NCBI RefSeq assembly: GCF_002118315.1
Contig: NZ_MTSZ01000004.1
Span: 1 to 64,000 of the forward strand
Origin: Kiloniella majae
GTDB taxonomy: Bacteria; Pseudomonadota; Alphaproteobacteria; Kiloniellales; Kiloniellaceae
DNA length: 64,000 nucleotides
Direction of reading: 5' to 3'
Shown: positions 1-64,000 of the stretch, one piece after another
How the letters are laid out: the number at the start of each line of letters is the position of its first letter
Numbering within the stretch: position 1 is the stretch's first letter
Notes under the pieces: generated by a model
The model's input: the letters and a program-made list of their open reading frames with translations, nothing else
Told to the model about the DNA's origin: nothing
Database searches by the model: none
Position numbers and translations under genes: made by a program

Positions 1-84
1 ACTACGCTTTACTCGCTCTTTCTTTGAAGGTCCCATCATAAGTCTCCAATATGTAAACTTATTTCAGGACGCGACAGGGCAAAT

Positions 85-117
85 AAAAAAGCCGATACAA
101 CGAGTACCGGCTTTTTA
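85..117 (-). terminator. Rho-independent terminator of grpE
   Basis: Imperfect hairpin: GCCGATAC at 91-98 pairs with GTACCGGC at 104-111. It is flanked by an A-run on the left, which becomes a U-run in the minus-strand transcript. It lies about 20 bases past the grpE stop. Positions 1-84 show no supportable gene. Confidence 0.8.
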
Positions 118-137
118 AATTTTAACAGTGCAAAGAT

Positions 138-782
138 TTAAGCTGTTGTATCTACTTTTTCTGCACCCGCAACAGGGCCGCCCTTGGCTACACCAACGCG
201 TGCTGGCCTTAGGAGACGATCATGAAGACGGAAACCTGGTTGAACAACCTGCAGGATTGTTCCTTCTGGCTGAGAAGGATCAGGTATTTCGAACAAAGCT
301 TCATGGCTGTGCGGGTCCATACGAGCCCCCATCGCCTCAACTTCAGTGATATTATGCCTTTCAAAAACTTTGAGCATTTCGCGATTGGTCATCTCAACAC
401 CATCACGAAGTGTTTTAAGATCTTCGTTTCCTTCAGCTGCTTCTTCTGAAACAGACGACAACGCACGTTGAAGATTATCCATAACACCGATCAGATCTGT
501 CACCAGCTTTTGCGGAGCGTACTTGATAGCATCTTCTTTATCACGACGGGTACGATTACGAAGATTTTCCATGTCTGCCATTGTACGCAACAGCTTATCA
601 GTCAGCTGTGCATTCTGAGCATCCAGTTCAGCAACTCTGACAGCGTCTGACTTTGCTTCTTCAGCCGCAGCGCCAGTATCAACGGTTGTTTCCTCGGCTG
701 CTTCTTCGTTTACAAGATCATCAGGAATCTGATCTTCAGCAACAACGTTCTCTTCCGAATTTTGTTTTTCCGTTTCGGACAT
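138..782 (-). CDS. grpE: Nucleotide exchange factor GrpE
   Basis: Cochaperone that releases ADP from DnaK in the cytoplasmic DnaK/DnaJ cycle. The 214-residue product has an acidic, Glu/Ala-rich N-terminus of about 50 residues, then a long coiled-coil segment, then the conserved C-terminal beta domain with the GrpE signature ending LHDRLLRPARVGVAKG. Length is normal for alphaproteobacteria. It lies 79 bases downstream of hrcA on the same strand, so the two are probably co-transcribed heat-shock genes. A terminator follows directly. dnaK is not inside the window. Confidence 0.97.
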   Translation of the reverse strand: MSETEKQNSEENVVAEDQIPDDLVNEEAAEETTVDTGAAAEEAKSDAVRVAELDAQNAQLTDKLLRTMADMENLRNRTRRDKEDAIKYAPQKLVTDLIGVMDNLQRALSSVSEEAAEGNEDLKTLRDGVEMTNREMLKVFERHNITEVEAMGARMDPHSHEALFEIPDPSQPEGTILQVVQPGFRLHDRLLRPARVGVAKGGPVAGAEKVDTTA

Positions 783-861
783 TTTCCGCTAACCAATCTT
801 CTCTTTTAAGTTACCAACTTTGGGACAACACAGGATTTCAGCCCTGTTTATCCAGCTATTT

Positions 862-1938
862 TCATCCAACCATTCGACCAAGTATTTTGGCGGTGTAATC
901 CACCATCGGAATGATTCGGGCATAGTCAATTCGCGTTGGACCAATGACCCCGATCGCTCCGACAACCTGTTGTCGAGTATTTTTATAAGGTGCCATTACT
1001 ACAGAACACCCCGCTTGGGCAAACAATTCATTTTCAGAACCGATAAAGATCTGGACACCCTCTGCCGTTTTTGTCATTTCCAACAAACGAACCAGAGACT
1101 CTCGTTTTTCCAATGCAGAGAATAGATGGCGTACCCTTTCCAGATCTTCAAGGGCATTTATATCTTCAAGTAACTGAGCCTGCCCCCTAACAATCAACGC
1201 GCCATTAGAACTGCCATTGATATCTTCGGCCCATGTTGCCAGTCCCAGCTCAACAACTTTCTGCGAAACCTGATCCAACATGGCCTGATGTTCTTTAAGC
1301 TCGGTTTGAATCTCCTGTATCGCCTCTTCCAGAGTCCGCCCAATCAAACGCGCAGCCAAAAAGTTTGACGCTTCCACAAGGGCAGAAGGCGGCAATCCCA
1401 AGGGAATATCGACAACTCTGTTTTCAACAGATCCTGAATCAGAGACCAGCACAACCAAGGCCCGTCCAGGTGCAAGGGATACAAACTCAATATGTTTTAG
1501 AGGCTCAGATAGTTTAGGCGCAACAACCAGACCTGCGCACTGGGAAAGACCGGATAACATACCGGTGGCCTCTTCCAATAGCTGAGGCATGGATTTCCCC
1601 CCGGCGGCGCACTGTGCTTTTATCTGGCTACGCTCGTCTTTGCTAAGGTTCCCATGCTCCAGTAAACCGTTCACATAAAGCCGAAGGCCGACATCCGTAG
1701 GTAACCGCCCGGCAGAAGTATGTTTGGCAAATAAAAGCCCCATATCCTCTAAATCTGCCATGACATTACGAATTGTTGCAGGGGACAGGTCCATACCCAG
1801 CTTGCGCGATAGTGTCCGTGACCCAATGGGTTCCCCGGTTTCCACATAAGCATCAACCACCAGGCGGAAAATCTCACGCGAGCGGTCATTCATGCCAGCA
1901 ATTGCACCGGATATCAGGGATGTCTCATTAAATTTCAC
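862..1938 (-). CDS. hrcA: Heat-inducible transcription repressor HrcA
   Basis: Represses class I heat-shock genes by binding CIRCE elements. The 358-residue product has an N-terminal winged helix (about residues 16-90, with SPATIRNVMADLEDMGLL and HTSAGRLPTDVGLRLYV) and a GAF-like C-terminal dimerisation domain. The start is GTG at 1938, supported by AAAGGA about seven bases upstream; the next in-frame ATG, 15 codons in, would cut close to the domain edge. I see no CIRCE repeat in the 273-base gap to the decarboxylase, so autoregulation through CIRCE is not evident here. It is usually next to rph in alphaproteobacteria; here three genes intervene. Confidence 0.96.
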   Translation of the reverse strand: MKFNETSLISGAIAGMNDRSREIFRLVVDAYVETGEPIGSRTLSRKLGMDLSPATIRNVMADLEDMGLLFAKHTSAGRLPTDVGLRLYVNGLLEHGNLSKDERSQIKAQCAAGGKSMPQLLEEATGMLSGLSQCAGLVVAPKLSEPLKHIEFVSLAPGRALVVLVSDSGSVENRVVDIPLGLPPSALVEASNFLAARLIGRTLEEAIQEIQTELKEHQAMLDQVSQKVVELGLATWAEDINGSSNGALIVRGQAQLLEDINALEDLERVRHLFSALEKRESLVRLLEMTKTAEGVQIFIGSENELFAQAGCSVVMAPYKNTRQQVVGAIGVIGPTRIDYARIIPMVDYTAKILGRMVG

Positions 1939-2211
1939 AGAATTATCCTTTAAATTCCATTACCGTTAAATAAGCGATCCTTATCCACCTATTTGTGTAG
2001 GTATAATTTAGTTAGCCACCAAGCTCTGGTCAATGCTGTGACCTTCGAAAACTAACGCTTGCATCAAAACCGGATACCTCTTAAAGACCCTTTCAAATTA
2101 TTGGGCTCGCCCGGGGAAGGTTTGAGCAAAACTTTCGTTTATTTGGGTAAAGCTCTGGTCATACGTTTCGGCATAGATCCGATAATCCAATTAGGAATAG
2201 CGATAAATCAT

Positions 2212-3363
2212 ATGGGTACTGGTTCTTCAATAACAAAGCTGGATACATTTTTCGCACAAAATTCCTTTGATGAACCTCATCTGGCCATTGATCTTGATAA
2301 AGTAGCAAGCAATTTCAATAATCTTGCCTCCGCTTTACCAGAAGCCTCGATTTATTATGCAGTAAAAGCCAACCCGGAACCTCAAATTCTATCTTGCCTC
2401 AAAGACATCGGTTCCTGTTTTGATGCAGCCAGTATAACAGAAATCAAACTCTGTCTCTCACTTGGTATTCCCGCCAACTATATCTCTTTTGGCAATACCA
2501 TCAAAAAACAAGGTGATATAAGTCAAGCTTATGCACTCGGAATTCGGAGCTATGCCTTTGATAGCGAAGAAGAGCTACAAAAAATAGCCTCTCTCGCCCC
2601 CGGATCTGATGTTTATTGCCGTGTTCTTGTCGATTGTGCCGGTGCTGACTGGCCGCTCAGTCACAAATTTGGGTGTTCCACAATAATGGCCAAAGAGCTA
2701 TTGTTGAAATCAGTAGATCTTGGTTTACTGCCAATAGGGCTTTCGTTCCATGTGGGATCACAGCAAACACAGATAAGCCAATGGGCTAACGCCCTTGAAC
2801 AGATTCGCGATATTTATGACGATCTAAAAGAACAAGGTATTGAGCTATCCACACTCAATCTAGGCGGTGGCTTTCCAACGGCTTACAATGCAAATGTACC
2901 TTCCATCGCACAATACGGAGACTCTCTCTCCGCTGCATTGAAAAAACACTTTGGCGACCGCTGTCCAAAGATCATTATCGAACCAGGTCGTTATATTGTC
3001 GGTGATGCGGGTATTATCGAGGCAGAGATTGTTTTAGTCTCGCGCAAGAATGCTGAACAAGAAAAACGCTGGGTGTATCTGGATATTGGCATCTTCTCTG
3101 GCTTGGCTGAATGTCTTGATGAAGCGATCAAATACCCCATTACTGTGGTTGGAAAAGAAGCCGATACCAACCTTGGGCCTGTCATTCTCGCCGGGCCAAG
3201 TTGCGATAGCGTCGATGTGCTCTATGAGAAGTTTAATTATCAGCTGCCGCTCGATCTAAAATCCGGCGACAAAATCCGTATTCATGCGACAGGTGCTTAC
3301 ACAACAACTTATTCTTCTATCGGATTCAACGGCTTCCCCCCCTTAAGCTGTAGCTGCATATAA
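2212..3363 (+). CDS. Ornithine/lysine decarboxylase, group IV (ODC-like)
   Basis: PLP enzyme of the alanine-racemase-fold decarboxylase family that makes putrescine (or cadaverine) in polyamine synthesis. The 383-residue form shows the PLP-lysine motif YYAVKANPEPQ near residue 55, then HVGSQQ, GGGFPTAYN, IEPGRYIV and the catalytic-cysteine motif GPSCDSVDVLY, ending near GAYTTTYSSIGFNGF. I chose ATG at 2212 because the frame extends upstream only through a TTG at 2059 into non-homologous sequence, and the 383-residue length fits bacterial eukaryote-type ODCs. It converges on the regulator at 3375, 11 bases away. Whether ornithine or lysine is preferred cannot be read from the sequence. It is part of an insertion between hrcA and rph. 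Confidence 0.9.
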   Translation: MGTGSSITKLDTFFAQNSFDEPHLAIDLDKVASNFNNLASALPEASIYYAVKANPEPQILSCLKDIGSCFDAASITEIKLCLSLGIPANYISFGNTIKKQGDISQAYALGIRSYAFDSEEELQKIASLAPGSDVYCRVLVDCAGADWPLSHKFGCSTIMAKELLLKSVDLGLLPIGLSFHVGSQQTQISQWANALEQIRDIYDDLKEQGIELSTLNLGGGFPTAYNANVPSIAQYGDSLSAALKKHFGDRCPKIIIEPGRYIVGDAGIIEAEIVLVSRKNAEQEKRWVYLDIGIFSGLAECLDEAIKYPITVVGKEADTNLGPVILAGPSCDSVDVLYEKFNYQLPLDLKSGDKIRIHATGAYTTTYSSIGFNGFPPLSCSCI

Positions 3364-3374
3364 ACTCAAACAAC

Positions 3375-4139
3375 CTATTTCTCGATAATCAAATAGCGTG
3401 TTTGGTGTGAGGGATGTTCGGGCTCTTTATCTGGCGTTTCTTTCTCAGGGTTACTCTTGCTTTGTCTCAGATCTTCTGTTGTCTGCGAGTGACCTGAAGT
3501 ATTAGGGCGAATGCGATAGCTACAACGGCGTCCCCCTTCTAGCAAATATTCCGCACGCTCCACATCAACATCAGGCCCAAGAACCGACCTGAAAACGGAT
3601 AACTCAGCTCTGCAAAAACCCTGACAAATGGTTGCCGCTGTACAGATTGGACAGTGGTTTTCAATAAATAAAAAGCCGCCGTCGTTATCTGGTTCAGCCG
3701 ATGCCATATATCCTTCTTGCTCTCGCAATTCGACTAACTTCTGGACCCGATCTTCGAGGGATGATGCTTCTGAAAGAGCAACAGTATAGTTTTTAAGAGT
3801 TTGTTGCTCGCGATAGTTCACCAGTTGATCAACGCCTTGATCACCGAATACAGCACGGGCACTTTCAATTAAATCTCTGGTTAAAAGAGCGTGAGAATCA
3901 CCAAAAGTATTATGGGACTCCGCTGTTAGTTCCCAACTTACGGCCGGTCGACCTGCACCTGATACCGAAACATCTACAGCTGCCTTTTGGATCATACCTT
4001 CCATAGACATACGCTTTAGATGTTGCCGCATACCTATTGCTGTCATTGACAATTTTTCTGCCAAATCAACTGCTTGCATTGCGCCACGTGCCTTTAGGAG
4101 CGCGAGGATAGCATCTTCTGTCTTTGCATTTTTTTTCAT
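3375..4139 (-). CDS. Winged-helix regulator with conserved cysteines (COG2345/SufR-like)
   Basis: Predicted DNA-binding regulator of 254 residues. An N-terminal winged helix spans about residues 8-75 (MTAIGMRQHLKRMSMEGMI as the recognition part). The C-terminal half carries five cysteines, C163 and C166 (HCPIC), C172, C176 (CQGFC) and C206 (RRC), the pattern of COG2345 proteins; related SufR binds an Fe-S cluster through such cysteines. A hydrophilic tail of about 45 residues follows. It is divergent from the MFS gene at 4252, with two palindromes between them, so it probably controls that transporter and itself. Iron, redox or a drug could be the signal; the sequence does not tell. Confidence 0.85.
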   Translation of the reverse strand: MKKNAKTEDAILALLKARGAMQAVDLAEKLSMTAIGMRQHLKRMSMEGMIQKAAVDVSVSGAGRPAVSWELTAESHNTFGDSHALLTRDLIESARAVFGDQGVDQLVNYREQQTLKNYTVALSEASSLEDRVQKLVELREQEGYMASAEPDNDGGFLFIENHCPICTAATICQGFCRAELSVFRSVLGPDVDVERAEYLLEGGRRCSYRIRPNTSGHSQTTEDLRQSKSNPEKETPDKEPEHPSHQTRYLIIEK

Positions 4140-4146
4140 CGAAATA

Positions 4147-4156
4147 GAGTATACTC
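4147..4156. promoter_or_regulatory. Candidate operator, 10-bp palindrome
   Basis: Perfect palindrome GAGTATACTC, seven bases upstream of the regulator start (4139) and about 95 bases upstream of the MFS start. The position fits autorepression. Assignment to the adjacent regulator is inference. Confidence 0.45.
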
Positions 4157-4165
4157 AATTAATTC

Positions 4166-4194
4166 AATTAAAAAAAGTATTTGCTTTTTTAATT
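4166..4194. promoter_or_regulatory. Inverted repeat in regulator/MFS intergenic region
   Basis: Arms AATTAAAAAAAG (4166-4177) and CTTTTTTAATT (4184-4194) pair over 11 bases with one extra A, around a six-base centre. It lies between two divergent genes and is a second candidate operator. Because it is very AT-rich, some of the symmetry may be composition. Confidence 0.4.
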
Positions 4195-4251
4195 ATTTGA
4201 CCTAGAAAATTAATAAGAAAAGAAAAAACTTTTTTATTTAAGGTCCCCGCC

Positions 4252-5727
4252 ATGTCCACTCACACACCGACAGAAGCACTCACCCCAGAAGCTTCCAATA
4301 ATAATACGAAGATGACACCACAGAATATCTTGCATCTAATCATCGTTTGCATGGGTGTGGCGCTTTATGCCTTGAATAGTTTAATTACCTCGACACTGTT
4401 ACCTTCCGCTGTTGATGATCTCAATGGATTGGAATTTATCAACTGGTCCGCTCTGCTCTATACCACGGCCGCGATGATTGCCTCACTTGCCGCAGGTACA
4501 ACAAAAACCAGAATTGGCGGGCGCGCCATTATGACCATCGGCGGGTTGATTTTCACTGTCGGCTCACTTCTGATCAGCCTTTCCCCATCGATGGAATTGT
4601 TCTTATTCTCCCGTGTTGTCCAAGGCGTTGGCGGCGGATTGATTCTGGCGAGTTGTTACACCGTTATTGCTGACCTTTTCCCTCGTCATCTCTGGCCCAC
4701 TGTTTTTGCAATGGAGTCTGCAGTCTGGGGTATTGCCTCAGTAGGGGGACCACTGGCTGGCGGTATTTTTGCTCAAACAGTTGGATGGAGGACGGGTTTC
4801 TATATCATGACTGTCTGTGCAATCCTGTTTGTCATCCTTATAAGGTCTAGTTTCCCCAAAAAAGAAGTTACTCAATCCACTGAACAGACAAAATCCAAAT
4901 CGCCTTTGCCATTCTTCCGACTTGGACTGTTGGGGTCAGCAGTTTTAATCATTGCGATGGGGAACAGAGAACCCGACTATGCAGTTGCTTTATTAATTAT
5001 TGGCTTATCTTTGTTTGGGTATCTTTTGTATCGGGACAAAAAATCCAACACCTCACTATTACCCAAACATGGGCTTAGCCTTTTCACCGTTGCAGGAACC
5101 GGAATTACCATCATCTTTCTGGCCATGGTCTCTTCTATCTCTTTTATGGTGTATGGCCCCTATATTTTACAAAAAATTCACGGTTTCACACCGTTATCAG
5201 CAGGCTTTATGGTTGCCTTGGAATCAATATCCTGGTCCCTCGCAGCTATGGTCTGTGCCAAACTCCCCCAAAATAACAACTGGCGATTATACCTGATTCC
5301 AACAGGTGTTTTCACAGCATTTCTAGGCTTCTATGGTATTGCACAATTCCTCTATGGCGGACCACTATGGTCCTTGAGTATTGCAATATTTTTAGCAGGT
5401 GCAGGTTTTGGGATTTTCTGGGCTGATCTATCTTCTGTCATCATTGAATCAGGACCAAGTGACGAACAGGACAAACGATCTGGTGCCATTCCAACACTAC
5501 AAATGTGTGGGGGCGCCTTGGGTCCTGCAATTGCCGGCATTCCAGCAGCCATGCTTGGGTTCAGTGAAGGGGCCAGCCCTGAGATTATTGAACAAACATC
5601 ATATTGGGTTCATGCCATCTTTTTCCCTGTGCTCATATTGGCTAGTCTATTGTCAATCTATCTGGTTAGATTAAAAAACAAAGACGCCCAAAAAGATCTA
5701 TTGAATTCAATTCCAGAGCCCCTGTGA
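4252..5727 (+). CDS. MFS transporter, DHA2 (EmrB/QacA-like) family
   Basis: Inner-membrane proton-coupled efflux protein of 491 residues. Hydrophobic segments run through the whole protein from about residue 25, consistent with 12-14 helices. Family signs are the N-terminal LNSLITSTLLPSAVDDL, the SRVVQGVGGGLI motif near residue 125 and the antiporter motif C-like GIASVGGPLAGGIF near residue 165. It is divergent from the cysteine-rich regulator, with palindromes between, suggesting induction by that regulator's ligand. The substrate is unknown; drugs, siderophores or polyamine-related compounds are all possible given the neighbouring decarboxylase. Confidence 0.88.
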   Translation: MSTHTPTEALTPEASNNNTKMTPQNILHLIIVCMGVALYALNSLITSTLLPSAVDDLNGLEFINWSALLYTTAAMIASLAAGTTKTRIGGRAIMTIGGLIFTVGSLLISLSPSMELFLFSRVVQGVGGGLILASCYTVIADLFPRHLWPTVFAMESAVWGIASVGGPLAGGIFAQTVGWRTGFYIMTVCAILFVILIRSSFPKKEVTQSTEQTKSKSPLPFFRLGLLGSAVLIIAMGNREPDYAVALLIIGLSLFGYLLYRDKKSNTSLLPKHGLSLFTVAGTGITIIFLAMVSSISFMVYGPYILQKIHGFTPLSAGFMVALESISWSLAAMVCAKLPQNNNWRLYLIPTGVFTAFLGFYGIAQFLYGGPLWSLSIAIFLAGAGFGIFWADLSSVIIESGPSDEQDKRSGAIPTLQMCGGALGPAIAGIPAAMLGFSEGASPEIIEQTSYWVHAIFFPVLILASLLSIYLVRLKNKDAQKDLLNSIPEPL

Positions 5728-5858
5728 TATTCCAGAGAAGTCAGGCAGATAATCAGATCATAAATACACCTGATCAATGTCACTGGACGTACCGGAAGCC
5801 ATAAGGTAGCTTCCCGCTCAATATATTTATTTATCGCCAATATTATTGAGGGCTTATC

Positions 5859-6578
5859 ATGCGTCCATCAGGCCGTACTCCTGACCAAATGCGTCAGGTC
5901 ACTATTGAAACTAACTTCAGCAAGCATGCCGAAGGTTCTTGTCTGATTAAGTTCGGCGATACGCATGTGCTCTGCACTGCATCAGTCGAAGACAGCACAC
6001 CGCCCTGGCTTCGCAATTCCGGAAAGGGATGGATTACTGCCGAATACGGCATGCTCCCCCGCGCAACACATAGTCGTTCTAGTCGGGAAGCTGCGCGTGG
6101 CAAACAATCTGGTCGTACACAGGAAATCCAGCGCCTGATCGGGCGTTCCCTACGGGCCGTTGCTGATATGTCAGGCTTTGGTGAACGCCAAATTAAAATC
6201 GATTGCGATGTTCTACAGGCCGACGGGGGTACACGTACAGCTTCCATAACAGGTGGTTTTGTTGCTCTTCATCTAGCATTCCAACACATGAAAAAGCTTG
6301 GCATGATCGAAGACATTCCTTTGACAGACCATGTTGCGGCTATTTCTTGCGGCATTTTCGAGGGCACTCCCGTTCTGGATCTTGATTACCCCGAAGATTC
6401 CAATGCGCAGGCTGATTCAAACTTTGTCCTTACAGGCGGCCTCGGCGTTGTCGAAATTCAAGGTACTGCCGAAGAAAAGCCTTTTTCTCGCGATGAGTTC
6501 AACGCACTACTCGACCTCGCCGAAAAAGGTGTTTCTGAGCTTGTTGAGCTACAGAAACAGGCAATCTCTGGCGCATAA
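5859..6578 (+). CDS. rph: Ribonuclease PH
   Basis: Phosphorolytic 3'-5' exoribonuclease that trims tRNA 3' ends, acting as a hexameric ring. The 239-residue product starts [12 protein letters not shown] and carries the family blocks [48 protein letters not shown] and the C-terminal [17 protein letters not shown] good ribosome binding site (GAGGG) precedes the ATG. It heads a likely operon with rdgB (56-base gap) and hemW. In many alphaproteobacteria rph is divergent from hrcA; that pairing is broken here by the 2.2-5.7 kb block. Confidence 0.97.
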
Positions 6579-6634
6579 GCAGATTGCTGTCAGAATATTA
6601 AAACAGGCCCAAAAGGTAAGCAGGAAATAAGCTC

Positions 6635-7279
6635 ATGACTCAGGCTGAAAAAACACACCCTGAAAAAACACTGCGGGATAACAAACTGGTTCTTGCCAGT
6701 CATAATCCGGGAAAGCTGCGCGAAATCGCAGAACTTCTGGCTCCCTATGGCGTTGATGTTATTTCAGCCGGAGATCTCGGCCTGCCTGAACCTGTCGAAG
6801 ATGGGGTAACCTTTGCAGCAAATGCAGAAATAAAGGCGCTTGCCGCTGCAAAGGGATCTGGCTTGCCTGCGCTTTCAGATGACAGTGGTCTGGCTGTGGT
6901 TGCCTTGAATGGTGACCCTGGTATCTATTCTGCGCGTTGGGCAGGCCCTGAAAAGAATTTTTCTTTGGCAATGGAAAAGGTCGAAGAGGAACTGCAAAAA
7001 GCGGCAGAAACAGGTAATGACACACGCGCAGCCTACTTTGTATGCGCTCTTTGCCTCGCTTGGCCTGATGGCACAACAGAAGTCTTCGAAGGTCGTGTTG
7101 ATGGCACTATTGTACATCCAGCACGAGGCTTGCAGGGGTTTGGTTATGATCCAATTTTTCAGGCCGAAGGCGAGACGATAACCTTTGGAGAAATGGATCC
7201 GGCTCGCAAACATTCTATGAGTCATCGTGCCCGAGCCTTCGCCTTGCTTGTAGCCGAAAAGTTTACCGCAAAGGCCTGA
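6635..7279 (+). CDS. rdgB: dITP/XTP pyrophosphatase (RdgB/HAM1)
   Basis: Hydrolyses non-canonical purine triphosphates (dITP, XTP) to monophosphates, keeping them out of DNA and RNA. The 214-residue product has the N-terminal [16 protein letters not shown], the metal/substrate motif [28 protein letters not shown] and the C-terminal SHRARAF. A non-conserved extension of about 15 residues ([15 protein letters not shown]) precedes the domain. It is between rph and hemW in the usual alphaproteobacterial order. Confidence 0.96.
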
Positions 7280-7402
7280 ACACAGATATTGCCAACAAAC
7301 TATGCTAAATTGGCTTTACTAAGTTGGCTGTGCGAAACTGGCCAGAGCTTGTTATTGGCCAATTTATGGGCGATTTCTAACTGATTTCCAAAAGGCAGTG
7401 TT

Positions 7403-8626
7403 TTGATCAACACCCCAAGTTCTGTCTCAAATCTGCCTGCAGCCGCCCAGCGCGGATTTGGCATCTATATACACTGGCCCTTTTGCCTGAAAAAATGCCC
7501 CTATTGCGATTTTAACAGCCACGTCCGCGAAGAAATCTCTCAGGAACGATGGCGTGCAGCCCTGCTACAAGAGCTTGATCATTACGCCGACTTATTGAAG
7601 AGATCTGGCGGCGAAGGCAGAATTGTCAGCTCAGTGTTTTTCGGCGGCGGCACCCCATCTCTCATGGCGCCGGAAACCGCCGAAGCACTGATTCAACGAA
7701 TTCGAAAGCACTGGCCCTGCCACAACGATCTTGAAATTACACTCGAAGCCAACCCGACATCTGTTGAATCTGATAAATTTGCAGCTTTCGCCCAAGCTGG
7801 TATCAATCGCGTATCTCTTGGCATTCAATCGCTAAATGATCAGGATCTCCAGTTTTTGGGACGGGAACATTCCGCAGCCGAAGCTCTTAAGGCAATTGAT
7901 GTTGCCCGGCAGAATTTTGCACGCTTTTCTTTTGATCTGATCTACGCACGCCCAACACAAAATAAACAAAGTTGGAAAGAAGAGTTGGAACGGGCTCTTG
8001 CAGAAGGCACCAAACATCTTTCTCTCTATCAGTTAACAATTGAAGAGAACACGCCATTCCACGGTGCGCGCCGCCGGGGAGAGTTCAAAGAACTCAACCC
8101 AGACACAGCTGCCGAACTTTACGACATTACCAACGATGTTATGGCCCGACAGGGCATGCCCAACTACGAAATATCGAACTACGCCAATCCCGGAGAAGAA
8201 AGTCGTCACAACCTAACTTATTGGAAATATGGAGATTATGTCGGCATTGGCCCTGGTGCACACGGACGGTTGACCCTGACAGACAACACCGCTTTGGGTA
8301 ACAAAATCGCAACGAGACAACACAGAGCCCCGGAAATTTGGCTCAGCACAGTCGAACAGACTGGCCATGCCACACGGACACATAGTTCTGTTTCGGTTAC
8401 GGAACGTTTTGAAGAAATGCTCATGATGGGATTGCGTTTGAACGAAGGCATAAAGCTCGTAGATATTCAAAATGAAACAGGCCAAAATCTAAATGATCTG
8501 ATTCAGCCGAACAAGATGGAACAGCTTGAACAAGAAGGCTTACTGTCATTAGGCAAAAATAGAATACGAGCAACAATCGAAGGCAGAACCCGATTAAACA
8601 GTGTTCTCTCTTATCTCTTGGCATAA
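7403..8626 (+). CDS. hemW: Radical SAM heme chaperone HemW
   Basis: HemN-like radical SAM protein thought to deliver heme to respiratory enzymes. The 407-residue product has the cluster motif FCLKKCPYCDFNSH (CxxxCxxC, followed by DFNSH and lacking the extra cysteine of true HemN coproporphyrinogen dehydrogenase), then FFGGGTPSLM, LEANPTS and RVSLGIQSL. The start is TTG at 7403, preceded by AAAGGCAG; no ATG or GTG lies in frame before the radical SAM domain. The 123-base gap to rdgB suggests it may also have its own promoter. Third gene of the rph-rdgB-hemW group. Confidence 0.94.
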   Translation: MINTPSSVSNLPAAAQRGFGIYIHWPFCLKKCPYCDFNSHVREEISQERWRAALLQELDHYADLLKRSGGEGRIVSSVFFGGGTPSLMAPETAEALIQRIRKHWPCHNDLEITLEANPTSVESDKFAAFAQAGINRVSLGIQSLNDQDLQFLGREHSAAEALKAIDVARQNFARFSFDLIYARPTQNKQSWKEELERALAEGTKHLSLYQLTIEENTPFHGARRRGEFKELNPDTAAELYDITNDVMARQGMPNYEISNYANPGEESRHNLTYWKYGDYVGIGPGAHGRLTLTDNTALGNKIATRQHRAPEIWLSTVEQTGHATRTHSSVSVTERFEEMLMMGLRLNEGIKLVDIQNETGQNLNDLIQPNKMEQLEQEGLLSLGKNRIRATIEGRTRLNSVLSYLLA

Positions 8627-8734
8627 TCAAATACACAGCCCAGGAATTACGCCAACAATTCAAGGCAAATCTCTGCAGCGAAAATATCATTTTATCCACG
8701 TTGACAATCGCCCTAAATCATTTCAGAAATAGCT

Positions 8735-9256
8735 ATGGCCAATTATGATTATTCCTCTTCGCTTATAGATTTCTCGGAAGCCCCCGATGAAATTCTACGT
8801 ATTTTGAAGATATGGCAAAGTCATAAACCTGCTCGGGGTAATCCCTATAAAAGTGAAATGGATCCGCTAAGGTATCGCAAGCATCTGGGTCGCTTTTGTG
8901 TTGTCGAAGTTCAAAAAGATCCTCTGGATTTTATCTACCGCCTTGATGGTACCGAGATTTCTTCTTCTTCGAACGAGGATCTACGCGGTAAAAGCGTCTT
9001 GGATGGTACACCAAGCGAAATCTACCAGGAACATTTTGAAGAGTTTAAAACAACCTTCAAAGCATCAGTCCCGCAAATATGGAAAATTTTCTATCAGGAA
9101 GCTGAAACCTGTCACTATTTACGCCTGATTCTCCCCTTTGCGCAGAACGATGCTGTGGTAGAAGACTCGCCATCATACTTCATGACCTACTGTTATTCTC
9201 TCCTTTCTCCCGAGGGGCATTTCGAAGCATCACGCCCCTCAACATCAAACATCTAG
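8735..9256 (+). CDS. PAS_5 domain protein
   Basis: Single-domain cytoplasmic protein of 173 residues resembling the alphaproteobacterial PAS_5 family (PF07310). Visible family features are the opening that asks for a workplace of about 60 residues containing GNPYKSEMDPLRYRKHLGRF, the core FIYRLDGTEISSSSNEDLRGKS, and a C-terminal strand block ending near YCYSLLSPEG. No output domain is attached, so it would have to act by binding a partner or ligand. It starts 108 bases after hemW and runs in the same direction as the two genes that follow. Function is unknown. Confidence 0.75.
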   Translation: MANYDYSSSLIDFSEAPDEILRILKIWQSHKPARGNPYKSEMDPLRYRKHLGRFCVVEVQKDPLDFIYRLDGTEISSSSNEDLRGKSVLDGTPSEIYQEHFEEFKTTFKASVPQIWKIFYQEAETCHYLRLILPFAQNDAVVEDSPSYFMTYCYSLLSPEGHFEASRPSTSNI

Positions 9257-9320
9257 CTCTATCTATAACTTGCCTGATCATCACCCAGATGAGACAAGGC
9301 ATTAAATAGAGGATTTATGT

Positions 9321-9665
9321 ATGCTACACCTTGAAAAAGCCGCCGCCGTTATTTATCAACAGGCCTCGAAAAGGCCCGGTTTTGAAGACCTGAACACAGA
9401 TGAAAAGTGGCAAGAGATCGCTCTTGATAAAGACCGTGTTATCAAAACCCTGACCCATAAGTGGAAGGGATGTATTTCTCTAATCGCCGAACTGAAAGAA
9501 CATCCAGATGTGACAGCCGCAGGAATTGCGGATCTCCCAAAAGATTACAGGCTTGAGAAACTCGAAGGGCCAAAGGCTGATGAGGGAAAACTGTTGGAAG
9601 ATACCGCACGGGCCATGGCATCCGCCGTTCTTGATGTTGCACTGGCCCAGCATATAAACCGGTAA
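9321..9665 (+). CDS. Hypothetical protein
   Basis: I do not recognise this 114-residue protein. It looks all-helical and soluble, with acidic and basic stretches, one cysteine (KWKGCISLI) and no signal peptide or membrane segment. A GAGG-like ribosome site about eight bases before ATG 9321 and conservative codon use support it as a real gene. It stops three bases before the PhyH-family start, so the two are likely translated from one message. A role linked to that oxygenase is only a guess. Confidence 0.6.
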   Translation: MLHLEKAAAVIYQQASKRPGFEDLNTDEKWQEIALDKDRVIKTLTHKWKGCISLIAELKEHPDVTAAGIADLPKDYRLEKLEGPKADEGKLLEDTARAMASAVLDVALAQHINR

Positions 9666-9668
9666 CAC

Positions 9669-10532
9669 GTGCTTTTGGTGCAGGATACGACTGTGAATCA
9701 CACTACAAAAGAGCAGATTAAAAGCATTCCCTTTTGGCGTGATCTCAACCCGCATCTCACAATCAGCTCAAATCCTCTTAGTGCGTTTCCTCTGCAAGTA
9801 ATTGATGATGCTCTACTGTCCAGCGTTTCTAATTCTTTATGGCAAGACGGCTATCTGAATTGCCAGAGCATCTTTACCGAGCAAGATATTCTCCCTCTTC
9901 GTCAGGCAATGGAAAGGCTCCACAGTCACGACCTGCCACAAGCATTTATTTACCTCTATGACGAAACTTGGGAATTATTTTTCCGCCTGCGTGCACTCCT
10001 ACAAAACTTCCTTGGGGAAAACTATAGCGTGCTTCCCCATTTTTGGGCCTGGTACATCGATCCCGGCAAAGCCAAAGGCTGGCCACCACACAGAGACAGT
10101 GCAGATCAATCCGTAATCGAACTCTATGGTCAGGAAATGTTGGTCTCTCTAAGCCTCTGGATCCCCTTAACGGATGCAACACCTGAAAATGGCTGCATGT
10201 CCGTTCTGCCGCTCAGTTGTGAGCAAGATTACGAGGCTCCCGTTACTGATCCATCTGAAATCGCCCTACAAGATATTCTTTGCCTACCCGCCCAAGCAGG
10301 TTCCGTACTGGGCTGGCGGCAGGATCTGTATCACTGGGGTGGTCGAAGCCACCGGAACGCTCAAACGCCAAGGTTAAGCCTTTCTCTTGAATTTCAGAAT
10401 GCGGCACTGGATCCTCTCTGTGAACCTCTGCTAGATCCCCAACATCCTCCTGCCCCTGAAGAGCGCTTGAATCTCATTTTCCAACAGTTTGAAAAATACA
10501 AGCACATCGCTGACCTGCCCAAAGGTTTCTAG
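9669..10532 (+). CDS. PhyH-family Fe(II)/2-oxoglutarate oxygenase
   Basis: Predicted non-heme iron dioxygenase of the phytanoyl-CoA hydroxylase family, 287 residues. The iron triad is visible as HRD in WPPHRDSADQ (about residue 141) and the distal histidine in the LYHWGGRSH segment (about residue 222), with a likely 2-oxoglutarate arginine in PRLSLSLEF. Start is GTG at 9669, three bases after the upstream stop; a second in-frame GTG at 9693 is also possible. It converges on the P-type ATPase gene. The substrate is unknown; family members act on lipids, amino acids and small natural products. Confidence 0.82.
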   Translation: MLLVQDTTVNHTTKEQIKSIPFWRDLNPHLTISSNPLSAFPLQVIDDALLSSVSNSLWQDGYLNCQSIFTEQDILPLRQAMERLHSHDLPQAFIYLYDETWELFFRLRALLQNFLGENYSVLPHFWAWYIDPGKAKGWPPHRDSADQSVIELYGQEMLVSLSLWIPLTDATPENGCMSVLPLSCEQDYEAPVTDPSEIALQDILCLPAQAGSVLGWRQDLYHWGGRSHRNAQTPRLSLSLEFQNAALDPLCEPLLDPQHPPAPEERLNLIFQQFEKYKHIADLPKGF

Positions 10533-10565
10533 CCCGATAATAGGCCAAGAACCTTAGCCCGAAGT

Positions 10566-12947
10566 CTAATCTGAGGAATTTCGCAGCAACCGCAAAGCGT
10601 TCAAGGTCACCAATACCGTTGCTCCTGTGTCAGCCAACACAGCCATCCAAAGTCCTGTCACACCAAACAGAGTCGTCATCAAAAAGATTCCCTTAAGGCC
10701 CAGCGCCAAAGTGACGTTTTGGTGAATATTTGACATGGTTTTGCGTCCACGACGAATCAATGCTGGCAAGTCCTGTAACTTGTTTTGCATCAACGCAATA
10801 TCAGCGGCTTCCAAGGCAACATCAGTGCCGCCGCCCATTGCGATACCGACATCGGCAACTTTAAGGGCAGGGGCATCGTTTATGCCATCGCCGACCATTA
10901 CCACAGTACCTTTGGTCCGCAGCTCATCAATTTCCCTGAGCTTATCCTGAGGCATCAAACCAGCTTTTACGGCAAGCCCCAGTTCACCCCCCAAGGCCTT
11001 GCCCGTTTTCGGGTTATCCCCGGTAAGCATAATCGTTTCAAGACCTAGATTCTGCAATTGGATCAAAGTATCTTTGGCTTCTTCACGGGGCTCATCACGC
11101 AAGGCCAAAATCCCGGCAAGGACATTATCAACTGTCACCACAACAACTGTTTTACCCTGTGCCAAAAGCCCTTGTGCCTGTTCATGAATATTTGCATTTC
11201 CAGATAGTTGTTCCGCAAAATAATCCGTTGATCCAACAGCAACCATACGTCCTTCAACATTCCCCAAAGCTGCCTTTCCTGTGATGGATTGAGCATCGGT
11301 TACAGCCGGAATTTCTATTCTCTGATCCTCGGCATAATGAACGACCGCTTCCGCTAAGGGATGACTTGATCCTCGTTCTACAGCCGCAGTTAAGCGTATC
11401 ATTTCAGCCGCATCATCCTCTGCCACAACATCAGTGACCTGAGGCTTGCCTTCTGTAAGTGTGCCCGTTTTATCAAAGGCCATGGTTTTGGCTCGTGACA
11501 ACAGTTCCAGCGCTGCACCACCTTTAATCAACAACCCACGACGTGCGGAAGCCGCAAGGGAAGAGGTCACCGCGGCCGGAACAGAAATAACCAAAGCACA
11601 AGGACAGGAAATAATTAACAATGTGAGTGCTTTATAGATCCAAGCCTCCCACACCCCGTTGAAAAATAATGGCGGAATCACTGCAACCAGTAACGAAACA
11701 ATCATCATCGCCGGGGTATACCAGGATGAGAAGCGGTCAATGAAGCGTGCAACCGGGGCTTTGTGTTCCTCTGACTCTTCTATCAACCTGATGATACGAT
11801 CTAACGTGTTATCACCAGATTCCGAGGTCACCCGAAAAGTTGTTAGCTTTTCAAGAACGAGGGCTCCGGCCTGGGCTGTATCGTCAACCTCTCTGTTTCG
11901 AGGAATAGATTCACCTGTCAGAGCAGATTCATCCAATACAGCCATCTGATTTAGAACAATCCCATCAGCAGGTAATCTTTCGCCCGGGCGTACTTCAATC
12001 ACATCATCAATGGACAAGTCTTCAACGGGTATTTCCTGGCTATGGCTTCCCTGAAGCAAGCGGGCGATTTTAGGCTGCAGATCAAGCAGAAGCGTCACCC
12101 CTTCACGCGCTTTATTCGCGGCCCGTTGCTCCAAGGCCTCACCAATTAAGAAGAGGAATAAAACCATCGATGCTTCAAGGGCTTCACCCAAAAACAAAGC
12201 CCCAATCGCAGCAACGCTCATTAAGGTTTGGATACCAAAATACTGACCAAAACGAATAGATCTAATCGTATTGAGAAAAATAGGAATCAAACCGACCAAA
12301 GCCGCGCCACTATAATAAACACGTGCATTCTCGGCGTTAAACTGTGCCAAAATCACTGCGATCAAAAGTGCGACACCAGCAATCAACACCTTGCCGGCAC
12401 TTCCGCTCAGGAATGTATATAAGCTACCAAAGCGAACACCAGTACCACCAGAATTAGCGGTTGTAGGTGTCTGATTTTGAGCTTGCGAAGAAGAACAGCA
12501 GCTTGAGCTTCTCTCAGCTGTGCTCGCGCTGCCGTCGCTGACTTCGGAAAGACTATACCCCAATCCCGTGACGATCTTTTTGATGTCATCTTCCGAGACT
12601 TTGTTTGGGTTAAAATCTGTGTTGAGACGTTCTCTCGCAAAAGAAATTCGTGCTGTATGAATGCCAGGCAATCTATCGATAGCTTTTTCAATTGATTTTG
12701 CACAACTGGGACAATCCATACCACTAATTGTCCAAACCATATGATGATGCAGATCTTTTATTTCTGCTATGATTGCAACTATCGCATCCTTGATATCATC
12801 GCCACCAGCCCAGGATATTGCCTTACGAGAAACCTCAAAAGATGACAAACCGGGCAAGGCCTCAAGCCTTTTGCCAATACGATCACGGCAATCCCCACAG
12901 CTTTCTGCCTCGGGCATATGGTCGATAAACAAAAGTGTTTGTAACAT
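10566..12947 (-). CDS. Zn/Cd-type heavy-metal translocating P-type ATPase
   Basis: Inner-membrane P1B ATPase that pumps divalent metal out of the cytoplasm, 793 residues. In order: an N-terminal CGDC (residues 17-20), an HMA domain with GMDCPSC (C79, C82), a Cys-pair/Ser-rich linker (SSSCCSSS near 150), membrane helices, TGES actuator motif, the metal-channel CPC at 448-450, the phosphorylated Asp492 in DKTGT, the HP motif (SSHPLAEAV) and GDGINDAPAL. The CPC with a downstream lysine-bearing region and a ZntA/CadA-like layout favour zinc, cadmium or lead over copper. An ArsR/SmtB-type operator lies directly upstream, and the matching regulator is at 15695. Two LemA/DUF2207 genes lie between them. 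Confidence 0.93.
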   Translation of the reverse strand: MLQTLLFIDHMPEAESCGDCRDRIGKRLEALPGLSSFEVSRKAISWAGGDDIKDAIVAIIAEIKDLHHHMVWTISGMDCPSCAKSIEKAIDRLPGIHTARISFARERLNTDFNPNKVSEDDIKKIVTGLGYSLSEVSDGSASTAERSSSCCSSSQAQNQTPTTANSGGTGVRFGSLYTFLSGSAGKVLIAGVALLIAVILAQFNAENARVYYSGAALVGLIPIFLNTIRSIRFGQYFGIQTLMSVAAIGALFLGEALEASMVLFLFLIGEALEQRAANKAREGVTLLLDLQPKIARLLQGSHSQEIPVEDLSIDDVIEVRPGERLPADGIVLNQMAVLDESALTGESIPRNREVDDTAQAGALVLEKLTTFRVTSESGDNTLDRIIRLIEESEEHKAPVARFIDRFSSWYTPAMMIVSLLVAVIPPLFFNGVWEAWIYKALTLLIISCPCALVISVPAAVTSSLAASARRGLLIKGGAALELLSRAKTMAFDKTGTLTEGKPQVTDVVAEDDAAEMIRLTAAVERGSSHPLAEAVVHYAEDQRIEIPAVTDAQSITGKAALGNVEGRMVAVGSTDYFAEQLSGNANIHEQAQGLLAQGKTVVVVTVDNVLAGILALRDEPREEAKDTLIQLQNLGLETIMLTGDNPKTGKALGGELGLAVKAGLMPQDKLREIDELRTKGTVVMVGDGINDAPALKVADVGIAMGGGTDVALEAADIALMQNKLQDLPALIRRGRKTMSNIHQNVTLALGLKGIFLMTTLFGVTGLWMAVLADTGATVLVTLNALRLLRNSSD

Positions 12948-12951
12948 AGCA

Positions 12952-13001
12952 AACCTACATATGAAAAATTATTCATATGAAAATATATTCATGTGTAGGT
13001 T
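12952..13001. promoter_or_regulatory. ArsR/SmtB-type operator upstream of the P-type ATPase
   Basis: Nested inverted repeats begin five bases before the ATPase start. CATATGAA (12958-12965) faces TTCATATG (12972-12979), and overlapping CATATGAA (12974-12981) faces TTCATGTG (12988-12995). An outer pair, AACCTACA (12952-12959) and TGTAGGTT (12994-13001), closes the structure. TATGAA/TTCATA half-sites are typical of SmtB/CzrA/ZiaR-type repressors. Binding by the ArsR protein at 15695 is inferred. Confidence 0.72.
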
Positions 13002-13057
13002 AAGTCAAGAGCAGTAAACTTTAATGACTCAGATAATAGTTCAGTATCAGCGATATC

Positions 13058-15007
13058 TTACCAACCGCCACCGCCACCGCCGCCACCGCCGCCGCCGGAA
13101 GATCCACCACCACTTGATGAACTACTGGACGAAGAGCTCGGCGGACTGGAAGCCGAAGAAATAGTATGCCCGATACCACTTGTCAGCCCACTGGCAATGG
13201 AGCTTGAGCTCCGGGAAAAGGAGTCTCCCCGATACCAACGTGGTTTATAATCCATCGGAACCTGATTCATGACTGTGAGATAGTTTTGTAATCTCTGCGA
13301 CCATTGATCTTCGACCCCGAGAGCCATGGCAAACGGCAAATGTTGTTCAAACACGTGCTCATTAAAATCGGGTTCGGGGCCAATTGCTTCTAACCGTTCA
13401 CCTTCAGCAACTGACAAATACAGCTTATATCCTTCCAGTTGATCAAGGATTTTCTGCCCCTTTACACTCGGTGCTTCCATTAAATAACTGAAAACCAGCG
13501 TGACTGTAAAAATCGAAATAACAACACCATAATTTTCAGCAGAAAAAGCCTGATCGGTAATGAGTTCTCCCACTGATAAGGAGCAGTAGGGTATCACCAG
13601 AAAAATGCTCAAAGGCAAAAGCGCGGCAATGTTTTTTGAGAGGCCGGACTTTGCCATTTTTCCCGACAGAACTCTGCACAAAGGCGGTAAAACAACCCCG
13701 GAAAAAATACCAAAGAAGGCCATGAAAAAGAGTGCAGGGATAATAAGATCTCCCCCTGCATAGGCCAGTGACATAATAACCCCAACCAGCCCGATCAAAA
13801 ACCCTATGAGCCATTTACCCGTGTTTGCTGCAAAATACCCAGATCCATACTCCTTACTCACTGCTTCACCGAAAAAACCGACCACAGAAGCAAATCTGGA
13901 ATCATATTTTCGCTTCAACTTATATTCATCTCCATGGTCAGGCAGCAATCGATCAATAATCGTCCATTCACCGCGCGGCAAGCTATCAAGATCTGCTTTT
14001 TCTGTACGCTTTAGTGAATAATCGCTCTTGCTCTGGTCAATGATTATATAGCCCTTTGTTGCCAAACTTGTCAGAGCAACCACAAAGGCAGTTTTTTCGC
14101 TATAACCTTTTCGAAAGCCCAGGTGGCTCAGATATCCAGCCGCAGCAGGGGAGATATTTTTTGGCCCCTCAAAAAGGGGAATAACGATACCTGCGGCCGG
14201 ATCACGTCCTGCATAAAACCAGGCGACAGAATAATACACCGTGATAATGAACAACGTTACAACCCCAATCAAGAAGCTGGTGTTGTCTTCAACATAGTTT
14301 TCAGCTTGCTCAAAGTTATCCGGGACTCGGACAAAGCCAGTTGGCCAGCTAACGGCTACCGTAAAACCTTCGCTAACTTGTAAAAAACGTGTCGTCGAAA
14401 ATGAGATCCCATCCGAAGTTAAATTTGATTCATAATCACTTCCACCTTCGCCTTGATACCCTGTATAGCCAATAGAATTCATCACATTCGCGCCAGTCGG
14501 GAGATCGATGTTTGCAACGACTTTATCAATAGGAAAGTTCCAATCATTACCAGTTACATTCCAGTACAACTCATCCATCGTATCCAGATGCGTGAGTTGG
14601 CGGATCGTTATATAGGTAATTTCATAGGTATATTCACCTGGAGGTAATAGGTAATCAGACCGTCCCAAATAAATACGGATACCATTACTAAGATCTTTTA
14701 TATGGTAATCTTCATTCTGTCCGTCTCGCGCAACAGAATAGAGCTGAAAACCAACCGAATAATCCTTACCTCGAACTTTGTATTTAGTGGGAAAATCTCT
14801 ATAGATTCCCCTTGCTATATTTTTGCCCTCAGCACGAACTGTTATTGTTTCTGTAATTCTCAAACTGCTATCTTCTTGCACTTCAATGTCAGAAACAAAC
14901 AGCTTGATTCGCTCATCAGCGAGTACAAGGGAAGGAGCAAATAGAACGAGCATCCCAAGCAACAGATATATGCAATTCCATTTACGGAAGATCTGATGTT
15001 TCATCAT
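13058..15007 (-). CDS. DUF2207 membrane protein with glycine-rich tail
   Basis: Predicted inner-membrane protein of 649 residues. A signal peptide (hydrophobic core LLLGMLVLFAPSLVLA) precedes a beta-rich extracytoplasmic DUF2207 domain of roughly 200 residues, a membrane helix near residue 250 (TSFLIGVVTLFIITVYY), a cytoplasmic region, and four further helices between about 400 and 520. The C-terminus is a Ser-rich stretch followed by a run of glycines ending in Trp, a common finish in this family. Its start overlaps the lemA stop by four bases (ATGA), so the two are translationally coupled. Molecular function is unknown. Confidence 0.88.
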   Translation of the reverse strand: MMKHQIFRKWNCIYLLLGMLVLFAPSLVLADERIKLFVSDIEVQEDSSLRITETITVRAEGKNIARGIYRDFPTKYKVRGKDYSVGFQLYSVARDGQNEDYHIKDLSNGIRIYLGRSDYLLPPGEYTYEITYITIRQLTHLDTMDELYWNVTGNDWNFPIDKVVANIDLPTGANVMNSIGYTGYQGEGGSDYESNLTSDGISFSTTRFLQVSEGFTVAVSWPTGFVRVPDNFEQAENYVEDNTSFLIGVVTLFIITVYYSVAWFYAGRDPAAGIVIPLFEGPKNISPAAAGYLSHLGFRKGYSEKTAFVVALTSLATKGYIIIDQSKSDYSLKRTEKADLDSLPRGEWTIIDRLLPDHGDEYKLKRKYDSRFASVVGFFGEAVSKEYGSGYFAANTGKWLIGFLIGLVGVIMSLAYAGGDLIIPALFFMAFFGIFSGVVLPPLCRVLSGKMAKSGLSKNIAALLPLSIFLVIPYCSLSVGELITDQAFSAENYGVVISIFTVTLVFSYLMEAPSVKGQKILDQLEGYKLYLSVAEGERLEAIGPEPDFNEHVFEQHLPFAMALGVEDQWSQRLQNYLTVMNQVPMDYKPRWYRGDSFSRSSSSIASGLTSGIGHTISSASSPPSSSSSSSSSGGGSSGGGGGGGGGGGW

Positions 15008-15576
15008 AGTTTTACTCCTGGTGCCTGCCGGTCATCTGGGTTTTCCAGTTGAAAATATTCTGCGCGGGTAAAATGAAACTGTTTTGCGATTAAGTTACTT
15101 GGAAAGCTCTCAACAGATACGTTCATCAAACGAACTGCGCCGTTATAATACCTGCGCGCCATCTCGATATCGTTTTCAACCTCTGTCAAAGTTGATTGAA
15201 GATCACGAAAGCTGCCGTCCGCTTTTAAATCCGGATAGTTTTCTGCCACCAGAAGCAATCTGGTCAAAGCCGAGGCAAGTCCTCCTTCGACTTTGCCCCG
15301 TTGATCAACACTGTTTCCCACAGAGCTTACGCATTGCGCTCTTAATTCCGTGACTTCGGTCAGGGTCGACTTCTCGTGGGCAGCATAGCCCTTTACCACC
15401 TTAACCAGATTGGGGATCAAGTTACTCCGCTTCTTCAACTGCACATCAATACCGCTCCACCCTTCAGAGACTTGCTGGCGATATTTCACAAGACGGTTAT
15501 AGGCAAAAATACCCCATAGGATTACGAGGGCAGGAATGCCAATTACAAAAACAAAAAAAAGAAGCGAAGAGGGCAT
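15004..15576 (-). CDS. LemA family protein
   Basis: Membrane-anchored protein of 190 residues. One N-terminal helix (FVFVIGIPALVILWGIFAYN) is followed by the conserved LemA four-helix domain: NRLVKYRQQVSEGWSGIDVQ, KKRSNLIPNLVKVVKGYA, and a C-terminal YNGAVRLMNV/FPSNLIA segment. LemA and DUF2207 proteins are frequent partners; here they share an ATGA overlap. The pair's role is not established. The 118 bases upstream hold an 11-bp triple repeat that could be its control site. Confidence 0.92.
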   Translation of the reverse strand: MPSSLLFFVFVIGIPALVILWGIFAYNRLVKYRQQVSEGWSGIDVQLKKRSNLIPNLVKVVKGYAAHEKSTLTEVTELRAQCVSSVGNSVDQRGKVEGGLASALTRLLLVAENYPDLKADGSFRDLQSTLTEVENDIEMARRYYNGAVRLMNVSVESFPSNLIAKQFHFTRAEYFQLENPDDRQAPGVKL

Positions 15577-15652
15577 TTACAATCCGTAATAGAATTAAAT
15601 CTGCCCTACTATACAGTGCGTGCGAAAAGCTGCTAGCGGGTATTTTGTATCA

Positions 15653-15685
15653 ATTGTTGCAGGATTGTTGCTGGATTGTTGCTGT
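15653..15685. repeat. Three tandem 11-bp repeats upstream of lemA
   Basis: Units ATTGTTGCAGG (15653-15663), ATTGTTGCTGG (15664-15674) and ATTGTTGCTGT (15675-15685), head to tail with no spacing. The period is close to one helical turn, so a protein could contact the same DNA face three times. It lies 10 bases from the arsR stop and about 77 bases upstream of the lemA start. Confidence 0.8.
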
Positions 15686-15694
15686 GGCCTGGTT

Positions 15695-16069
15695 TTAATC
15701 GTGATCCTCTAGAACGTGATGCGCCATATCCGCAATGACATGACGAATATGATCATCAGCTAATTCATAGTGAACTTGGCGACCTACTTTTTTAGACACC
15801 AATATACGCGCGTCTCTAAGGTGGCGCAGGTTATGACTGGTTAAGGATTGGGACTGCCCTGTTGCCTCTGAAAGCTCACTAACAGAACAAGGATTTTGAA
15901 AACAGCACAAACAAAGCCGTAACCGCCCTTCATCCCCCAGTGTCTTGAAAATGTTGCTCAGGTGTTCAACACCACTATTGCCAAGATCGGGTAACCCCTG
16001 ACAACAACTCTCTTCCCCAGACTTACTGGAAATTGGAGGCTGACAATTTTGATGGTCTTCTATAGCCAC
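15695..16069 (-). CDS. ArsR/SmtB-family metal-responsive repressor
   Basis: Winged-helix dimeric repressor of 124 residues. The recognition region reads SQSLTSHNLRHLRDARI. Metal-ligand candidates are the alpha-3 cysteines in LRLCLCCF, the N-terminal cysteines (NC and SCC) and the alpha-5 set in DDHIRHVIADMAHHVLEDHD, where Asp/His then His/Glu/His spacing matches the SmtB/CzrA zinc site. Start is GTG at 16069. It very probably controls the P-type ATPase, whose upstream region has the matching operator, although lemA and the DUF2207 gene lie between. I see no clear copy of that operator upstream of its own start. Confidence 0.88.
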   Translation of the reverse strand: MAIEDHQNCQPPISSKSGEESCCQGLPDLGNSGVEHLSNIFKTLGDEGRLRLCLCCFQNPCSVSELSEATGQSQSLTSHNLRHLRDARILVSKKVGRQVHYELADDHIRHVIADMAHHVLEDHD

Positions 16070-16112
16070 AGCTCTACTTCCAGTAATCTATGAGTACCAA
16101 CGTCACTTATGA

Positions 16113-17504
16113 TCAATTCACCAAAGGTGTAAAACTGGCTGGGGCAGGGTCAACAACATTGATCAAGTCACGTTCCAGCGACAGGATGGCCAAACCACGT
16201 TCACTCCGCCCATCCGCGTGAAGACGGAAAACACCATCAAGGCCAGCAAAACCTTGTGAATTGGTCAAGAGACTCTTGGAATAGTTCACTGCCGTAGATT
16301 GGCTTTCGGCCTGACGGGCAATAACAGCGGCAAGAGCAACGGAATCATACGCAAGCGTCACAATTCGTGGCGGTGTTCTGCCATAAAGCACCTTGTAACG
16401 ATCTTTAAAGTTCTCCCAGTGCACCGGAGAGGGTGCAGCATACCAACTGCCAACCAATGCCGGCTCACGCCCAAGCTTCGGATTATTCCAAAGCGCTGTA
16501 CCAAGATATTTCACTTGGCTGGGATCAACATCGTAATAGTTCAGCAAAGGCGCAATTGTTAGCAACTGCTTGCCACCTGTGGGAATAATAATGGCCTCGT
16601 AATTTGGTGGATTAAGCGTATCGCGCCCGCGAAGCCGGGCCAATGCTCGACGTGAAGCCGCGTCACCCCGAGACTTCAACGTTGCCTTATGCGCCAAAAG
16701 AGATTGGTGACGTACATTATAGTTGGCGATGGCCTTTACTTCATCTTCCAGATCAGGATCTGACGGGTTGAAAAAACCCAAGCGCGTCAGTTCAACACCC
16801 GATCCATAAGATTGGATCTGTAACGCGCTGACGATACGACGACCATAGTCATTATCAGGGGCAAAAACCGCAACCCGGCGAATTCCCTGAGATGCTGCAT
16901 AATCAACAACACGCCTGATTTGCTCTTCCGGTGTCAGCCCCAGAACATAGATGCCATCACCCGCGACAGCCTGATCATTCGAGAATGAAAGAACATTGAT
17001 ACCAGCTTGGCGGGCAAGAGGGGTAATTTCTGAAACAGATGTTGCAAACAGCGGCCCGATCACCAAATCAACCTGTTCGGTAATCAGAGATTCCATTGCA
17101 GTGCGTGCCCCAGTAGGCGTTCCCGCCGTGTCGCGAACCACAAGATCAAACTTTTCGCCAGATACATCAAACAAGGCAAGTTGCGCCGCATTCAACAAAG
17201 ATTCACCAATGGCCTTGTGGCGGCCGCTCAAAGGTAAAAGAAATCCGACTTTTGTTCTTTTTTCGCTAATTACAACGGTTTCTGCCGTCTCAAGGTCGGC
17301 GAAGGGCTCAACCTCTTCAATTATTTCAGGTTCGGTAATTTCCGGCTCTGTTGTGTTTTCTGCAGACTCTGACTGGTTTTCTTGCACTTCAGGGGTTTCT
17401 GCCGTTGCATCTGGCCCCTTTTTCATGGTTGTCTGACATCCAGAGATCAGAATAGAAAGCAAGATGATCGCGGGCAGGGATACAAGCCTACGGCTTATGC
17501 CCAT
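16113..17504 (-). CDS. Penicillin-binding protein activator lipoprotein (LppC/LpoA-like)
   Basis: Lipoprotein of 463 residues with a periplasmic-binding-protein fold (leucine-binding type), related to LpoA, which activates PBP1A in enteric bacteria. The signal peptide begins MGISRRLVSLPA and ends at the lipobox LISGC (Cys23). An acidic linker of about 50 residues leads to VGFLLPLSGRHKAIGESLL and VIGPLFATSV. The frame stays open up to 17600, but ATG 17504 gives a normal lipoprotein signal and avoids overlap with divergent rsmI. The lppC/rsmI/yraN/BON order matches the yraL-yraP region of other proteobacteria. Confidence 0.88.
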   Translation of the reverse strand: MGISRRLVSLPAIILLSILISGCQTTMKKGPDATAETPEVQENQSESAENTTEPEITEPEIIEEVEPFADLETAETVVISEKRTKVGFLLPLSGRHKAIGESLLNAAQLALFDVSGEKFDLVVRDTAGTPTGARTAMESLITEQVDLVIGPLFATSVSEITPLARQAGINVLSFSNDQAVAGDGIYVLGLTPEEQIRRVVDYAASQGIRRVAVFAPDNDYGRRIVSALQIQSYGSGVELTRLGFFNPSDPDLEDEVKAIANYNVRHQSLLAHKATLKSRGDAASRRALARLRGRDTLNPPNYEAIIIPTGGKQLLTIAPLLNYYDVDPSQVKYLGTALWNNPKLGREPALVGSWYAAPSPVHWENFKDRYKVLYGRTPPRIVTLAYDSVALAAVIARQAESQSTAVNYSKSLLTNSQGFAGLDGVFRLHADGRSERGLAILSLERDLINVVDPAPASFTPLVN

Positions 17505-17533
17505 GCCTTTTACAACAAAGAAAGTCGCCAACG

Positions 17534-18484
17534 TTGAGCTCAAAACAGTCATCCTCTCAAAATCATCCTGCCACAAAATCAGACGGGACCAATAAAACAC
17601 TAACCGAGGAACAAGCCAACAGTCGACCTGCCCTTAGTAGTGATAAACCTGAACCAGCACTTTACCTCGTTGCCACCCCAATCGGCAACATGGGGGATAT
17701 TACGGATCGCGCAAAAAAAATTCTGGCGGCCGCTGATCTTATCGCCTGTGAAGACACACGTGTCACCAAAAAGCTGGCGCAGGCTTTTGGCTTCACAGCT
17801 CCATTGGTTGCTTATCACGAACACAACGCAGATAAAGTAAGACCAAAGCTTATTGAAAAGGTAAAAAAAGGCAATGTCGTGGCTTTGGTTTCCGATGCAG
17901 GAACGCCACTCATATCAGACCCGGGTTACAAACTTGCGAACAGTGCCCACGAAGAAGGCATTGCCTTAACCTCCATTCCCGGCGCTTCAGCCCCTATAAA
18001 TGCGCTTATTTTATCCGGGCTACCAACTGATCGCTTCTTCTTTAACGGCTTTCTTCCCAATAAGACAGGTGCCCGTTGCAAAGCCTTGAAAGAGCTTACA
18101 ACCATTCCTTCAACGCTTATATTTTTCGAATCTACGCACCGGTTGGCAGGATCTTTGGCAGATATGTTCAACGTCCTCGGCAACCGTCCCGCTGCAGTAA
18201 CCCGGGAGTTAACGAAAAAATTTGAAGAAATACGCCGCGGAAACCTCAAAGAACTCTCCGAGCACTACGCAGAAACCGGTAACCCCAAAGGCGAGATTGT
18301 TATTGTTGTCGGTCAGGATAGTGCAGGCCCCGACGAACTCACCGAGCAAGATCTTGATGACCAGATCAAAAGTGCATTGGAAAGTAACTCCTTACGGGAT
18401 GCTGCCGCCCTCGTCAGTACAGCCACAGGTCTCCCCAAAAAGAAAGTCTATCAACGCGCACTGGAACTTTCAAAAGACACTTGA
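17534..18484 (+). CDS. rsmI: 16S rRNA (cytidine(1402)-2'-O)-methyltransferase RsmI
   Basis: SAM-dependent enzyme that 2'-O-methylates C1402 in the ribosomal decoding centre. The 316-residue product has the tetrapyrrole-methylase fold: LYLVATPIGNMGDITDRA, CEDTRVTKKL, YHEHN, SDAGTPLISDPGY, IPGASAPINALILSGLP and FFESTHRL. The only start candidate before the conserved domain is TTG at 17534; upstream in frame there is no ATG or GTG, and the first internal ATG would remove part of the ATPIGN motif. The 29-base gap to lppC must hold both divergent promoters, or they overlap coding sequence. It abuts yraN with no gap. Confidence 0.93.
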   Translation: MSSKQSSSQNHPATKSDGTNKTLTEEQANSRPALSSDKPEPALYLVATPIGNMGDITDRAKKILAAADLIACEDTRVTKKLAQAFGFTAPLVAYHEHNADKVRPKLIEKVKKGNVVALVSDAGTPLISDPGYKLANSAHEEGIALTSIPGASAPINALILSGLPTDRFFFNGFLPNKTGARCKALKELTTIPSTLIFFESTHRLAGSLADMFNVLGNRPAAVTRELTKKFEEIRRGNLKELSEHYAETGNPKGEIVIVVGQDSAGPDELTEQDLDDQIKSALESNSLRDAAALVSTATGLPKKKVYQRALELSKDT

Positions 18485-18862
18485 ATGCCTGATCTTTCAC
18501 CAAATAAATCAAAAAGAAACAGCTATGAAACTGGTCGTTCCGCAGAATTTTTCTCTGCTTGGTATTTACGATGCAAAGGGTATAAAATTCTCGCCAGAAA
18601 CTACAAAACCAGGGTTGGCGAAGTTGATCTGATTGCCCACAAAAAGAGATTGATTTGTTTTGTAGAAGTGAAAAAAAGGCACGACTTCGAAACCGCATCG
18701 CAGGCAATCAGTCAAAAACAAAAAGTACGAATCACTCATGCAGCACAATATTTTTTAAAGCAAAATCCTCAATATCAGGATTTTGACCAAAGATTTGATG
18801 CCGTTCTTATTGGTGCCACAGTTTTCCCCTATCACATAAAAAATGCGTGGCAAGTTCACTAA
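18485..18862 (+). CDS. YraN family protein (UPF0102)
   Basis: Small protein of 125 residues with a restriction-endonuclease-like fold. Key residues are visible: G-x-x-A-E near residue 20 (GRSAEFFSAWYLR), the nuclease-like GEVDLIA and the F-V-E-V-K motif (CFVEVKKR). It begins at the base after the rsmI stop, so it is co-translated with it. YraN homologues commonly accompany rsmI; function is not established, although the D..EVK core suggests a nucleic-acid substrate. Confidence 0.92.
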   Translation: MPDLSPNKSKRNSYETGRSAEFFSAWYLRCKGYKILARNYKTRVGEVDLIAHKKRLICFVEVKKRHDFETASQAISQKQKVRITHAAQYFLKQNPQYQDFDQRFDAVLIGATVFPYHIKNAWQVH

Positions 18863-18940
18863 ACAAGCCGTACAAAGACATAGATAGATATTACAGATCT
18901 CAATTTTTGAGGTCAGGTCATAAACAGGAGTAATTTCACC

Positions 18941-19549
18941 ATGACCAAGGTGGGGATGGCACTTAGGCTAACATTTACACTAATTAGCATAGCGATACTG
19001 AGCGGATGTAGCACAACCGGCGCAGTCATTGGTGCAGGTGCAGTTGCTGCGAACACAGCAGCCGAAGAAAGATCTTTTCAGAAAGCTGTAACAGATGTTC
19101 AAATTCAGCTCGAGATAAACGATCTTTTTTTACGAGAAAATGTCTCCATTTTCAGGAAAGTAAATATTCAGGTTAACGAAGGTAAAGTCCTGCTCAGCGG
19201 CAACGTCGAACTACCAGAACACCGTATTGTTGCGGTTCGAGAAGCGTGGAAAGCAACTGGCGTGCGCGAGGTCATTAACGAGATTGAAGTCAACAATGAC
19301 AGTGGGATTACTGACTATGCACGGGATGTCTGGATTAACACTCAACTAAAAACAGTTCTGTTGTTCGATAAAGAAATTACCTCGATTAATTACAATGTTG
19401 ATACTGTTAATCAAAGCGTTTACCTACTTGGCATTGCTCAGAACCAACAGGAAATAAACCGAGTTGTTGCTCATGCTAAAGACATCGATTATGTCAAACG
19501 GGTTGTTAGCTATGTCACACTAAAGGATGATCCATCCCGAACACAATAA
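18941..19549 (+). CDS. BON-domain lipoprotein (DolP/YraP-like)
   Basis: Predicted outer-membrane lipoprotein of 202 residues. The signal peptide ends at the lipobox ILSGC, followed by a Gly/Ala stretch. Two BON domains follow: about residues 45-115 (VTDVQIQLEINDLFL ... VNEGKVLLSGNVE) and 125-195 (YARDVWINTQLKTVLLFD ... VNQSVYLLGIAQ). E. coli DolP (YraP) acts in outer-membrane integrity and occupies the equivalent place after yraN. It is preceded by an AGGAG-type ribosome site and followed by a terminator hairpin. Confidence 0.9.
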   Translation: MTKVGMALRLTFTLISIAILSGCSTTGAVIGAGAVAANTAAEERSFQKAVTDVQIQLEINDLFLRENVSIFRKVNIQVNEGKVLLSGNVELPEHRIVAVREAWKATGVREVINEIEVNNDSGITDYARDVWINTQLKTVLLFDKEITSINYNVDTVNQSVYLLGIAQNQQEINRVVAHAKDIDYVKRVVSYVTLKDDPSRTQ

Positions 19550-19567
19550 CTCTGCTCAAATAGATTT

Positions 19568-19601
19568 AAACGGCGGTAACTGTTATTCTTACCGCCGTTT
19601 A
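19568..19601. terminator. Hairpin terminator after the BON lipoprotein gene
   Basis: CGGCGGTAA (19571-19579) pairs with TTACCGCCG (19589-19598), flanked by A3 and T3. The U-run is short, so termination may be partial, with some read-through into the SirB1-like gene 17 bases later. Confidence 0.65.
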
Positions 19602-19617
19602 ATAGTAAATAAGATCC

Positions 19618-20493
19618 ATGCTACAGCGCACATCAATATCCAACGCAGATATCACCCATCATTTGAAAATTGTCGGGCATTCGAATGATCATGATATCTC
19701 TCTGTCAGAAACAGCTCTTTTAATTGCAGCACAAGATCGTCAAACCAATTCTATTGATCGCTACAGAGATCACTTGGATAGCTTACTTCAAGAAACAGAA
19801 AACCTTTTGGAACAAATTACACTTAACAAAGAATCGCTTGAGCTAAACGATATTCTTGGCGCAATTGAAACTGTTCTTTATGATATACATGGGTACAAAG
19901 GCGACACTGAAACTTACGATAATCTTGAGAATGCAAACCTTATTGCCGTAATCGAAAGACGTAAAGGCCTGCCAATTGTCTTAGGCATTCTTTATCTTCA
20001 CATCATAAATTCACTCAACCTTGAACAGACTCTTTTTGCCACCGGATTGAATTTCCCAGGACATTTCCTTATCCGTCTTTCATACGGGAAAGAACATGTC
20101 ATTGTTGACCCCTTTGATCGCGGGCAAGTCCGCGATACTCCCTGGCTTCGTTCAACTCTGAAAAGCTTTATGAGTGATCAGGCGGAATTGCGGGCGGAAT
20201 TCACCCAATCTGTCAGTAACCGCAATATCCTGTTGCGGCTTCAAAATAATATTAAAGTACGCTTGATTGAGGCAGAAGAGCCGGAAAAAGCATTAGAAGT
20301 ATTGGAGAAAATGCTTCTCATCGCCCCCCATGAGGCGGCGATATGGCGCGAGGCTGGCATGCTTCAGGCATTTTTAAATAACATTCTTGCTGCAATTGAA
20401 ACTCTGGAACACTATCTACTAATCGAAGAAGACCACAGGGGTCTGATGGAAGCCTCTCAAATGCTCCAGAAACTGAAAGCACAACTGAACTGA
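19618..20493 (+). CDS. SirB1-family protein (transglutaminase-like plus TPR)
   Basis: Cytoplasmic protein of 291 residues. The N-terminal half matches the transglutaminase-like SirB1 domain: YDNLENANLIAVIERRKGLP, IVLGILYLHI and FPGHFLIRL, with the conserved VDPFDRGQ. The C-terminal part (about 210-290) has two TPR-like helical repeats (EEPEKALEVLEKMLLIAP, AAIETLEHYL). A catalytic cysteine is not obvious at the usual place, as is common in this family. Function is unknown. It is 21 bases upstream of gshB, probably in one operon. Confidence 0.85.
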   Translation: MLQRTSISNADITHHLKIVGHSNDHDISLSETALLIAAQDRQTNSIDRYRDHLDSLLQETENLLEQITLNKESLELNDILGAIETVLYDIHGYKGDTETYDNLENANLIAVIERRKGLPIVLGILYLHIINSLNLEQTLFATGLNFPGHFLIRLSYGKEHVIVDPFDRGQVRDTPWLRSTLKSFMSDQAELRAEFTQSVSNRNILLRLQNNIKVRLIEAEEPEKALEVLEKMLLIAPHEAAIWREAGMLQAFLNNILAAIETLEHYLLIEEDHRGLMEASQMLQKLKAQLN

Positions 20494-20514
20494 TCGACTA
20501 GGGAATATGACCTC

Positions 20515-21459
20515 ATGACACTCTCCGTTGCCATCCAGATGGACCCAGTATCAACCATTGATATCAATGGCGACAGCTCTTTTATATTAGGTCTCGAGGC
20601 TCAAAACCGTGGCTACAAACTGTACCATTACCTGCCCAAGGATCTTTCAATGAAAGGATCGCAGGTCTATGCAAAATGTCGCCCTGTAGAGTTCAGACGT
20701 GAACAGGGAAACCATGCAACACTTGGTGAAGCTCAGGTTATTGATCTCTCTACTATTGACGTTATTCTCATGCGTCAGGATCCCCCTTTTGACATGTCCT
20801 ATATTACCGCGACGCACCTGCTGGATCATGTCCATCCCCACACACTTGTTGTAAATGATCCCAGTTGGGTTAGAAATTGCCCGGAAAAGCTATTCATTGC
20901 TGAATTCCCGGAACTCATGCCTCCAACCCTGATCACAAATGATCTGGAGGAAATCAAGTCCTTCCGAACAGAACACAAAGACATCATTGTAAAGCCGCTC
21001 TATGGAAATGGTGGTGCAGGGGTCTTTCACATCAAGCCTGATGATGAAAACCTGAATTCCGTTTTTGAATTGTTTGAGCAGCATTACCGCGAACCCATTA
21101 TCGCACAACTCTACCTGCCGGATGTTCGTAAAGGGGACAAGCGGATAATCCTGATCGACGGAGAACCAGCGGGCGCTATTAACCGTGTGCCAGCAGAAGG
21201 CGAAGCAAGATCCAATATGCATGTCGGCGGACGGCCAGACCCGATTGGCCTGACAGAACGTGATCGTGAAATCTGTGCTGCGATTGGTCCGACCCTAAAG
21301 GAACGCGGCCTCATTTTCGTCGGCATTGATGTCATCGGCGATTACATGACAGAAATCAACGTGACATCCCCGACCGGAATTCAGGAAATAAACCGCTTCA
21401 ACGGTGTTTCACTCGAAGCTGATATCTGGGATTCAATTGAAAGCAAATTAAAGGAATAA
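20515..21459 (+). CDS. gshB: Glutathione synthetase
   Basis: ATP-grasp ligase joining gamma-glutamylcysteine and glycine, the last step of glutathione synthesis. The 314-residue product shows the prokaryotic GshB domains: N-terminal [32 protein letters not shown], the ATP-grasp [12 protein letters not shown] and the metal-binding FVGIDVIG / [13 protein letters not shown]. An earlier ATG at 20506 runs into a stop after two codons, so 20515 is the start. Confidence 0.97.
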
Positions 21460-21664
21460 ACAAACTCATCATGCATAGCTGTCGTGATTGTTAGATCACC
21501 ACAGCTATGTTGTTGGATTTTTCTACTCCAGCTTAAATCTGTTTATTTCAATATTTAACACCATCAAAGCTGCCCGCATAGACACTATAGTCTATCATCC
21601 TTGCGCACCGATCAGCCCAAGATTATAAGCTCTATCTAATCGCAAATTCATTTTAGGATTTCTT

Positions 21665-22408
21665 ATGCCTCAGCAAATTCCGATTTTTATTATAAATCTT
21701 GAAAGATCTGCCGAGAGAAGGAAAAAAATTGAAGATCAGTTTAGCGCGATCGGATTAAATTATGAATTCCACAAAGCTTTTGATGGTCGAGAACTCGACT
21801 GGAAAAGCTTACCTAACTATGCTCATAGCTATCGGCTAAAAGAGTTTGGTAAAGATATGACTCCTAATGAAATTGGATGTTATCTGAGCCACTTCACTCT
21901 TTTCGAACGCATCTTAAATGAAGGACTTGAAATGGCCCTGATTATTGAAGATGACGTCAATATTACAGAAGAACTACCAACCGTTTTGGAAAACATAAAA
22001 AACGTCAAAACGCCATGGGATATGATACGCCTTGCATCTTCCCGTGATCGCAAATTTGAAATTTTAGAACCTGTGACCGAGATAACAAACTTGGTAAAAC
22101 TAAAAGGCAATGCCTGCGGAGCTGTTGGATACATACTGAACCAATCCGGGGCTAAAAAGCTTCATAGCTATTGTAAAACTATTATCCACCCAGTTGATAT
22201 CGCGATGGATAGAGTATGGGAAAACAAACTACAAATCCGAGCGGTTTTTCCCTTCCCAATCTTACATGATGATAATGTTCAATCAGATATTCGATCTGAT
22301 GGCCCCCCAATTCAGGACCCAAAAAAAATAATCCACAAGCTTCGCCGGAAGCGAAGAAAAATTGTGGACGGCATCAATAAAAGATTGTGGGAACTCAAAA
22401 ACGATTAA
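21665..22408 (+). CDS. Glycosyltransferase family 25 (LOS-type)
   Basis: Cytoplasmic sugar transferase of 247 residues. Family signs are the opening IFIINLERSAERRKKIEDQF, the conserved GCYLSHFTLFERIL, and the metal-binding ALIIEDDVNI (EDD). A basic C-terminus (KLRRKRRKIVDGINKR) may contact membrane or LPS. GT25 enzymes usually add hexoses to lipooligosaccharide core. It converges on a GT2 gene; the pair is AT-richer than its neighbours and has no other LPS genes around it, so transfer is possible. Acceptor unknown. Confidence 0.88.
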   Translation: MPQQIPIFIINLERSAERRKKIEDQFSAIGLNYEFHKAFDGRELDWKSLPNYAHSYRLKEFGKDMTPNEIGCYLSHFTLFERILNEGLEMALIIEDDVNITEELPTVLENIKNVKTPWDMIRLASSRDRKFEILEPVTEITNLVKLKGNACGAVGYILNQSGAKKLHSYCKTIIHPVDIAMDRVWENKLQIRAVFPFPILHDDNVQSDIRSDGPPIQDPKKIIHKLRRKRRKIVDGINKRLWELKND

Positions 22409-22443
22409 ACCATTAATTAGATGGCTAAAAGAAGTATCCTACT

Positions 22444-23292
22444 TCAAAAACTCTCACGACTTAAACGGCAAGATATTCCCTGAACCGCAGTAAAACGATC
22501 GCTTTCCAACAGTTTTTGGAAATATTCTGGGTTCTTCAATTCTTTGCCTTCACGCCCAGGAATAGATCTACTGTGGAAAAGGTGCAGAACTGGCGAACAA
22601 TAATCGGCATCAATTCGATGTACACCACTTCTAATCAATCTAACCGTAAAATCAGAATCCTCAAGTCCATGGCCTTCATAACTTTCATCAAACCCATCGA
22701 CACCATAAAAATCCTCTTTCCAAACCCCTAGATTACAGGTTTGAACTTTTTCCCATTTTTTTGCTTGTTTTTTACGTGCTTTATTTGACTGAGGTATAGA
22801 AAGAAACTGAAAAGGACGATTGCATTGGCCTGTCAGCCCCATAATAAAAAGAATGCAGGAAGGCCAATTGAAAAATCTCCATGCTTTCTTGAAGATTTTC
22901 GCTGTAAAACGCTTTTTTAAATAAACTCTACGGCCAGCAACAAACCATTTCTTTTCAGCTAGTTTACGGTGAGACGCAATAAATGACGGCATCAGACAGC
23001 AATCACCATCAATAAACACAAAGTAATCACCTTCAGCCAGTGCCGCAGCTCCATTTCGTGCCGCAGCCACACGAAATCCATCATCCTCGTGCCAAAAATG
23101 TTTAACCGTTATCTCAGACGTATCAGAAAAATTTTTGATAAGTTGCTTTGTATCCGGACCAGATCCATCATCAGCAATAATGACTTCAAAATTTTTATCT
23201 GTCTGATACTCCAAAGACCTCAATACAAAACCCAAGGCCTGTGGCCAATTGTATGTAGTAATAATCAAACTGATTTTCGTCGCAGGATGCAT
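22444..23292 (-). CDS. Glycosyltransferase family 2
   Basis: GT-A fold transferase of 282 residues. The nucleotide-sugar site shows ISLIITTYNWPQALG, IIADDGSGPDT and the DxD-like FVFIDGDCCLMP; the C-terminal half has a galactosyltransferase-like segment with GVDGFDESYEGHGLEDSDF, typical of GT2 proteins that carry a GT7-type C-terminal domain. Start chosen at ATG 23292 (the frame also has a TTG at 23304). It converges on the GT25 gene with 35 bases between; together they look like a two-gene surface-glycan module. The sugar is unknown. Confidence 0.88.
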   Translation of the reverse strand: MHPATKISLIITTYNWPQALGFVLRSLEYQTDKNFEVIIADDGSGPDTKQLIKNFSDTSEITVKHFWHEDDGFRVAAARNGAAALAEGDYFVFIDGDCCLMPSFIASHRKLAEKKWFVAGRRVYLKKRFTAKIFKKAWRFFNWPSCILFIMGLTGQCNRPFQFLSIPQSNKARKKQAKKWEKVQTCNLGVWKEDFYGVDGFDESYEGHGLEDSDFTVRLIRSGVHRIDADYCSPVLHLFHSRSIPGREGKELKNPEYFQKLLESDRFTAVQGISCRLSRESF

Positions 23293-23443
23293 ACTTAATC
23301 TCAATTTATTCTTGAAAGATTGAATAAGAAATCAAAGCCTTTGTATAGAAGGGGAGCACTTTTGCCAATTATCTTATGCAGGTTAAAGATTTCCTTTGGA
23401 GACGTTTTCTATATCATAGAAAGGGCAACACAGGAGAACACGC

Positions 23444-24385
23444 GTGACTCTATCCCCGTTAAATATTGCTCTCTGGGCTATAAATCTGGAAACACCACTT
23501 AAATCGCTATCTGACTGGATTGAGATTACCAGCCACAGAATGGAACAAGCCAAAGAGCAGGGGGCAGATTTGTTGCTCATGCCTGAATATGTTTCTGAAC
23601 AGTGGATGTCTTTTGCTCCGGCAGGTATAGGCCCCGACGAAGAGATTCCCTGGATGGCAACACAGGCAGCAGAAGCTATTGACCTGTTGAAAGTTTTGGC
23701 GACAACTCATGATATGGGATTACTGGCCGGAACCTTCCCTGTTGCGATTGATACAAGAGATAAAATTTCTGATTCTCCCGTCAATGACAACAGCGGGTAT
23801 TACAACAGAGCGCACCTGTTTTTACCCGATGGACGATATATCACACAGGATAAACTTTGCCTGACGCCCAACGAACAGGATCCCCAAGCCTGGTGTTTGA
23901 CACCAGGTAATAAGGTCCAGATCTTCACGTGGCGGAACCTGCGGATTGCAATCTTGATCTGTCTGGATATAGAGATGCCAGCTTTGTCATCTCTCATCGC
24001 AAATCACGACATTGATTTAATTCTTGTACCATCCATGACGTCAAAACTTGCGGGCTATAATCGTGTATTTGGCTGTGCAAAGGCGAGAGCCATAGAACTA
24101 CAAGCCGCAGTAGCCGCTGTCGGGCCAATCGGGGCTACGCACTTTTTTGGCACCAAAAGACAAAACCAAACCTCTGCCGCAGCTGTATATATTCCTTGCG
24201 AAGAAAGCCTTGGACATATTGGGGTTGCAACAGAAATTTCACCAACAGATACCACTGTCGGTCAAGGGCCTTTGATTGTTGCCAAAGATATCGACTTGGG
24301 TGAAATTCGTCGGCTGCGAAACGGCTCAGCAGAAGTTTGGCCCGGTGCCTGGAATGCTGATCACGTGGTTGTCGAAGAAGATTAA
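23444..24385 (+). CDS. Carbon-nitrogen hydrolase (nitrilase superfamily)
   Basis: Cytoplasmic amidase/nitrilase-fold enzyme of 313 residues. The catalytic triad is visible as Glu48 (LLMPEYVS), Lys137 (TQDKLCLTP) and Cys173 (LICLDIEMP). Start is GTG 23444 with a CAGGAG ribosome site. Similar proteins hydrolyse aliphatic amides, N-carbamoyl compounds or omega-amides; the usual YEL/CYDLRFPE of Nit2/NAD synthetase types is replaced by CLDIEMP, so the substrate cannot be assigned. It stands alone, divergent from the GT2 gene. Confidence 0.88.
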   Translation: MTLSPLNIALWAINLETPLKSLSDWIEITSHRMEQAKEQGADLLLMPEYVSEQWMSFAPAGIGPDEEIPWMATQAAEAIDLLKVLATTHDMGLLAGTFPVAIDTRDKISDSPVNDNSGYYNRAHLFLPDGRYITQDKLCLTPNEQDPQAWCLTPGNKVQIFTWRNLRIAILICLDIEMPALSSLIANHDIDLILVPSMTSKLAGYNRVFGCAKARAIELQAAVAAVGPIGATHFFGTKRQNQTSAAAVYIPCEESLGHIGVATEISPTDTTVGQGPLIVAKDIDLGEIRRLRNGSAEVWPGAWNADHVVVEED

Positions 24386-24423
24386 GGGATACAATTCCTC
24401 TTTTGAGCAACCATACTTCTGAC

Positions 24424-24444
24424 GGTATGTGTTCAACACATACC
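24424..24444. repeat. Perfect inverted repeat downstream of nitrilase gene
   Basis: GGTATGTGT (24424-24432) and ACACATACC (24436-24444) pair over nine bases around TCA. No U-run follows, so it is not a standard terminator; it could be an operator or an RNA hairpin. The rest of the 235-base gap to sulP holds nothing else I can name. Confidence 0.55.
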
Positions 24445-24620
24445 CCACAGAACAGGTCAGACGCAGATTAGATATTTTCTAAAGTAAATAAATTTGTTAG
24501 AAGCGCGCCAGAATAGATACGCGAATAGACATACGGCGGCTTTTCCAAGAGGTAAAGATCGCCCTTAATTCGGCCATAGGGTACCCCCCATGACCTAAAA
24601 GAGATCCGATCGGATACCAG

Positions 24621-26198
24621 ATGAAAGCTTACAATTTTTGCGACCCGAAAAATATCAAAGCTGATGTTCTTTCGGGATTAACCGTTGCTCTTGCTCTTGT
24701 ACCAGAAGCTGTCGCCTTTGCCTTCGTAGCACAGGTCGATCCGCTGGTTGGTCTATATGCTGCCTTTATCGTTGGCCTGATTACCTCGTTAATCGGCGGA
24801 CGCCCCGGGATGATTTCCGGCGCAACAGGCGCATTGGCAGTTGTTATGGTCGCCCTCGTTGTTTCACACGGAGTACAGTACCTCTTTGCCGCTGTGGTCC
24901 TGATGGGTATCCTGCAAATTCTCGCTGGTATTTTTAAACTCGGGAAGTTTATTCGTTTGGTCCCACATCCGGTCATGCTTGGTTTTGTGAACGGTTTGGC
25001 CATTGTCATCTTCCTGGCACAATTATCCCAGTTCAAAGTTAACCCGACAGACCCAAGCAGTGAGTGGTTAAGTGGTGCAACGCTTTATATCATGCTTGGC
25101 CTTGTTGCCCTGACAATGGCAATCAGTTACCTCTTGCCTAAGGTGACAACTCTGATCCCTGCACCATTGGCTGCCATTGCTGTTGTCACAGCAGTTGTTA
25201 TTGGTTTTGGACTTGATATCCCAACCGTTGGCAACATGGCTTCTATTGCCGGCGGTCTACCTGAATTTCATATCCCAAGTGTTCCCTTCACATTGGAAAC
25301 ACTCTATATCATTTTCCCTTACTCACTCATCCTCGCAGCTATTGGTTTAATTGAGTCCCTGCTAACCCTGACCTTGATTGATGAAATCACCGAAACCAAA
25401 GGACGCACATCGCAAGAGTGTATGGGGCAGGGCGTTGCAAACCTCGTGACCGGCTTCTTTGGTGGTATGGGCGGTTGCGCCATGATCGGCCAGTCCATGA
25501 TCAATATTAAATCCGGTGGTAAAGCACGGCTTTCCGGTGTGGCTGCTGCACTCTTTCTTTTGATCTTCATTCTCTTTGCTTCAGATCTTATCGAACTGAT
25601 CCCGCTTGCCGCATTGGTCGGAGTGATGTTTATGGTCGTAATCGGCACCTTTGAATGGTCAAGCTTCCGCATTCTGCACCGCATTCCAAAAACAGATGCT
25701 TTTGTTCTGATTTTGGTTTCAGGTGTCACAGTGTATAGCGATCTTGCCATTGCTGTTGTCGTTGGTGTCCTTGTTTCTTCCCTGGTCTTTGCCTGGAACT
25801 CGGCCAAACACATCTATGCACGTGTCGGCACAACAGAAGACGGTAAAACAACAGTCTATGAAATTTCAGGCCCATTGTTCTTTGGATCTATCAGCTCTTT
25901 CCGAGATCTCTTTAACCCCGCCGATGATGCCGATGATGTTGTCGTTGATTTCCGCAATGCCCGCGTTTGGGATCATTCAGGTCTGGAAGCAATCGACGGC
26001 TTGGCTGAACGCTATACCCGCAGAGGAAAAACACTGCACCTTCGTCACCTTAGCCCTGATTGCCGTCATCTGCTTGAGAAATCTGTCAGCATGGTCGAAG
26101 AAGACAAAGAAGGTGATCCGCACTACGGTGTTTTTGTCGATTACAACAAAATGTACCATGAAGATGATGAGATCGCTGATAAAGCTCAAAAGGCGTAA
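24621..26198 (+). CDS. SulP-family anion transporter with STAS domain
   Basis: Inner-membrane anion transporter of 525 residues. Starts with DVLSGLTVALALVPEAVAFA, the SulP signature region, then about 10-12 helices including FFGGMGGCAMIGQSMINIKS, and ends in a cytoplasmic STAS domain (about residues 405-500) with VVDFRNARVWDHSGLEAID, where the serine of DHS is the usual phosphorylation-like position. SulP members carry sulfate, bicarbonate or dicarboxylates; the substrate is not evident and no carbonic anhydrase or cys gene is adjacent. A strong terminator follows. Confidence 0.92.
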   Translation: MKAYNFCDPKNIKADVLSGLTVALALVPEAVAFAFVAQVDPLVGLYAAFIVGLITSLIGGRPGMISGATGALAVVMVALVVSHGVQYLFAAVVLMGILQILAGIFKLGKFIRLVPHPVMLGFVNGLAIVIFLAQLSQFKVNPTDPSSEWLSGATLYIMLGLVALTMAISYLLPKVTTLIPAPLAAIAVVTAVVIGFGLDIPTVGNMASIAGGLPEFHIPSVPFTLETLYIIFPYSLILAAIGLIESLLTLTLIDEITETKGRTSQECMGQGVANLVTGFFGGMGGCAMIGQSMINIKSGGKARLSGVAAALFLLIFILFASDLIELIPLAALVGVMFMVVIGTFEWSSFRILHRIPKTDAFVLILVSGVTVYSDLAIAVVVGVLVSSLVFAWNSAKHIYARVGTTEDGKTTVYEISGPLFFGSISSFRDLFNPADDADDVVVDFRNARVWDHSGLEAIDGLAERYTRRGKTLHLRHLSPDCRHLLEKSVSMVEEDKEGDPHYGVFVDYNKMYHEDDEIADKAQKA

Positions 26199-26224
26199 GC
26201 GTCAATCATCATAATTGAGTATAG

Positions 26225-26250
26225 AAAGAGGGCTTCGGTCCTCTTTTTTC
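26225..26250 (+). terminator. Rho-independent terminator after sulP-family gene
   Basis: Stem AAAGAGGGC (26225-26233) pairs with GTCCTCTTT around a TTCG loop (26234-26237) closed by C-G, the very stable UUCG tetraloop, followed by a T-run. Confidence 0.93.
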
Positions 26251-26350
26251 TTTTGGGCTTTCATGCCTGCGAATTAAGGGCCAGAATATCCCCTATAATC
26301 TTGAGAACCTATTGTCCTCAACAAACAGGCGAAACTTTATCAGGAAAGTT

Positions 26351-27190
26351 ATGTCACCCGAGAATGCAGATGACATGTCAAAATTCTCCAAGTTGGTTAC
26401 GGCTGGCCTAACAGTTCTCTTTTTTGTTTTTACCTATTTAACACTTGATATGGATGTTAATCGTTCCGCTTGGTTATCACGATATCTGTTACAGTGTTTA
26501 TCTCTCAGTACATTGCTTGTTCTTGTTTTCCGGCTATTACCGCTCTTTGATAATCCGGGCATCAAAAGCACCGTTCTCATAGTATTCTGGAGCTGTTTTG
26601 TGACTTTGGCGGTTCATTTTATCTACATGGACAGGCCAGAAGTCATTTCCCTGCTTGCAGATATTCAAGGGTATTTTGGCCTTCAAGCCTTGCTGATTTG
26701 TGCCTTGATCTATCTGCTTCTGCTATCCGTTCCCTTTGTGCCCGGCGTTGAAATTGGTCTGCTTATCATGGCGGTTTTTGGGAAAGAAGGCGTTTTTGTC
26801 GTTTATCTGGCTACATTAGGAGGCTTGAGTCTTTCATTTTTTATAGGTCATTTTTTTCCTCAATTCTGGCCCACAGAGAAACTCCAAAACCTCGCAAAAT
26901 TGACAAACTTCAAAGCAAATTCCTACCCACTAACGGAAATGCCCCGGCCTCTTGCATTTTTATTTACACTAATACCCTGGATCGCAAAATACCGATACTT
27001 GACCCTGGCTCTTCTTATCAATCTGCCCGGAAATGCTATTGTTGGCGGTGGTGGTGGAATCTCTTTTATCAGTGGCGCCAGCAAGAAGCTCACCTTTACT
27101 AAGTTCTTTCTGACCCTGAGTTTAGCGACGCTCCCAGTTCCTCTTTTGATATACTTTGGATTGCTGGAACTCGAAAAAATATCTCCTTAA
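26351..27190 (+). CDS. Polytopic membrane protein, VTT/TVP38-like
   Basis: Inner-membrane protein of 279 residues with about seven hydrophobic segments. The segment FVPGVEIGLLIMAVFGKEG followed by GGLSLSFFIGHF, and LINLPGNAIVGGGGGISF near the C-terminus, resemble the VTT (DedA/TVP38) core, in which a Pro-Gly-Glu re-entrant motif is conserved. Start chosen at ATG 26351 with AGGAAAG just upstream; the frame opens at TTG 26312. Family assignment is tentative; VTT proteins move lipids or ions. It is a single gene between a terminator and the GFA gene. Confidence 0.65.
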   Translation: MSPENADDMSKFSKLVTAGLTVLFFVFTYLTLDMDVNRSAWLSRYLLQCLSLSTLLVLVFRLLPLFDNPGIKSTVLIVFWSCFVTLAVHFIYMDRPEVISLLADIQGYFGLQALLICALIYLLLLSVPFVPGVEIGLLIMAVFGKEGVFVVYLATLGGLSLSFFIGHFFPQFWPTEKLQNLAKLTNFKANSYPLTEMPRPLAFLFTLIPWIAKYRYLTLALLINLPGNAIVGGGGGISFISGASKKLTFTKFFLTLSLATLPVPLLIYFGLLELEKISP

Positions 27191-27330
27191 ACCTCGCCAC
27201 AGCCTTTCTATTAAGTACGATTGACAAAGCAAGATAGAACAGGTGATCTTAACCTCGAGTTCTATCTTTGTTCTTTTTTGTGTCTATAGAACACAAAATC
27301 ATCCATAAAATAAGCAGGAAGCTTGATCAT

Positions 27331-27753
27331 ATGCCTGATACAGATCCCAAAAGCACCAAATACACTGGCAGATGTCTTTGCGGAAGTATTCGCTTTGAAG
27401 TAAAATCTGAGCTCAATGATATTTCGGCATGCCATTGTCAACAGTGCCGGCAATGGTCCGGTCACTTCTGGGCCTCTACAGATTGTCCTACCGAGCTGCT
27501 GACGTTCACATCTTCTCTCACAAGCCTGACATGGTATAAATCTTCCGATCACGCCAGACGTGGTTTTTGCGCAACCTGTGGATCTTCTCTATTCTGGAAG
27601 CTGAATAAAGATGGTGAAGAAGGCGACTACTATGCAATTTCAGCCGGATCACTTGATGATACATCTCAACTAAAAACGAAACGCCATATCTTCTGTCGTT
27701 TCAAAGGTGATTATTACACTTTGGAAGACAATATTCCCCGAGAAGAAACCTGA
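27331..27753 (+). CDS. GFA-family (glutathione-dependent formaldehyde-activating) zinc protein
   Basis: Small Mss4-fold zinc protein of 140 residues. Cysteine ligands appear as GRCLCGSIRFEV, ACHCQQCRQW and GFCATCGSSLFW, the standard GFA pattern. Start chosen at ATG 27331, preceded by AGGAAG; the frame runs up to 27268 without conserved sequence. Named for Gfa, which helps S-hydroxymethylglutathione formation, but most relatives have no proven activity. It is a lone gene. Confidence 0.88.
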   Translation: MPDTDPKSTKYTGRCLCGSIRFEVKSELNDISACHCQQCRQWSGHFWASTDCPTELLTFTSSLTSLTWYKSSDHARRGFCATCGSSLFWKLNKDGEEGDYYAISAGSLDDTSQLKTKRHIFCRFKGDYYTLEDNIPREET

Positions 27754-27813
27754 GAAATAAGGAATATGGGTAGATAATATTCTTGAATTCCCGGATTAGC
27801 ACAAGGCATATAG

Positions 27814-28251
27814 ATGTTTAGAGAAGTTCAAAATTCAGACAAAGCAACCGTCATTGAAATGGCAAAGAGCTTTTATCTAGAAGACGGAAATAGCTATGGA
27901 AATACCAGAATAGAAAAAGCCATTACCGCCATATTATCCGGAGAACCACTGGCAAAGCTTTGGGTAATTGAAAAAGAACAGGCTATAATCGGCTATCTCT
28001 GTGTATCACTGGGATTTTCTCTGGAAACAGGAGGGCGTGATTTTTTTATCGACGAGCTTTTTGTTGAAAAGACTTACAGAAAGCAGGGCATTGGTACAAA
28101 AGCACTAGAATATGCCTGTGAGCAGTCAAAAAAACTGGGGGCACAACGTGTCGTGTTAGAGGTTGAACAAAGTAATCCCCGGGCAAAAGCACTCTATAAA
28201 CGGTTGGGATTCGAACTTCATCCACGGCATTTAATGTCTAAATTTCTGTGA
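27814..28251 (+). CDS. GNAT-family N-acetyltransferase
   Basis: Single-domain acetyl-CoA-dependent acetyltransferase of 145 residues. The acetyl-CoA motif A is RKQGIGTKALEYACEQ (R/Q-x-x-G-x-G/A), preceded by the beta strands FFIDELFVEKTY and followed by VVLEVEQSNPRAKALYKRLGFE. The substrate cannot be predicted. It lies 61 bases after the GFA gene and 26 bases before the DUF523 gene in the same direction. Confidence 0.9.
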   Translation: MFREVQNSDKATVIEMAKSFYLEDGNSYGNTRIEKAITAILSGEPLAKLWVIEKEQAIIGYLCVSLGFSLETGGRDFFIDELFVEKTYRKQGIGTKALEYACEQSKKLGAQRVVLEVEQSNPRAKALYKRLGFELHPRHLMSKFL

Positions 28252-28276
28252 ACTACGAAGGCTAAACACAGTCATT

Positions 28277-28813
28277 ATGAGCAATCGTCCTAATAAAAAA
28301 ACCACCATGAAAAATACCCCCGGAGTATCCGATACATCTCCCCCTTCCATTGAAGTCGCAAGCGCCAAAATACTTGTAAGCGCCTGTTTAATGGGAAAGC
28401 CTGTACGGTATGACGGAAGGTACGCATCGAAGGGCCTGGAAAAGCTACAGCATCTACAAAAACAGGGGCGTATTGTTTTACTTTGTCCGGAAGTCGCTGG
28501 TGGACTGCCAACACCTAGGGCTCCGGCGGAACGTATATCTGAGCGCATACAAGACCAAACGGGCAAAGATTATACCGATGCCTTTATCCTCGGAGCCGAA
28601 AAAGCATTGGCTATGTGCCAAGATCACAATATCAAAATAGCCATTCTCAAAGAGGGTAGTCCCTCCTGTGGCAGCGATTTTATCTATGATGGTTCCTTTA
28701 CCGGAACAAAAATCAACGGTTCAGGCATCGTCACTGATCTGTTGCGTGCGAACGGCATTACTGTTTTCAGCGAGCATACTATTGACCCTGCTCTTGATCT
28801 CGCAAATAGATAA
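28277..28813 (+). CDS. DUF523 domain-containing protein
   Basis: Protein of 178 residues. The DUF523 core starts near residue 33 with ILVSACLMGKPVRYDGRY and continues through LLCPEVAGGLPTPRAPAERI, AILKEGSPSCGSDFIYDGSF and the C-terminal VFSEHTID. Three conserved cysteines (ACL, LCPE, PSCG) suggest metal or Fe-S binding, inferred from the pattern rather than proven. The first 30 residues are not conserved-looking; an alternative ATG at 28307 exists. Function unknown. Confidence 0.92.
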   Translation: MSNRPNKKTTMKNTPGVSDTSPPSIEVASAKILVSACLMGKPVRYDGRYASKGLEKLQHLQKQGRIVLLCPEVAGGLPTPRAPAERISERIQDQTGKDYTDAFILGAEKALAMCQDHNIKIAILKEGSPSCGSDFIYDGSFTGTKINGSGIVTDLLRANGITVFSEHTIDPALDLANR

Positions 28814-28914
28814 GCCGATACAGTAAATTACACTCAAAATACAAATTTCTTCTTTTACGTGCATCAAAGAGTGTTACACTCAGTTCTCTTTTTGTTCTAT
28901 TCAGGTAAAAGAAG

Positions 28915-30438
28915 ATGACAGTTCAGATCAATACCGTCTCTTTTCAGGGTATAGAAGTTCGCAACATCGAAGTGCAAGTCCAACTATCGAGCGGATTGCC
29001 CGCATTTAACATTGTTGGACTACCTGATAAAGCCGTTGCAGAAAGTCGTGAGAGAGTGCGTGCAGCCTTAACAGCAATCGGGCTCGCTCTTCCACCCAAA
29101 AGAATCACAGTCAACCTGGCCCCGGCCGATTTACAGAAAGAAGGCAGTCATTACGACCTTCCCATCGCACTCGGCATACTTGCCGCTATGGAAGTTGTGC
29201 CAGCAAGCGAGCTAACGACCTATCTTGTTCTCGGGGAATTGGCTCTGGATGGGACCATCCGGGCAGTAAATGGCATTTTGCCTGCAGCTTTACAGGCACT
29301 GGCAAATGATAAGGGCATTATTTGCCCTGAAAGCCAGGGCGCAGAAGCTGCATGGGTGAAAGGGTTAGAGATTGTTGCTCCTTCCAGTCTTTTAGCCCTC
29401 ACGAACCATATTAATGGGCGACAGATACTCTCACCCCCGAAAACAGCATTACCCCAACCCGCAAATGACCGCCGTCATCTGCCAGACCTAAGGGATGTAA
29501 AGGGGCAAGAAACAGCTAAACGTGTGCTTGAAATCGCTGCTGCCGGCGGACACCATTTACTTTTTAATGGCCCGCCAGGATCGGGCAAATCAATGCTTGC
29601 CTCTCGGCTTCCTTCGATTTTGCCAGAACTTTTGCCCGAAGAGATCCTCGAAGTCAGCATGATTCATTCACTCGCTGGTTTATTGAAAAATGGGTCACTG
29701 GAAAGTTTGCGTCCCTACAGAGATCCACACCACTCTGCCTCTGCTCCCGCCATTGCTGGCGGCGGACCCAAAGCAAAACCCGGAGAAATATCCTTGGCTC
29801 ACAGAGGTGTTCTCTTTCTCGACGAACTCCCCGAATTTAATCGCAATGTGCTCGAAACCTTACGACAGCCGTTAGAGACCGGAAAAATCTCCATTGCCCG
29901 AGCAGAAGCCCATATTACCTACCCTGCACGTGTCCAAATGATTGCTGCAATGAATCCCTGCCGCTGTGGAGAAGTTGATCCGGTTACCCAGATCTGTGCC
30001 AGAGGGGCAAGATGCAGCACGCAATATCAGGCCCGCATTTCAGCACCACTTTATGATCGTATTGATCTTTATCTCGACGTTCCACCCGTCAGAGCATCTG
30101 ACTTATCTCTACCGCCCCCTGAAGAAGGAAGTCATGATGTAGCCCTTCGGGTTCAGGCTGCACGTGATATCCAAACACAAAGGTATGCAGCTTATCCGAA
30201 GCAAAATCGCCCCCATTGTAATGCAGAAGCAGAAGGCGAAACTCTGGATAAAATTGCTTTCCTTGGCCCTAAGGAAAAAGAATTAATGCAACGTGCATCA
30301 GAGAAATTCAAACTCTCCGCCAGGGCCTATCATCGTGTTCTAAAGGTTTCACGAACCATCGCTGATCTAGATCGTCAGGACATGATACAGACAAAGCACA
30401 TTGCCGAAGCCCTACGTTATAGAAAGCCGAAAAAGTAG
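28915..30438 (+). CDS. YifB/ComM family AAA ATPase (Mg-chelatase-like)
   Basis: Hexameric AAA+ protein of 507 residues. N-terminal Lon-protease-like domain (GIEVRNIEVQVQLSSGLPAF, IVGLPDKAVAESRERVRAA), then the Mg-chelatase AAA core with Walker A GPPGSGKSMLASRLP, Walker B GVLFLDELPEF and the zinc-finger-like segment MNPCRCGEVDPVTQICARG, and a C-terminal helical domain (RAYHRVLKVSRTIADLD). ComM is a branch-migration helicase in natural transformation of Vibrio and Haemophilus; here it could do the same, but no other competence genes are present in the window. Confidence 0.95.
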   Translation: MTVQINTVSFQGIEVRNIEVQVQLSSGLPAFNIVGLPDKAVAESRERVRAALTAIGLALPPKRITVNLAPADLQKEGSHYDLPIALGILAAMEVVPASELTTYLVLGELALDGTIRAVNGILPAALQALANDKGIICPESQGAEAAWVKGLEIVAPSSLLALTNHINGRQILSPPKTALPQPANDRRHLPDLRDVKGQETAKRVLEIAAAGGHHLLFNGPPGSGKSMLASRLPSILPELLPEEILEVSMIHSLAGLLKNGSLESLRPYRDPHHSASAPAIAGGGPKAKPGEISLAHRGVLFLDELPEFNRNVLETLRQPLETGKISIARAEAHITYPARVQMIAAMNPCRCGEVDPVTQICARGARCSTQYQARISAPLYDRIDLYLDVPPVRASDLSLPPPEEGSHDVALRVQAARDIQTQRYAAYPKQNRPHCNAEAEGETLDKIAFLGPKEKELMQRASEKFKLSARAYHRVLKVSRTIADLDRQDMIQTKHIAEALRYRKPKK

Positions 30439-30511
30439 AGCGCATTAATAGAGATGACAGATTTATATAGAAACGCTTTGCAACAATTAACCTGAAAATG
30501 TTCACCAAAAA

Positions 30512-30760
30512 CTATCTTTGTTTGGCGTGCAGTATATGTCCTTTAATTGTCGTCTCTCCCAAAGCCTTGCGGGCTTCAAGTCTATGTATTCCTCTCAGTA
30601 ACACATAACGACCTTTTCCCTGACGAACGCTTATAGGGGTCTGCTCTGTCTCTTCCATGATCTTGTCAGCAGTGATTTTCAACTTTTCAGGGTCAAACTC
30701 TTTACGGCGTCCTGCTGGTACATAAATCTCGTCTATGTTTAGCGTATGAACCTTCAGCAC
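30512..30760 (-). CDS. Minimal ParB/Srx-fold protein
   Basis: Small protein of 82 residues consisting of little more than a ParB N-terminal-like domain. It has the LNIDEIYVPAGRRKEFDPEKL opening, split here as VPAGRRKEFDPEKL, and the nucleotide-binding-type motif RGIHRLEARKALGE (GxHRxxA, compare GERRxRA in ParB and GCHR in sulfiredoxin). There is no DNA-binding helix-turn-helix or C-terminal dimer domain. Start is GTG 30760 with GGGAG upstream. It is convergent with the comM-like gene. It is not the chromosomal ParB, which should follow parA. Role unknown; ParB-fold proteins bind or cut CTP/ATP or act as kinases. Confidence 0.65.
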   Translation of the reverse strand: MLKVHTLNIDEIYVPAGRRKEFDPEKLKITADKIMEETEQTPISVRQGKGRYVLLRGIHRLEARKALGETTIKGHILHAKQR

Positions 30761-31098
30761 TTTATTTCTCCCAACCCGGTAGTTTGGACAGTTTAGTAAT
30801 CATTTGCTTTATTGGAAATAGCTTTCCCAAGTACTTGACGCTTTAAGAAGAGAGAAGAAATCGTTTGCGAGCCCGGGACTCCACACAAAACCATGTATTA
30901 ACCACACCTAAGCTCTAGAAAATAACAACCTTTAGTTTAAACAATATAAACATTAGTTTATAATAATTAATTTTATAAGGTACTGATTAATAATAAAAAT
31001 ATCATTTCACTAAAGTTTTACTAAAAACAATTTCAATATGAGTCTATAATTAATAACAACTTGTGCGTTTGTTCCTTTTAATTTTAACAGGACTCGCA
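30761..31098. other. AT-rich divergent intergenic region
   Basis: A 338-base stretch between the divergent ParB-like and histidine-kinase genes. From about 30910 it is strongly AT-rich, with repeated TAGTTTA/ACTAAA words. It must carry both promoters. I see no gene, RNA or clear operator. Confidence 0.5.
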
Positions 31099-32640
31099 AT
31101 GCTCGCAATAAATGAAATCAAGTCACTGCGTCCCTCAGAAATAAGTGAAATTGGTTCGTGTGAGAGTCTCGTAAATAACTGCCCTTTCGGTATGTACCGT
31201 ACAGACTTTGAGGGGTATTTTTCTGCTGTAAATCCCGCCTATGCCCGTCTTTTTGGCCTCAATACAGTCGAAGAATTTTTTGAATATACCCGATCACCCA
31301 ACTGTCAACTCTACACAGATCCCGATTTACGAAGAGACATCTATGATCGCCTGAAAAAACAGAACCAACTCAGCCAGATTGTCTATCAAATATTCAAGGT
31401 AGACGGCACGACCCAATGGGTAAAAGAGCACTGTGTCGCAGTGCGAGATCGCTATGGTTCTATTATAGCTTTTGAAGGCTATGTAGAACCAATAGAAAAG
31501 CACGATGCTTCAGCTGAAACCAGCTTACTGCCAGAAGCCAGATTCCGGGCAATTTTTGATCAGATTGAAAACATAGCCGTTCAGGGTTATGACCAGAACA
31601 GGCGTGTTATCTATTGGAATAATGCCAGTACACAGCTTTATGGATATGAACAACCAGAAGCACTTGGGAAAAAGCTGGAAGACCTGATCATACCCGAAGG
31701 CATGCGAGACCATGTCATCGCTGTCCATCAACAATGGCTAGAGCAAAATCAACCAATTCCCTCTGGCGAAACCATCCTCAAAAACAAGAATGGGCATAAA
31801 ATACCCGTCTATTCCAGCCACATCATGCTTTTGAATTCTCATAACGAGCACGAAATGTACTGCATAGATGTCGAGCTAACCGAAATCAAAAAGGTTGAGC
31901 GTGCCCTGCGGATCGCGAAAGACCATGCAGAACGAGCCAGTATGGCAAAAACAGCTTTTCTCTCAGCGATGACCCATGAACTCAGGACACCACTGAATGC
32001 CATTATTGGTTTTTCCGAAGTAATGGAGCAAAAAATCTTCGGCGATTTAGGCCACCCACGATATCAGGAATACGTCAGTGATATTCACCATAGCGGCAGT
32101 CACCTCTTGGGAATCATTAATGATATTCTTGATCTTTCCATGATTGAGGCAGGTGAGTTAAATCTTATTAAAACAAATGTTTGCCTGCGGACAGCAATTG
32201 CACACACCATTCAAATCGTACAGCGAAAAGCAATCAATACAGGCATTTCGCTACAGACAAATGTTTCCAAAGAGATTCCTAGAATTCACATCGACGAAAG
32301 AAGTTTGAAACAGACCTTACTCAACTTGCTCTCTAACGCGCTCAAGTTTACAAATGATCAAGGCCTCGTCACAATCACAGCTAACTATTCAAAACAAGAC
32401 GGTTTTCAAATCCAAATTGAAGACACCGGGATTGGTATGAGCAAAGCAGAAATTAAACTCGCTTTGCGACCCTTTACCCAGGTAGATAACAGCATAGAGC
32501 GAAAATATGAAGGTACAGGTCTGGGACTTCCTCTATCAAGATCCCTGACGGTTATCAATGGTGGCAGCCTCAAACTCGCTAGCGCGAAGGGGAGAGGAAC
32601 AATTGCTCAGCTTCATTTCCCTGCTGATATGGCAGTATAA
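31099..32640 (+). CDS. Soluble PAS-PAS histidine kinase (DivJ/PleC/PdhS-like core)
   Basis: Cytoplasmic sensor kinase of 513 residues with no membrane segment. A PAS domain spans about residues 25-130 (PFGMYRTDFEGYFSAVNPAY), a second about 145-262 (RFRAIFDQIENIAVQGYDQN), then HisKA with the phospho-accepting His293 in FLSAMTHELRTPLNAIIGF, and HATPase with NLLSNALKF, DTGIGM and GTGLGLPLSR. ATG 31099 is chosen for its AGGA site six bases upstream; the frame also has GTG 31063. No response regulator is adjacent. The HisKA resembles the PleC/DivJ/PdhS group, so a link to a DivK-type regulator is possible but unproven. Confidence 0.92.
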   Translation: MLAINEIKSLRPSEISEIGSCESLVNNCPFGMYRTDFEGYFSAVNPAYARLFGLNTVEEFFEYTRSPNCQLYTDPDLRRDIYDRLKKQNQLSQIVYQIFKVDGTTQWVKEHCVAVRDRYGSIIAFEGYVEPIEKHDASAETSLLPEARFRAIFDQIENIAVQGYDQNRRVIYWNNASTQLYGYEQPEALGKKLEDLIIPEGMRDHVIAVHQQWLEQNQPIPSGETILKNKNGHKIPVYSSHIMLLNSHNEHEMYCIDVELTEIKKVERALRIAKDHAERASMAKTAFLSAMTHELRTPLNAIIGFSEVMEQKIFGDLGHPRYQEYVSDIHHSGSHLLGIINDILDLSMIEAGELNLIKTNVCLRTAIAHTIQIVQRKAINTGISLQTNVSKEIPRIHIDERSLKQTLLNLLSNALKFTNDQGLVTITANYSKQDGFQIQIEDTGIGMSKAEIKLALRPFTQVDNSIERKYEGTGLGLPLSRSLTVINGGSLKLASAKGRGTIAQLHFPADMAV

Positions 32641-32661
32641 AATTGAAGCCATAACGCACAT

Positions 32662-32692
32662 AAAAAAACGGAGGCTTCAAAGCCTCCGTTTC
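32662..32692. terminator. Bidirectional terminator between histidine kinase and HIT genes
   Basis: ACGGAGGCT (32668-32676) pairs with AGCCTCCGT (32681-32689), with an A-run on the left and Ts on the right. It serves convergent genes on both strands. Confidence 0.88.
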
Positions 32693-32722
32693 AAAATTGA
32701 ACTATAGCCGCCAAGGCGGATG

Positions 32723-33079
32723 TTAATTAAAACATCCCCCGAGATCTGCACCGCCAAGTAAATGCACATGGTAATGTGGCACTTCCTGATGCGCATGGGC
32801 TTCGTGGTTTGAAATAACCCGATAGCCGGATTCAACAATGCCCTTTTCTTTCGCAATCTCACCGATGGCACGGTTCAAGGCAACAATTTCATCAGCAGAT
32901 GCTTTTTCAGAGAAATCAGCAAAGGAAACATAAGACCCTTTTGGAATAATCAAAATATGAACCGGAGCTTTACGGGCAATATCATTGAAAGCCAGAACAT
33001 GCTCATTTTCAAAAACTTTCTCACAAGGAATTTCGCCTCTGAGAATTTTTGCAAAGATATTATTTTGATCATAGGCCAT
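32723..33079 (-). CDS. HIT family purine nucleoside phosphoramidase-like protein
   Basis: Small nucleotide-binding hydrolase of 118 residues of the HinT branch. It opens with NNIFAKILRGEIPCEKVFEN and ends with the histidine triad HYHVHLLGG (about residues 101-109). HinT enzymes hydrolyse AMP-NH2 and aminoacyl-adenylate-like compounds. It lies 89 bases downstream of hisE on the same strand, an arrangement seen in related alphaproteobacteria, and may be read from the his operon. Confidence 0.94.
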   Translation of the reverse strand: MAYDQNNIFAKILRGEIPCEKVFENEHVLAFNDIARKAPVHILIIPKGSYVSFADFSEKASADEIVALNRAIGEIAKEKGIVESGYRVISNHEAHAHQEVPHYHVHLLGGADLGGCFN

Positions 33080-33168
33080 TGTTATTATTCCTTTAAAATA
33101 TGATTATCTTATAAAACAACAGCCCGTATGATCCGTCAAGATGACCTGCAGCCCAGCCACAGGTAAGA

Positions 33169-33507
33169 TCAGTATTTTATACGGGACGCTTTCTCGGCGA
33201 TACCGGAGATACCTTTGCGGCCTTCCAGTGCTTCCCACACATCACAAGGTTTTACGCCTCGCGCTTCCCAAAGCACCAAAAGATGGTAAAGCAGATCAGC
33301 CGATTCAGCCGCAAGCTCTTCTTTTGATCCACCCACAGCCTCAATAACGGTCTCAACCGCTTCTTCCCCAACCTTCTGGGCGATCTTGTTTACACCCTTT
33401 GAAAACAGGCGCGCCGTATGAGATTCTTCTGGATTGTCACCCTTACGTTTGACGATAACGTGGTGAAGTTCATCCAGAATATCTGCCGATAGTTTCTTTT
33501 TCGCCAT
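33169..33507 (-). CDS. hisE: Phosphoribosyl-ATP pyrophosphatase
   Basis: Second step of histidine synthesis: PR-ATP to PR-AMP plus PPi. The 112-residue all-helical product is of MazG-like type with [20 protein letters not shown], the metal-binding [10 protein letters not shown] and [17 protein letters not shown]. HisI is not fused and is not in the window. It is 20 bases downstream of hisF in the his operon. Confidence 0.96.
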
Positions 33508-33527
33508 TTGCCTGATCCAATATTCGT

Positions 33528-34289
33528 CTAAACAGTTCTGACAGGAACCCCTGCCTGTGCCATATGCTCTTTTGCTTCTGCAATGCTGTAAGTGCCGAAA
33601 TGGAAAATCGATGCTGCGAGCACAGCCGTCGCATGACCTTCTTTGACCCCATCAACCAAATGGTCAAGGTTTCCAACCCCTCCGGAAGCAATTACTGGGA
33701 TACGCACAGCATCTGCAATTGCCCGGGTTAAAGGCAAGTTATACCCCTGTTTCGTGCCATCACGATCCATAGAGGTCAAAAGCAGCTCACCGGCACCGTA
33801 GCGTTCCATCTTTTGAGCCCATTCAACCGCATCCAGACCGGTTTCCTTGCGACCACCATGAGTGAAAATTTCATATTTCCCCGGTGCTACCTGTTTCGCA
33901 TCAATCGCGACAACAATGCACTGAGAACCAAACTTTTCACTCGCTTCTTTGACAAATTCAGGATTGGTAACAGCCGTTGTATTAATGGAAACCTTGTCTG
34001 CGCCTGCAAGCAACAAACTTCTGATATCTTCAAGTGTGCGAATACCACCGCCAACCGTCAGAGGCATAAAACACTCTTCTGCCGTTTGGGAAACCACATC
34101 CAACATGATGTCCCGCTTTTCATGACTCGCGGTAATATCCAGAAAACAAAGCTCATCAGCGCCCGCTTTATCATAAAGACGTGCCTGTTCAACCGGATCG
34201 CCAGCATCACGCAATCCAACAAAGTTCACACCCTTTACAACGCGTCCATCTTTCACATCAAGACAGGGAATAATTCTTGCCTTAAGCAT
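33528..34289 (-). CDS. hisF: Imidazole glycerol phosphate synthase, cyclase subunit
   Basis: TIM-barrel cyclase that, with HisH, turns PRFAR and ammonia into IGP and AICAR. The 253-residue product carries the catalytic aspartates in [17 protein letters not shown] (Asp11 region) and VVAIDAKQ (Asp130 region), plus [20 protein letters not shown] and [13 protein letters not shown]. It is 105 bases downstream of hisA and 20 bases upstream of hisE. Confidence 0.98.
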
Positions 34290-34394
34290 TTAACAACTCC
34301 GGAACTTCTGAGGTTTTCACCCCGTAATATCACCAATAATATCAAGCGACTTTCTGTCGATTACAAATGACAGTTTGGTTATGCATCAACCAGA

Positions 34395-35135
34395 CTAACG
34401 CGTGGCAATTGCACCAGAAGCAATCGCAAGTGCTTCTTTGGCATCAATACGCCCATCGTAAATGGAACGCCCACAGATCACCCCTTCAATCCCGGCGTCT
34501 TCAACCAGCTTTAGCTGCTTGATATCCTCAACCGAAGCAACGCCACCGGATGCGATCACAGGAATTGAAATCGCCCGCGCCAGATTGGCTGTTGAGTCAA
34601 CATTACAGCCCTGAAGCAAACCGTCACGATCAATGTCGGTATAGACAATGGCACTAACGCCAGCATCTTCAAACTTACGAGCCAGATCTGTTGCTTTGAG
34701 GTCACTGGTTTCAGCCCAACCCTCGGTCGCAACCATGCCACCCCGTGCATCAATGCCCACAACGATTTTGCCCGGGAATTTTTTACAGGCTTCCATAACC
34801 AACTCAGGGTTTTTAACTGCAACGGTTCCCAAAATAACCCGCGTAACCCCGGCATCCAGCCACTGTTCAATGGTCTTGATATCGCGAATACCACCGCCAA
34901 GCTGGGTCGGCATGGAAACTGTTTTAACAATATTTTCGACGACTGCCCGGTTCACCGGACGCCCTTCAAAGGCACCGTTCAAATCAACCATGTGCAGAAA
35001 TTCAAATCCAGCGTCTTCAAACTCTTTTGCCTGTGCTGCAGGATTTGAATTGAAAACAGTTGCTGTATTCATTTCACCCTTCAACAGGCGGACAGCTTCC
35101 CCATCCTTCAGATCAATTGCCGGAAATACGATCAT
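34395..35135 (-). CDS. hisA: ProFAR isomerase HisA
   Basis: TIM-barrel isomerase converting ProFAR to PRFAR. The 246-residue product begins [20 protein letters not shown] (acid/base Asp8) and has [18 protein letters not shown], the second aspartate in [12 protein letters not shown] and IPVIASGGV. It lies 12 bases downstream of the GNAT gene, which separates it from hisH. Confidence 0.98.
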
Positions 35136-35147
35136 GGTCTTCTACCT

Positions 35148-35702
35148 TCAGGAATTATTCAAAAGTTTGCTGTAATAATGCCCGGCAACCCACTGCCCAT
35201 CTACCTTGGCGTAGCTGTGTTGCGTGCCCCAGCGTGTGAAACCCAGTTGCTCGTAGACACGAATAGCCTGTTTCTGTGTTTCTCGTACGTCTAGATTGAG
35301 AACGCTCAATTGACGCTCTTTCGCGGCCAACTCAACCGCCTTGACCATCTGAGCTGCCAGTCCGTGACCTCGGGCCCAAGGCGCAAGAAAGAAGGAGGAC
35401 AACTGACCGGAATGGGCCTGTGCTTCATTGTTGCGTGGCTGACAGTGCAATTGGGCTGATCCACAGATGGTACCATCAAGCCGCGCCACAAAAATTTGCC
35501 GACCCGGAATCAGCAACGCCCCGCGCCAATGATTTTCCAGCGTGTCGCGTTCGGGAACACGCAGCCATCCAAAACCGCCACCATCTTCAATAGCAGCTTC
35601 TGTCGCGTCACAAAGATCATAGAGATCCGGTCCGCGAAATTCTGTTAGTTCGTTCACGCCGACGGTGGGTGCACGATCTGGCATAGTGGGCGTTGCGTTC
35701 AT
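35148..35702 (-). CDS. GNAT-family N-acetyltransferase inside the his operon
   Basis: Acetyltransferase of 184 residues. Acetyl-CoA motif A is visible in APWARGHGLAAQMVKAVELA, followed by LSVLNLDVRETQKQAIRVYE and the QLGFTRWGT segment of GNAT proteins. ATG 35702 overlaps the hisH stop as ATGA, indicating translational coupling; the frame also has GTG 35711. Its place between hisH and hisA suggests regulation with histidine synthesis, but no histidine-pathway acetylation is known, so it may be a passenger. Confidence 0.9.
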   Translation of the reverse strand: MNATPTMPDRAPTVGVNELTEFRGPDLYDLCDATEAAIEDGGGFGWLRVPERDTLENHWRGALLIPGRQIFVARLDGTICGSAQLHCQPRNNEAQAHSGQLSSFFLAPWARGHGLAAQMVKAVELAAKERQLSVLNLDVRETQKQAIRVYEQLGFTRWGTQHSYAKVDGQWVAGHYYSKLLNNS

Positions 35703-36340
35703 GGGGTCCACTTTAGGAAATTGGCAAATAGGTTCAAACCAGCAGCTTGAGATTTTTCAGGGTGAAATTGAGTACCAATCAAATTATCACGTCCGATAAC
35801 AGCAACAACTTTGTGACCATACTCAACTTCAGCAAGGATATGATCCCGGCTTTCTGGGATATAGTGATAGCTGTGGACAAAGTAAATATGCGTCCCGTTT
35901 TCCAGTCCGTTCAAAACGGGGCTCTTCCGTAGGACACACAACTCATTCCACCCCATATGCGGGATCTTCAAACTGTGGTCTTCCGGGTCCATTTTGATAA
36001 CTTCGCCAGGGATCCAGCCCAAACCTTCACAATCTTTATATTCACGGCCAACCGACGCCATTAACTGCATGCCGACGCAAACACCCATAAAGGGCTTGCC
36101 ACCTTGAATAACCTGTTCCTGTAGGACATCGATCATGCCCTCGGCAGCATTCAGACCGCGCCAACAATCAGCAAAAGCGCCAACACCAGGTAGTACAATA
36201 CGATCTGCTTTTCGCACCTGTTCAGGATCACTTGTCACAACAACAGATGTTCCCAGGCCAGATTCCGCAGCAGCACGCTCAAAAGCCTTAGCGGCCGAGC
36301 GTAAATTTCCAGATCCATAGTCAATGATCGCGAGCGTCAT
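35699..36340 (-). CDS. hisH: Imidazole glycerol phosphate synthase, glutaminase subunit
   Basis: Class I glutamine amidotransferase that feeds ammonia to HisF. The 213-residue product has DYGSGNLRSAAKAFERA, the nucleophile Cys in FMGVCVGMQLM (near residue 88), and the His/Glu of the triad in GTQFHPEKSQ near the C-terminus. ATG 36340 with GAGG upstream is preferred over the in-frame TTG at 36346. Overlaps the following GNAT gene by four bases. Confidence 0.97.
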   Translation of the reverse strand: MTLAIIDYGSGNLRSAAKAFERAAAESGLGTSVVVTSDPEQVRKADRIVLPGVGAFADCWRGLNAAEGMIDVLQEQVIQGGKPFMGVCVGMQLMASVGREYKDCEGLGWIPGEVIKMDPEDHSLKIPHMGWNELCVLRKSPVLNGLENGTHIYFVHSYHYIPESRDHILAEVEYGHKVVAVIGRDNLIGTQFHPEKSQAAGLNLFANFLKWTP

Positions 36341-36393
36341 TTTCAATGCCTCATCACGTTTACTTTGAAAAGTTTGCTATCTGCTCAGAATGA

Positions 36394-36981
36394 TCAGAGC
36401 ACACCTTTGGTCGAAGGAACTTCATCCGCTTTGCGTGGATCAATCTCGATTGCTTCACGAATGGATCGGGCCAAAGCTTTGAAGCAAGCTTCGATGATAT
36501 GGTGGTTGTTAAACCCGTGAATCTGATCCACGTGCAACGTCATTCCCGCGTTAAAGGCAAAGGCCTGAAACCACTCACGGAAGAGTTCAGTATCCATATC
36601 GCCAATTTTATCGCGATCAAAGGTCACGTTCCAAACCAAATAGGGACGATTGGACAGATCCAGTGCAACCCGGCTCAAAGCTTCATCCATGGGTAAAAGA
36701 CAAGAACCGTAACGACGAATGCCCTTGCGATCCCCCAAGGCCTGTTTAAAAGCCTGTCCCAAAGCGATCCCCACATCTTCGGCGGTGTGGTGAAAATCAA
36801 TGTGCAAGTCACCCTTGGCGCGTAGCGTTATGTCCATCAAGGAATGTCGAGAAAGCTGCTCGATCATATGATCAAGAAATCCAACACCTGTTTCCACATC
36901 GTATTTACCGGAACCATCCAGATTGATGGTTGCCGTAATTTGCGTTTCGTTGGTGTTACGCTCGATATTTGCTTGCCGCAC
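36394..36981 (-). CDS. hisB: Imidazoleglycerol-phosphate dehydratase
   Basis: Sixth step of histidine synthesis, dehydrating IGP to imidazole-acetol phosphate; a Mn-dependent 24-mer. Family motifs: [33 protein letters not shown] and the second His cluster [13 protein letters not shown] 36981 gives [15 protein letters not shown] and 195 residues, the normal length, with AAGGA nine bases upstream; the frame continues to a TTG at 37023. First gene of the hisB-H-(GNAT)-A-F-E group. A plain dehydratase, without the phosphatase domain of E. coli HisB. Confidence 0.97.
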
Positions 36982-37081
36982 GGGGGTATCCTTCCCAATG
37001 ACTGCTCGGATGTTCAGACCCAAAAGTCTATCCGTAAATTGTCCAAAATTGTATAGACGACTAAACGGCTTTTTCTCTAGT

Positions 37082-37095
37082 AAAGCCGCGGCTTT
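37082..37095. promoter_or_regulatory. Perfect 14-bp palindrome upstream of hisB
   Basis: AAAGCCGCGGCTTT reads the same on both strands and lies 101 bases before the hisB GTG. It has no loop, which suits a protein-binding site better than an RNA hairpin. The binder is unknown. Confidence 0.4.
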
Positions 37096-37301
37096 TGTAA
37101 CAGGTCAGCCCCCACGATGCCAGAGAGATTTAATCCATCACGCAGATTAAAACATCAAAGGTCTCTTTTTGACCAAAAACATTCTTTAATAGATCAAATA
37201 AATGACCCGCAGGTGCGGTTGTCATGCCATGTTATAGCTTGTATTACCTATGGCCAGAGTATGATAAGAAGACGATAACAAAACATTTACGAAAACAGGT
37301 T

Positions 37302-37325
37302 GCTGAAAAAGTACATAATTTCAGC
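37302..37325. repeat. Inverted repeat upstream of hslV
   Basis: GCTGAAA (37302-37308) and TTTCAGC (37319-37325) face each other across ten bases, 57 bases before the hslV ATG. Possible promoter-proximal operator; function unknown. Confidence 0.35.
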
Positions 37326-37382
37326 TTTTCTCAGCACAAACATACCTTTCTCGTATGATCATCCCTTGACGTGAAGCAGTGA

Positions 37383-37958
37383 ATGGACCATTTCAAAACA
37401 ATGTCTGAACACGATCCAATTAAATGGCGCGGCACGACGATCTTGTCTGTCCGCAAAGGTAACAAGGTTGTTATAGCCGGCGATGGCCAAGTGAGCCTGG
37501 GCAACACCGTTATCAAAGCAAATGCACGCAAAGTACGCAGACTTGGCAAAGGCGATGTTATCGCTGGTTTTGCCGGGGCAACTGCCGATGCTTTCACTCT
37601 TTTCGAGCGTCTGGAAGCCAAGCTGGAAAGCTATCCAAGCCAACTCACACGCGCTTGTGTCGAAATGGCAAAGGACTGGCGGACCGATCGCTATCTTCGC
37701 CGACTTGAAGCAATGATGGTTGTTGCTGATTCCACAACCTCCTTGATTTTGACCGGTAACGGCGATGTTCTGGAACCGGAAGATGGCTTGATGGGTATTG
37801 GATCCGGCGGATCTTTTGCCCTCTCTGCAGCAAAAGCACTTATTGATATCGATGGTATGGAAGCCGAAGAGATCGCCAGAAAGTCTCTTGGTATTGCCGC
37901 TGATATCTGCGTTTTCACTAACTCCAATTTGATCGTCGAAAGTATGGACGCCAAATAA
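37383..37958 (+). CDS. hslV: ATP-dependent protease subunit HslV (ClpQ)
   Basis: Proteasome-beta-like peptidase of the HslUV complex. In the 191-residue product the N-terminal nucleophile should be Thr18, exposed by removal of the propeptide before [18 protein letters not shown]. Other blocks: [32 protein letters not shown] and the C-terminal [17 protein letters not shown] 37383 is used; ATG 37401 (MSEHDP) is also possible and would shorten only the propeptide. Stop and hslU start overlap as TAATG. Confidence 0.97.
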
Positions 37959-39292
37959 TGACCGAAAATAACATCCAACACGCCAGCTCTTTTAGCCCAC
38001 GTGAAATAGTCTCAGAGCTAGATCGTTACATTGTTGGCCAGAATGAAGCCAAACGTGCTGTTGCCATTGCCCTGCGCAACCGTTGGAGACGCCAACAGCT
38101 CAGCGACGATATGCGCGACGAAGTTCTCCCAAAAAACATTCTCATGATCGGCCCGACCGGTGTTGGTAAAACTGAAATTGCCCGCCGTTTAGCAAAACTT
38201 GCCAATGCGCCTTTCCTGAAAGTGGAAGCAACCAAGTTCACCGAGGTCGGCTATGTGGGTCGTGATGTTGAGCAGATCATTCGTGATCTGGTTGATGCTT
38301 CCATTCTGTTAACAAAAGAAAGTCAGCGTAAATCCGTCAAGGCACAGGCAGAACAGAATGCGGAAAATCGTGTTCTTGATGCCTTGGTTGGCGAAGGATC
38401 AAGCGAAGAAACCCGGCAAAAGTTCCGGAAAATGCTACGCGAAGGCCAACTAAACGACAAAGAGATCGAAGTCGAAGTGACTGACCACGGCGGCATGCAA
38501 ATGCCAACAATGGATATTCCAGGCATGCCGGGCGCAAGCATGGGAATGCTCAATCTCGGTGATATCTTTGGCAAAGGCTTTGGTCAGAAAACCAAAAAGC
38601 GCCGTCTGAAAGTCGAAGAGTCCTATGAGCTTCTAATGACAGAAGAAAGTGACAAGCTGCTAGATGAAGAAAGCCTTGTCCAAGACGCAATACGTAATGT
38701 TGAGCAAAACGGGATCGTATTCCTGGATGAGATCGACAAAATCACCATCCGCTCGGAACGTTCCGGTGGCGATGTCAGCCGGGAAGGGGTTCAACGTGAT
38801 CTTCTCCCCCTGATCGAGGGGACAACTGTTAGCACCAAACATGGCGCAGTTAAAACCGACCACATTCTCTTCATCGCTTCCGGGGCATTCCACCTGTCCA
38901 AACCATCGGACATGCTGCCAGAGCTTCAGGGACGCCTGCCTATTCGCGTTGAGCTGAACGCCCTGAGCCGTGATGATATGAAACGTATCCTCATGGAGCC
39001 TGAAAACAGCCTGATCAAGCAATATATTGCCTTGATGGGTACCGAAGAGCTAACACTTTCCTTTGAAGATTCTGCCATTGATGCCCTTGCGGATCTTGCA
39101 GCTGAAATCAATACTTCTGTTGAAAATATCGGTGCCCGTCGTCTTCATACCGTGCTTGAAAAGCTGTTGGAAGAAATCTCTTTCACAGCCACAGACAGAA
39201 GCGGCGAAAGCGTGACAATCACTGCTGACGATGTAACAGAACAGGTATCTGGCCTGGCCAAAGATACTGATCTGTCGAAATTTATTCTCTAA
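37958..39292 (+). CDS. hslU: ATP-dependent protease ATPase subunit HslU (ClpY)
   Basis: AAA+ unfoldase that feeds HslV. In 444 residues: the N-terminal [20 protein letters not shown], Walker [17 protein letters not shown], the [15 protein letters not shown] pore segment, the inserted I domain with a Met/Gly-rich stretch ([17 protein letters not shown]), Walker [12 protein letters not shown], sensor regions and the C-terminal DLSKFIL that docks into HslV. Overlaps hslV by one base. Confidence 0.98.
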
Positions 39293-39315
39293 CGACCTGA
39301 GGTGAAGGAAAGACG

Positions 39316-39492
39316 ATGAAATTAGGGTATCGTTTTATCACTGGTAAAGATGACGATAAGTTTTGCAAACGCATCTCTCAGGCTTTGGAAGATGGATACC
39401 AACTCTATGGGTCTCCATCTCTGACTTTCAACGGCGAAGATGTAATCTGTGGACAAGCTGTTATCTGGCCAGAAGGCAAAGAAAAAGACTAA
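39316..39492 (+). CDS. DUF1737 small protein downstream of hslU
   Basis: A 58-residue protein starting MKLGYRFITGKDDDKFCKRI and continuing through ALEDGYQLYGSPSLTF and VICGQAVIWPE, the pattern of DUF1737. The ATG is preceded by AAGGAAAG. It starts 23 bases after hslU and lies before the operon's terminator, so it is probably co-transcribed with the protease genes. Function unknown; a link to HslUV is an inference from position only. Confidence 0.85.
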   Translation: MKLGYRFITGKDDDKFCKRISQALEDGYQLYGSPSLTFNGEDVICGQAVIWPEGKEKD

Positions 39493-39535
39493 GCTTAAGC
39501 CAAAATTGGCGATCTTTCTTAGTCGATGACGCTAC

Positions 39536-39570
39536 AAAATGCAGGTGGATATTTCACCTGCATTTTTCTT
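39536..39570 (+). terminator. Rho-independent terminator of the hslVU-DUF1737 operon
   Basis: Perfect 12-base stem AAAATGCAGGTG (39536-39547) and CACCTGCATTTT (39555-39566) around GATATTT, followed by T-rich sequence. Lies 44 bases past the DUF1737 stop. Confidence 0.93.
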
Positions 39571-39725
39571 TTCCATCCAATGAACTCCACCCAGAGTACA
39601 AACTCTTGATAGATAGTTCTCCGTAATTTTCTCTTCACATAAAGTTTATGGCTGGAACACTTGGCATTTACGGCCCACACGCCCCATATTCCAATAAGAA
39701 ATGATGATAAAAGGATCTTGTTGCC

Positions 39726-40172
39726 ATGAAGACCTATAAAAAAAATCAAGAGGCAATCGCACAGCTGACCCCCGAACAATACCGGGTGACGCAGGAAAAT
39801 GGAACGGAACGGCCCTATACTGGCGAGTATCTGGAAAACAAAGAGGTTGGTATCTATGTGGATATTGTCTCAGGCGAACCCCTTTTTGCCTCATCCGACA
39901 AATATGAAAGTCATTGTGGGTGGCCAAGCTTTACCAAACCAATTGTTCCTGCACACGTTGCTGAACTGAGAGATAGTACCCACGGAATGGAACGCGTGGA
40001 GGTAAGATCCAAGCACGGCGATAGCCATTTGGGCCATGTTTTTACCGATGGGCCAACAGACAAAGGTGGCCTGAGATACTGCATTAATTCTGCTTCACTG
40101 AAATTCATTGCTAAAAGTCAAATGGAAGCAGAAGGTTACGGTGAATATATAGATCAGGTAGAGGACGTATAG
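39726..40172 (+). CDS. msrB: Peptide-methionine (R)-S-oxide reductase
   Basis: Reduces methionine-R-sulfoxide in proteins. The 148-residue product contains [48 protein letters not shown], the [10 protein letters not shown] block and the catalytic cysteine in [12 protein letters not shown]. The two CxxC pairs that bind structural zinc in many MsrBs are absent, so this is the zinc-free type. It abuts msrA directly. Confidence 0.96.
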
Positions 40173-40679
40173 ATGACTGAAAAAGCTATATTGGCCGGCG
40201 GCTGTTTTTGGGGCATGCAGGATTTAATCAGAAAGCTTCCCGGTGTGGAAGAAACCCGGGTCGGTTATACAGGCGGTGATGTTGAGAATGCGACCTACCG
40301 CAATCACGGTACCCATGCCGAAGGCATTGAGATTTTGTTCAATCCCGCGCAGATTTCTTACCGACAGCTTCTGGAATTCTTTTTCCAAATCCATGATCCC
40401 TCCACACCCAACCGGCAAGGAAATGATCGCGGCGAGTCCTATCGTTCCGCCATTTACTATACCAATGATGTTCAACGACAAGTCGCCATTGATACCATTG
40501 CCGATGTCGATGCCAGTGGTCTATGGCCCGGAAAGGTCGTAACGGAAGTTGAACCCGCCAGTGATTTTTGGGAAGCAGAAGTCGAACATCAGGACTATCT
40601 GGAACGCGTACCAAATGGTTATACCTGCCATTTCCCGCGACCAAATTGGAAACTGCCCAAACGCGAAGTAGCTGAGTAA
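40173..40679 (+). CDS. msrA: Peptide-methionine (S)-S-oxide reductase
   Basis: Reduces methionine-S-sulfoxide. The 168-residue product has the catalytic [16 protein letters not shown] (nucleophile in GCFWG near residue 10), [20 protein letters not shown] and [16 protein letters not shown]. It starts immediately after the msrB stop, so MsrB and MsrA are made together as separate proteins rather than as the fused form seen elsewhere. Confidence 0.97.
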
Positions 40680-40723
40680 CGTAATGTTTGAATATTTTGA
40701 ATCTAAAAAGATTTAATCACAGC

Positions 40724-40750
40724 AAAGGGCGCTTCTGAGCGCCTTTTTTA
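40724..40750 (+). terminator. Rho-independent terminator after msrA
   Basis: GGCGCT (40728-40733) pairs with AGCGCC (40738-40743) around TCTG, extended by an A/T stem and followed by a T-run. Confidence 0.9.
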
Positions 40751-40792
40751 AACCCTGAAGATGAAAATGCCCATATTAAATTTGGAAATCTG

Positions 40793-41176
40793 CTACTCAG
40801 AAGAAGAGTCCAGGTTGTCATCAAACTCTTTGCCCATAACCTTCATCATGGCTTCGATTTGTTCATCCTCCAGCGTCGATATTTTTTCAGCGAGACAATT
40901 CGCAAAGTAAGTGGCTTTTGGCGATAATCCTGCTGTGTTAACCGACACTTTGGGATCAGATCTTATCGCTAACTCTTCCAGCTCTTCTGCGTCATCCCAG
41001 ATAATATTGAGATACTGACAGACCCGGTGCACAAAGCGACGGCTTGGCTGCCCCCGGTGCCCGTGTTCAATGGACGATAGGTAAGCAGACGAAACGCCAA
41101 GGCCTTTTGCCATGTCCTTGAGGGTAATATTACGCTCTGCCCGAATTTCGCGCAGCTTGTGTCCAAAGGGTGTCAT
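40793..41176 (-). CDS. XRE-family helix-turn-helix regulator
   Basis: DNA-binding protein of 127 residues. The HTH is KLREIRAERNITLKDMAKGL with recognition helix VSSAYLSSIEHGHRG; a helical C-terminal region (GLSPKATYFANCLAEKI and DEQIEAMMKVMG) may dimerise. ATG 41176 is used; the frame also opens at TTG 41194. It resembles a regulator often found by the Smr and mltA genes in alphaproteobacteria and is 46 bases downstream of the Smr gene. Target unknown. Confidence 0.88.
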   Translation of the reverse strand: MTPFGHKLREIRAERNITLKDMAKGLGVSSAYLSSIEHGHRGQPSRRFVHRVCQYLNIIWDDAEELEELAIRSDPKVSVNTAGLSPKATYFANCLAEKISTLEDEQIEAMMKVMGKEFDDNLDSSSE

Positions 41177-41222
41177 GTAAACATTATATAACAATTACAG
41201 CGATGTATCGAGTGAACAGTCT

Positions 41223-41825
41223 CTAACTTTCTCGCCGTCTTTTCAAGAGAACATATAATGCACCGCTGCCACCATGATAATGTTTGGCATGGCTGAAGGC
41301 CAAAATAGCGCTGCGATTTGGTTCTTCATTCAACCAATAAGGCACCATGGATTTCAAAACACCCTGTGACTGCGGTCCCGATCCCTTACCGGTGATCACT
41401 ATCACATTACGCAAATCTCGCGCACGGCAGTCCCTGATAAAACGTTCCAGAGAAGTCTGCGCCTGAGCCTGTGTCTGTCCGTGCAGATCCAGCACGGCCT
41501 CCATAGGGAGTTTTCCCTTTATAAAACGCTCAGCCTGCCGTCGATCCATGTTTTCAACTTGCCCGTGGCTCAGGGGACCAGGACTTTGCTTCTTCTTACT
41601 GGGCCTTGGGGTCGCTGGGGCATTGCGATAGGACTTAAACGGCAAATCTTCTTTCAGATTTGGAATATCGGCTTCGATATGATCTGGATCAAATTCCGGC
41701 TGAGGCAAAGCGCGGCCAAAGACAAAATAATCCCTGTTCTCCAGAGGCTTAACTGTCGTCGCGACAGAGCGCCAGAGATCGGAATCCTTTGCTTTGGAAG
41801 ATATATTTTTATCTTTTTTGGCCAC
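41223..41825 (-). CDS. Smr/MutS2-domain protein
   Basis: Predicted nuclease-like protein of 200 residues. The C-terminal Smr domain (about 110-195) is clear: AVLDLHGQTQAQAQTSLERF, VIVITGKGSG and the H-G-G-S-G-A-L-Y segment near the end. The N-terminal half is charged and probably disordered. Start is GTG 41825. Smr domains can cut DNA or RNA; the substrate of this free-standing type is not known. It lies 181 bases downstream of mltA on the same strand. Confidence 0.92.
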   Translation of the reverse strand: MAKKDKNISSKAKDSDLWRSVATTVKPLENRDYFVFGRALPQPEFDPDHIEADIPNLKEDLPFKSYRNAPATPRPSKKKQSPGPLSHGQVENMDRRQAERFIKGKLPMEAVLDLHGQTQAQAQTSLERFIRDCRARDLRNVIVITGKGSGPQSQGVLKSMVPYWLNEEPNRSAILAFSHAKHYHGGSGALYVLLKRRRES

Positions 41826-42006
41826 GCAGTATCACCGGAATAATAGGGAGACTCTAGTTGTCTCTTCTTGCGCCAATTATACTGTTTGGTACGCGCAATT
41901 GATGCGGAGGTAATCAAGTTACCTGAAAATTGCAAGTATCTTCTCTGTTATTTCGCTCAAAAGAGTACGCTTTACCTTAGCCACTTACGTGTTCCGCCCA
42001 GAATCG

Positions 42007-43278
42007 TTATGACGAAATATTTTTTGGTAAAACCGTCTTTGGAAGCAGCAGGTAATACTGCCCCTTTTGTTTCATTTTACCAGCCTGAGCCAAAGCAGGT
42101 TCACCCGGGCCCCAAAAGAAATCTCCCCTTACAGGGCCACGAATGGCACTCCCCGTATCCTGAGCAACCATAAGCCTCTGCAAAGGCCTTTGCGTGCCGG
42201 GCCATGTAGTATCTAGCCACAGGGGGACGCCAAGGGGCATATGACGAGGATCAACCGCAAGGGAACGCTCAGGCGTCAGGGGAACACCCATTGCGCCAAT
42301 AGGTCCATCGCCTTCTATTTTCCGGAAAAAAATAAATCTATTATTCCGCTGCATAAGTTCGTTGGCTTTTTCAGGGTTTTCCCTAAGCCACGTCCTGATG
42401 GACTGCATAGACATCTGATCACGAGGGATAATCTTTTCGTCAATCAACGCCCGACCAATAGCATAGAATTTATGCCCGTTGTTCCCTGCATATCCTACAC
42501 GAACAACCTGACCATTCGGCATTTTTACCCGACCAGATCCCTGTACATGAAGGAAAAACACATCCACTGGATCATCAGACCAGATCACTTCCAGGTTTTG
42601 GTTCTCAAGGGCGCCATCATCAATCTCGGTGCGGTTATGATAAGGCACCAGTCGATTGCCTTTGACCTTTCCAACTATGGTCGTTCCTTTGAGCTCCTTA
42701 TCAAAATCGCTCAAACGAACAGAGACCAGATCGGATGGCACATCATAAAGGGGATATTTGTAGGTCTCGTCTTTGGTAAAAGATCCGTTTAATTCAGCTT
42801 CGTAGTAGCCAGTGAAAAGACCTTCCGGCTCTGCGTTATTCTTAACATGGTACGGCGTCAGATTTTCTTGCAGCCAAACACCAAAATCACTGTGGTTATC
42901 CGGGTTGGACATAAAAAGTTGCAGATCGTCACACAACGCTTTCCAGTCTGCAGCTGTGCCAGCAATGCCTTCTGGCCCTACCTTTTTAGCATCCGGCCAT
43001 TTTTGATATCGAGCACAGCTTCTTTCCAGCGCCGGATAGGCTTTGAACAGTTCGTCATCATGCCAGCCCGGCAGAGCTTCGTACCCAACAGGGCTCAGGG
43101 TCAGATTTTCTTCGGCTGTTATGCTGGGGGCAGGGGGTTTCGCCGCTTGATCACAACTGGCTAACGAAACCGCCGCAACGGGTAAAGAAACCAGCAATAA
43201 TTTTCTGAAAAACTTCTGTCCTTTAGTCGAACCTTGAGTCGAAACAAATCGCGAAGAAATCTGCAAAGCCACCCCCAT
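42007..43278 (-). CDS. mltA: Membrane-bound lytic murein transglycosylase A
   Basis: Outer-membrane lipoprotein that cleaves peptidoglycan glycan strands to anhydromuropeptides. Of 423 residues, the first about 45 form a signal with core RKLLLVSLPVAAVSL and a lipobox SLASC. The MltA domain includes LFTGYYEAELNGS, VFFLHVQGSGRVKMPNG and the 3D-domain catalytic Asp in MVAQDTGSAIRGPVRGDFF. ATG 43278 is preferred to the TTG at 43287; the n-region is still long, so a later start is possible. Same-strand downstream of the Tim44-domain gene. Confidence 0.94.
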   Translation of the reverse strand: MGVALQISSRFVSTQGSTKGQKFFRKLLLVSLPVAAVSLASCDQAAKPPAPSITAEENLTLSPVGYEALPGWHDDELFKAYPALERSCARYQKWPDAKKVGPEGIAGTAADWKALCDDLQLFMSNPDNHSDFGVWLQENLTPYHVKNNAEPEGLFTGYYEAELNGSFTKDETYKYPLYDVPSDLVSVRLSDFDKELKGTTIVGKVKGNRLVPYHNRTEIDDGALENQNLEVIWSDDPVDVFFLHVQGSGRVKMPNGQVVRVGYAGNNGHKFYAIGRALIDEKIIPRDQMSMQSIRTWLRENPEKANELMQRNNRFIFFRKIEGDGPIGAMGVPLTPERSLAVDPRHMPLGVPLWLDTTWPGTQRPLQRLMVAQDTGSAIRGPVRGDFFWGPGEPALAQAGKMKQKGQYYLLLPKTVLPKNISS

Positions 43279-43331
43279 GGCTACCAAATAAGCTGATAGC
43301 CCGTCATCAAAGATTAAACCTGTGTAGAAGC

Positions 43332-44078
43332 TTAATTGGGACTACGCGTTTCCACCAGTAACCAATTTGGGTCTTTACTTCTTGTATCACGGGTAAAGGT
43401 CCAGATATCGGTAACCTTGGCAACGTGATTTGAATCACCAGAAACAGTATTACCATCTGCATCACGGGTCACATTAACCTGTTCTGATACGAACTTGACG
43501 GTAACAACAGCATGACGTCCTGACATTTCAGCTTCAATAATATCCACATCATTAATGCCAACCATAACGGTTTCATGCGTTTGTTTCAGGGCTTCCCGTT
43601 CATCAATAGCTGATTTGAAATCATGGTAGACTTCATCATCCAATAGATTACGAAGGGTTTTTGTATCTCCGTCAGCAAAAGACCCAATGATCATTTCGAA
43701 CGCAGCCCCCGCGCCTTGGACAAATTCCGCCGGGTCAAAAGACCGATCTGACATCTGGATAGCTGACAGCCCTTCGGCCAAAGCAGAATCAGAAGGCAGA
43801 ACATCTAACGCGACTTTTCCGCCATGCAAAGAACCCGTACGGATTTCTTTATTCGGCTTATCGTTAGAATCCAGAAATTGTGAATCGTCGCTATGTCTGT
43901 CTTCACGATTTGGTAAATTAACGACATTGTCGTTTTCTGCACGATCCTGAAAGGGATCATGATCAGGCTTTTCATCAAAGCCTGTGCGCTTACCAAGCGT
44001 ACTGCGAAGTCTGAGGACGAGGAAAACTGCAACCGCAGCAAGAAGAATGATATCGAAAAAAGGCAAGTTGCTACCCAT
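43332..44078 (-). CDS. Tim44/TimA domain protein
   Basis: Membrane-anchored protein of 248 residues. One N-terminal helix (FFDIILLAAVAVFLVLRL) is followed by an acidic, likely disordered linker and a C-terminal Tim44-like domain (about 115-245: GAGAAFEMIIGSFADGDTKT and the WTFTRDTRSKDPNWLLVET end). The alphaproteobacterial homologue TimA is the presumed ancestor of mitochondrial Tim44; its bacterial role is unclear. It is divergent from fxsA and upstream of mltA. Confidence 0.93.
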   Translation of the reverse strand: MGSNLPFFDIILLAAVAVFLVLRLRSTLGKRTGFDEKPDHDPFQDRAENDNVVNLPNREDRHSDDSQFLDSNDKPNKEIRTGSLHGGKVALDVLPSDSALAEGLSAIQMSDRSFDPAEFVQGAGAAFEMIIGSFADGDTKTLRNLLDDEVYHDFKSAIDEREALKQTHETVMVGINDVDIIEAEMSGRHAVVTVKFVSEQVNVTRDADGNTVSGDSNHVAKVTDIWTFTRDTRSKDPNWLLVETRSPN

Positions 44079-44192
44079 ATATGATTTGATTCAATAAATA
44101 TCGATCAGCTACTAGTGAGAAACGACATTAATCACTATATTCATAATCACTTAATATAGATTAAATAGGCAAGTGCTTAAGAAAGAGCAAGT

Positions 44193-44741
44193 ATGGGAAT
44201 TGTTTTCCTTATTCTTTTTATCGGTATTCCACTGTTGGAAATCGCGGTTTTGATACAAGTTGGCGATCAAATCGGCCTTTGGAGCACGATTGGTTTAATC
44301 ATTTTAACTGCGGTCATCGGCACCGGAATGTTGCGTCATCAGGGTATCGCAACGCTCGCGAATGCCCAAAAACAGCTTAACCAGGGCGCTGTACCGGCCA
44401 GAGAGCTGTTTGATGGCCTGTGTCTTCTTGCTGCCGGAGCTCTTTTACTGACCCCGGGCTTTGTTACAGATAGTATCGGTTTTGCTCTTCTTATTCCTCC
44501 TGTAAGAGAACTAATGCGAAATACATTGGGAAAAAGAATTTCTCACGGTTTGCAAAATTCCAAATTCCAAAGCCAGGGTTTCCAAAATCAAAATTTTCGA
44601 GACCAAGGGTTTTCCAACCCGCAACAGTCAGGCGGACAATCACCATTTGGCAAGGCAGGTTCCTGGAATAAGAATGATGACACCGTCATCGATGGTGATT
44701 ATCAAGACGTCACCGAAAGCGATAAAGATCGTTTGAATTAA
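44193..44741 (+). CDS. fxsA: FxsA family membrane protein
   Basis: Inner-membrane protein of 182 residues. The FxsA domain covers about residues 1-125, with helices LILFIGIPLLEIAVLIQVG, TIGLIILTAVIGTGMLR and LLAAGALLLTPGFVTDSIG. A Gln/Asn/Gly-rich tail follows (repeats like FQSQGFQNQNF). E. coli FxsA overproduction eases phage T7 exclusion by the F plasmid; its normal function is unknown. Usually next to secB in alphaproteobacteria; here four accessory genes separate them. Confidence 0.92.
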   Translation: MGIVFLILFIGIPLLEIAVLIQVGDQIGLWSTIGLIILTAVIGTGMLRHQGIATLANAQKQLNQGAVPARELFDGLCLLAAGALLLTPGFVTDSIGFALLIPPVRELMRNTLGKRISHGLQNSKFQSQGFQNQNFRDQGFSNPQQSGGQSPFGKAGSWNKNDDTVIDGDYQDVTESDKDRLN

Positions 44742-44754
44742 CCTCGCTTAATCC

Positions 44755-45300
44755 TTATCGCCACTTTATCGAACATCCCATAGAAGCAATCTGTTCCGCA
44801 GGTCCTTGACCATGTTCCGCAACGCCGAGCATGGCTTCCAGAAGTTCAGGTCTTGCATTAGGGACTATCTGCGCGGTCGATGCGTTCAAACGACCCCGGT
44901 ATTGCAAACCATCTTTGGAATCAAAACCGAAAAAATCCGGTGTACAAACAGCATCATAAGCCCGCGCAACGTTCTGGCTTTCATCCAATAGATAAGGAAA
45001 GCTAAAATCGTTATCTCTGGCGAACCTTTTCATGTTTTCAGGGGAATCATCTGGGTAATTTTGGTAATCATTAGACATGATCATGGCAACACCAATACCC
45101 TCGTCCTGTAACTTGTTAGCATCGGCCACCAAATCCCCAATTATTGCTTTCACATAAGGGCAGTGATTACAGATAAACGCGACTAACGTACCGTTTTCTC
45201 CTCTTACGTCATCAAGGCTGATTAATTGGCCGTCGAGATCCGGTAATTTAAAATCAGGTGCAGACCATCCGAAATCGCAAAGAGGTGTTTTGATAAGCAT
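44755..45300 (-). CDS. Thioredoxin-like (AhpC/TSA-family) protein
   Basis: Thioredoxin-fold protein of 181 residues with no signal peptide. The probable active site is AFICNHCPYVKAI near residue 45, giving a CxxC, followed by VAMIMSNDYQNYPDDSPENM and the cis-proline region DAVCTPDFFGFD. This type is common in bacteria as an uncharacterised redoxin. It converges on fxsA with 13 bases between. Confidence 0.9.
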   Translation of the reverse strand: MLIKTPLCDFGWSAPDFKLPDLDGQLISLDDVRGENGTLVAFICNHCPYVKAIIGDLVADANKLQDEGIGVAMIMSNDYQNYPDDSPENMKRFARDNDFSFPYLLDESQNVARAYDAVCTPDFFGFDSKDGLQYRGRLNASTAQIVPNARPELLEAMLGVAEHGQGPAEQIASMGCSIKWR

Positions 45301-45500
45301 AAATTGTATCCCCTGATATGCATTTTTCTTTATAAAACCCCGAAAACAACATCTGTAACACCAAGTAGTCCCATTTCATTAAATAGTGCTATTTGGTTTT
45401 CAAGATTCCAATCTCTGTATATTCTCTGTCTTTGTAACTGGTGATCACAATCCTCTTTTACCAGATAGGAAAGCGTAAGATCTAACAAACGGGATAAAAA

Positions 45501-46055
45501 ATGTATCTTCTCAGACACGGACAATCCGAGTTTAACGTGACCTATGCTAAAACGCGTATTGATCCTAACATTCCGGATCCGGAATTAACTGATGAAGGTC
45601 GGGCACAAATTCATACCGCTGCCCAGCACCTAAGAGATAAAGACATAACCAAAATTTTGGCAAGTCCCTATACAAGAACGCTTCAAACCGCTGAAATCGT
45701 CAGTGATATCCTGAACTTACCTGTTCAGATTGAAGCACTCGTCCGCGAACACGCCTTCTTTTCCTGTGATATTGGGTCCCCGTCATCAAAGTTATCCCGG
45801 GAATGGCCACATCTGGATTTTCAACATCTATCAGAATGCTGGTGGCCCGATTTAAATGAAACGGAACATCAGGTAAAATTGAGGGGCCAAGAGTTTCAGC
45901 AAAAGATGCTCCCACTCGAGGATTGGTCAAAAACGCTGGTCGTCAGTCATTGGGCCTTTATTCGTGGCTTAACAGGTCAGGAAATAGATAACGGTGCCAT
46001 CCTTAATATAGATTTACAATCTCTCTCAATTGATACTGCTGCCTCTACAAAGTAA
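45501..46055 (+). CDS. Histidine phosphatase family protein
   Basis: Phosphoglycerate-mutase-fold phosphatase of 184 residues. The phospho-histidine motif LLRHGQSEFN is at the N-terminus, with ASPYTRTLQTAEIVSDIL and the second catalytic histidine in VVSHWAFIRGL. The residues between suggest a broad phosphatase rather than a glycolytic mutase. It is a lone plus gene between a minus thioredoxin-like gene and a convergent LysR gene. Substrate unknown. Confidence 0.9.
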   Translation: MYLLRHGQSEFNVTYAKTRIDPNIPDPELTDEGRAQIHTAAQHLRDKDITKILASPYTRTLQTAEIVSDILNLPVQIEALVREHAFFSCDIGSPSSKLSREWPHLDFQHLSECWWPDLNETEHQVKLRGQEFQQKMLPLEDWSKTLVVSHWAFIRGLTGQEIDNGAILNIDLQSLSIDTAASTK

Positions 46056-46075
46056 CGGACATAAACACGCCCCGA

Positions 46076-46990
46076 TCAAACATCACGGGTTATATCCTGT
46101 GTAAGCTGACGCATCCATTGATGTGCCGGGTCTCGATCATGGCGTTGATGCCAGATCAGCTTGATATCCACATCCCCCACAGGAAAAGGTGTCTCAAAAA
46201 CCTGAAGCTCATAGCGTTCGAGAAAAGGCTGCACCAGTTCCATCGTTGTCGTCGCAATTAGATCACTGTTTGATACGATAATCGGACTTGCCATATGCGA
46301 TGCTATCGTTGCCGCAATATTACGCTCGACACCAAGCGGTAAAAGAATGTCATCCAGATATGAATGCCTGTTGCCATCGTTCGAAAACACTAAATGCCGC
46401 GCTTTTTTATAATCATTCAGGCTAAGCTGCCCCTGAATAAAAGGGTGATCTTTTGCTGCAATCACAACGTGGTGGCTTTTAAATAGCTTTAAGGTCCGAA
46501 ACCGTGCCGGCGGACTGTGATAGACAGCTGCGGCCATATCCAGTCTATTATTTTCCATCATCTCTATAAGTTGTTGAATAGGATGAGGATACAGACTGAT
46601 CGACAGATTAGGGGCTTCTTTGGCAAACCTATCAAGGATAAGCGGTGCATAACGCGCAACCGCATGATCGGGAAGGCCAAAATGAAAAATGCGGTCAGAA
46701 GTCCGAGGCTCAAAACTTGATGGCCGTGTTATGACACCATTTATCTGCAAAATAGCCTGAAAAACCGGCTCTGCTATCTCATCAGATCGTGCCGTTGGAT
46801 CAACGCCATTTTTAGAGCGGATAAAAAGGGGGTCATCCAGTGCATGTCTTAATCTTTGCAGTGCATGACTTACAGCTGATTGCGACATACCAAGGTGTTC
46901 AGCTGCACGCGAAATACTCCTTTCCGAATAGATCGCGTTAAAAATCTTCAAAAGATTCAGATCAATATTAACATTATGAATTTTATGCAT
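46076..46990 (-). CDS. LysR-family transcriptional regulator
   Basis: DNA-binding regulator of 304 residues. The winged helix (about 8-65) reads NLLKIFNAIYSERSISRAAE and MSQSAVSHALQRLRHAL; the remainder is a periplasmic-binding-like effector domain. It is divergent from the DUF2306 membrane gene with about 140 bases between, the usual arrangement for a LysR regulator and its target. The effector cannot be predicted. Confidence 0.93.
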   Translation of the reverse strand: MHKIHNVNIDLNLLKIFNAIYSERSISRAAEHLGMSQSAVSHALQRLRHALDDPLFIRSKNGVDPTARSDEIAEPVFQAILQINGVITRPSSFEPRTSDRIFHFGLPDHAVARYAPLILDRFAKEAPNLSISLYPHPIQQLIEMMENNRLDMAAAVYHSPPARFRTLKLFKSHHVVIAAKDHPFIQGQLSLNDYKKARHLVFSNDGNRHSYLDDILLPLGVERNIAATIASHMASPIIVSNSDLIATTTMELVQPFLERYELQVFETPFPVGDVDIKLIWHQRHDRDPAHQWMRQLTQDITRDV

Positions 46991-47173
46991 GTTAATTATA
47001 ATAAATATGCAGTGGTATAATATCCAGATCTATTCAAAATAATTGGCATCAAGAAAAACAGGCCGCTCTTTCCTTTGGACTGCTAAAAACTAAAACCATC
47101 AGAATGATCAATAGAGATTGGGTAAAATAATGACGTTGCACTCCCTCGCTAAAAAGGGTTCTGGCTCTTTATT

Positions 47174-47782
47174 ATGCTATCAGCAACTGCAATCTCTCTT
47201 TTATCCCTGCGGTTTCTGCTCCCAAACCCACCCCACGTAGCCCCGGAAATTTTAGAGAACTATATCAACCACAAAACAGCTTTCCTTGCACATGTAACCG
47301 GCAGTCTAACCGCGCTTCTTATTGGCCCCTGGCAGTTCGTAACCAGCCTTAGAAGCAAATTTCCCAAACTACATCGTTGGTCGGGGCGCGTTTATATGAT
47401 TGCTGTTCTCATCGGCGGTATCGGTGGTTTTTTCATCGCATGGTCTTCAGAGTATGGTCCGATTGCTATTGCCGGGTTTGCACTGCTCTCGGTTGTTTGG
47501 CTCTTTATAACCGGGAAGGGATATATCTGTGCAAGAAATCGACAGTTTAAGGCACACAGCAGATGGATGCTCAGATCCTTTGCGCTTACAGCTGCGGCTG
47601 TAACTCTTAGGTTGGGGTTACCTATCGCCCCCGCCCTCGGATACGAGTTCGATACAGGCTATATTGCTCTTTCCTGGGCAAGTTGGCTCATTAATTTGGG
47701 GATTGCTGAAATCTATCTCAGACTAAATGCTTCTGATTATCGGGATAAAACCAAAACTCCCCTTGCTTCCCTATCCACCTAG
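47174..47782 (+). CDS. DUF2306 membrane protein, probable N-terminal frameshift
   Basis: Inner-membrane protein; the intact frame from ATG 47174 gives 202 residues with four or more helices (HVTGSLTALLIGPWQF, VYMIAVLIGGIGGFFIA, IAGFALLSVVWLFI) and the conserved HRWSGRVYM and HSRWMLRSFALT motifs of DUF2306. The gene probably begins at ATG 47130 in another frame (MTLHSLAKK); adding one A to the A5 run at 47151-47155 joins it to GFWLFIMLSAT and restores a complete first helix. As it stands the product from 47174 lacks part of that helix and a good ribosome site. Probably controlled by the divergent LysR gene. Function unknown. Confidence 0.85.
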   Translation: MLSATAISLLSLRFLLPNPPHVAPEILENYINHKTAFLAHVTGSLTALLIGPWQFVTSLRSKFPKLHRWSGRVYMIAVLIGGIGGFFIAWSSEYGPIAIAGFALLSVVWLFITGKGYICARNRQFKAHSRWMLRSFALTAAAVTLRLGLPIAPALGYEFDTGYIALSWASWLINLGIAEIYLRLNASDYRDKTKTPLASLST

Positions 47783-47906
47783 CATAGTGCTTTATTGCCA
47801 CTTCAGAGCATAATTGAATATGAATTTTTAATATCTAGCCTAATCGTCGGTTGTTCAGGCCTTCAAAGCATGCTAGCCAATCAGGCAAACATTTAGGGAG
47901 CTTTTT

Positions 47907-48407
47907 ATGGCTGAAGAAACAACCGCCCAGCAACAGCCGCTGGTTATCAAAATGCAGTTCATCAAGGATTTATCATTCGAAAATCCAAATTCACCGATGA
48001 TCTACCCAATGATGTCAGAAAAGGCACCTCAGCTGGACATCAATGTTGATGTCACTCCGACACAGCTTTCCGACACAGCCTACGAAGTTGTTCTGAACAT
48101 TCGCGGTTCAGCAACAATCGACGACAAGACTGCTTTCATGGTTGAACTTGATTACGGTGGGGTTGTCACCCTTGCCGAAGGCCTTGAAGCACAGATCGTA
48201 GAGCTATTGTTAATGGTCGAATCACCCCGTTATCTCTTCCCGTTCGCACGTAACATCGTAGCTGACATTACAAGAGACGGTGGTTTCCCGCCATTGATCA
48301 TGAACCCAATTGATTTCCATCAGATGTTCATGCAACGCAAAAGCGAAGCTGCTGCTGCCGAAGCAAACGCTGAAATGGCAAAAGACGAGACAACAGCAGA
48401 CGCCTAA
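47907..48407 (+). CDS. secB: Protein-export chaperone SecB
   Basis: Cytosolic tetrameric chaperone that holds preproteins unfolded for SecA. The 166-residue product contains IKMQFIKDLSFENPN, INVDVTPTQLSDTAYEVVL and the SecA-contacting FPFARNIVADITRDGGFPP, with an acidic/Ala-rich tail. Own ribosome site and terminator indicate a single-gene unit, convergent with dnaQ. Confidence 0.98.
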   Translation: MAEETTAQQQPLVIKMQFIKDLSFENPNSPMIYPMMSEKAPQLDINVDVTPTQLSDTAYEVVLNIRGSATIDDKTAFMVELDYGGVVTLAEGLEAQIVELLLMVESPRYLFPFARNIVADITRDGGFPPLIMNPIDFHQMFMQRKSEAAAAEANAEMAKDETTADA

Positions 48408-48428
48408 GTCTTCTGACATAGGTTTCTT

Positions 48429-48458
48429 TAAAAGGGTGGCTTCTGCTACCCTTTTTTA
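48429..48458 (+). terminator. Rho-independent terminator after secB
   Basis: AAAGGGTGGC (48431-48440) pairs with GCTACCCTTT (48445-48454), one G-U pair included, around TTCT; a T-run follows and runs into the dnaQ 3' end. Confidence 0.88.
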
Positions 48459-49154
48459 TTTTTTCCAGATTGGATCGCTTAAAAGCTCAAGCATAGCACT
48501 ATGTGCGGCCAGTTCGTCTTCTGGGATAGAATGAGGTCTTGCCTCACGCACCTTCTTGCCTGTCTTGGTTCTATTTATACCTTGTCTCTGATCGCTACCA
48601 TTTGCAGAAGAAGCCGCTTTTTTTGCGCCAAGGTCAAACCCGTGTTGTCGCCCGCCCCGAAGTTCCAGATATACCTCTGCAAGAAGCTCACAATCCAACA
48701 AGGCGCCGTGATAGGTACGCGACGAGTTATCAATTTCAAATCGACGACACAAAGCATCCAGATTAACTGGTGATCCCGGGAAAAGCTCTCTGGCAATCAC
48801 CACCGTATCAATTGGTTTGTTCTTCAGGTTTGGTCGCCCCGCCCATTTGAGTTCCGAGTTGAGGAACTTCATATCAAAAGGCGCGTTGTGGATCACCAGA
48901 GGATCTTCGCCGATAAATTCCAAAAATTCATCAACGACATCAACAAAAACAGGTTTGTCGGCCAGAAATTCTTCACTAATACCGTGAACTTTGAAAGCCC
49001 CCTCGGGCATATCACGTTCTGGATTTATGTAGAGCTGTAATGACTTACCCGTTGGTAGGTTTTGATAAACTTCCAAACACCCGATCTCAACAATACGATG
49101 ACCTTCTTCAGGCTTAAAACCTGTCGTTTCTGTATCCAGAATAATTTCGCGCAT
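48456..49154 (-). CDS. dnaQ: DNA polymerase III epsilon subunit (proofreading exonuclease)
   Basis: 3'-5' proofreading exonuclease of the replicative polymerase, 232 residues. DEDDh motifs: Asp/Glu in IILDTETTGF, the second Asp in IHNAPFDMKFLN, and the His/Asp in YHGALLDCELLAEVY. A C-terminal stretch of about 50 residues carries the segment that binds the alpha subunit. It is the last gene of the minus-strand run ppsR-maf-aroE-coaE-dnaQ leading away from the origin. Confidence 0.97.
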   Translation of the reverse strand: MREIILDTETTGFKPEEGHRIVEIGCLEVYQNLPTGKSLQLYINPERDMPEGAFKVHGISEEFLADKPVFVDVVDEFLEFIGEDPLVIHNAPFDMKFLNSELKWAGRPNLKNKPIDTVVIARELFPGSPVNLDALCRRFEIDNSSRTYHGALLDCELLAEVYLELRGGRQHGFDLGAKKAASSANGSDQRQGINRTKTGKKVREARPHSIPEDELAAHSAMLELLSDPIWKK

Positions 49155-49192
49155 ATTAACTATCTAAATCCCAGATTGGTGTTTGTATAATG

Positions 49193-49849
49193 TTACTGTT
49201 TGCATACCAGTGACAGATGAGGAGAAAACCTTCTGTCTTTTGTACCACTTGCTCTTTTATCACTCGATCCCATCTTTTCAACAATCTGTTGTACCTGTTG
49301 AAAAGAATGTCTTCTTCCCTGATTTGATTTGATTACAAAATCAGCTCGCGCCCTTTTTTCCATATCCGGCATCTGCTTTTGTAAAATTCCGGTATACTTT
49401 TCTGCCGTCATTCCCTTGCGTGATAAAACCCGCTGATCTTGTATATATTTAGGACAGGAAACAACAAGCACGCTGTCACAAAACCTGTCTCCGCCTGTTT
49501 CAAAAAGAAGCGGGATATCCAAAACTACCAGTTCTCTTCTCTGTCTGGCATAGCGGTCGATAAAACGATGCATCTTTTGTCGGACGAGGGGATGTAGAAT
49601 TGCTTCAAGCTGTTTCAATTTTTCTGGCTGACCAAATACTGCATCCCCCAGCTTTTTGCGATCAATCCCGTTTTTTGTCTTCGTTTCAGGAAAAAGATCA
49701 GAGATCTCTTTAACTGCTGCCCCGTTTTTACTCATTAATCGATGAACAGTGGCATCTGCATCATGCACAGGTACTTTCAGCCGCTGAAACATCTTGGCAG
49801 CAGTCGATTTCCCCATTCCAATAGAACCCGTAAGTCCAAGAACATGCAT
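49193..49849 (-). CDS. coaE: Dephospho-CoA kinase
   Basis: Last step of CoA synthesis, phosphorylating the 3'-OH of dephospho-CoA. From ATG 49849 the product is 218 residues and starts MHVLGLTGSIGMGKSTAAKM with a normal P-loop; the frame continues nine codons further to a TTG, which I do not prefer. Other motifs: VPVHDADATVHRLM, LEAILHPLVRQKM and VLDIPLLFETGGD. It lies between aroE and dnaQ, a standard alphaproteobacterial order. Confidence 0.95.
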   Translation of the reverse strand: MHVLGLTGSIGMGKSTAAKMFQRLKVPVHDADATVHRLMSKNGAAVKEISDLFPETKTKNGIDRKKLGDAVFGQPEKLKQLEAILHPLVRQKMHRFIDRYARQRRELVVLDIPLLFETGGDRFCDSVLVVSCPKYIQDQRVLSRKGMTAEKYTGILQKQMPDMEKRARADFVIKSNQGRRHSFQQVQQIVEKMGSSDKRASGTKDRRFSPHLSLVCKQ

Positions 49850-49897
49850 TAAAACGATCCGTTCTCGATACAACAAAATCTGGACAAGAGCCTGAGA

Positions 49898-50770
49898 CTA
49901 TCCCTCTAGGACAAACTTGCGCAGATCCTCTGTTACCTCTGGTTTTTCACCAAACCAGGCCTCAAATCCCGGCCTCGCCTGATGTAACAACATGCCGAGG
50001 CCATCCACAATCTTATTTCCTCTTTTCTCGGCCAGACCAAGAAGAGGGGTGACCAAAGGCGCATAAACGATATCCGTGACCACACAGGATTTTGGCAATT
50101 TATCCAGTGATAATTCCAATGGTGGTTGGCCTGCCATACCAAGGCTCGTCGTGTTTACCAGTAAATCACATCCGTTAAGCACTTCATTACGATCTTTCCA
50201 GTCAGCAACTGTAATCATGCCATCTGCGCCTGATGATAAATCGGCAGCAAGAACTTCAGCACGTTCTTTTGTCCGGTTAACCAGAATGATATTTTTAACG
50301 CCGGCATCCTGAAGGGCAACGATAACACCACGGGATGCACCACCAGCGCCCAGAACAACTGCTTTTGCCCCAAAAAAATCAAGAGAAAAATCAAGGGAGA
50401 AATCAGTGTTTTCAACATCTTGTCTCAAGTTTTCAATGAAGCCAAACGCATCAGTATTAGAGCCATAAGACCGTCCGTCTTTGAAAACGATCGTATTAAC
50501 AGCCCCAATTCGTTTCGCTAACGGATCAACTTCATCACAAAACTTCAGCGCAGCTTCTTTGTGCGGGACGGTGACATTCACACCGCCAAACCCGGAGTAC
50601 ATCAATCCACGCAAAGCGTCTTCAAAGTTTTCAGGTTCTATGGCAAGGGGCAGATAAGCTCCATCAATCCCCAGTTTCTCCAGCCAATATCCATGTAATC
50701 GCGGGGATTTTGAATGGGAAATAGGCCAACCAATTACCCCGGCCAAACGGGCTTTACCAGAAAGAATCAT
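49898..50770 (-). CDS. aroE: Shikimate dehydrogenase
   Basis: NADPH-dependent reduction of 3-dehydroshikimate in aromatic amino acid synthesis. The 290-residue product has the substrate site GWPISHSKSPRLHGYWL, the catalytic lysine in VNVTVPHKEAAL, the NADP loop VLGAGGASRGVIVAL, VNRTKERAE and a C-terminal GLGMLLHQARPGFEAWF. It starts next to the maf stop with no gap. Confidence 0.97.
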   Translation of the reverse strand: MILSGKARLAGVIGWPISHSKSPRLHGYWLEKLGIDGAYLPLAIEPENFEDALRGLMYSGFGGVNVTVPHKEAALKFCDEVDPLAKRIGAVNTIVFKDGRSYGSNTDAFGFIENLRQDVENTDFSLDFSLDFFGAKAVVLGAGGASRGVIVALQDAGVKNIILVNRTKERAEVLAADLSSGADGMITVADWKDRNEVLNGCDLLVNTTSLGMAGQPPLELSLDKLPKSCVVTDIVYAPLVTPLLGLAEKRGNKIVDGLGMLLHQARPGFEAWFGEKPEVTEDLRKFVLEG

Positions 50771-51400
50771 CTAAGCCAGAATCCTGTTATGTCGCAAAAA
50801 TGTGAGAAGAGGGAGAAGTGGAAGCCCCAGGATTGTAAAATAATCCCCCTGAATTTTATGGAAAAGTTGCGCACCAATACCTTCTAGCTGATACGCCCCA
50901 ACAGAAGAAAGGGCCTCATCCCCCAATCTATTCAAATAGGCAATAATAAAATCATCATGCAAAGCCCGCATCGTCAGGGAAGCCGTTTCGTTATGGTGCC
51001 AAAGCCTCTCGCCATTTTTCACCACACAAACCGAACATTCCAACTGATGGGTTTTCCCGGATAAAGCCTTTAGATGAGCTGCGGCATGATCCAAGTCTGT
51101 TGGTTTATCAAACCAAACCCCGTTACAGTTCAGCATCTGGTCTGCGCCAATGACAAAAGAGTTTGGATTGGTCATAGAAATTTTACGTGCTTTAAGTTCA
51201 GCAAGGGTTTCCGCAACTTGCAAGGCGGTTGCGCCTTCTGATTTTAAGGACTGTTTAACTTCATCCTCATCAATTGCGGCGGGCAGTAAATCTGCGAGTG
51301 GGACCCCTGCATTTTTTAAAAGAAGCCCGCGCGCTTTACTTGCCGAAGCAAGGATAACAGGGGTTTGATCCAAATTTTCCTGTTCTATCACCCTATTCAT
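50771..51400 (-). CDS. maf: Maf-family nucleotide pyrophosphatase
   Basis: Cytoplasmic nucleoside-triphosphate pyrophosphatase, active on modified or canonical pyrimidine triphosphates in characterised members. The 209-residue form from ATG 51400 begins MNRVIEQENLD, then VILASASKARGLLLKNAGV; the rest includes FVIGADQMLNCNG and QLEGIGAQLFHKIQGDYFTI. The frame is open another 19 codons upstream inside ppsR, but ATG 51400 overlaps the ppsR stop by eight bases, a coupled arrangement. It abuts aroE. Confidence 0.95.
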   Translation of the reverse strand: MNRVIEQENLDQTPVILASASKARGLLLKNAGVPLADLLPAAIDEDEVKQSLKSEGATALQVAETLAELKARKISMTNPNSFVIGADQMLNCNGVWFDKPTDLDHAAAHLKALSGKTHQLECSVCVVKNGERLWHHNETASLTMRALHDDFIIAYLNRLGDEALSSVGAYQLEGIGAQLFHKIQGDYFTILGLPLLPLLTFLRHNRILA

Positions 51401-52214
51401 CGGCAATGCCCATATGACGATGATAGTGTTTGATAATGGTTGCAGCTGTTTCTTCAATAGACCGACGAGTCACATCAATGATTGGCCAGCGATGCTCGTT
51501 ACAAAATTTCCGCGCCATTTTCACCTCTTCTTTAATAGATTCCAGGTGAACATAGTCTGTCTCTTCTTCATTTGAGATCATTTTTAAACGACTACGACGG
51601 ATCTGCATCAGACTTGCCGGGTCTTTTGTCAGACCAACAACCAAAGGATTACTGAGGGTCTCCAACTCTTTTGGCAAGGGGCAACCCGGAACGATAGGAA
51701 CATTCGCTGCTTTATACCCCCGGTTGGCCAGATAGATACAGGTCGGCGTTTTTGACGTTCTGGAAACCCCCAGCAACACAATCTCCGCATCATTAAGGTT
51801 TTGCGGTAACTGTCCATCATCGTGGTTCAAAGCAAAATTCATTGCTTCAATTCGATTGAAGTATTCAGAATCCAGTGTGTGTTGCAGCCCGGGTTTACCC
51901 GACATTTCTAAATTGAAATAACTGGCAAGCGCATGAATAACCGGATCAAGCACAGGAATAGAAGGCAACCCCAATCGACGGCATTCTCGGATTAAAATCT
52001 CTCTAAGCTCTTGATTAACAACTGTAAAAAGAACCGGTCCCGGTTTTTGCCGTATCTGAAGCAGAACTTTTTCCATTTGAACCTTGGTTCTGATCAAACT
52101 CCAGACATGTTCAATAGGTTCTTCCACGTTAAACTGCACCATACAAGCACGTGCGACAGAATTAATTGTTTCACCTGTGGAATCTGAAACAAGGTGTAAA
52201 TGGGTCTGCGACAT
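51393..52214 (-). CDS. ppsR: Pyruvate, phosphate dikinase / PEP synthase regulatory protein (DUF299)
   Basis: Bifunctional ADP-dependent kinase and pyrophosphorylase that switches PEP synthase or PPDK. The 273-residue form from ATG 52214 starts MSQTHLHLVSDSTGETINSV and has the P-loop GVSRTSKTPTCIYLANRG and the C-terminal KFCNEHRWPIIDVTRRSIEE. The frame extends 20 codons further to 52274 without conserved sequence. DUF299 next to hemE flanks oriC in Caulobacter; the gene order here is the same. Confidence 0.95.
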   Translation of the reverse strand: MSQTHLHLVSDSTGETINSVARACMVQFNVEEPIEHVWSLIRTKVQMEKVLLQIRQKPGPVLFTVVNQELREILIRECRRLGLPSIPVLDPVIHALASYFNLEMSGKPGLQHTLDSEYFNRIEAMNFALNHDDGQLPQNLNDAEIVLLGVSRTSKTPTCIYLANRGYKAANVPIVPGCPLPKELETLSNPLVVGLTKDPASLMQIRRSRLKMISNEEETDYVHLESIKEEVKMARKFCNEHRWPIIDVTRRSIEETAATIIKHYHRHMGIADE

Positions 52215-52523
52215 ATCTATTTCCGAATTTTTTGCCCTGCCTTTCGGCTTTTGAGCACATTTATTGTGCTTCATACATACACATTAAGTGCAAAACACGA
52301 AACCTGTCTGAACGGGAAAGCAATCTATTTTCATATTTTCTTCAAAGAAAACGTACTTCTCGTACAATAATGTTCACCTTTTCCAAAACATCCCGATAAA
52401 CACCCGGGTAAACACTCGGCAAACATCAAGTCGAATAAAAACAATAATTTACTATTTTTGATAAAATACTGTTCGGAGCGTCCCCTCAGATGTGAACAAA
52501 GTTGGGGGTAGTGCGTAAAACTT

Positions 52524-52532
52524 TGTGGATAA
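52524..52532 (-). promoter_or_regulatory. DnaA box, consensus match
   Basis: TGTGGATAA, the complement of TTATCCACA, nine of nine. Confidence 0.88.
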
Positions 52533-52542
52533 CTATAGCTAT

Positions 52543-52551
52543 TTGTCCACA
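52543..52551 (+). promoter_or_regulatory. DnaA box, one mismatch
   Basis: TTGTCCACA, eight of nine to consensus, 11 bases from the perfect box and facing it. Confidence 0.75.
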
Positions 52552-52664
52552 TCCCCCTTTTTTACACACGCTGTCCCCAAGTCACTCCCTCGTCTTATGC
52601 GACAATTCGCTGCAATACTCACACCTGTGCAAAACTTGTAAAAGGACTCCGAAACAAGAAAAAG

Positions 52665-52673
52665 TTATCCCCA
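52665..52673 (+). promoter_or_regulatory. DnaA-type box, W-box-like
   Basis: TTATCCCCA, eight of nine to the DnaA consensus and containing TCCCCA. A second TCCCCA is at 52574-52579. Confidence 0.65.
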
Positions 52674-52691
52674 TAATTAACGTTATTAAGG

Positions 52692-52732
52692 AAAAAATAG
52701 GACTCCGAGATTCGTTAACGAGTCCCTATTTT
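52692..52732. repeat. Inverted repeat in the origin region
   Basis: AAAATAGGACTC (52694-52705) and GAGTCCCTATTTT (52720-52732) pair with a single bulged base around a 14-base centre. Both arms contain a GANTC site. The left arm shares the 10-mer AGGACTCCGA with 52643-52652. It could be an origin element, a bidirectional terminator or both. Confidence 0.75.
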
Positions 52733-52922
52733 CAATCCACGATGAAATTCACAGAACAATCAGGAATCACGAAAAATTTAAATTGAAGACTTGAAGCTTG
52801 AGGACAAGTTATGAATAACTGACTAATCCTCGTGATTCACAGGGATCTACAACAACAACAAATAATTACTATTATATAGTATATTAATAGAGATAACTCT
52901 TAACGCGAGGTTCAAAGAGATC

Positions 52923-53954
52923 GTGAAAACCGAAAACAAACTCATGATGCGTGCGCTAAAAGGCGAAAAAACAGAACGCACACCTATATGGCTTATGAGA
53001 CAAGCAGGTCGTTTTTTACCTGAATACAGAAAAACAAGGGCATCAGCGAACGGCTTTCTAGATCTTTGTTATACACCTGATCTTGCAGTAGAAGTTACAC
53101 TTCAACCCATTCGTAGGTTTGGGTTCGACGCATCAATCATGTTTAGTGATATCCTCGTCATCCCCCATGCTTTAGGTCAGAAAGTATGGTTTGAAGAAGG
53201 TGTGGGACCAAAGCTAGAGCCTCTTGATTCCATAGAAGATCTATCAAAATTTAATATGGATAACCTTCATCAGGTCTTGGCACCAATGTACGAAACACTT
53301 GGTCGACTGAAAGAAGAACTTCCAAAAGAAACAACCTTAATCGGCTTTGCCGGAGCTCCCTGGACTGTCGCCAGTTATATGATTGAAGGTGGTTCTTCCA
53401 AAGATTATGCAAAAGCAAAAACCTGGGCTTATTCAAAACCGGAAGAGTTTGACCGAATTATTAATCTCGTCGTGGAAGCAACAACGAGATATCTGATCAA
53501 ACAAATTGAGAGTGGCGCAGAAACTGTCCAAATCTTTGATTCCTGGGCAGGTGTCTGGCCAGAATTTGCTTTGCGTCGTTGGTGTCTGGAACCCTGTAAA
53601 CAGATAATAGCTGGAATCAAATCAGTTTACCCAAACGTCCCGGTTATTCTCTTTCCAAGGGGAGTAGGTGACAGTTATCCTGTTTTTGCTAAAGAAAGCG
53701 GAGCTGATGCCTTGGGTTTAGATACGACTTTGTCGACATCCTGGGCCAGAGATAACATTCAATCTCACGTAACTGTCCAAGGGAATTTGGATCCTCTTGT
53801 TCTTGTTGCTGGTGGTGAAATATTGGAAAAATCCATTGAAACCATTATGAGTGATCTGAGCAGTGGCCCCTTTATTTTCAATCTTGGCCATGGCATTGTC
53901 CCGCAAACACCAATTGAGAATGTCGAAAAAATGATAAAGCTCGTCAGGGGCTGA
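52923..53954 (+). CDS. hemE: Uroporphyrinogen decarboxylase
   Basis: Decarboxylates uroporphyrinogen III to coproporphyrinogen III in heme synthesis. The 343-residue product has the signature PIWLMRQAGRFLPEYRK, the catalytic Asp in FSDILVIPHALG, GFAGAPWTVASYMIEGG and VQGNLDPLVL. Start is GTG 52923. It is the first gene right of the presumed origin, runs away from it, and is followed 14 bases later by hemJ. Confidence 0.97.
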   Translation: MKTENKLMMRALKGEKTERTPIWLMRQAGRFLPEYRKTRASANGFLDLCYTPDLAVEVTLQPIRRFGFDASIMFSDILVIPHALGQKVWFEEGVGPKLEPLDSIEDLSKFNMDNLHQVLAPMYETLGRLKEELPKETTLIGFAGAPWTVASYMIEGGSSKDYAKAKTWAYSKPEEFDRIINLVVEATTRYLIKQIESGAETVQIFDSWAGVWPEFALRRWCLEPCKQIIAGIKSVYPNVPVILFPRGVGDSYPVFAKESGADALGLDTTLSTSWARDNIQSHVTVQGNLDPLVLVAGGEILEKSIETIMSDLSSGPFIFNLGHGIVPQTPIENVEKMIKLVRG

Positions 53955-53968
53955 ATTTAAAACAGGAA

Positions 53969-54421
53969 ATGTCAAAAATGGGTGGATTTTTAGGCGAGGG
54001 ATATCTCTGGATAAAGGCTCTGCATATTATTTCTGTCATCTCGTGGATGGCAGGATTGCTCTATCTTCCACGTATTTTTGTCTATCATACGCAAGTTCCT
54101 GTTGGCTCTGAACGATCTGAGGTCTTTAAAGTTATGGAGCGGAAGCTTTTTCGCTTCATAATGAACCCGGCAATGATGGCCAGTTGGCTTTTTGGTATTT
54201 TGCTGGTTTTAAATATTGAAGCTTATAGTGATGGCTGGTTTCACGGCAAATTTACCTTCTTGATTGCCTTGACTGTTTTTCATGAAGTGGCTGGAAAGTG
54301 GATGAAAGCTTTCCAAGTGGACAAAAACACTAGAAGCGAGCGTTTCTATCGCTATGCTAATGAAATTCCGACGATTTTAATGATTTTGATCGTGATTTTT
54401 GCAGTTGTTAAACCGTTTTAA
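53969..54421 (+). CDS. hemJ: Protoporphyrinogen oxidase HemJ
   Basis: Membrane heme-synthesis enzyme oxidising protoporphyrinogen IX. The 150-residue product has four helices and the conserved ALHIISVISWMAGLLYLPRI (heme-ligand histidine) and VFVYHTQV-like region seen here as IFVYHTQVPVGSE, with FMNPAMMASWLFGILLV. It forms a two-gene unit with hemE. Confidence 0.94.
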   Translation: MSKMGGFLGEGYLWIKALHIISVISWMAGLLYLPRIFVYHTQVPVGSERSEVFKVMERKLFRFIMNPAMMASWLFGILLVLNIEAYSDGWFHGKFTFLIALTVFHEVAGKWMKAFQVDKNTRSERFYRYANEIPTILMILIVIFAVVKPF

Positions 54422-54455
54422 GCGTAAAATTTAAATCAAAAGAGAATTCTTTTAC

Positions 54456-54482
54456 TTGACTTCCTTTTTGAGGTACTATAAT
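54456..54482 (+). promoter_or_regulatory. Sigma-70-type promoter for rho
   Basis: TTGACT (54456-54461) and TATAAT (54477-54482) with a 15-base spacer, a little short. Transcription would leave a leader of about 170 bases before the rho ATG. Confidence 0.65.
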
Positions 54483-54663
54483 TCACCCCGCTAGCAAACG
54501 TGGGCCAACTTCAACAGCCCGTTACTCCGATTTACATTGCAACAGGATATCAGGTCTTTGAGGATCGTCGAAAATAATGACGAAGCCTTTTATAAATCTT
54601 AACTTGTATGTTGCATCCTTATCATCTCGTTCATTTATTAACTGAACCAAACTTTTCCATCAT

Positions 54664-55920
54664 ATGAACTTACAAGATCTCAAAGTAAAAAGTCCCGCAG
54701 AGCTTCTTAAGCTTGCAGAGGAACTTGAAGTAGAGAACGCCAGCACCCTGCGTAAGCAGGACATGATGTTCGCCATCCTCAAACAAATGGCTGAGAACGA
54801 TGTGCCTATTTTTGGCTCGGGCGTTTTGGAAATTTTACAAGATGGGTTTGGTTTTCTCCGCGCGCCGGAATCAAATTACCTGCCAGGACCTGATGATATC
54901 TATGTCAGCCCAAGTCAGGTAAGGCGTTTTGGTTTAAGAACGGGGGATACTGTCGAGGGCCAAATTCGGGCACCGAAAGATGGCGAACGCTATTTCGCCC
55001 TGTTAAAAGTTAATCAGATTAATTTTGATCAGCCGGAATCTTCGCGACACAGAATCAATTTTGATAACCTGACACCGCTTTATCCGGATGAAAAACTCAA
55101 GCTTGAGCTTGATGATCCAACCAAAAAAGACATGACGACCCGCGTGATTGACCTGGTGACACCACTGGGTAAAGGTCAACGTGCTTTGATCGTAGCGCCG
55201 CCAAGAACCGGTAAAACCGTCTTGATGCAGAATATAGCGCAGTCGATTGTAGCAAATCATCCCGAAGTTTTCCTTATTGTTCTTCTGATTGATGAACGTC
55301 CGGAAGAAGTCACAGACATGGCACGTTCTGTGAAAGGTGAGGTTGTTAGTTCAACATTTGATGAACCTGCTCATCGCCACGTTCAGGTAACTGAAATGGT
55401 TCTGGAAAAAGCAAAACGTCTGGTTGAACACAAAAAAGATGTTGTCATTCTTCTTGATTCAATTACCCGTCTTGCCCGTGCGTACAACACTGTTGTTCCA
55501 AGTTCAGGTAAAGTTTTGACCGGTGGTGTCGATGCGAACGCCCTACAGCGTCCTAAACGCTTCTTTGGTGCTGCACGTAACATCGAAGAAGGTGGTAGCC
55601 TCACGATCATTTCCACGGCTCTTATCGATACTGGTAGCCGTATGGATGAAGTGATCTTTGAAGAATTTAAAGGTACAGGTAACTCTGAAATCGTTCTGGA
55701 CCGTAAACTTTCTGATAAACGTACCTATCCTGCGATTGATATCAGTAAATCCGGAACACGTAAGGAAGAATTGCTGGTCGATAAGGCAACACTCAGTAAA
55801 ATGTGGGTTCTTCGTCGTATTCTTACACCAATGGGTGTGACAGATTCTGTTGAGTTCCTGGTGGATAAGCTGAAAACATCCAAAAATAATGATGAATTCT
55901 TTGATTCAATGAACCAATAA
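54664..55920 (+). CDS. rho: Transcription termination factor Rho
   Basis: Hexameric RNA helicase that ends transcription. The 418-residue product opens [20 protein letters not shown], has the cold-shock-like RNA-binding domain with [20 protein letters not shown], Walker [16 protein letters not shown], Walker [16 protein letters not shown], the Q/R loops ([19 protein letters not shown]) and an ordinary C-terminus. The long leader may serve Rho autoregulation, as known in enteric bacteria. Confidence 0.98.
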
Positions 55921-55937
55921 TCGGTTTTCTGGACAAG

Positions 55938-55978
55938 AAAAAGGGCTGCCAAATAAAACTGGTGGCCCTTTTTTTATT
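55938..55978. terminator. Terminator between rho and the quinone reductase gene
   Basis: GGGCTGCCA (55943-55951) pairs with TGGTGGCCC (55960-55968), two G-U pairs included, around an eight-base loop. A-run left and T-run right, so it can work for both convergent genes. Confidence 0.88.
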
Positions 55979-56002
55979 TAAGCTCTGTACTTGCCATCAT
56001 GT

Positions 56003-56986
56003 TCAATGTTCTGGGACAAGAATAGTTGATCCCGTGGTTTTTCTTGATTCCAGATCTTCATGGGCTTTGCGTGCGTCATATAAGGCGTAGCTTTGGTTCA
56101 CATCAATCTGTATTGCGCCTGAAGCAATTGCCTGGAACAGAGTATTTGCTGAGGCAACCATTTCATCATGAGTTCCGCAATAGTGCGCCAAGCTTGGACG
56201 GGTAAGATAAATTCCGCCTTTTGCATTGAGAATAAGGGGTTCTATGGCAGGGACCGGGCCTGATGCATTACCAAAGGTTACCATTGTGCCACGGACTTTC
56301 AGACAGTCGAGAGAGCCTTCGAAGGTGTCTTTGCCTATTGAATCATAAACAACGTTTACACCCTTACCATCTGTAATATCTTTTACCCGGTCGACAAAAT
56401 TTTCGGTTTTATAATTAATAGTGTGGTGACAGCCCTTTGTTTTGGCTATTTCGGCTTTTTCTTCTGACCCTACCGTGCCAATGACTGTTGCTCCCAAAGA
56501 GTTGAGCCATTGAGTAGCAAGGGACCCAACACCGCCAGCAGCGGCATGAAAAAGAACAAAATCACCAGGTTGAACACAATAGGTGCGTCTAATGAGATAC
56601 TCGGTTGTCATTCCTTGCAACATTACCGAGGCAGCTTCTTCGTCAGAAATTCTCTCAGGGATAAGAATAACTTTATCTGCAGGGATTATTCTATGTTCCG
56701 CATAGGAGCCTATGGGGCCTGTTCCATAGGCAACCCTGTCTCCTATATGAAGATCGGTGACACTGGGACCAATAGCTTCAATAATGCCAGCAGCTTCCAG
56801 ACCTATACCAGAGGGAAGTGATGGTTGCGGATAGAGACCTGTTCTATGATAGACATCAATAAAATTAAGTCCGATGGCTGTTTGTTTAAGCCTTATTTCA
56901 CCTTTACCAGGCTTGCCAATCTCAATGTCTTCGTAATGTAGAACTTCCGGTCCGCCATATTCGTAAAATTTAATGCCTTTGTTCAT
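56003..56986 (-). CDS. NADPH:quinone reductase (QOR-like MDR family)
   Basis: Zinc-free medium-chain dehydrogenase of 327 residues. Key blocks: YGGPEVLHYEDIEIG, the QOR signature LNFIDVYHRTGLYP, LPSGIGLEAAGIIEAIG and the cofactor loop HAAAGGVGSLATQWLNSLGA. No zinc ligands are present, fitting the quinone reductase branch. It probably reduces quinones or enones. Accessory gene between rho and mnmE, convergent with rho. Confidence 0.92.
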   Translation of the reverse strand: MNKGIKFYEYGGPEVLHYEDIEIGKPGKGEIRLKQTAIGLNFIDVYHRTGLYPQPSLPSGIGLEAAGIIEAIGPSVTDLHIGDRVAYGTGPIGSYAEHRIIPADKVILIPERISDEEAASVMLQGMTTEYLIRRTYCVQPGDFVLFHAAAGGVGSLATQWLNSLGATVIGTVGSEEKAEIAKTKGCHHTINYKTENFVDRVKDITDGKGVNVVYDSIGKDTFEGSLDCLKVRGTMVTFGNASGPVPAIEPLILNAKGGIYLTRPSLAHYCGTHDEMVASANTLFQAIASGAIQIDVNQSYALYDARKAHEDLESRKTTGSTILVPEH

Positions 56987-57041
56987 AATACACCTGTATG
57001 TGTTATTAAAGCTCAGTTTTTTTGGTTTATTTATTTGTTAT

Positions 57042-57536
57042 TTAAAGCCCGGGAAGATTTGGCTGATTATCTTCAAAATGTTTATAACCTTCGAGAAATA
57101 AGAGTTCTTTTTTAGATTTTCCACCTTCGCCACCTGAAAAACCACCAAGCACCTGATTTCCTGCAATAACACGATGGCAGGGAATAATGATTGGAATAGG
57201 GTTGGCACCACATGCACCGCCTACTGCTCTTGCAACTGAGCTAACCTCATGGGCAATATCCCCATAGGTTTTTACCTCACCATAAGGAATACGGTACAAG
57301 GCTTGCCATACATTCTTTTGAAAATCTGTTCCTTTTGGGGCTAACGGAAGGTCATCAAAATTATTCCGTTTTCCGGTAAAGTATTCTTCTAGCTGCTTTT
57401 TACATTTTAAAAGTAATGGCGTAGAGGTTTGTTCATAAAAACTTTTATCACTAATCCATTGTAATCGAATGATTTTATTATCTTCTTCCGCTATATCCAA
57501 ATAGCCTTGTGGCGAAGTAAAGGTTAAGTGATGCAT
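57042..57536 (-). CDS. ogt: Methylated-DNA-[protein]-cysteine S-methyltransferase
   Basis: Suicide repair protein that takes methyl groups from O6-methylguanine. The 164-residue product has the acceptor site IIPCHRVIAGNQVLGG (Cys near residue 125) and the DNA-binding FQKNVWQALYRIPYGEVKTY. It lacks the Ada AdaA domain, so it is the constitutive Ogt type. Minus strand, 55 bases downstream of the quinone reductase start region, which reads the same way. Confidence 0.95.
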   Translation of the reverse strand: MHHLTFTSPQGYLDIAEEDNKIIRLQWISDKSFYEQTSTPLLLKCKKQLEEYFTGKRNNFDDLPLAPKGTDFQKNVWQALYRIPYGEVKTYGDIAHEVSSVARAVGGACGANPIPIIIPCHRVIAGNQVLGGFSGGEGGKSKKELLFLEGYKHFEDNQPNLPGL

Positions 57537-57689
57537 AGCAGTTCCTGGTTGTCAGACGCTTATAATAGGATTAGGAAAAACGTGTGTATTGCATGGTAAC
57601 GTTTTTTATTGTTTCGCGATATTATAACAGCATATTTGGTGATGTTTGGTAGAGAATACCAACCGCTAAAATAATTAAGGGCACAATAA

Positions 57690-58436
57690 GTGAAAAATTC
57701 TGATCAAAATCTTTCATCATGGAACTTCAAAAAGTTATTTATGGGAAATCTGATTGTTGGTTTAGCGGTTTATTTTTTTATAGACCATGAATTTAAAACG
57801 CCTTGGGATGAACAGATATTTTTCTATTTAAACGGTTCTTTACAAGAAGGTCGCACTCTTTGGAATAATTATTGGGCCTTCACCAATAGCAAAATTTTTG
57901 ACAGTTTAAGCGGTTTATTTCTCGCGTCTCTCTGTCTTTGGTACATTTTGCTGAACAGGGAAACTTCTTTTCAAGAACGTCTTGCCAGAGTTTTTCTTTT
58001 AGTCATTTCTGTTGTTATAACGATGATTATAATTTCTAGAGGTTTTGAGCTTTATTATCACCAAAGTCCATCACAGGTTTTAAGCCCTTTTATTAATATA
58101 AATGATCTTGTTTCGTGGATAGAAGTCAAAACAGGGACAAGAAAATCATTTCCTAGCGATCATGCCGCTATTTCTTTTATTTCTGTTATTTTCATGTGGC
58201 GATATTTTGGAACTTCTTATGGGATTCTCGTAAGTTGTTTTGCGCTTATTAATGCTAGTCCGAGGCTTGTTGGGGGAGGGCACTGGTTTGGCGATGTTGC
58301 TATTGGCGGTGTTTTTTTAGCACTTATGGTTACGATCTGGATGATTTATACGCCAATGCTCACTCTAATCCGTAAAGTTGTTCATTGGTTTTTTGTCAAA
58401 GAACCCTTAGCTAGTCTTAGTAAAAATTGGAATTGA
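57690..58436 (+). CDS. PAP2-family phosphatase, membrane
   Basis: Inner-membrane phosphatase of 248 residues with about five helices. PAP2 motifs: GTRKSFPSDHAAISF (PSDH in place of PSGH) and SPRLVGGGHWFGDVAIGG (R-x5-H-x3-D with PR in place of SR). Start is GTG 57690 with AAGG upstream. Likely substrates are lipid A phosphates, undecaprenyl diphosphate or phosphatidic acid; motifs do not decide. It is AT-rich relative to its neighbours and precedes a parS-like site. Confidence 0.88.
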   Translation: MKNSDQNLSSWNFKKLFMGNLIVGLAVYFFIDHEFKTPWDEQIFFYLNGSLQEGRTLWNNYWAFTNSKIFDSLSGLFLASLCLWYILLNRETSFQERLARVFLLVISVVITMIIISRGFELYYHQSPSQVLSPFININDLVSWIEVKTGTRKSFPSDHAAISFISVIFMWRYFGTSYGILVSCFALINASPRLVGGGHWFGDVAIGGVFLALMVTIWMIYTPMLTLIRKVVHWFFVKEPLASLSKNWN

Positions 58437-58454
58437 ATTATTTCGCTACAGAAA

Positions 58455-58470
58455 TGTTTCCCGTGAAACA
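58455..58470. promoter_or_regulatory. parS-like site, one mismatch
   Basis: TGTTTCCCGTGAAACA, 15 of 16 to the parS consensus TGTTTCACGTGAAACA; the difference breaks the central symmetry. It lies 19 bases after the PAP2 stop. Confidence 0.72.
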
Positions 58471-58555
58471 AAAGTTGATATAAAAATTTGTAATTCTTTT
58501 CCTGTAAGTAGGGTATGGTACTGGGAACAGTTTGACCTAAATACAGGAAATACCG

Positions 58556-58807
58556 ATGAAAATCACTTTTGATATAGACTGTACTCCAGAAGAAGCTCGT
58601 CAGTTTTTGGGACTTCCTGACGTTTCTGAACTTCAAAAAGAAGCAATAGAAGAAGTTAGAAAAAGAATGTTGGAAACTATTCAATCAAGTGACCCCGAAG
58701 CTTTAATGAAAACCTGGATGCCAGCTTCTATGCAAGGCTTCGATCAAATGCAAAAGATGTTTTGGTCACAATTTTCACAAGATGGTTCAACAAAAACTAC
58801 CAAGTAG
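58556..58807 (+). CDS. DUF6489-like small protein
   Basis: A small acidic protein of 83 residues beginning MKITFDIDCTPEEARQFLGL, then PDVSELQKEAIEEVRKRM and ALMKTWMPASMQGFDQMQ, and ending in a hydrophilic tail. This pattern matches the alphaproteobacterial DUF6489 family as I remember it. An AGGAAA ribosome site precedes the ATG. It lies between parS-like site and mnmE, where homologues are common near rsmG/parA. Function unknown. Confidence 0.78.
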   Translation: MKITFDIDCTPEEARQFLGLPDVSELQKEAIEEVRKRMLETIQSSDPEALMKTWMPASMQGFDQMQKMFWSQFSQDGSTKTTK

Positions 58808-58944
58808 TTTTCATTATTTTTCCTTTAAATATATTCGTGCTGCTTTGATCCTTTAGTTTTATAGAAGTTCTGCAGTTCTGCTATGTTATAAAGCATTTTG
58901 ACCTGTTGTTTGTCTGAGGCTAATGTGCGAATTCCTCTTATATG

Positions 58945-58970
58945 CGAGCTCTGGTATTCGAGCTCTGGTA
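58945..58970. repeat. 12-bp direct repeat upstream of mnmE
   Basis: CGAGCTCTGGTA at 58945-58956 and again at 58959-58970, two bases apart, 34 bases before the mnmE ATG. Each unit includes GAGCTC. Possible regulator site or chance duplication. Confidence 0.6.
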
Positions 58971-59004
58971 AATTGAGCATGAAACTCTTATTGGTTTAGA
59001 CAAG

Positions 59005-60354
59005 ATGGCTTCCGAAACAATTTTTGCCCTATCAACTGCGCCGGGACAGGCAGGCGTTGCCGTAATCAGAATATCAGGTAGCAAAGCTAAAGTTGTTTTG
59101 GAAGAGATGTCATCTTCTTTTCCTGAACCACGTGTTGCTGCACTGATAAAGTTGTTTGATCCCGAAGATAAGGCTGAGCTTGATCGATGTTTGGCGCTTT
59201 GGTTTCCTGGGCCCGGAAGTTTTACGGGCGAAGATGTTGTGGAACTTCATCTTCATGGGGGACGTGCGGTTGTTGATGGTACTATTGAGGCTTTGGCTAA
59301 ATTGCCAAATTTTCGCCCGGCTGAAGCCGGTGAATTTACCCGTCGAGCATTTGATAATGATAAACTCGATTTAACAGAGGTAGAGGGTTTATCAGATCTT
59401 ATTGCGGCTGAAACAGAAGCCCAAAGAAAACAAGCCATACGCCAAATGGATGGCGAGCTTTCCAAATTGGTAGAAGGTTGGCGAGATCGCTTGGTTCGCA
59501 TGTTAGCCTATTTAGAGGCTGAAATTGATTTTCCAGATGAAGAGCTGGAAGAGGGTATTTCAACCCAGGTAAAGCACAACATAGAGCAGCTAAAGAGTGA
59601 TATTAAACATCATCTGGATGATAGCCATCGCGGCGAGCGGTTACGAAATGGTATTAAAATAGCCATTGTTGGTCCCCCTAATGCGGGTAAATCGTCACTT
59701 CTAAACGCCCTGGCCCGACGTGAAGTTGCTATTGTTTCTGATGTTGCCGGTACAACAAGAGATATTATCGAGGTTCATTTAGACCTATCTGGTTATCCTG
59801 TTATTGTCTCTGATACAGCCGGCCTCAGAGAAATAGAAGAAAATACAACAGACGGAATTGAGCTCGAAGGAATAAGACGCGCCAAGTTACATGCTGAATC
59901 TGCTGATTTATGTTTGGCAGTTTTTGATATTGAGGATAGAGATAACTTCGATCAAGAAACGCTAAAACTGTTAGATAAGACAAGTAATTTTGTCGTGATT
60001 AATAAATGTGACAAAACTGAAGAAAACCCATCTATTCCTGTTTCTGATTTTGATGTTACTAAAATATCCACCAAGTCAGGTGAGGGGATTGATAGCCTAT
60101 TAGAAAAGCTGAATACATGGGTTATTTCTAATATGGGACAATCAGGTAGTTCTTCCGGTATTACACGGCAGCGTCATAGATCTGCTTTGATAGAATGTTT
60201 GGACTCACTTGGTCGATCTCTTGAGACTGATCTTCCAGAACTTTGTGCAGAAGATTTACGTCTTGCTACACGTTATCTTGGTAGAATTACAGGAAAAGTA
60301 GATGTTGAAGAGCTATTAGATGTTATTTTCCGTGATTTTTGCATTGGAAAATAG
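59005..60354 (+). CDS. mnmE: tRNA uridine-5-carboxymethylaminomethyl(34) synthesis GTPase MnmE
   Basis: With MnmG, installs (c)mnm5 on the wobble uridine of several tRNAs. The 449-residue product has the N-terminal formyl-THF-binding domain (LSTAPGQAGVAVIRISG, FTGEDVVELHLHGG, AGEFTRRAFDNDKLDLTEV), a G domain with GPPNAGKSSLLNAL, AGTTRDIIEV, DTAGLRE and NKCD, and the invariant C-terminal FCIGK with its cysteine. Confidence 0.98.
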   Translation: MASETIFALSTAPGQAGVAVIRISGSKAKVVLEEMSSSFPEPRVAALIKLFDPEDKAELDRCLALWFPGPGSFTGEDVVELHLHGGRAVVDGTIEALAKLPNFRPAEAGEFTRRAFDNDKLDLTEVEGLSDLIAAETEAQRKQAIRQMDGELSKLVEGWRDRLVRMLAYLEAEIDFPDEELEEGISTQVKHNIEQLKSDIKHHLDDSHRGERLRNGIKIAIVGPPNAGKSSLLNALARREVAIVSDVAGTTRDIIEVHLDLSGYPVIVSDTAGLREIEENTTDGIELEGIRRAKLHAESADLCLAVFDIEDRDNFDQETLKLLDKTSNFVVINKCDKTEENPSIPVSDFDVTKISTKSGEGIDSLLEKLNTWVISNMGQSGSSSGITRQRHRSALIECLDSLGRSLETDLPELCAEDLRLATRYLGRITGKVDVEELLDVIFRDFCIGK

Positions 60355-60393
60355 GCTGATTTAGCTTACATAAGTGAAGTGTTTTGCGAATTA

Positions 60394-60409
60394 TGTTTCA
60401 CGTGAAACA
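60394..60409. promoter_or_regulatory. parS site, perfect
   Basis: TGTTTCACGTGAAACA, identical to the ParB-binding consensus, in the mnmE-yqaE intergenic region. Confidence 0.93.
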
Positions 60410-60509
60410 GGCCATATAGTTATGAATATGGCTGAAAAATAAGTTGAGAATAAAATCGCTTATTATTAACTCATCAAAAGTGTGAAGAGATTTCTTAAGG
60501 GAAAAGAGA

Positions 60510-60698
60510 ATGCGTTTACTATTGGCTTTACTTATTCCATGGCTTCAGTTTTTCACAATTGGAAGACCATTTGCCGGAATCATCTGTCTTATTTTGCAGA
60601 TCACTCTAATTGGTTGGCCTGTGGCTGCGATATGGTCTGTTTATGCTTTGAGTCAATACAATACGGATCAAAAAATTAAAGATGCTCTGGGCAAATAA
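60510..60698 (+). CDS. YqaE/Pmp3-like membrane protein
   Basis: A 62-residue protein almost all hydrophobic: MRLLLALLIPWLQFFTIGRP forms the first helix, IICLILQITLIGWPVAAIWS the second, and a short polar tail (QYNTDQKIKDALGK) follows. The two-helix layout resembles the YqaE/Pmp3 family, whose members affect membrane potential or salt tolerance in yeast and plants. AAGGGA precedes the ATG. It lies between mnmE and mnmG. Confidence 0.8.
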   Translation: MRLLLALLIPWLQFFTIGRPFAGIICLILQITLIGWPVAAIWSVYALSQYNTDQKIKDALGK

Positions 60699-60755
60699 TC
60701 TTTAACTTAGTTCTGAGTATTTTTTGTATTCAAAAATATAGCAAAGCGATCAGCT

Positions 60756-62624
60756 ATGAAAAACTATGATGTTATTGTTGTTGGGGGCGGACACGCTGGA
60801 ACAGAAGCTGCTGCTGCTGCTGCCAGGATGGGGGCTGCGACGCTTCTTGTCACCCATAAAAAATCGACTATTGGGGTTATGTCTTGTAATCCTGCCATAG
60901 GCGGTCTTGGCAAAGGACATCTTGTGAGAGAAATTGATGCGCTTGATGGGCTGATGGGTAAGGCTATTGATCGGGGTGGCATTCAATTTCGCGTTTTAAA
61001 TAGAAGTAAGGGTCCTGCTGTCCGTGGACCGAGAGCACAAGCCGATCGCAAGTTATATAAAGAAGCTATTCAGGATCTCTTGGATGATCAGGAAAATCTG
61101 ACAATTCTTGAAGCACCAGTTGAAGACCTTATTCTTGATGAAAATGATGTTTGTTGTGGTGTAATTATCGCTTCAGGGGAGGAAATTTTTTCCTCAGGGG
61201 TTGTTTTAACAACGGGAACATTCTTAAACGGTTTAATTCATCTTGGTAAAAAACAAATTCCTGCGGGGCGGGTAGGGGATGAACCTGCAATTGGGTTATC
61301 AAAAACACTTTCGCGATTTGGTTTTGAATTAGGTCGTTTAAAAACCGGTACACCGGCTCGATTGGATACGCGTACAATTGATTATAGTAATTTGATGGTT
61401 CAGCCTGGGGATACGCCTCCTGAACCATTTTCCTATATGACAAAGGAAATTACACAGAAACAGGTAGCTTGCCACATTACCTATACCAATGTTGATACTC
61501 ACGATATTATTGCTGAAAATATTGAGCAATCACCGATGTATTCCGGCCAAATTGAAAGTAAGGGACCACGGTATTGTCCTTCTATTGAAGATAAGGTTGT
61601 ACGCTTTAAAGAGAAAGATCGTCACCAAATCTTTTTAGAGCCTGAGGGACTGGACGATGTAAATGTCTATCCAAATGGAATATCAACATCACTTCCTGAA
61701 GATGTCCAAGAAGATTTTCTTAAAACAATTCCTGGTCTTGAGAAGGCAAAGATTCTTCAACATGGCTATGCGATTGAATATGACTATGTTGATCCGCGCG
61801 AACTACGGCCGACATTGGAAACTCTGAAAGTTCGGGGACTTTATTTTGCTGGTCAGATTAATGGGACAACTGGTTATGAAGAAGCGGGCGCACAAGGCCT
61901 CATTGCGGGCGTGAACGCTGCTTTGAAATCTCAGGGATCAGAACGAGACTTTGTATTGGATCGTGCTGATGCATATATGGGGGTCATGGTTGATGATTTG
62001 GTGAGCCTGGGGGTTACTGAACCTTACCGAATGTTTACCAGTCGTGCTGAATATCGTTTGAAACTTCGTTCGGATAATGCAGATCAACGCCTAACGCCCA
62101 TCGGACTTGATATTGGATGTATTAGAGAAGACCGAGCTTCTGTTTTTAATAAAAAAATATCAGAGCTTTCAAAAGCAAGAGCTTTTGCAAAAGAACACTC
62201 TGCTACCCCTAATGAGTTGATTAGCTATGATATCAATGTAAATAAGGATGGGCAAAGAAGGTCAATTTTTGACTTACTCCGTTATCCAGATGTCACTATA
62301 GAGGTTCTAACTAAAGTATGGCCTGAACTTTCGCAATTTGATCAGATTATTGTGGAACAGCTTGAAATTGACGCTAGTTATGCCGGTTACATTGAGCGTC
62401 AGGATGCTGACATCAGAGCTTTTAGAAAAGATGAGGCGCTTAAGCTACCTGCTAACTTTGATTATGCATCTGTGCCAAGCCTATCTAATGAAATTGTTCA
62501 GAAACTTAATCAATCAAAACCCGATACATTAGGTGCTGCTTCTCGTATTTCAGGTGTTACACCTGCTGCATTGGTTGCTTTATTAAGATATGTAAGAAGA
62601 TTAGATAAAAATAATGTTGCTTGA
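60756..62624 (+). CDS. mnmG: tRNA uridine-5-carboxymethylaminomethyl(34) synthesis enzyme MnmG (GidA)
   Basis: FAD- and NADH-binding partner of MnmE, 622 residues. N-terminal dinucleotide site [19 protein letters not shown], then [20 protein letters not shown] (conserved cysteine), [36 protein letters not shown] and the C-terminal helical domain binding MnmE. Overlaps rsmG by 11 bases. Confidence 0.98.
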
Positions 62625-63246
62625 TACCACTGGAATTGACGCCTTTAAAAAACACATTTCTGTTTCACGTGAAACAGAGGATAAATTGAAATGTTATGCT
62701 GATCTTCTTGTAAAGTGGAACAAGGCCATAAATTTGGTGAGTAAAAATACTTTACCAGACTTATGGACCCGCCATTTTTTAGATTCAGCGCAACTTATTA
62801 AATACCTTCCAGAGACGAACCATAAAAAAACAATTGTTGATTTTGGTAGTGGTGCAGGTTTTCCAGCTCTTGTTCTTGCTATATTGGGAGTAGGGGAAGT
62901 TCATGCGATGGAATCTGATCTTAAAAAATCAATGTTCTTACGTGAAGTTTCACGTGAAACAGATGCAGGGTTAATTGTTCACAATAACCGTATTGAAAAG
63001 CTCGAACCCTTTGCTGTTGATGTTTTTACAGCAAGGGCTTTTGCCCCACTTTCTAAAATTTTTGATTTCTCCCAAGCCTTCTTGGATGCTTCAAAGGCTG
63101 AAAAAAATCCCGAATTTTTGCTTTTAAAAGGGCGAAATGTAGATGAGGAATTGACCGAAGCAGAGAAAAAGTGGACTATGAAAGTGTCGAGGTACAATTC
63201 TTTGTCTGATGATAATGCGACAATATTGAACCTTAAACTTCTATAA
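62614..63246 (+). CDS. rsmG: 16S rRNA (guanine(527)-N7)-methyltransferase RsmG
   Basis: SAM-dependent enzyme that methylates G527 of 16S rRNA. The 210-residue product contains [13 protein letters not shown], the SAM loop [16 protein letters not shown], the [16 protein letters not shown] segment and [13 protein letters not shown]. Two parS-type sites lie inside it and are both read as V-S-R-E-T. Start ATG 62614 overlaps the mnmG end by 11 bases. It is 16 bases upstream of parA. Confidence 0.97.
62661..62676. promoter_or_regulatory. parS site, perfect, inside rsmG
   Basis: TGTTTCACGTGAAACA within codons for S-V-S-R-E-T near the rsmG N-terminus. Confidence 0.92.
62946..62961. promoter_or_regulatory. 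parS site with perfect 14-bp core, inside rsmG
   Basis: AGTTTCACGTGAAACA; only the first base differs from consensus, and the GTTTCACGTGAAAC core is intact. Encodes V-S-R-E-T. Confidence 0.88.
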
Positions 63247-63262
63247 CTTGGGGGGATTGGTC

Positions 63263-64000
63263 ATGTCAGTACAAGATATGGATTCAATTTCAAGTAAAAA
63301 AAAACGTGAAGCTAAGGTCTGGTCCATTGCAAATCAGAAGGGTGGGGTTGGTAAAACGACAACAACTGTTAATCTGGCAACAGCTTTAGCCGCCTGTAAG
63401 AAAAAGGTTTTGATTATCGACCTGGATCCTCAGGGTAATGCGAGTACTGGATTAGGTGTAGAACCTGATGCCCGGCAGCAAAGCATTTACCAGGTTATGA
63501 TTGAAGGCTTGCCTATCACGCGTGCTGTTAGATCAACAGATGTTCCCCGGATGCATGTTATTTCTTCTGGCGTGGAACTCTCGGGAGCTGAACTGGAGCT
63601 TGTGAACCTTGCAGAGCGCGAATTCAAATTGGCGAATGCTATCGGGCCTCTTTTGAATCAGTTTGATTATATTTTGATTGATTGTCCTCCAGCACTTGGT
63701 CTGTTGACCTTGAATGCGCTGGTTGCTTCTGATGCTGTTCTTGTACCCTTACAGACAGAGTTTTATGCCTTGGAAGGACTATCTCACCTACTTCGTACTA
63801 TTGATCGTGTGAAGAGGGGGCTTAATCGCCGTCTTCAAATTCAGGGTGTCGTTCTTACGATGTATGACAGACGCAACAATCTTTGTGAGATGGTTGCAGC
63901 TGATGTTCGGGCATTTTTGGGGGAAAAGGTGTTTAACACTGTTATTCCACGTAATGTAAGGGTGTCTGAGGCTCCTTCGCATGGGAAGCCTGTTCTTTTG
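63263..64000 (+). CDS. parA: Chromosome partitioning protein ParA (Soj), 3' end outside window
   Basis: Walker-type ATPase that segregates origins together with ParB bound to parS. The visible 246 residues, with no stop by position 64000, start MSVQDMDSISSKKKREAK and contain the deviant Walker A IANQKGGVGKTTTTVNLA, Walker A' region DLDPQGNASTGLG, and Walker B FDYILIDCPPALGLLTLNAL. A polar 18-residue N-terminal extension precedes the domain. parB should follow just beyond the window. It lies 16 bases after rsmG, the usual order. Confidence 0.97.
   Translation, partial: MSVQDMDSISSKKKREAKVWSIANQKGGVGKTTTTVNLATALAACKKKVLIIDLDPQGNASTGLGVEPDARQQSIYQVMIEGLPITRAVRSTDVPRMHVISSGVELSGAELELVNLAEREFKLANAIGPLLNQFDYILIDCPPALGLLTLNALVASDAVLVPLQTEFYALEGLSHLLRTIDRVKRGLNRRLQIQGVVLTMYDRRNNLCEMVAADVRAFLGEKVFNTVIPRNVRVSEAPSHGKPVLL

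Follow-up and report, generated by a model that had tools for sequence, protein, structure and literature searches.

The 708-base gap between ppsR and hemE in this Kiloniella species is, on the basis of its sequence, almost certainly the chromosomal origin of replication (oriC), and it occupies the same place as the Cori of Caulobacter. The original prediction had assigned oriC to this gap, and the assignment is supported by a minimum in GC skew, a parABS locus, and a conserved core. The window analyzed here spans positions 1-64,000 of contig C33 (354,334 bases), which belongs to a 4.38-Mb draft genome in 56 contigs. For box clusters and for the expected number of GANTC sites, a sample of 794,334 bases of this genome (∼18%) was employed. 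The find is well supported but ordinary, since it is located where related bacteria have their origin. A literature search for Kiloniella and replication origin returned no paper, and thus, as far as that search shows, an origin of known kind and place is new for the genus. The analysis places the origin of the genus Kiloniella and gives its conserved anatomy.

The gap extends from position 52215 to 52922 and is bordered by ppsR (the DUF299 or Kinase-PPPase gene; 51393..52214, minus strand) and hemE (52923..53954, plus strand). With the gene starts used, it is 708 bases in length and gene-free, as had been claimed. Because the reading frame of ppsR continues without a stop as far as an ATG at 52274, the gene could start within the gap. 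A frame of 94 codons at 52502-52786 is disrupted in relatives by indels that are not multiples of three (10 bases are absent from four of nine rows), and the gap was therefore taken as non-coding. A search of the window against Rfam at the gathering score gave no matches. The flank on the ppsR side contains ppsR, maf, aroE, coaE, a dnaQ-like gene, and secB. From a class sample of 192 genomes, 133 had a match to ppsR, and 129 were examined after leaving out the genome itself, the partial matches in G104 and G110, and the match at a contig end in G241. The two genes are adjacent and divergent in 110 of these; in the other 19, two of which provided only a short stretch, no hemE in that arrangement was found within the stretch read. 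In one metagenome contig, in which the match to ppsR is terminal, the distance between hemE and ppsR reads 2366 bases. That the origins of Caulobacter and Rickettsia lie by hemE is in print: hemE and a COG1806 gene are reported to flank both Cori and the Rickettsia origin (PMC1914354). The Kiloniella gap shares this location, between hemE and the DUF299/COG1806 gene, with the hemE-type origins. The two flanking genes are the same as those described for Rickettsia prowazekii, and in Caulobacter crescentus Cori the same flanks are reported to enclose an AT-rich region as well as DnaA boxes (PMC1914354).

A skew minimum located elsewhere had been named as one of the observations that would speak against oriC. 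When the test was run on the whole 354-kb contig, the outcome favored oriC, with the cumulative GC skew lowest at 53,166, just within hemE. All five ten-kb windows in positions 1-50,000 are negative, the window at 50,001-60,000 has a value of +0.012, and the 30 windows from 60,001 onward, the last of which is short, are all positive. The 1.3-Mb contig C1 is negative in 14 of 14 samples, and the other twice-sampled contigs each keep one sign; these values cover ∼18% of the 56-contig draft, and the left arm within the contig is only 52 kb. The switch in skew expected of a hemE-type oriC is thus found in C33, and it is also found in G036, a single-contig genome from the same order, where the skew is -0.016 to the left and +0.024 to the right of hemE. 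There, a division into two arms that switch at hemE accommodates 19 of 20 samples, the exception being a value of +0.003 at 3.78 Mb.

To the right of the gap lie four copies of a palindrome that we take to be parS. Two of these are perfect (60394..60409 and 62661..62676), and two carry one mismatch (58455..58470 and 62946..62961). Across the genome these four, spanning 58,455-62,961, are the only sites with zero or one mismatch, and three others are found at two mismatches. The genes mnmE, mnmG, and rsmG (59005..63246, plus strand) are followed by one for a ParA-type ATPase (63248..64000, plus strand), which extends beyond the end of the window, and parB follows (C33:64159-65094, or 159-1094 of locus L003). 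All told, parA, parB, and the four parS sites are positioned 5.5-12 kb to the right of the gap.

The perfect DnaA box and the two eight-of-nine boxes of the original prediction were located as described. The perfect box, TTATCCACA, lies at 52524..52532 on the minus strand within an invariant 18-mer (52517-52534), and the others are TTGTCCACA at 52543..52551 and TTATCCCCA at 52665..52673, both on the plus strand, the latter in the invariant block 52662-52672. Two TCCCCA motifs, likewise predicted, begin at 52574 and 52668, the second of which belongs to TTATCCCCA. A weak box, TTGTTCACA (52491..52499, minus strand), matches at seven of nine positions and at eight of nine in three relatives. Finally, a box-like sequence, TGATTCACA (52833..52841, plus strand), adjoins the AT tract and matches TTATCCACA at seven of nine positions and the Caulobacter G-box, TGATCCACA, at eight of nine. 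It overlaps the GANTC site at 52834-52838, and in both rows of K. laminariae it is replaced by CGACTCACA. In Cori, by contrast, the strong boxes are reported to be TGATCCACA (PMC4285127); the Kiloniella gap has TTATCCACA as its strong box and carries TGATTCACA beside the AT tract.

As in the hemE-type origins of other alphaproteobacteria, the boxes are clustered. The gap contains three with at most one mismatch versus 0.29 expected from the density of the window itself. There are 255 such boxes in the 794,334 bases examined, and three of them fall inside 200 bases at only two places, one of which is the ppsR-hemE gap. The other, on C1 near 1,205,018 (L031:5018-5123), displays three one-mismatch boxes in ∼105 bases between two genes. 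Its 20-kb sample shows no switch in skew and has the same sign as all other C1 samples, and the cluster is perhaps a DnaA-titrating or regulatory site. The dnaA region (285.5-289.5 kb of C33) was considered as the origin and rejected; it holds two one-mismatch boxes and no skew switch. Note that in one set of loci (L112-L153, many titled Reyranella) the hemE gaps of ∼310-346 bases mostly contain no box with at most one mismatch and have three to eight GANTC sites.

The genome set compared includes eight of the same genus. An alignment of nine Kiloniella rows, namely the window and eight others (a ninth locus, L081, which is without upstream sequence, was dropped), delineates a conserved core from 52484 to 52897 in which 59.9% of the 414 columns are invariant. 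The corresponding value for 52215-52483 is 4.8%, a contrast that is enlarged by two rows that align poorly there. In addition to the 18-mer surrounding the perfect box and the block at 52662-52672, the invariant blocks are 52595-52610, 52642-52650, 52802-52818 (GGACAAGTTATGAATAA), 52837-52856, 52858-52874, and 52890-52897. The first of these, the 16-mer TTATGCGACAATTCGC (52595..52610, plus strand), is invariant in the nine Kiloniella sequences and has a single exact copy in the genome. It was rejected as a genome-wide motif, given 31 places with at most three mismatches (17 forward and 14 reverse) versus 29 for the control read backwards. The predicted inverted repeat is indeed present, with GGACTC at 52700-52705 and GAGTCC at 52720-52725.

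The AT-rich tract noted next to hemE is borne out by the stability calculation. The 50-mer of lowest stability in the gap, at 52854..52903, is a candidate DNA unwinding element, and the gap thus has the easily melted tract of a hemE-type oriC. Only 0.03% of the 50-mers in the contig are as unstable, and six sites elsewhere in it have still lower stability. The order at the right end of the gap is TGATTCACA at 52833, then GGGATC, and then the least stable 50-mer at 52854. This arrangement of a box, a short GC-rich spacer (here GGGATC), and an AT tract follows the same order as that reported for E. coli R1 and Helicobacter ts2 (PMC8235120). The words TCACAGGGATCWACAACA are found exactly in 21 of the 318 loci compared; many of the 21 are the same genomes counted twice, and some are from Pelagibius (L087) or are same-family loci.

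Under a published rule for DnaA-trios, at least three trios lie within 16 bases of a box having at most two mismatches (PMC8287927). The box at 52833, by the AT tract, fails this rule and in that respect differs from the R1 and ts2 type. Two of the 11 boxes in the gap pass, those at 52456 and 52810, against a background of 25% of 1359 boxes in the contig. The box at 52456 lies in the unconserved part of the gap, and that at 52810, while conserved, is oriented away from the AT tract and has no CTA. The search for DnaA-trios in the gap gave no convincing match. The loose IHF consensus WATCAN5WTR has no match in the gap, where only 0.38 would be expected. These two results, together with the second triple-box place on C1, are points against oriC.

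From the arrangement of these elements we infer the following sequence of events. DnaA-ATP would bind to the strong box at 52524 and to the weaker boxes around it and would then extend in the direction of hemE, across the box-like TGATTCACA (52833). The AT tract at 52854-52903 would presumably melt, and the helicase would be loaded there. ParB, bound to the parS sites located 5.5-10 kb away on the right, may then separate the new origins.

The genome encodes CtrA, with a match over the cut-off to the NCBIfam model NF045991. Sites of the CtrA type had been described as not evident in the gap, and for exact sites this stands: TTAA-N7-TTAA is absent from the gap and from all nine of the Kiloniella gaps. 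The sites that mark a CtrA-controlled, Cori-type origin were thus not found, and control by CtrA cannot rest on exact sites in the gap and was rejected in that form. Cori, on the other hand, carries an IHF site together with five sites for CtrA; consensus searches found neither kind in the Kiloniella gap. Likewise, the criteria applied to the R. prowazekii origin (PMC1914354) include sites for CtrA and IHF, neither of which was found here by consensus. It is unlikely that CtrA still controls the origin through degenerate sites that a consensus search misses. Loose matches to TTWW-N7-TTWW do exist in the gap, as does a one-mismatch site at 52900, but the former are at the level of chance (2 versus 1.03 expected), the latter is missing from both rows of K. 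laminariae, and all nine Kiloniella gaps are without an exact site. Among the 110 class gaps, an exact site occurs in 12. The only exact TTAA-N7-TTAA in the window, at 51244-51258, is within the maf gene. A lack of CtrA sites has precedents and is not in itself novel: the chromosomal origin of Sinorhizobium meliloti, a precedent independent of hemE, is reported to be without CtrA motifs or CtrA binding even though ctrA is present (PMC4433202), and a relative paucity of CtrA sites has been reported for intracellular relatives (PMC1914354). With the Kiloniella gap there is a second type of origin in alphaproteobacteria that has no exact CtrA site although the genome carries ctrA.

The original prediction was silent on GANTC (CcrM-type) sites, of which the gap contains six, all in the core. 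They are positioned at 52645..52649; at 52701, 52709, and 52720, all three inside the inverted repeat (52700..52725); at 52764..52768; and at 52834..52838, inside TGATTCACA. Five of the six are kept in nine of nine Kiloniella sequences, and that at 52764 is kept in three of nine. At two sites the middle base varies and the site is nevertheless kept, with T, C, or G at 52709 and T or C at 52834. The position of 52834 is occupied by GANTC in 10 of the 13 rows of a broader alignment. The six sites compare with 1.20 expected from 794 kb of the genome itself, in which GANTC ranks last in abundance among 16 such palindromes, and with ∼1.8 expected from the intergenic density of the contig, 2.57 per kb, a value derived from a crude ORF caller that covers most of the gap with spurious ORFs. 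Windows of 439 bases with at least six sites make up 0.22% of C33. Observed and flank-expected numbers are 54 and 13.5 in eight Kiloniella gaps, 59 and 14.4 in 13 gaps of other Kiloniellaceae (one of which, L093, has no GANTC at all), 35 and 11.2 in nine gaps from the order, and 234 and 36.6 in the remaining 45; these group counts are not independent because the rows are related. Four invariant columns are found in five of the six sites of the gap versus 27.9% of the 5-mer starts in the core (binomial ∼0.008, ignoring relatedness). Sliding the five sites along the core gave 20 of 20 fixed columns invariant at their own position and at no other of 221 offsets, but this test was discarded as circular since the five had been chosen for being kept.

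These sites invite the reading that GANTC methylation, and not CtrA, licenses the firing of the same origin: a freshly replicated, hemimethylated origin would be prevented from firing until, late in the cycle, CcrM acts on the sites in the three-site inverted repeat and in the box-like sequence next to the AT tract. This is quite unlikely. The excess and conservation of GANTC in the core are consistent with it, as is the presence, along with ctrA, of a gcrA-like gene (which passes the Pfam cut-off but not that of NCBIfam) and a ccrM-like gene with a RAMA domain, which scores 620 bits, under the 830 of the Caulobacter model. The GcrA motif YGAKTCK, however, is absent from the gap (0.30 expected), and two other places in C33 hold more GANTC per 439 bases. 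Furthermore, in 94 class gaps from genomes with a ccrM match, GANTC occurs 253 times versus 154.0 expected from base composition and 110 as the mean of seven same-composition palindromes, and in 14 gaps from genomes with no such match it occurs 37 times versus 19.6 and 15, respectively. The two groups do not differ in GANTC richness (Mann-Whitney P 0.73), with two of the 110 class gaps set aside as ambiguous for ccrM and a missing ccrM possibly due in part to draft incompleteness. Thus, methylase sites are clustered and conserved, as at a Dam/SeqA-like origin, but the cluster does not track the methylase across genomes, and its dependence on CcrM is not borne out. Caulobacter without ccrM is also reported to initiate normally, and Cori itself is reported to have several GANTC motifs (PMC3973325). 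The idea is not new, for a model of Caulobacter assumes that firing takes place from a fully methylated Cori (PMC2217572), and in Agrobacterium CcrM is reported to affect ori2 and not visibly ori1 (PMC11514494). The conserved GANTC sites are the best visible candidate for control in place of CtrA sites; under the methylation reading, they would give alphaproteobacteria an equivalent of Dam/SeqA at a DnaA-dependent origin. The densest GANTC region of C33 is at the end of the contig (353473-354334), with nine sites in 439 bases and seven in the last 630.

That the conserved core is simply the promoter and leader of hemE, with the chromosome starting elsewhere nearby, is very improbable: part of the core is directly upstream of hemE and promoter-like matches are present, yet these are no more numerous than in shuffles (3 versus 3.0 expected), and the skew minimum at 53166, the DnaA-box cluster together with parABS, and conservation extending 440 bases upstream all argue for oriC instead. 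Outside of the core, the segment at 52434-52465 matches C55:42476-42507 (L002:1501-1532) over 32 bases at 91%. The C55 copy is AT-rich, is preceded by a tRNA-like sequence and followed by an integrase-like gene, and may reflect an attachment site or chance AT-richness; the match was taken as chance.
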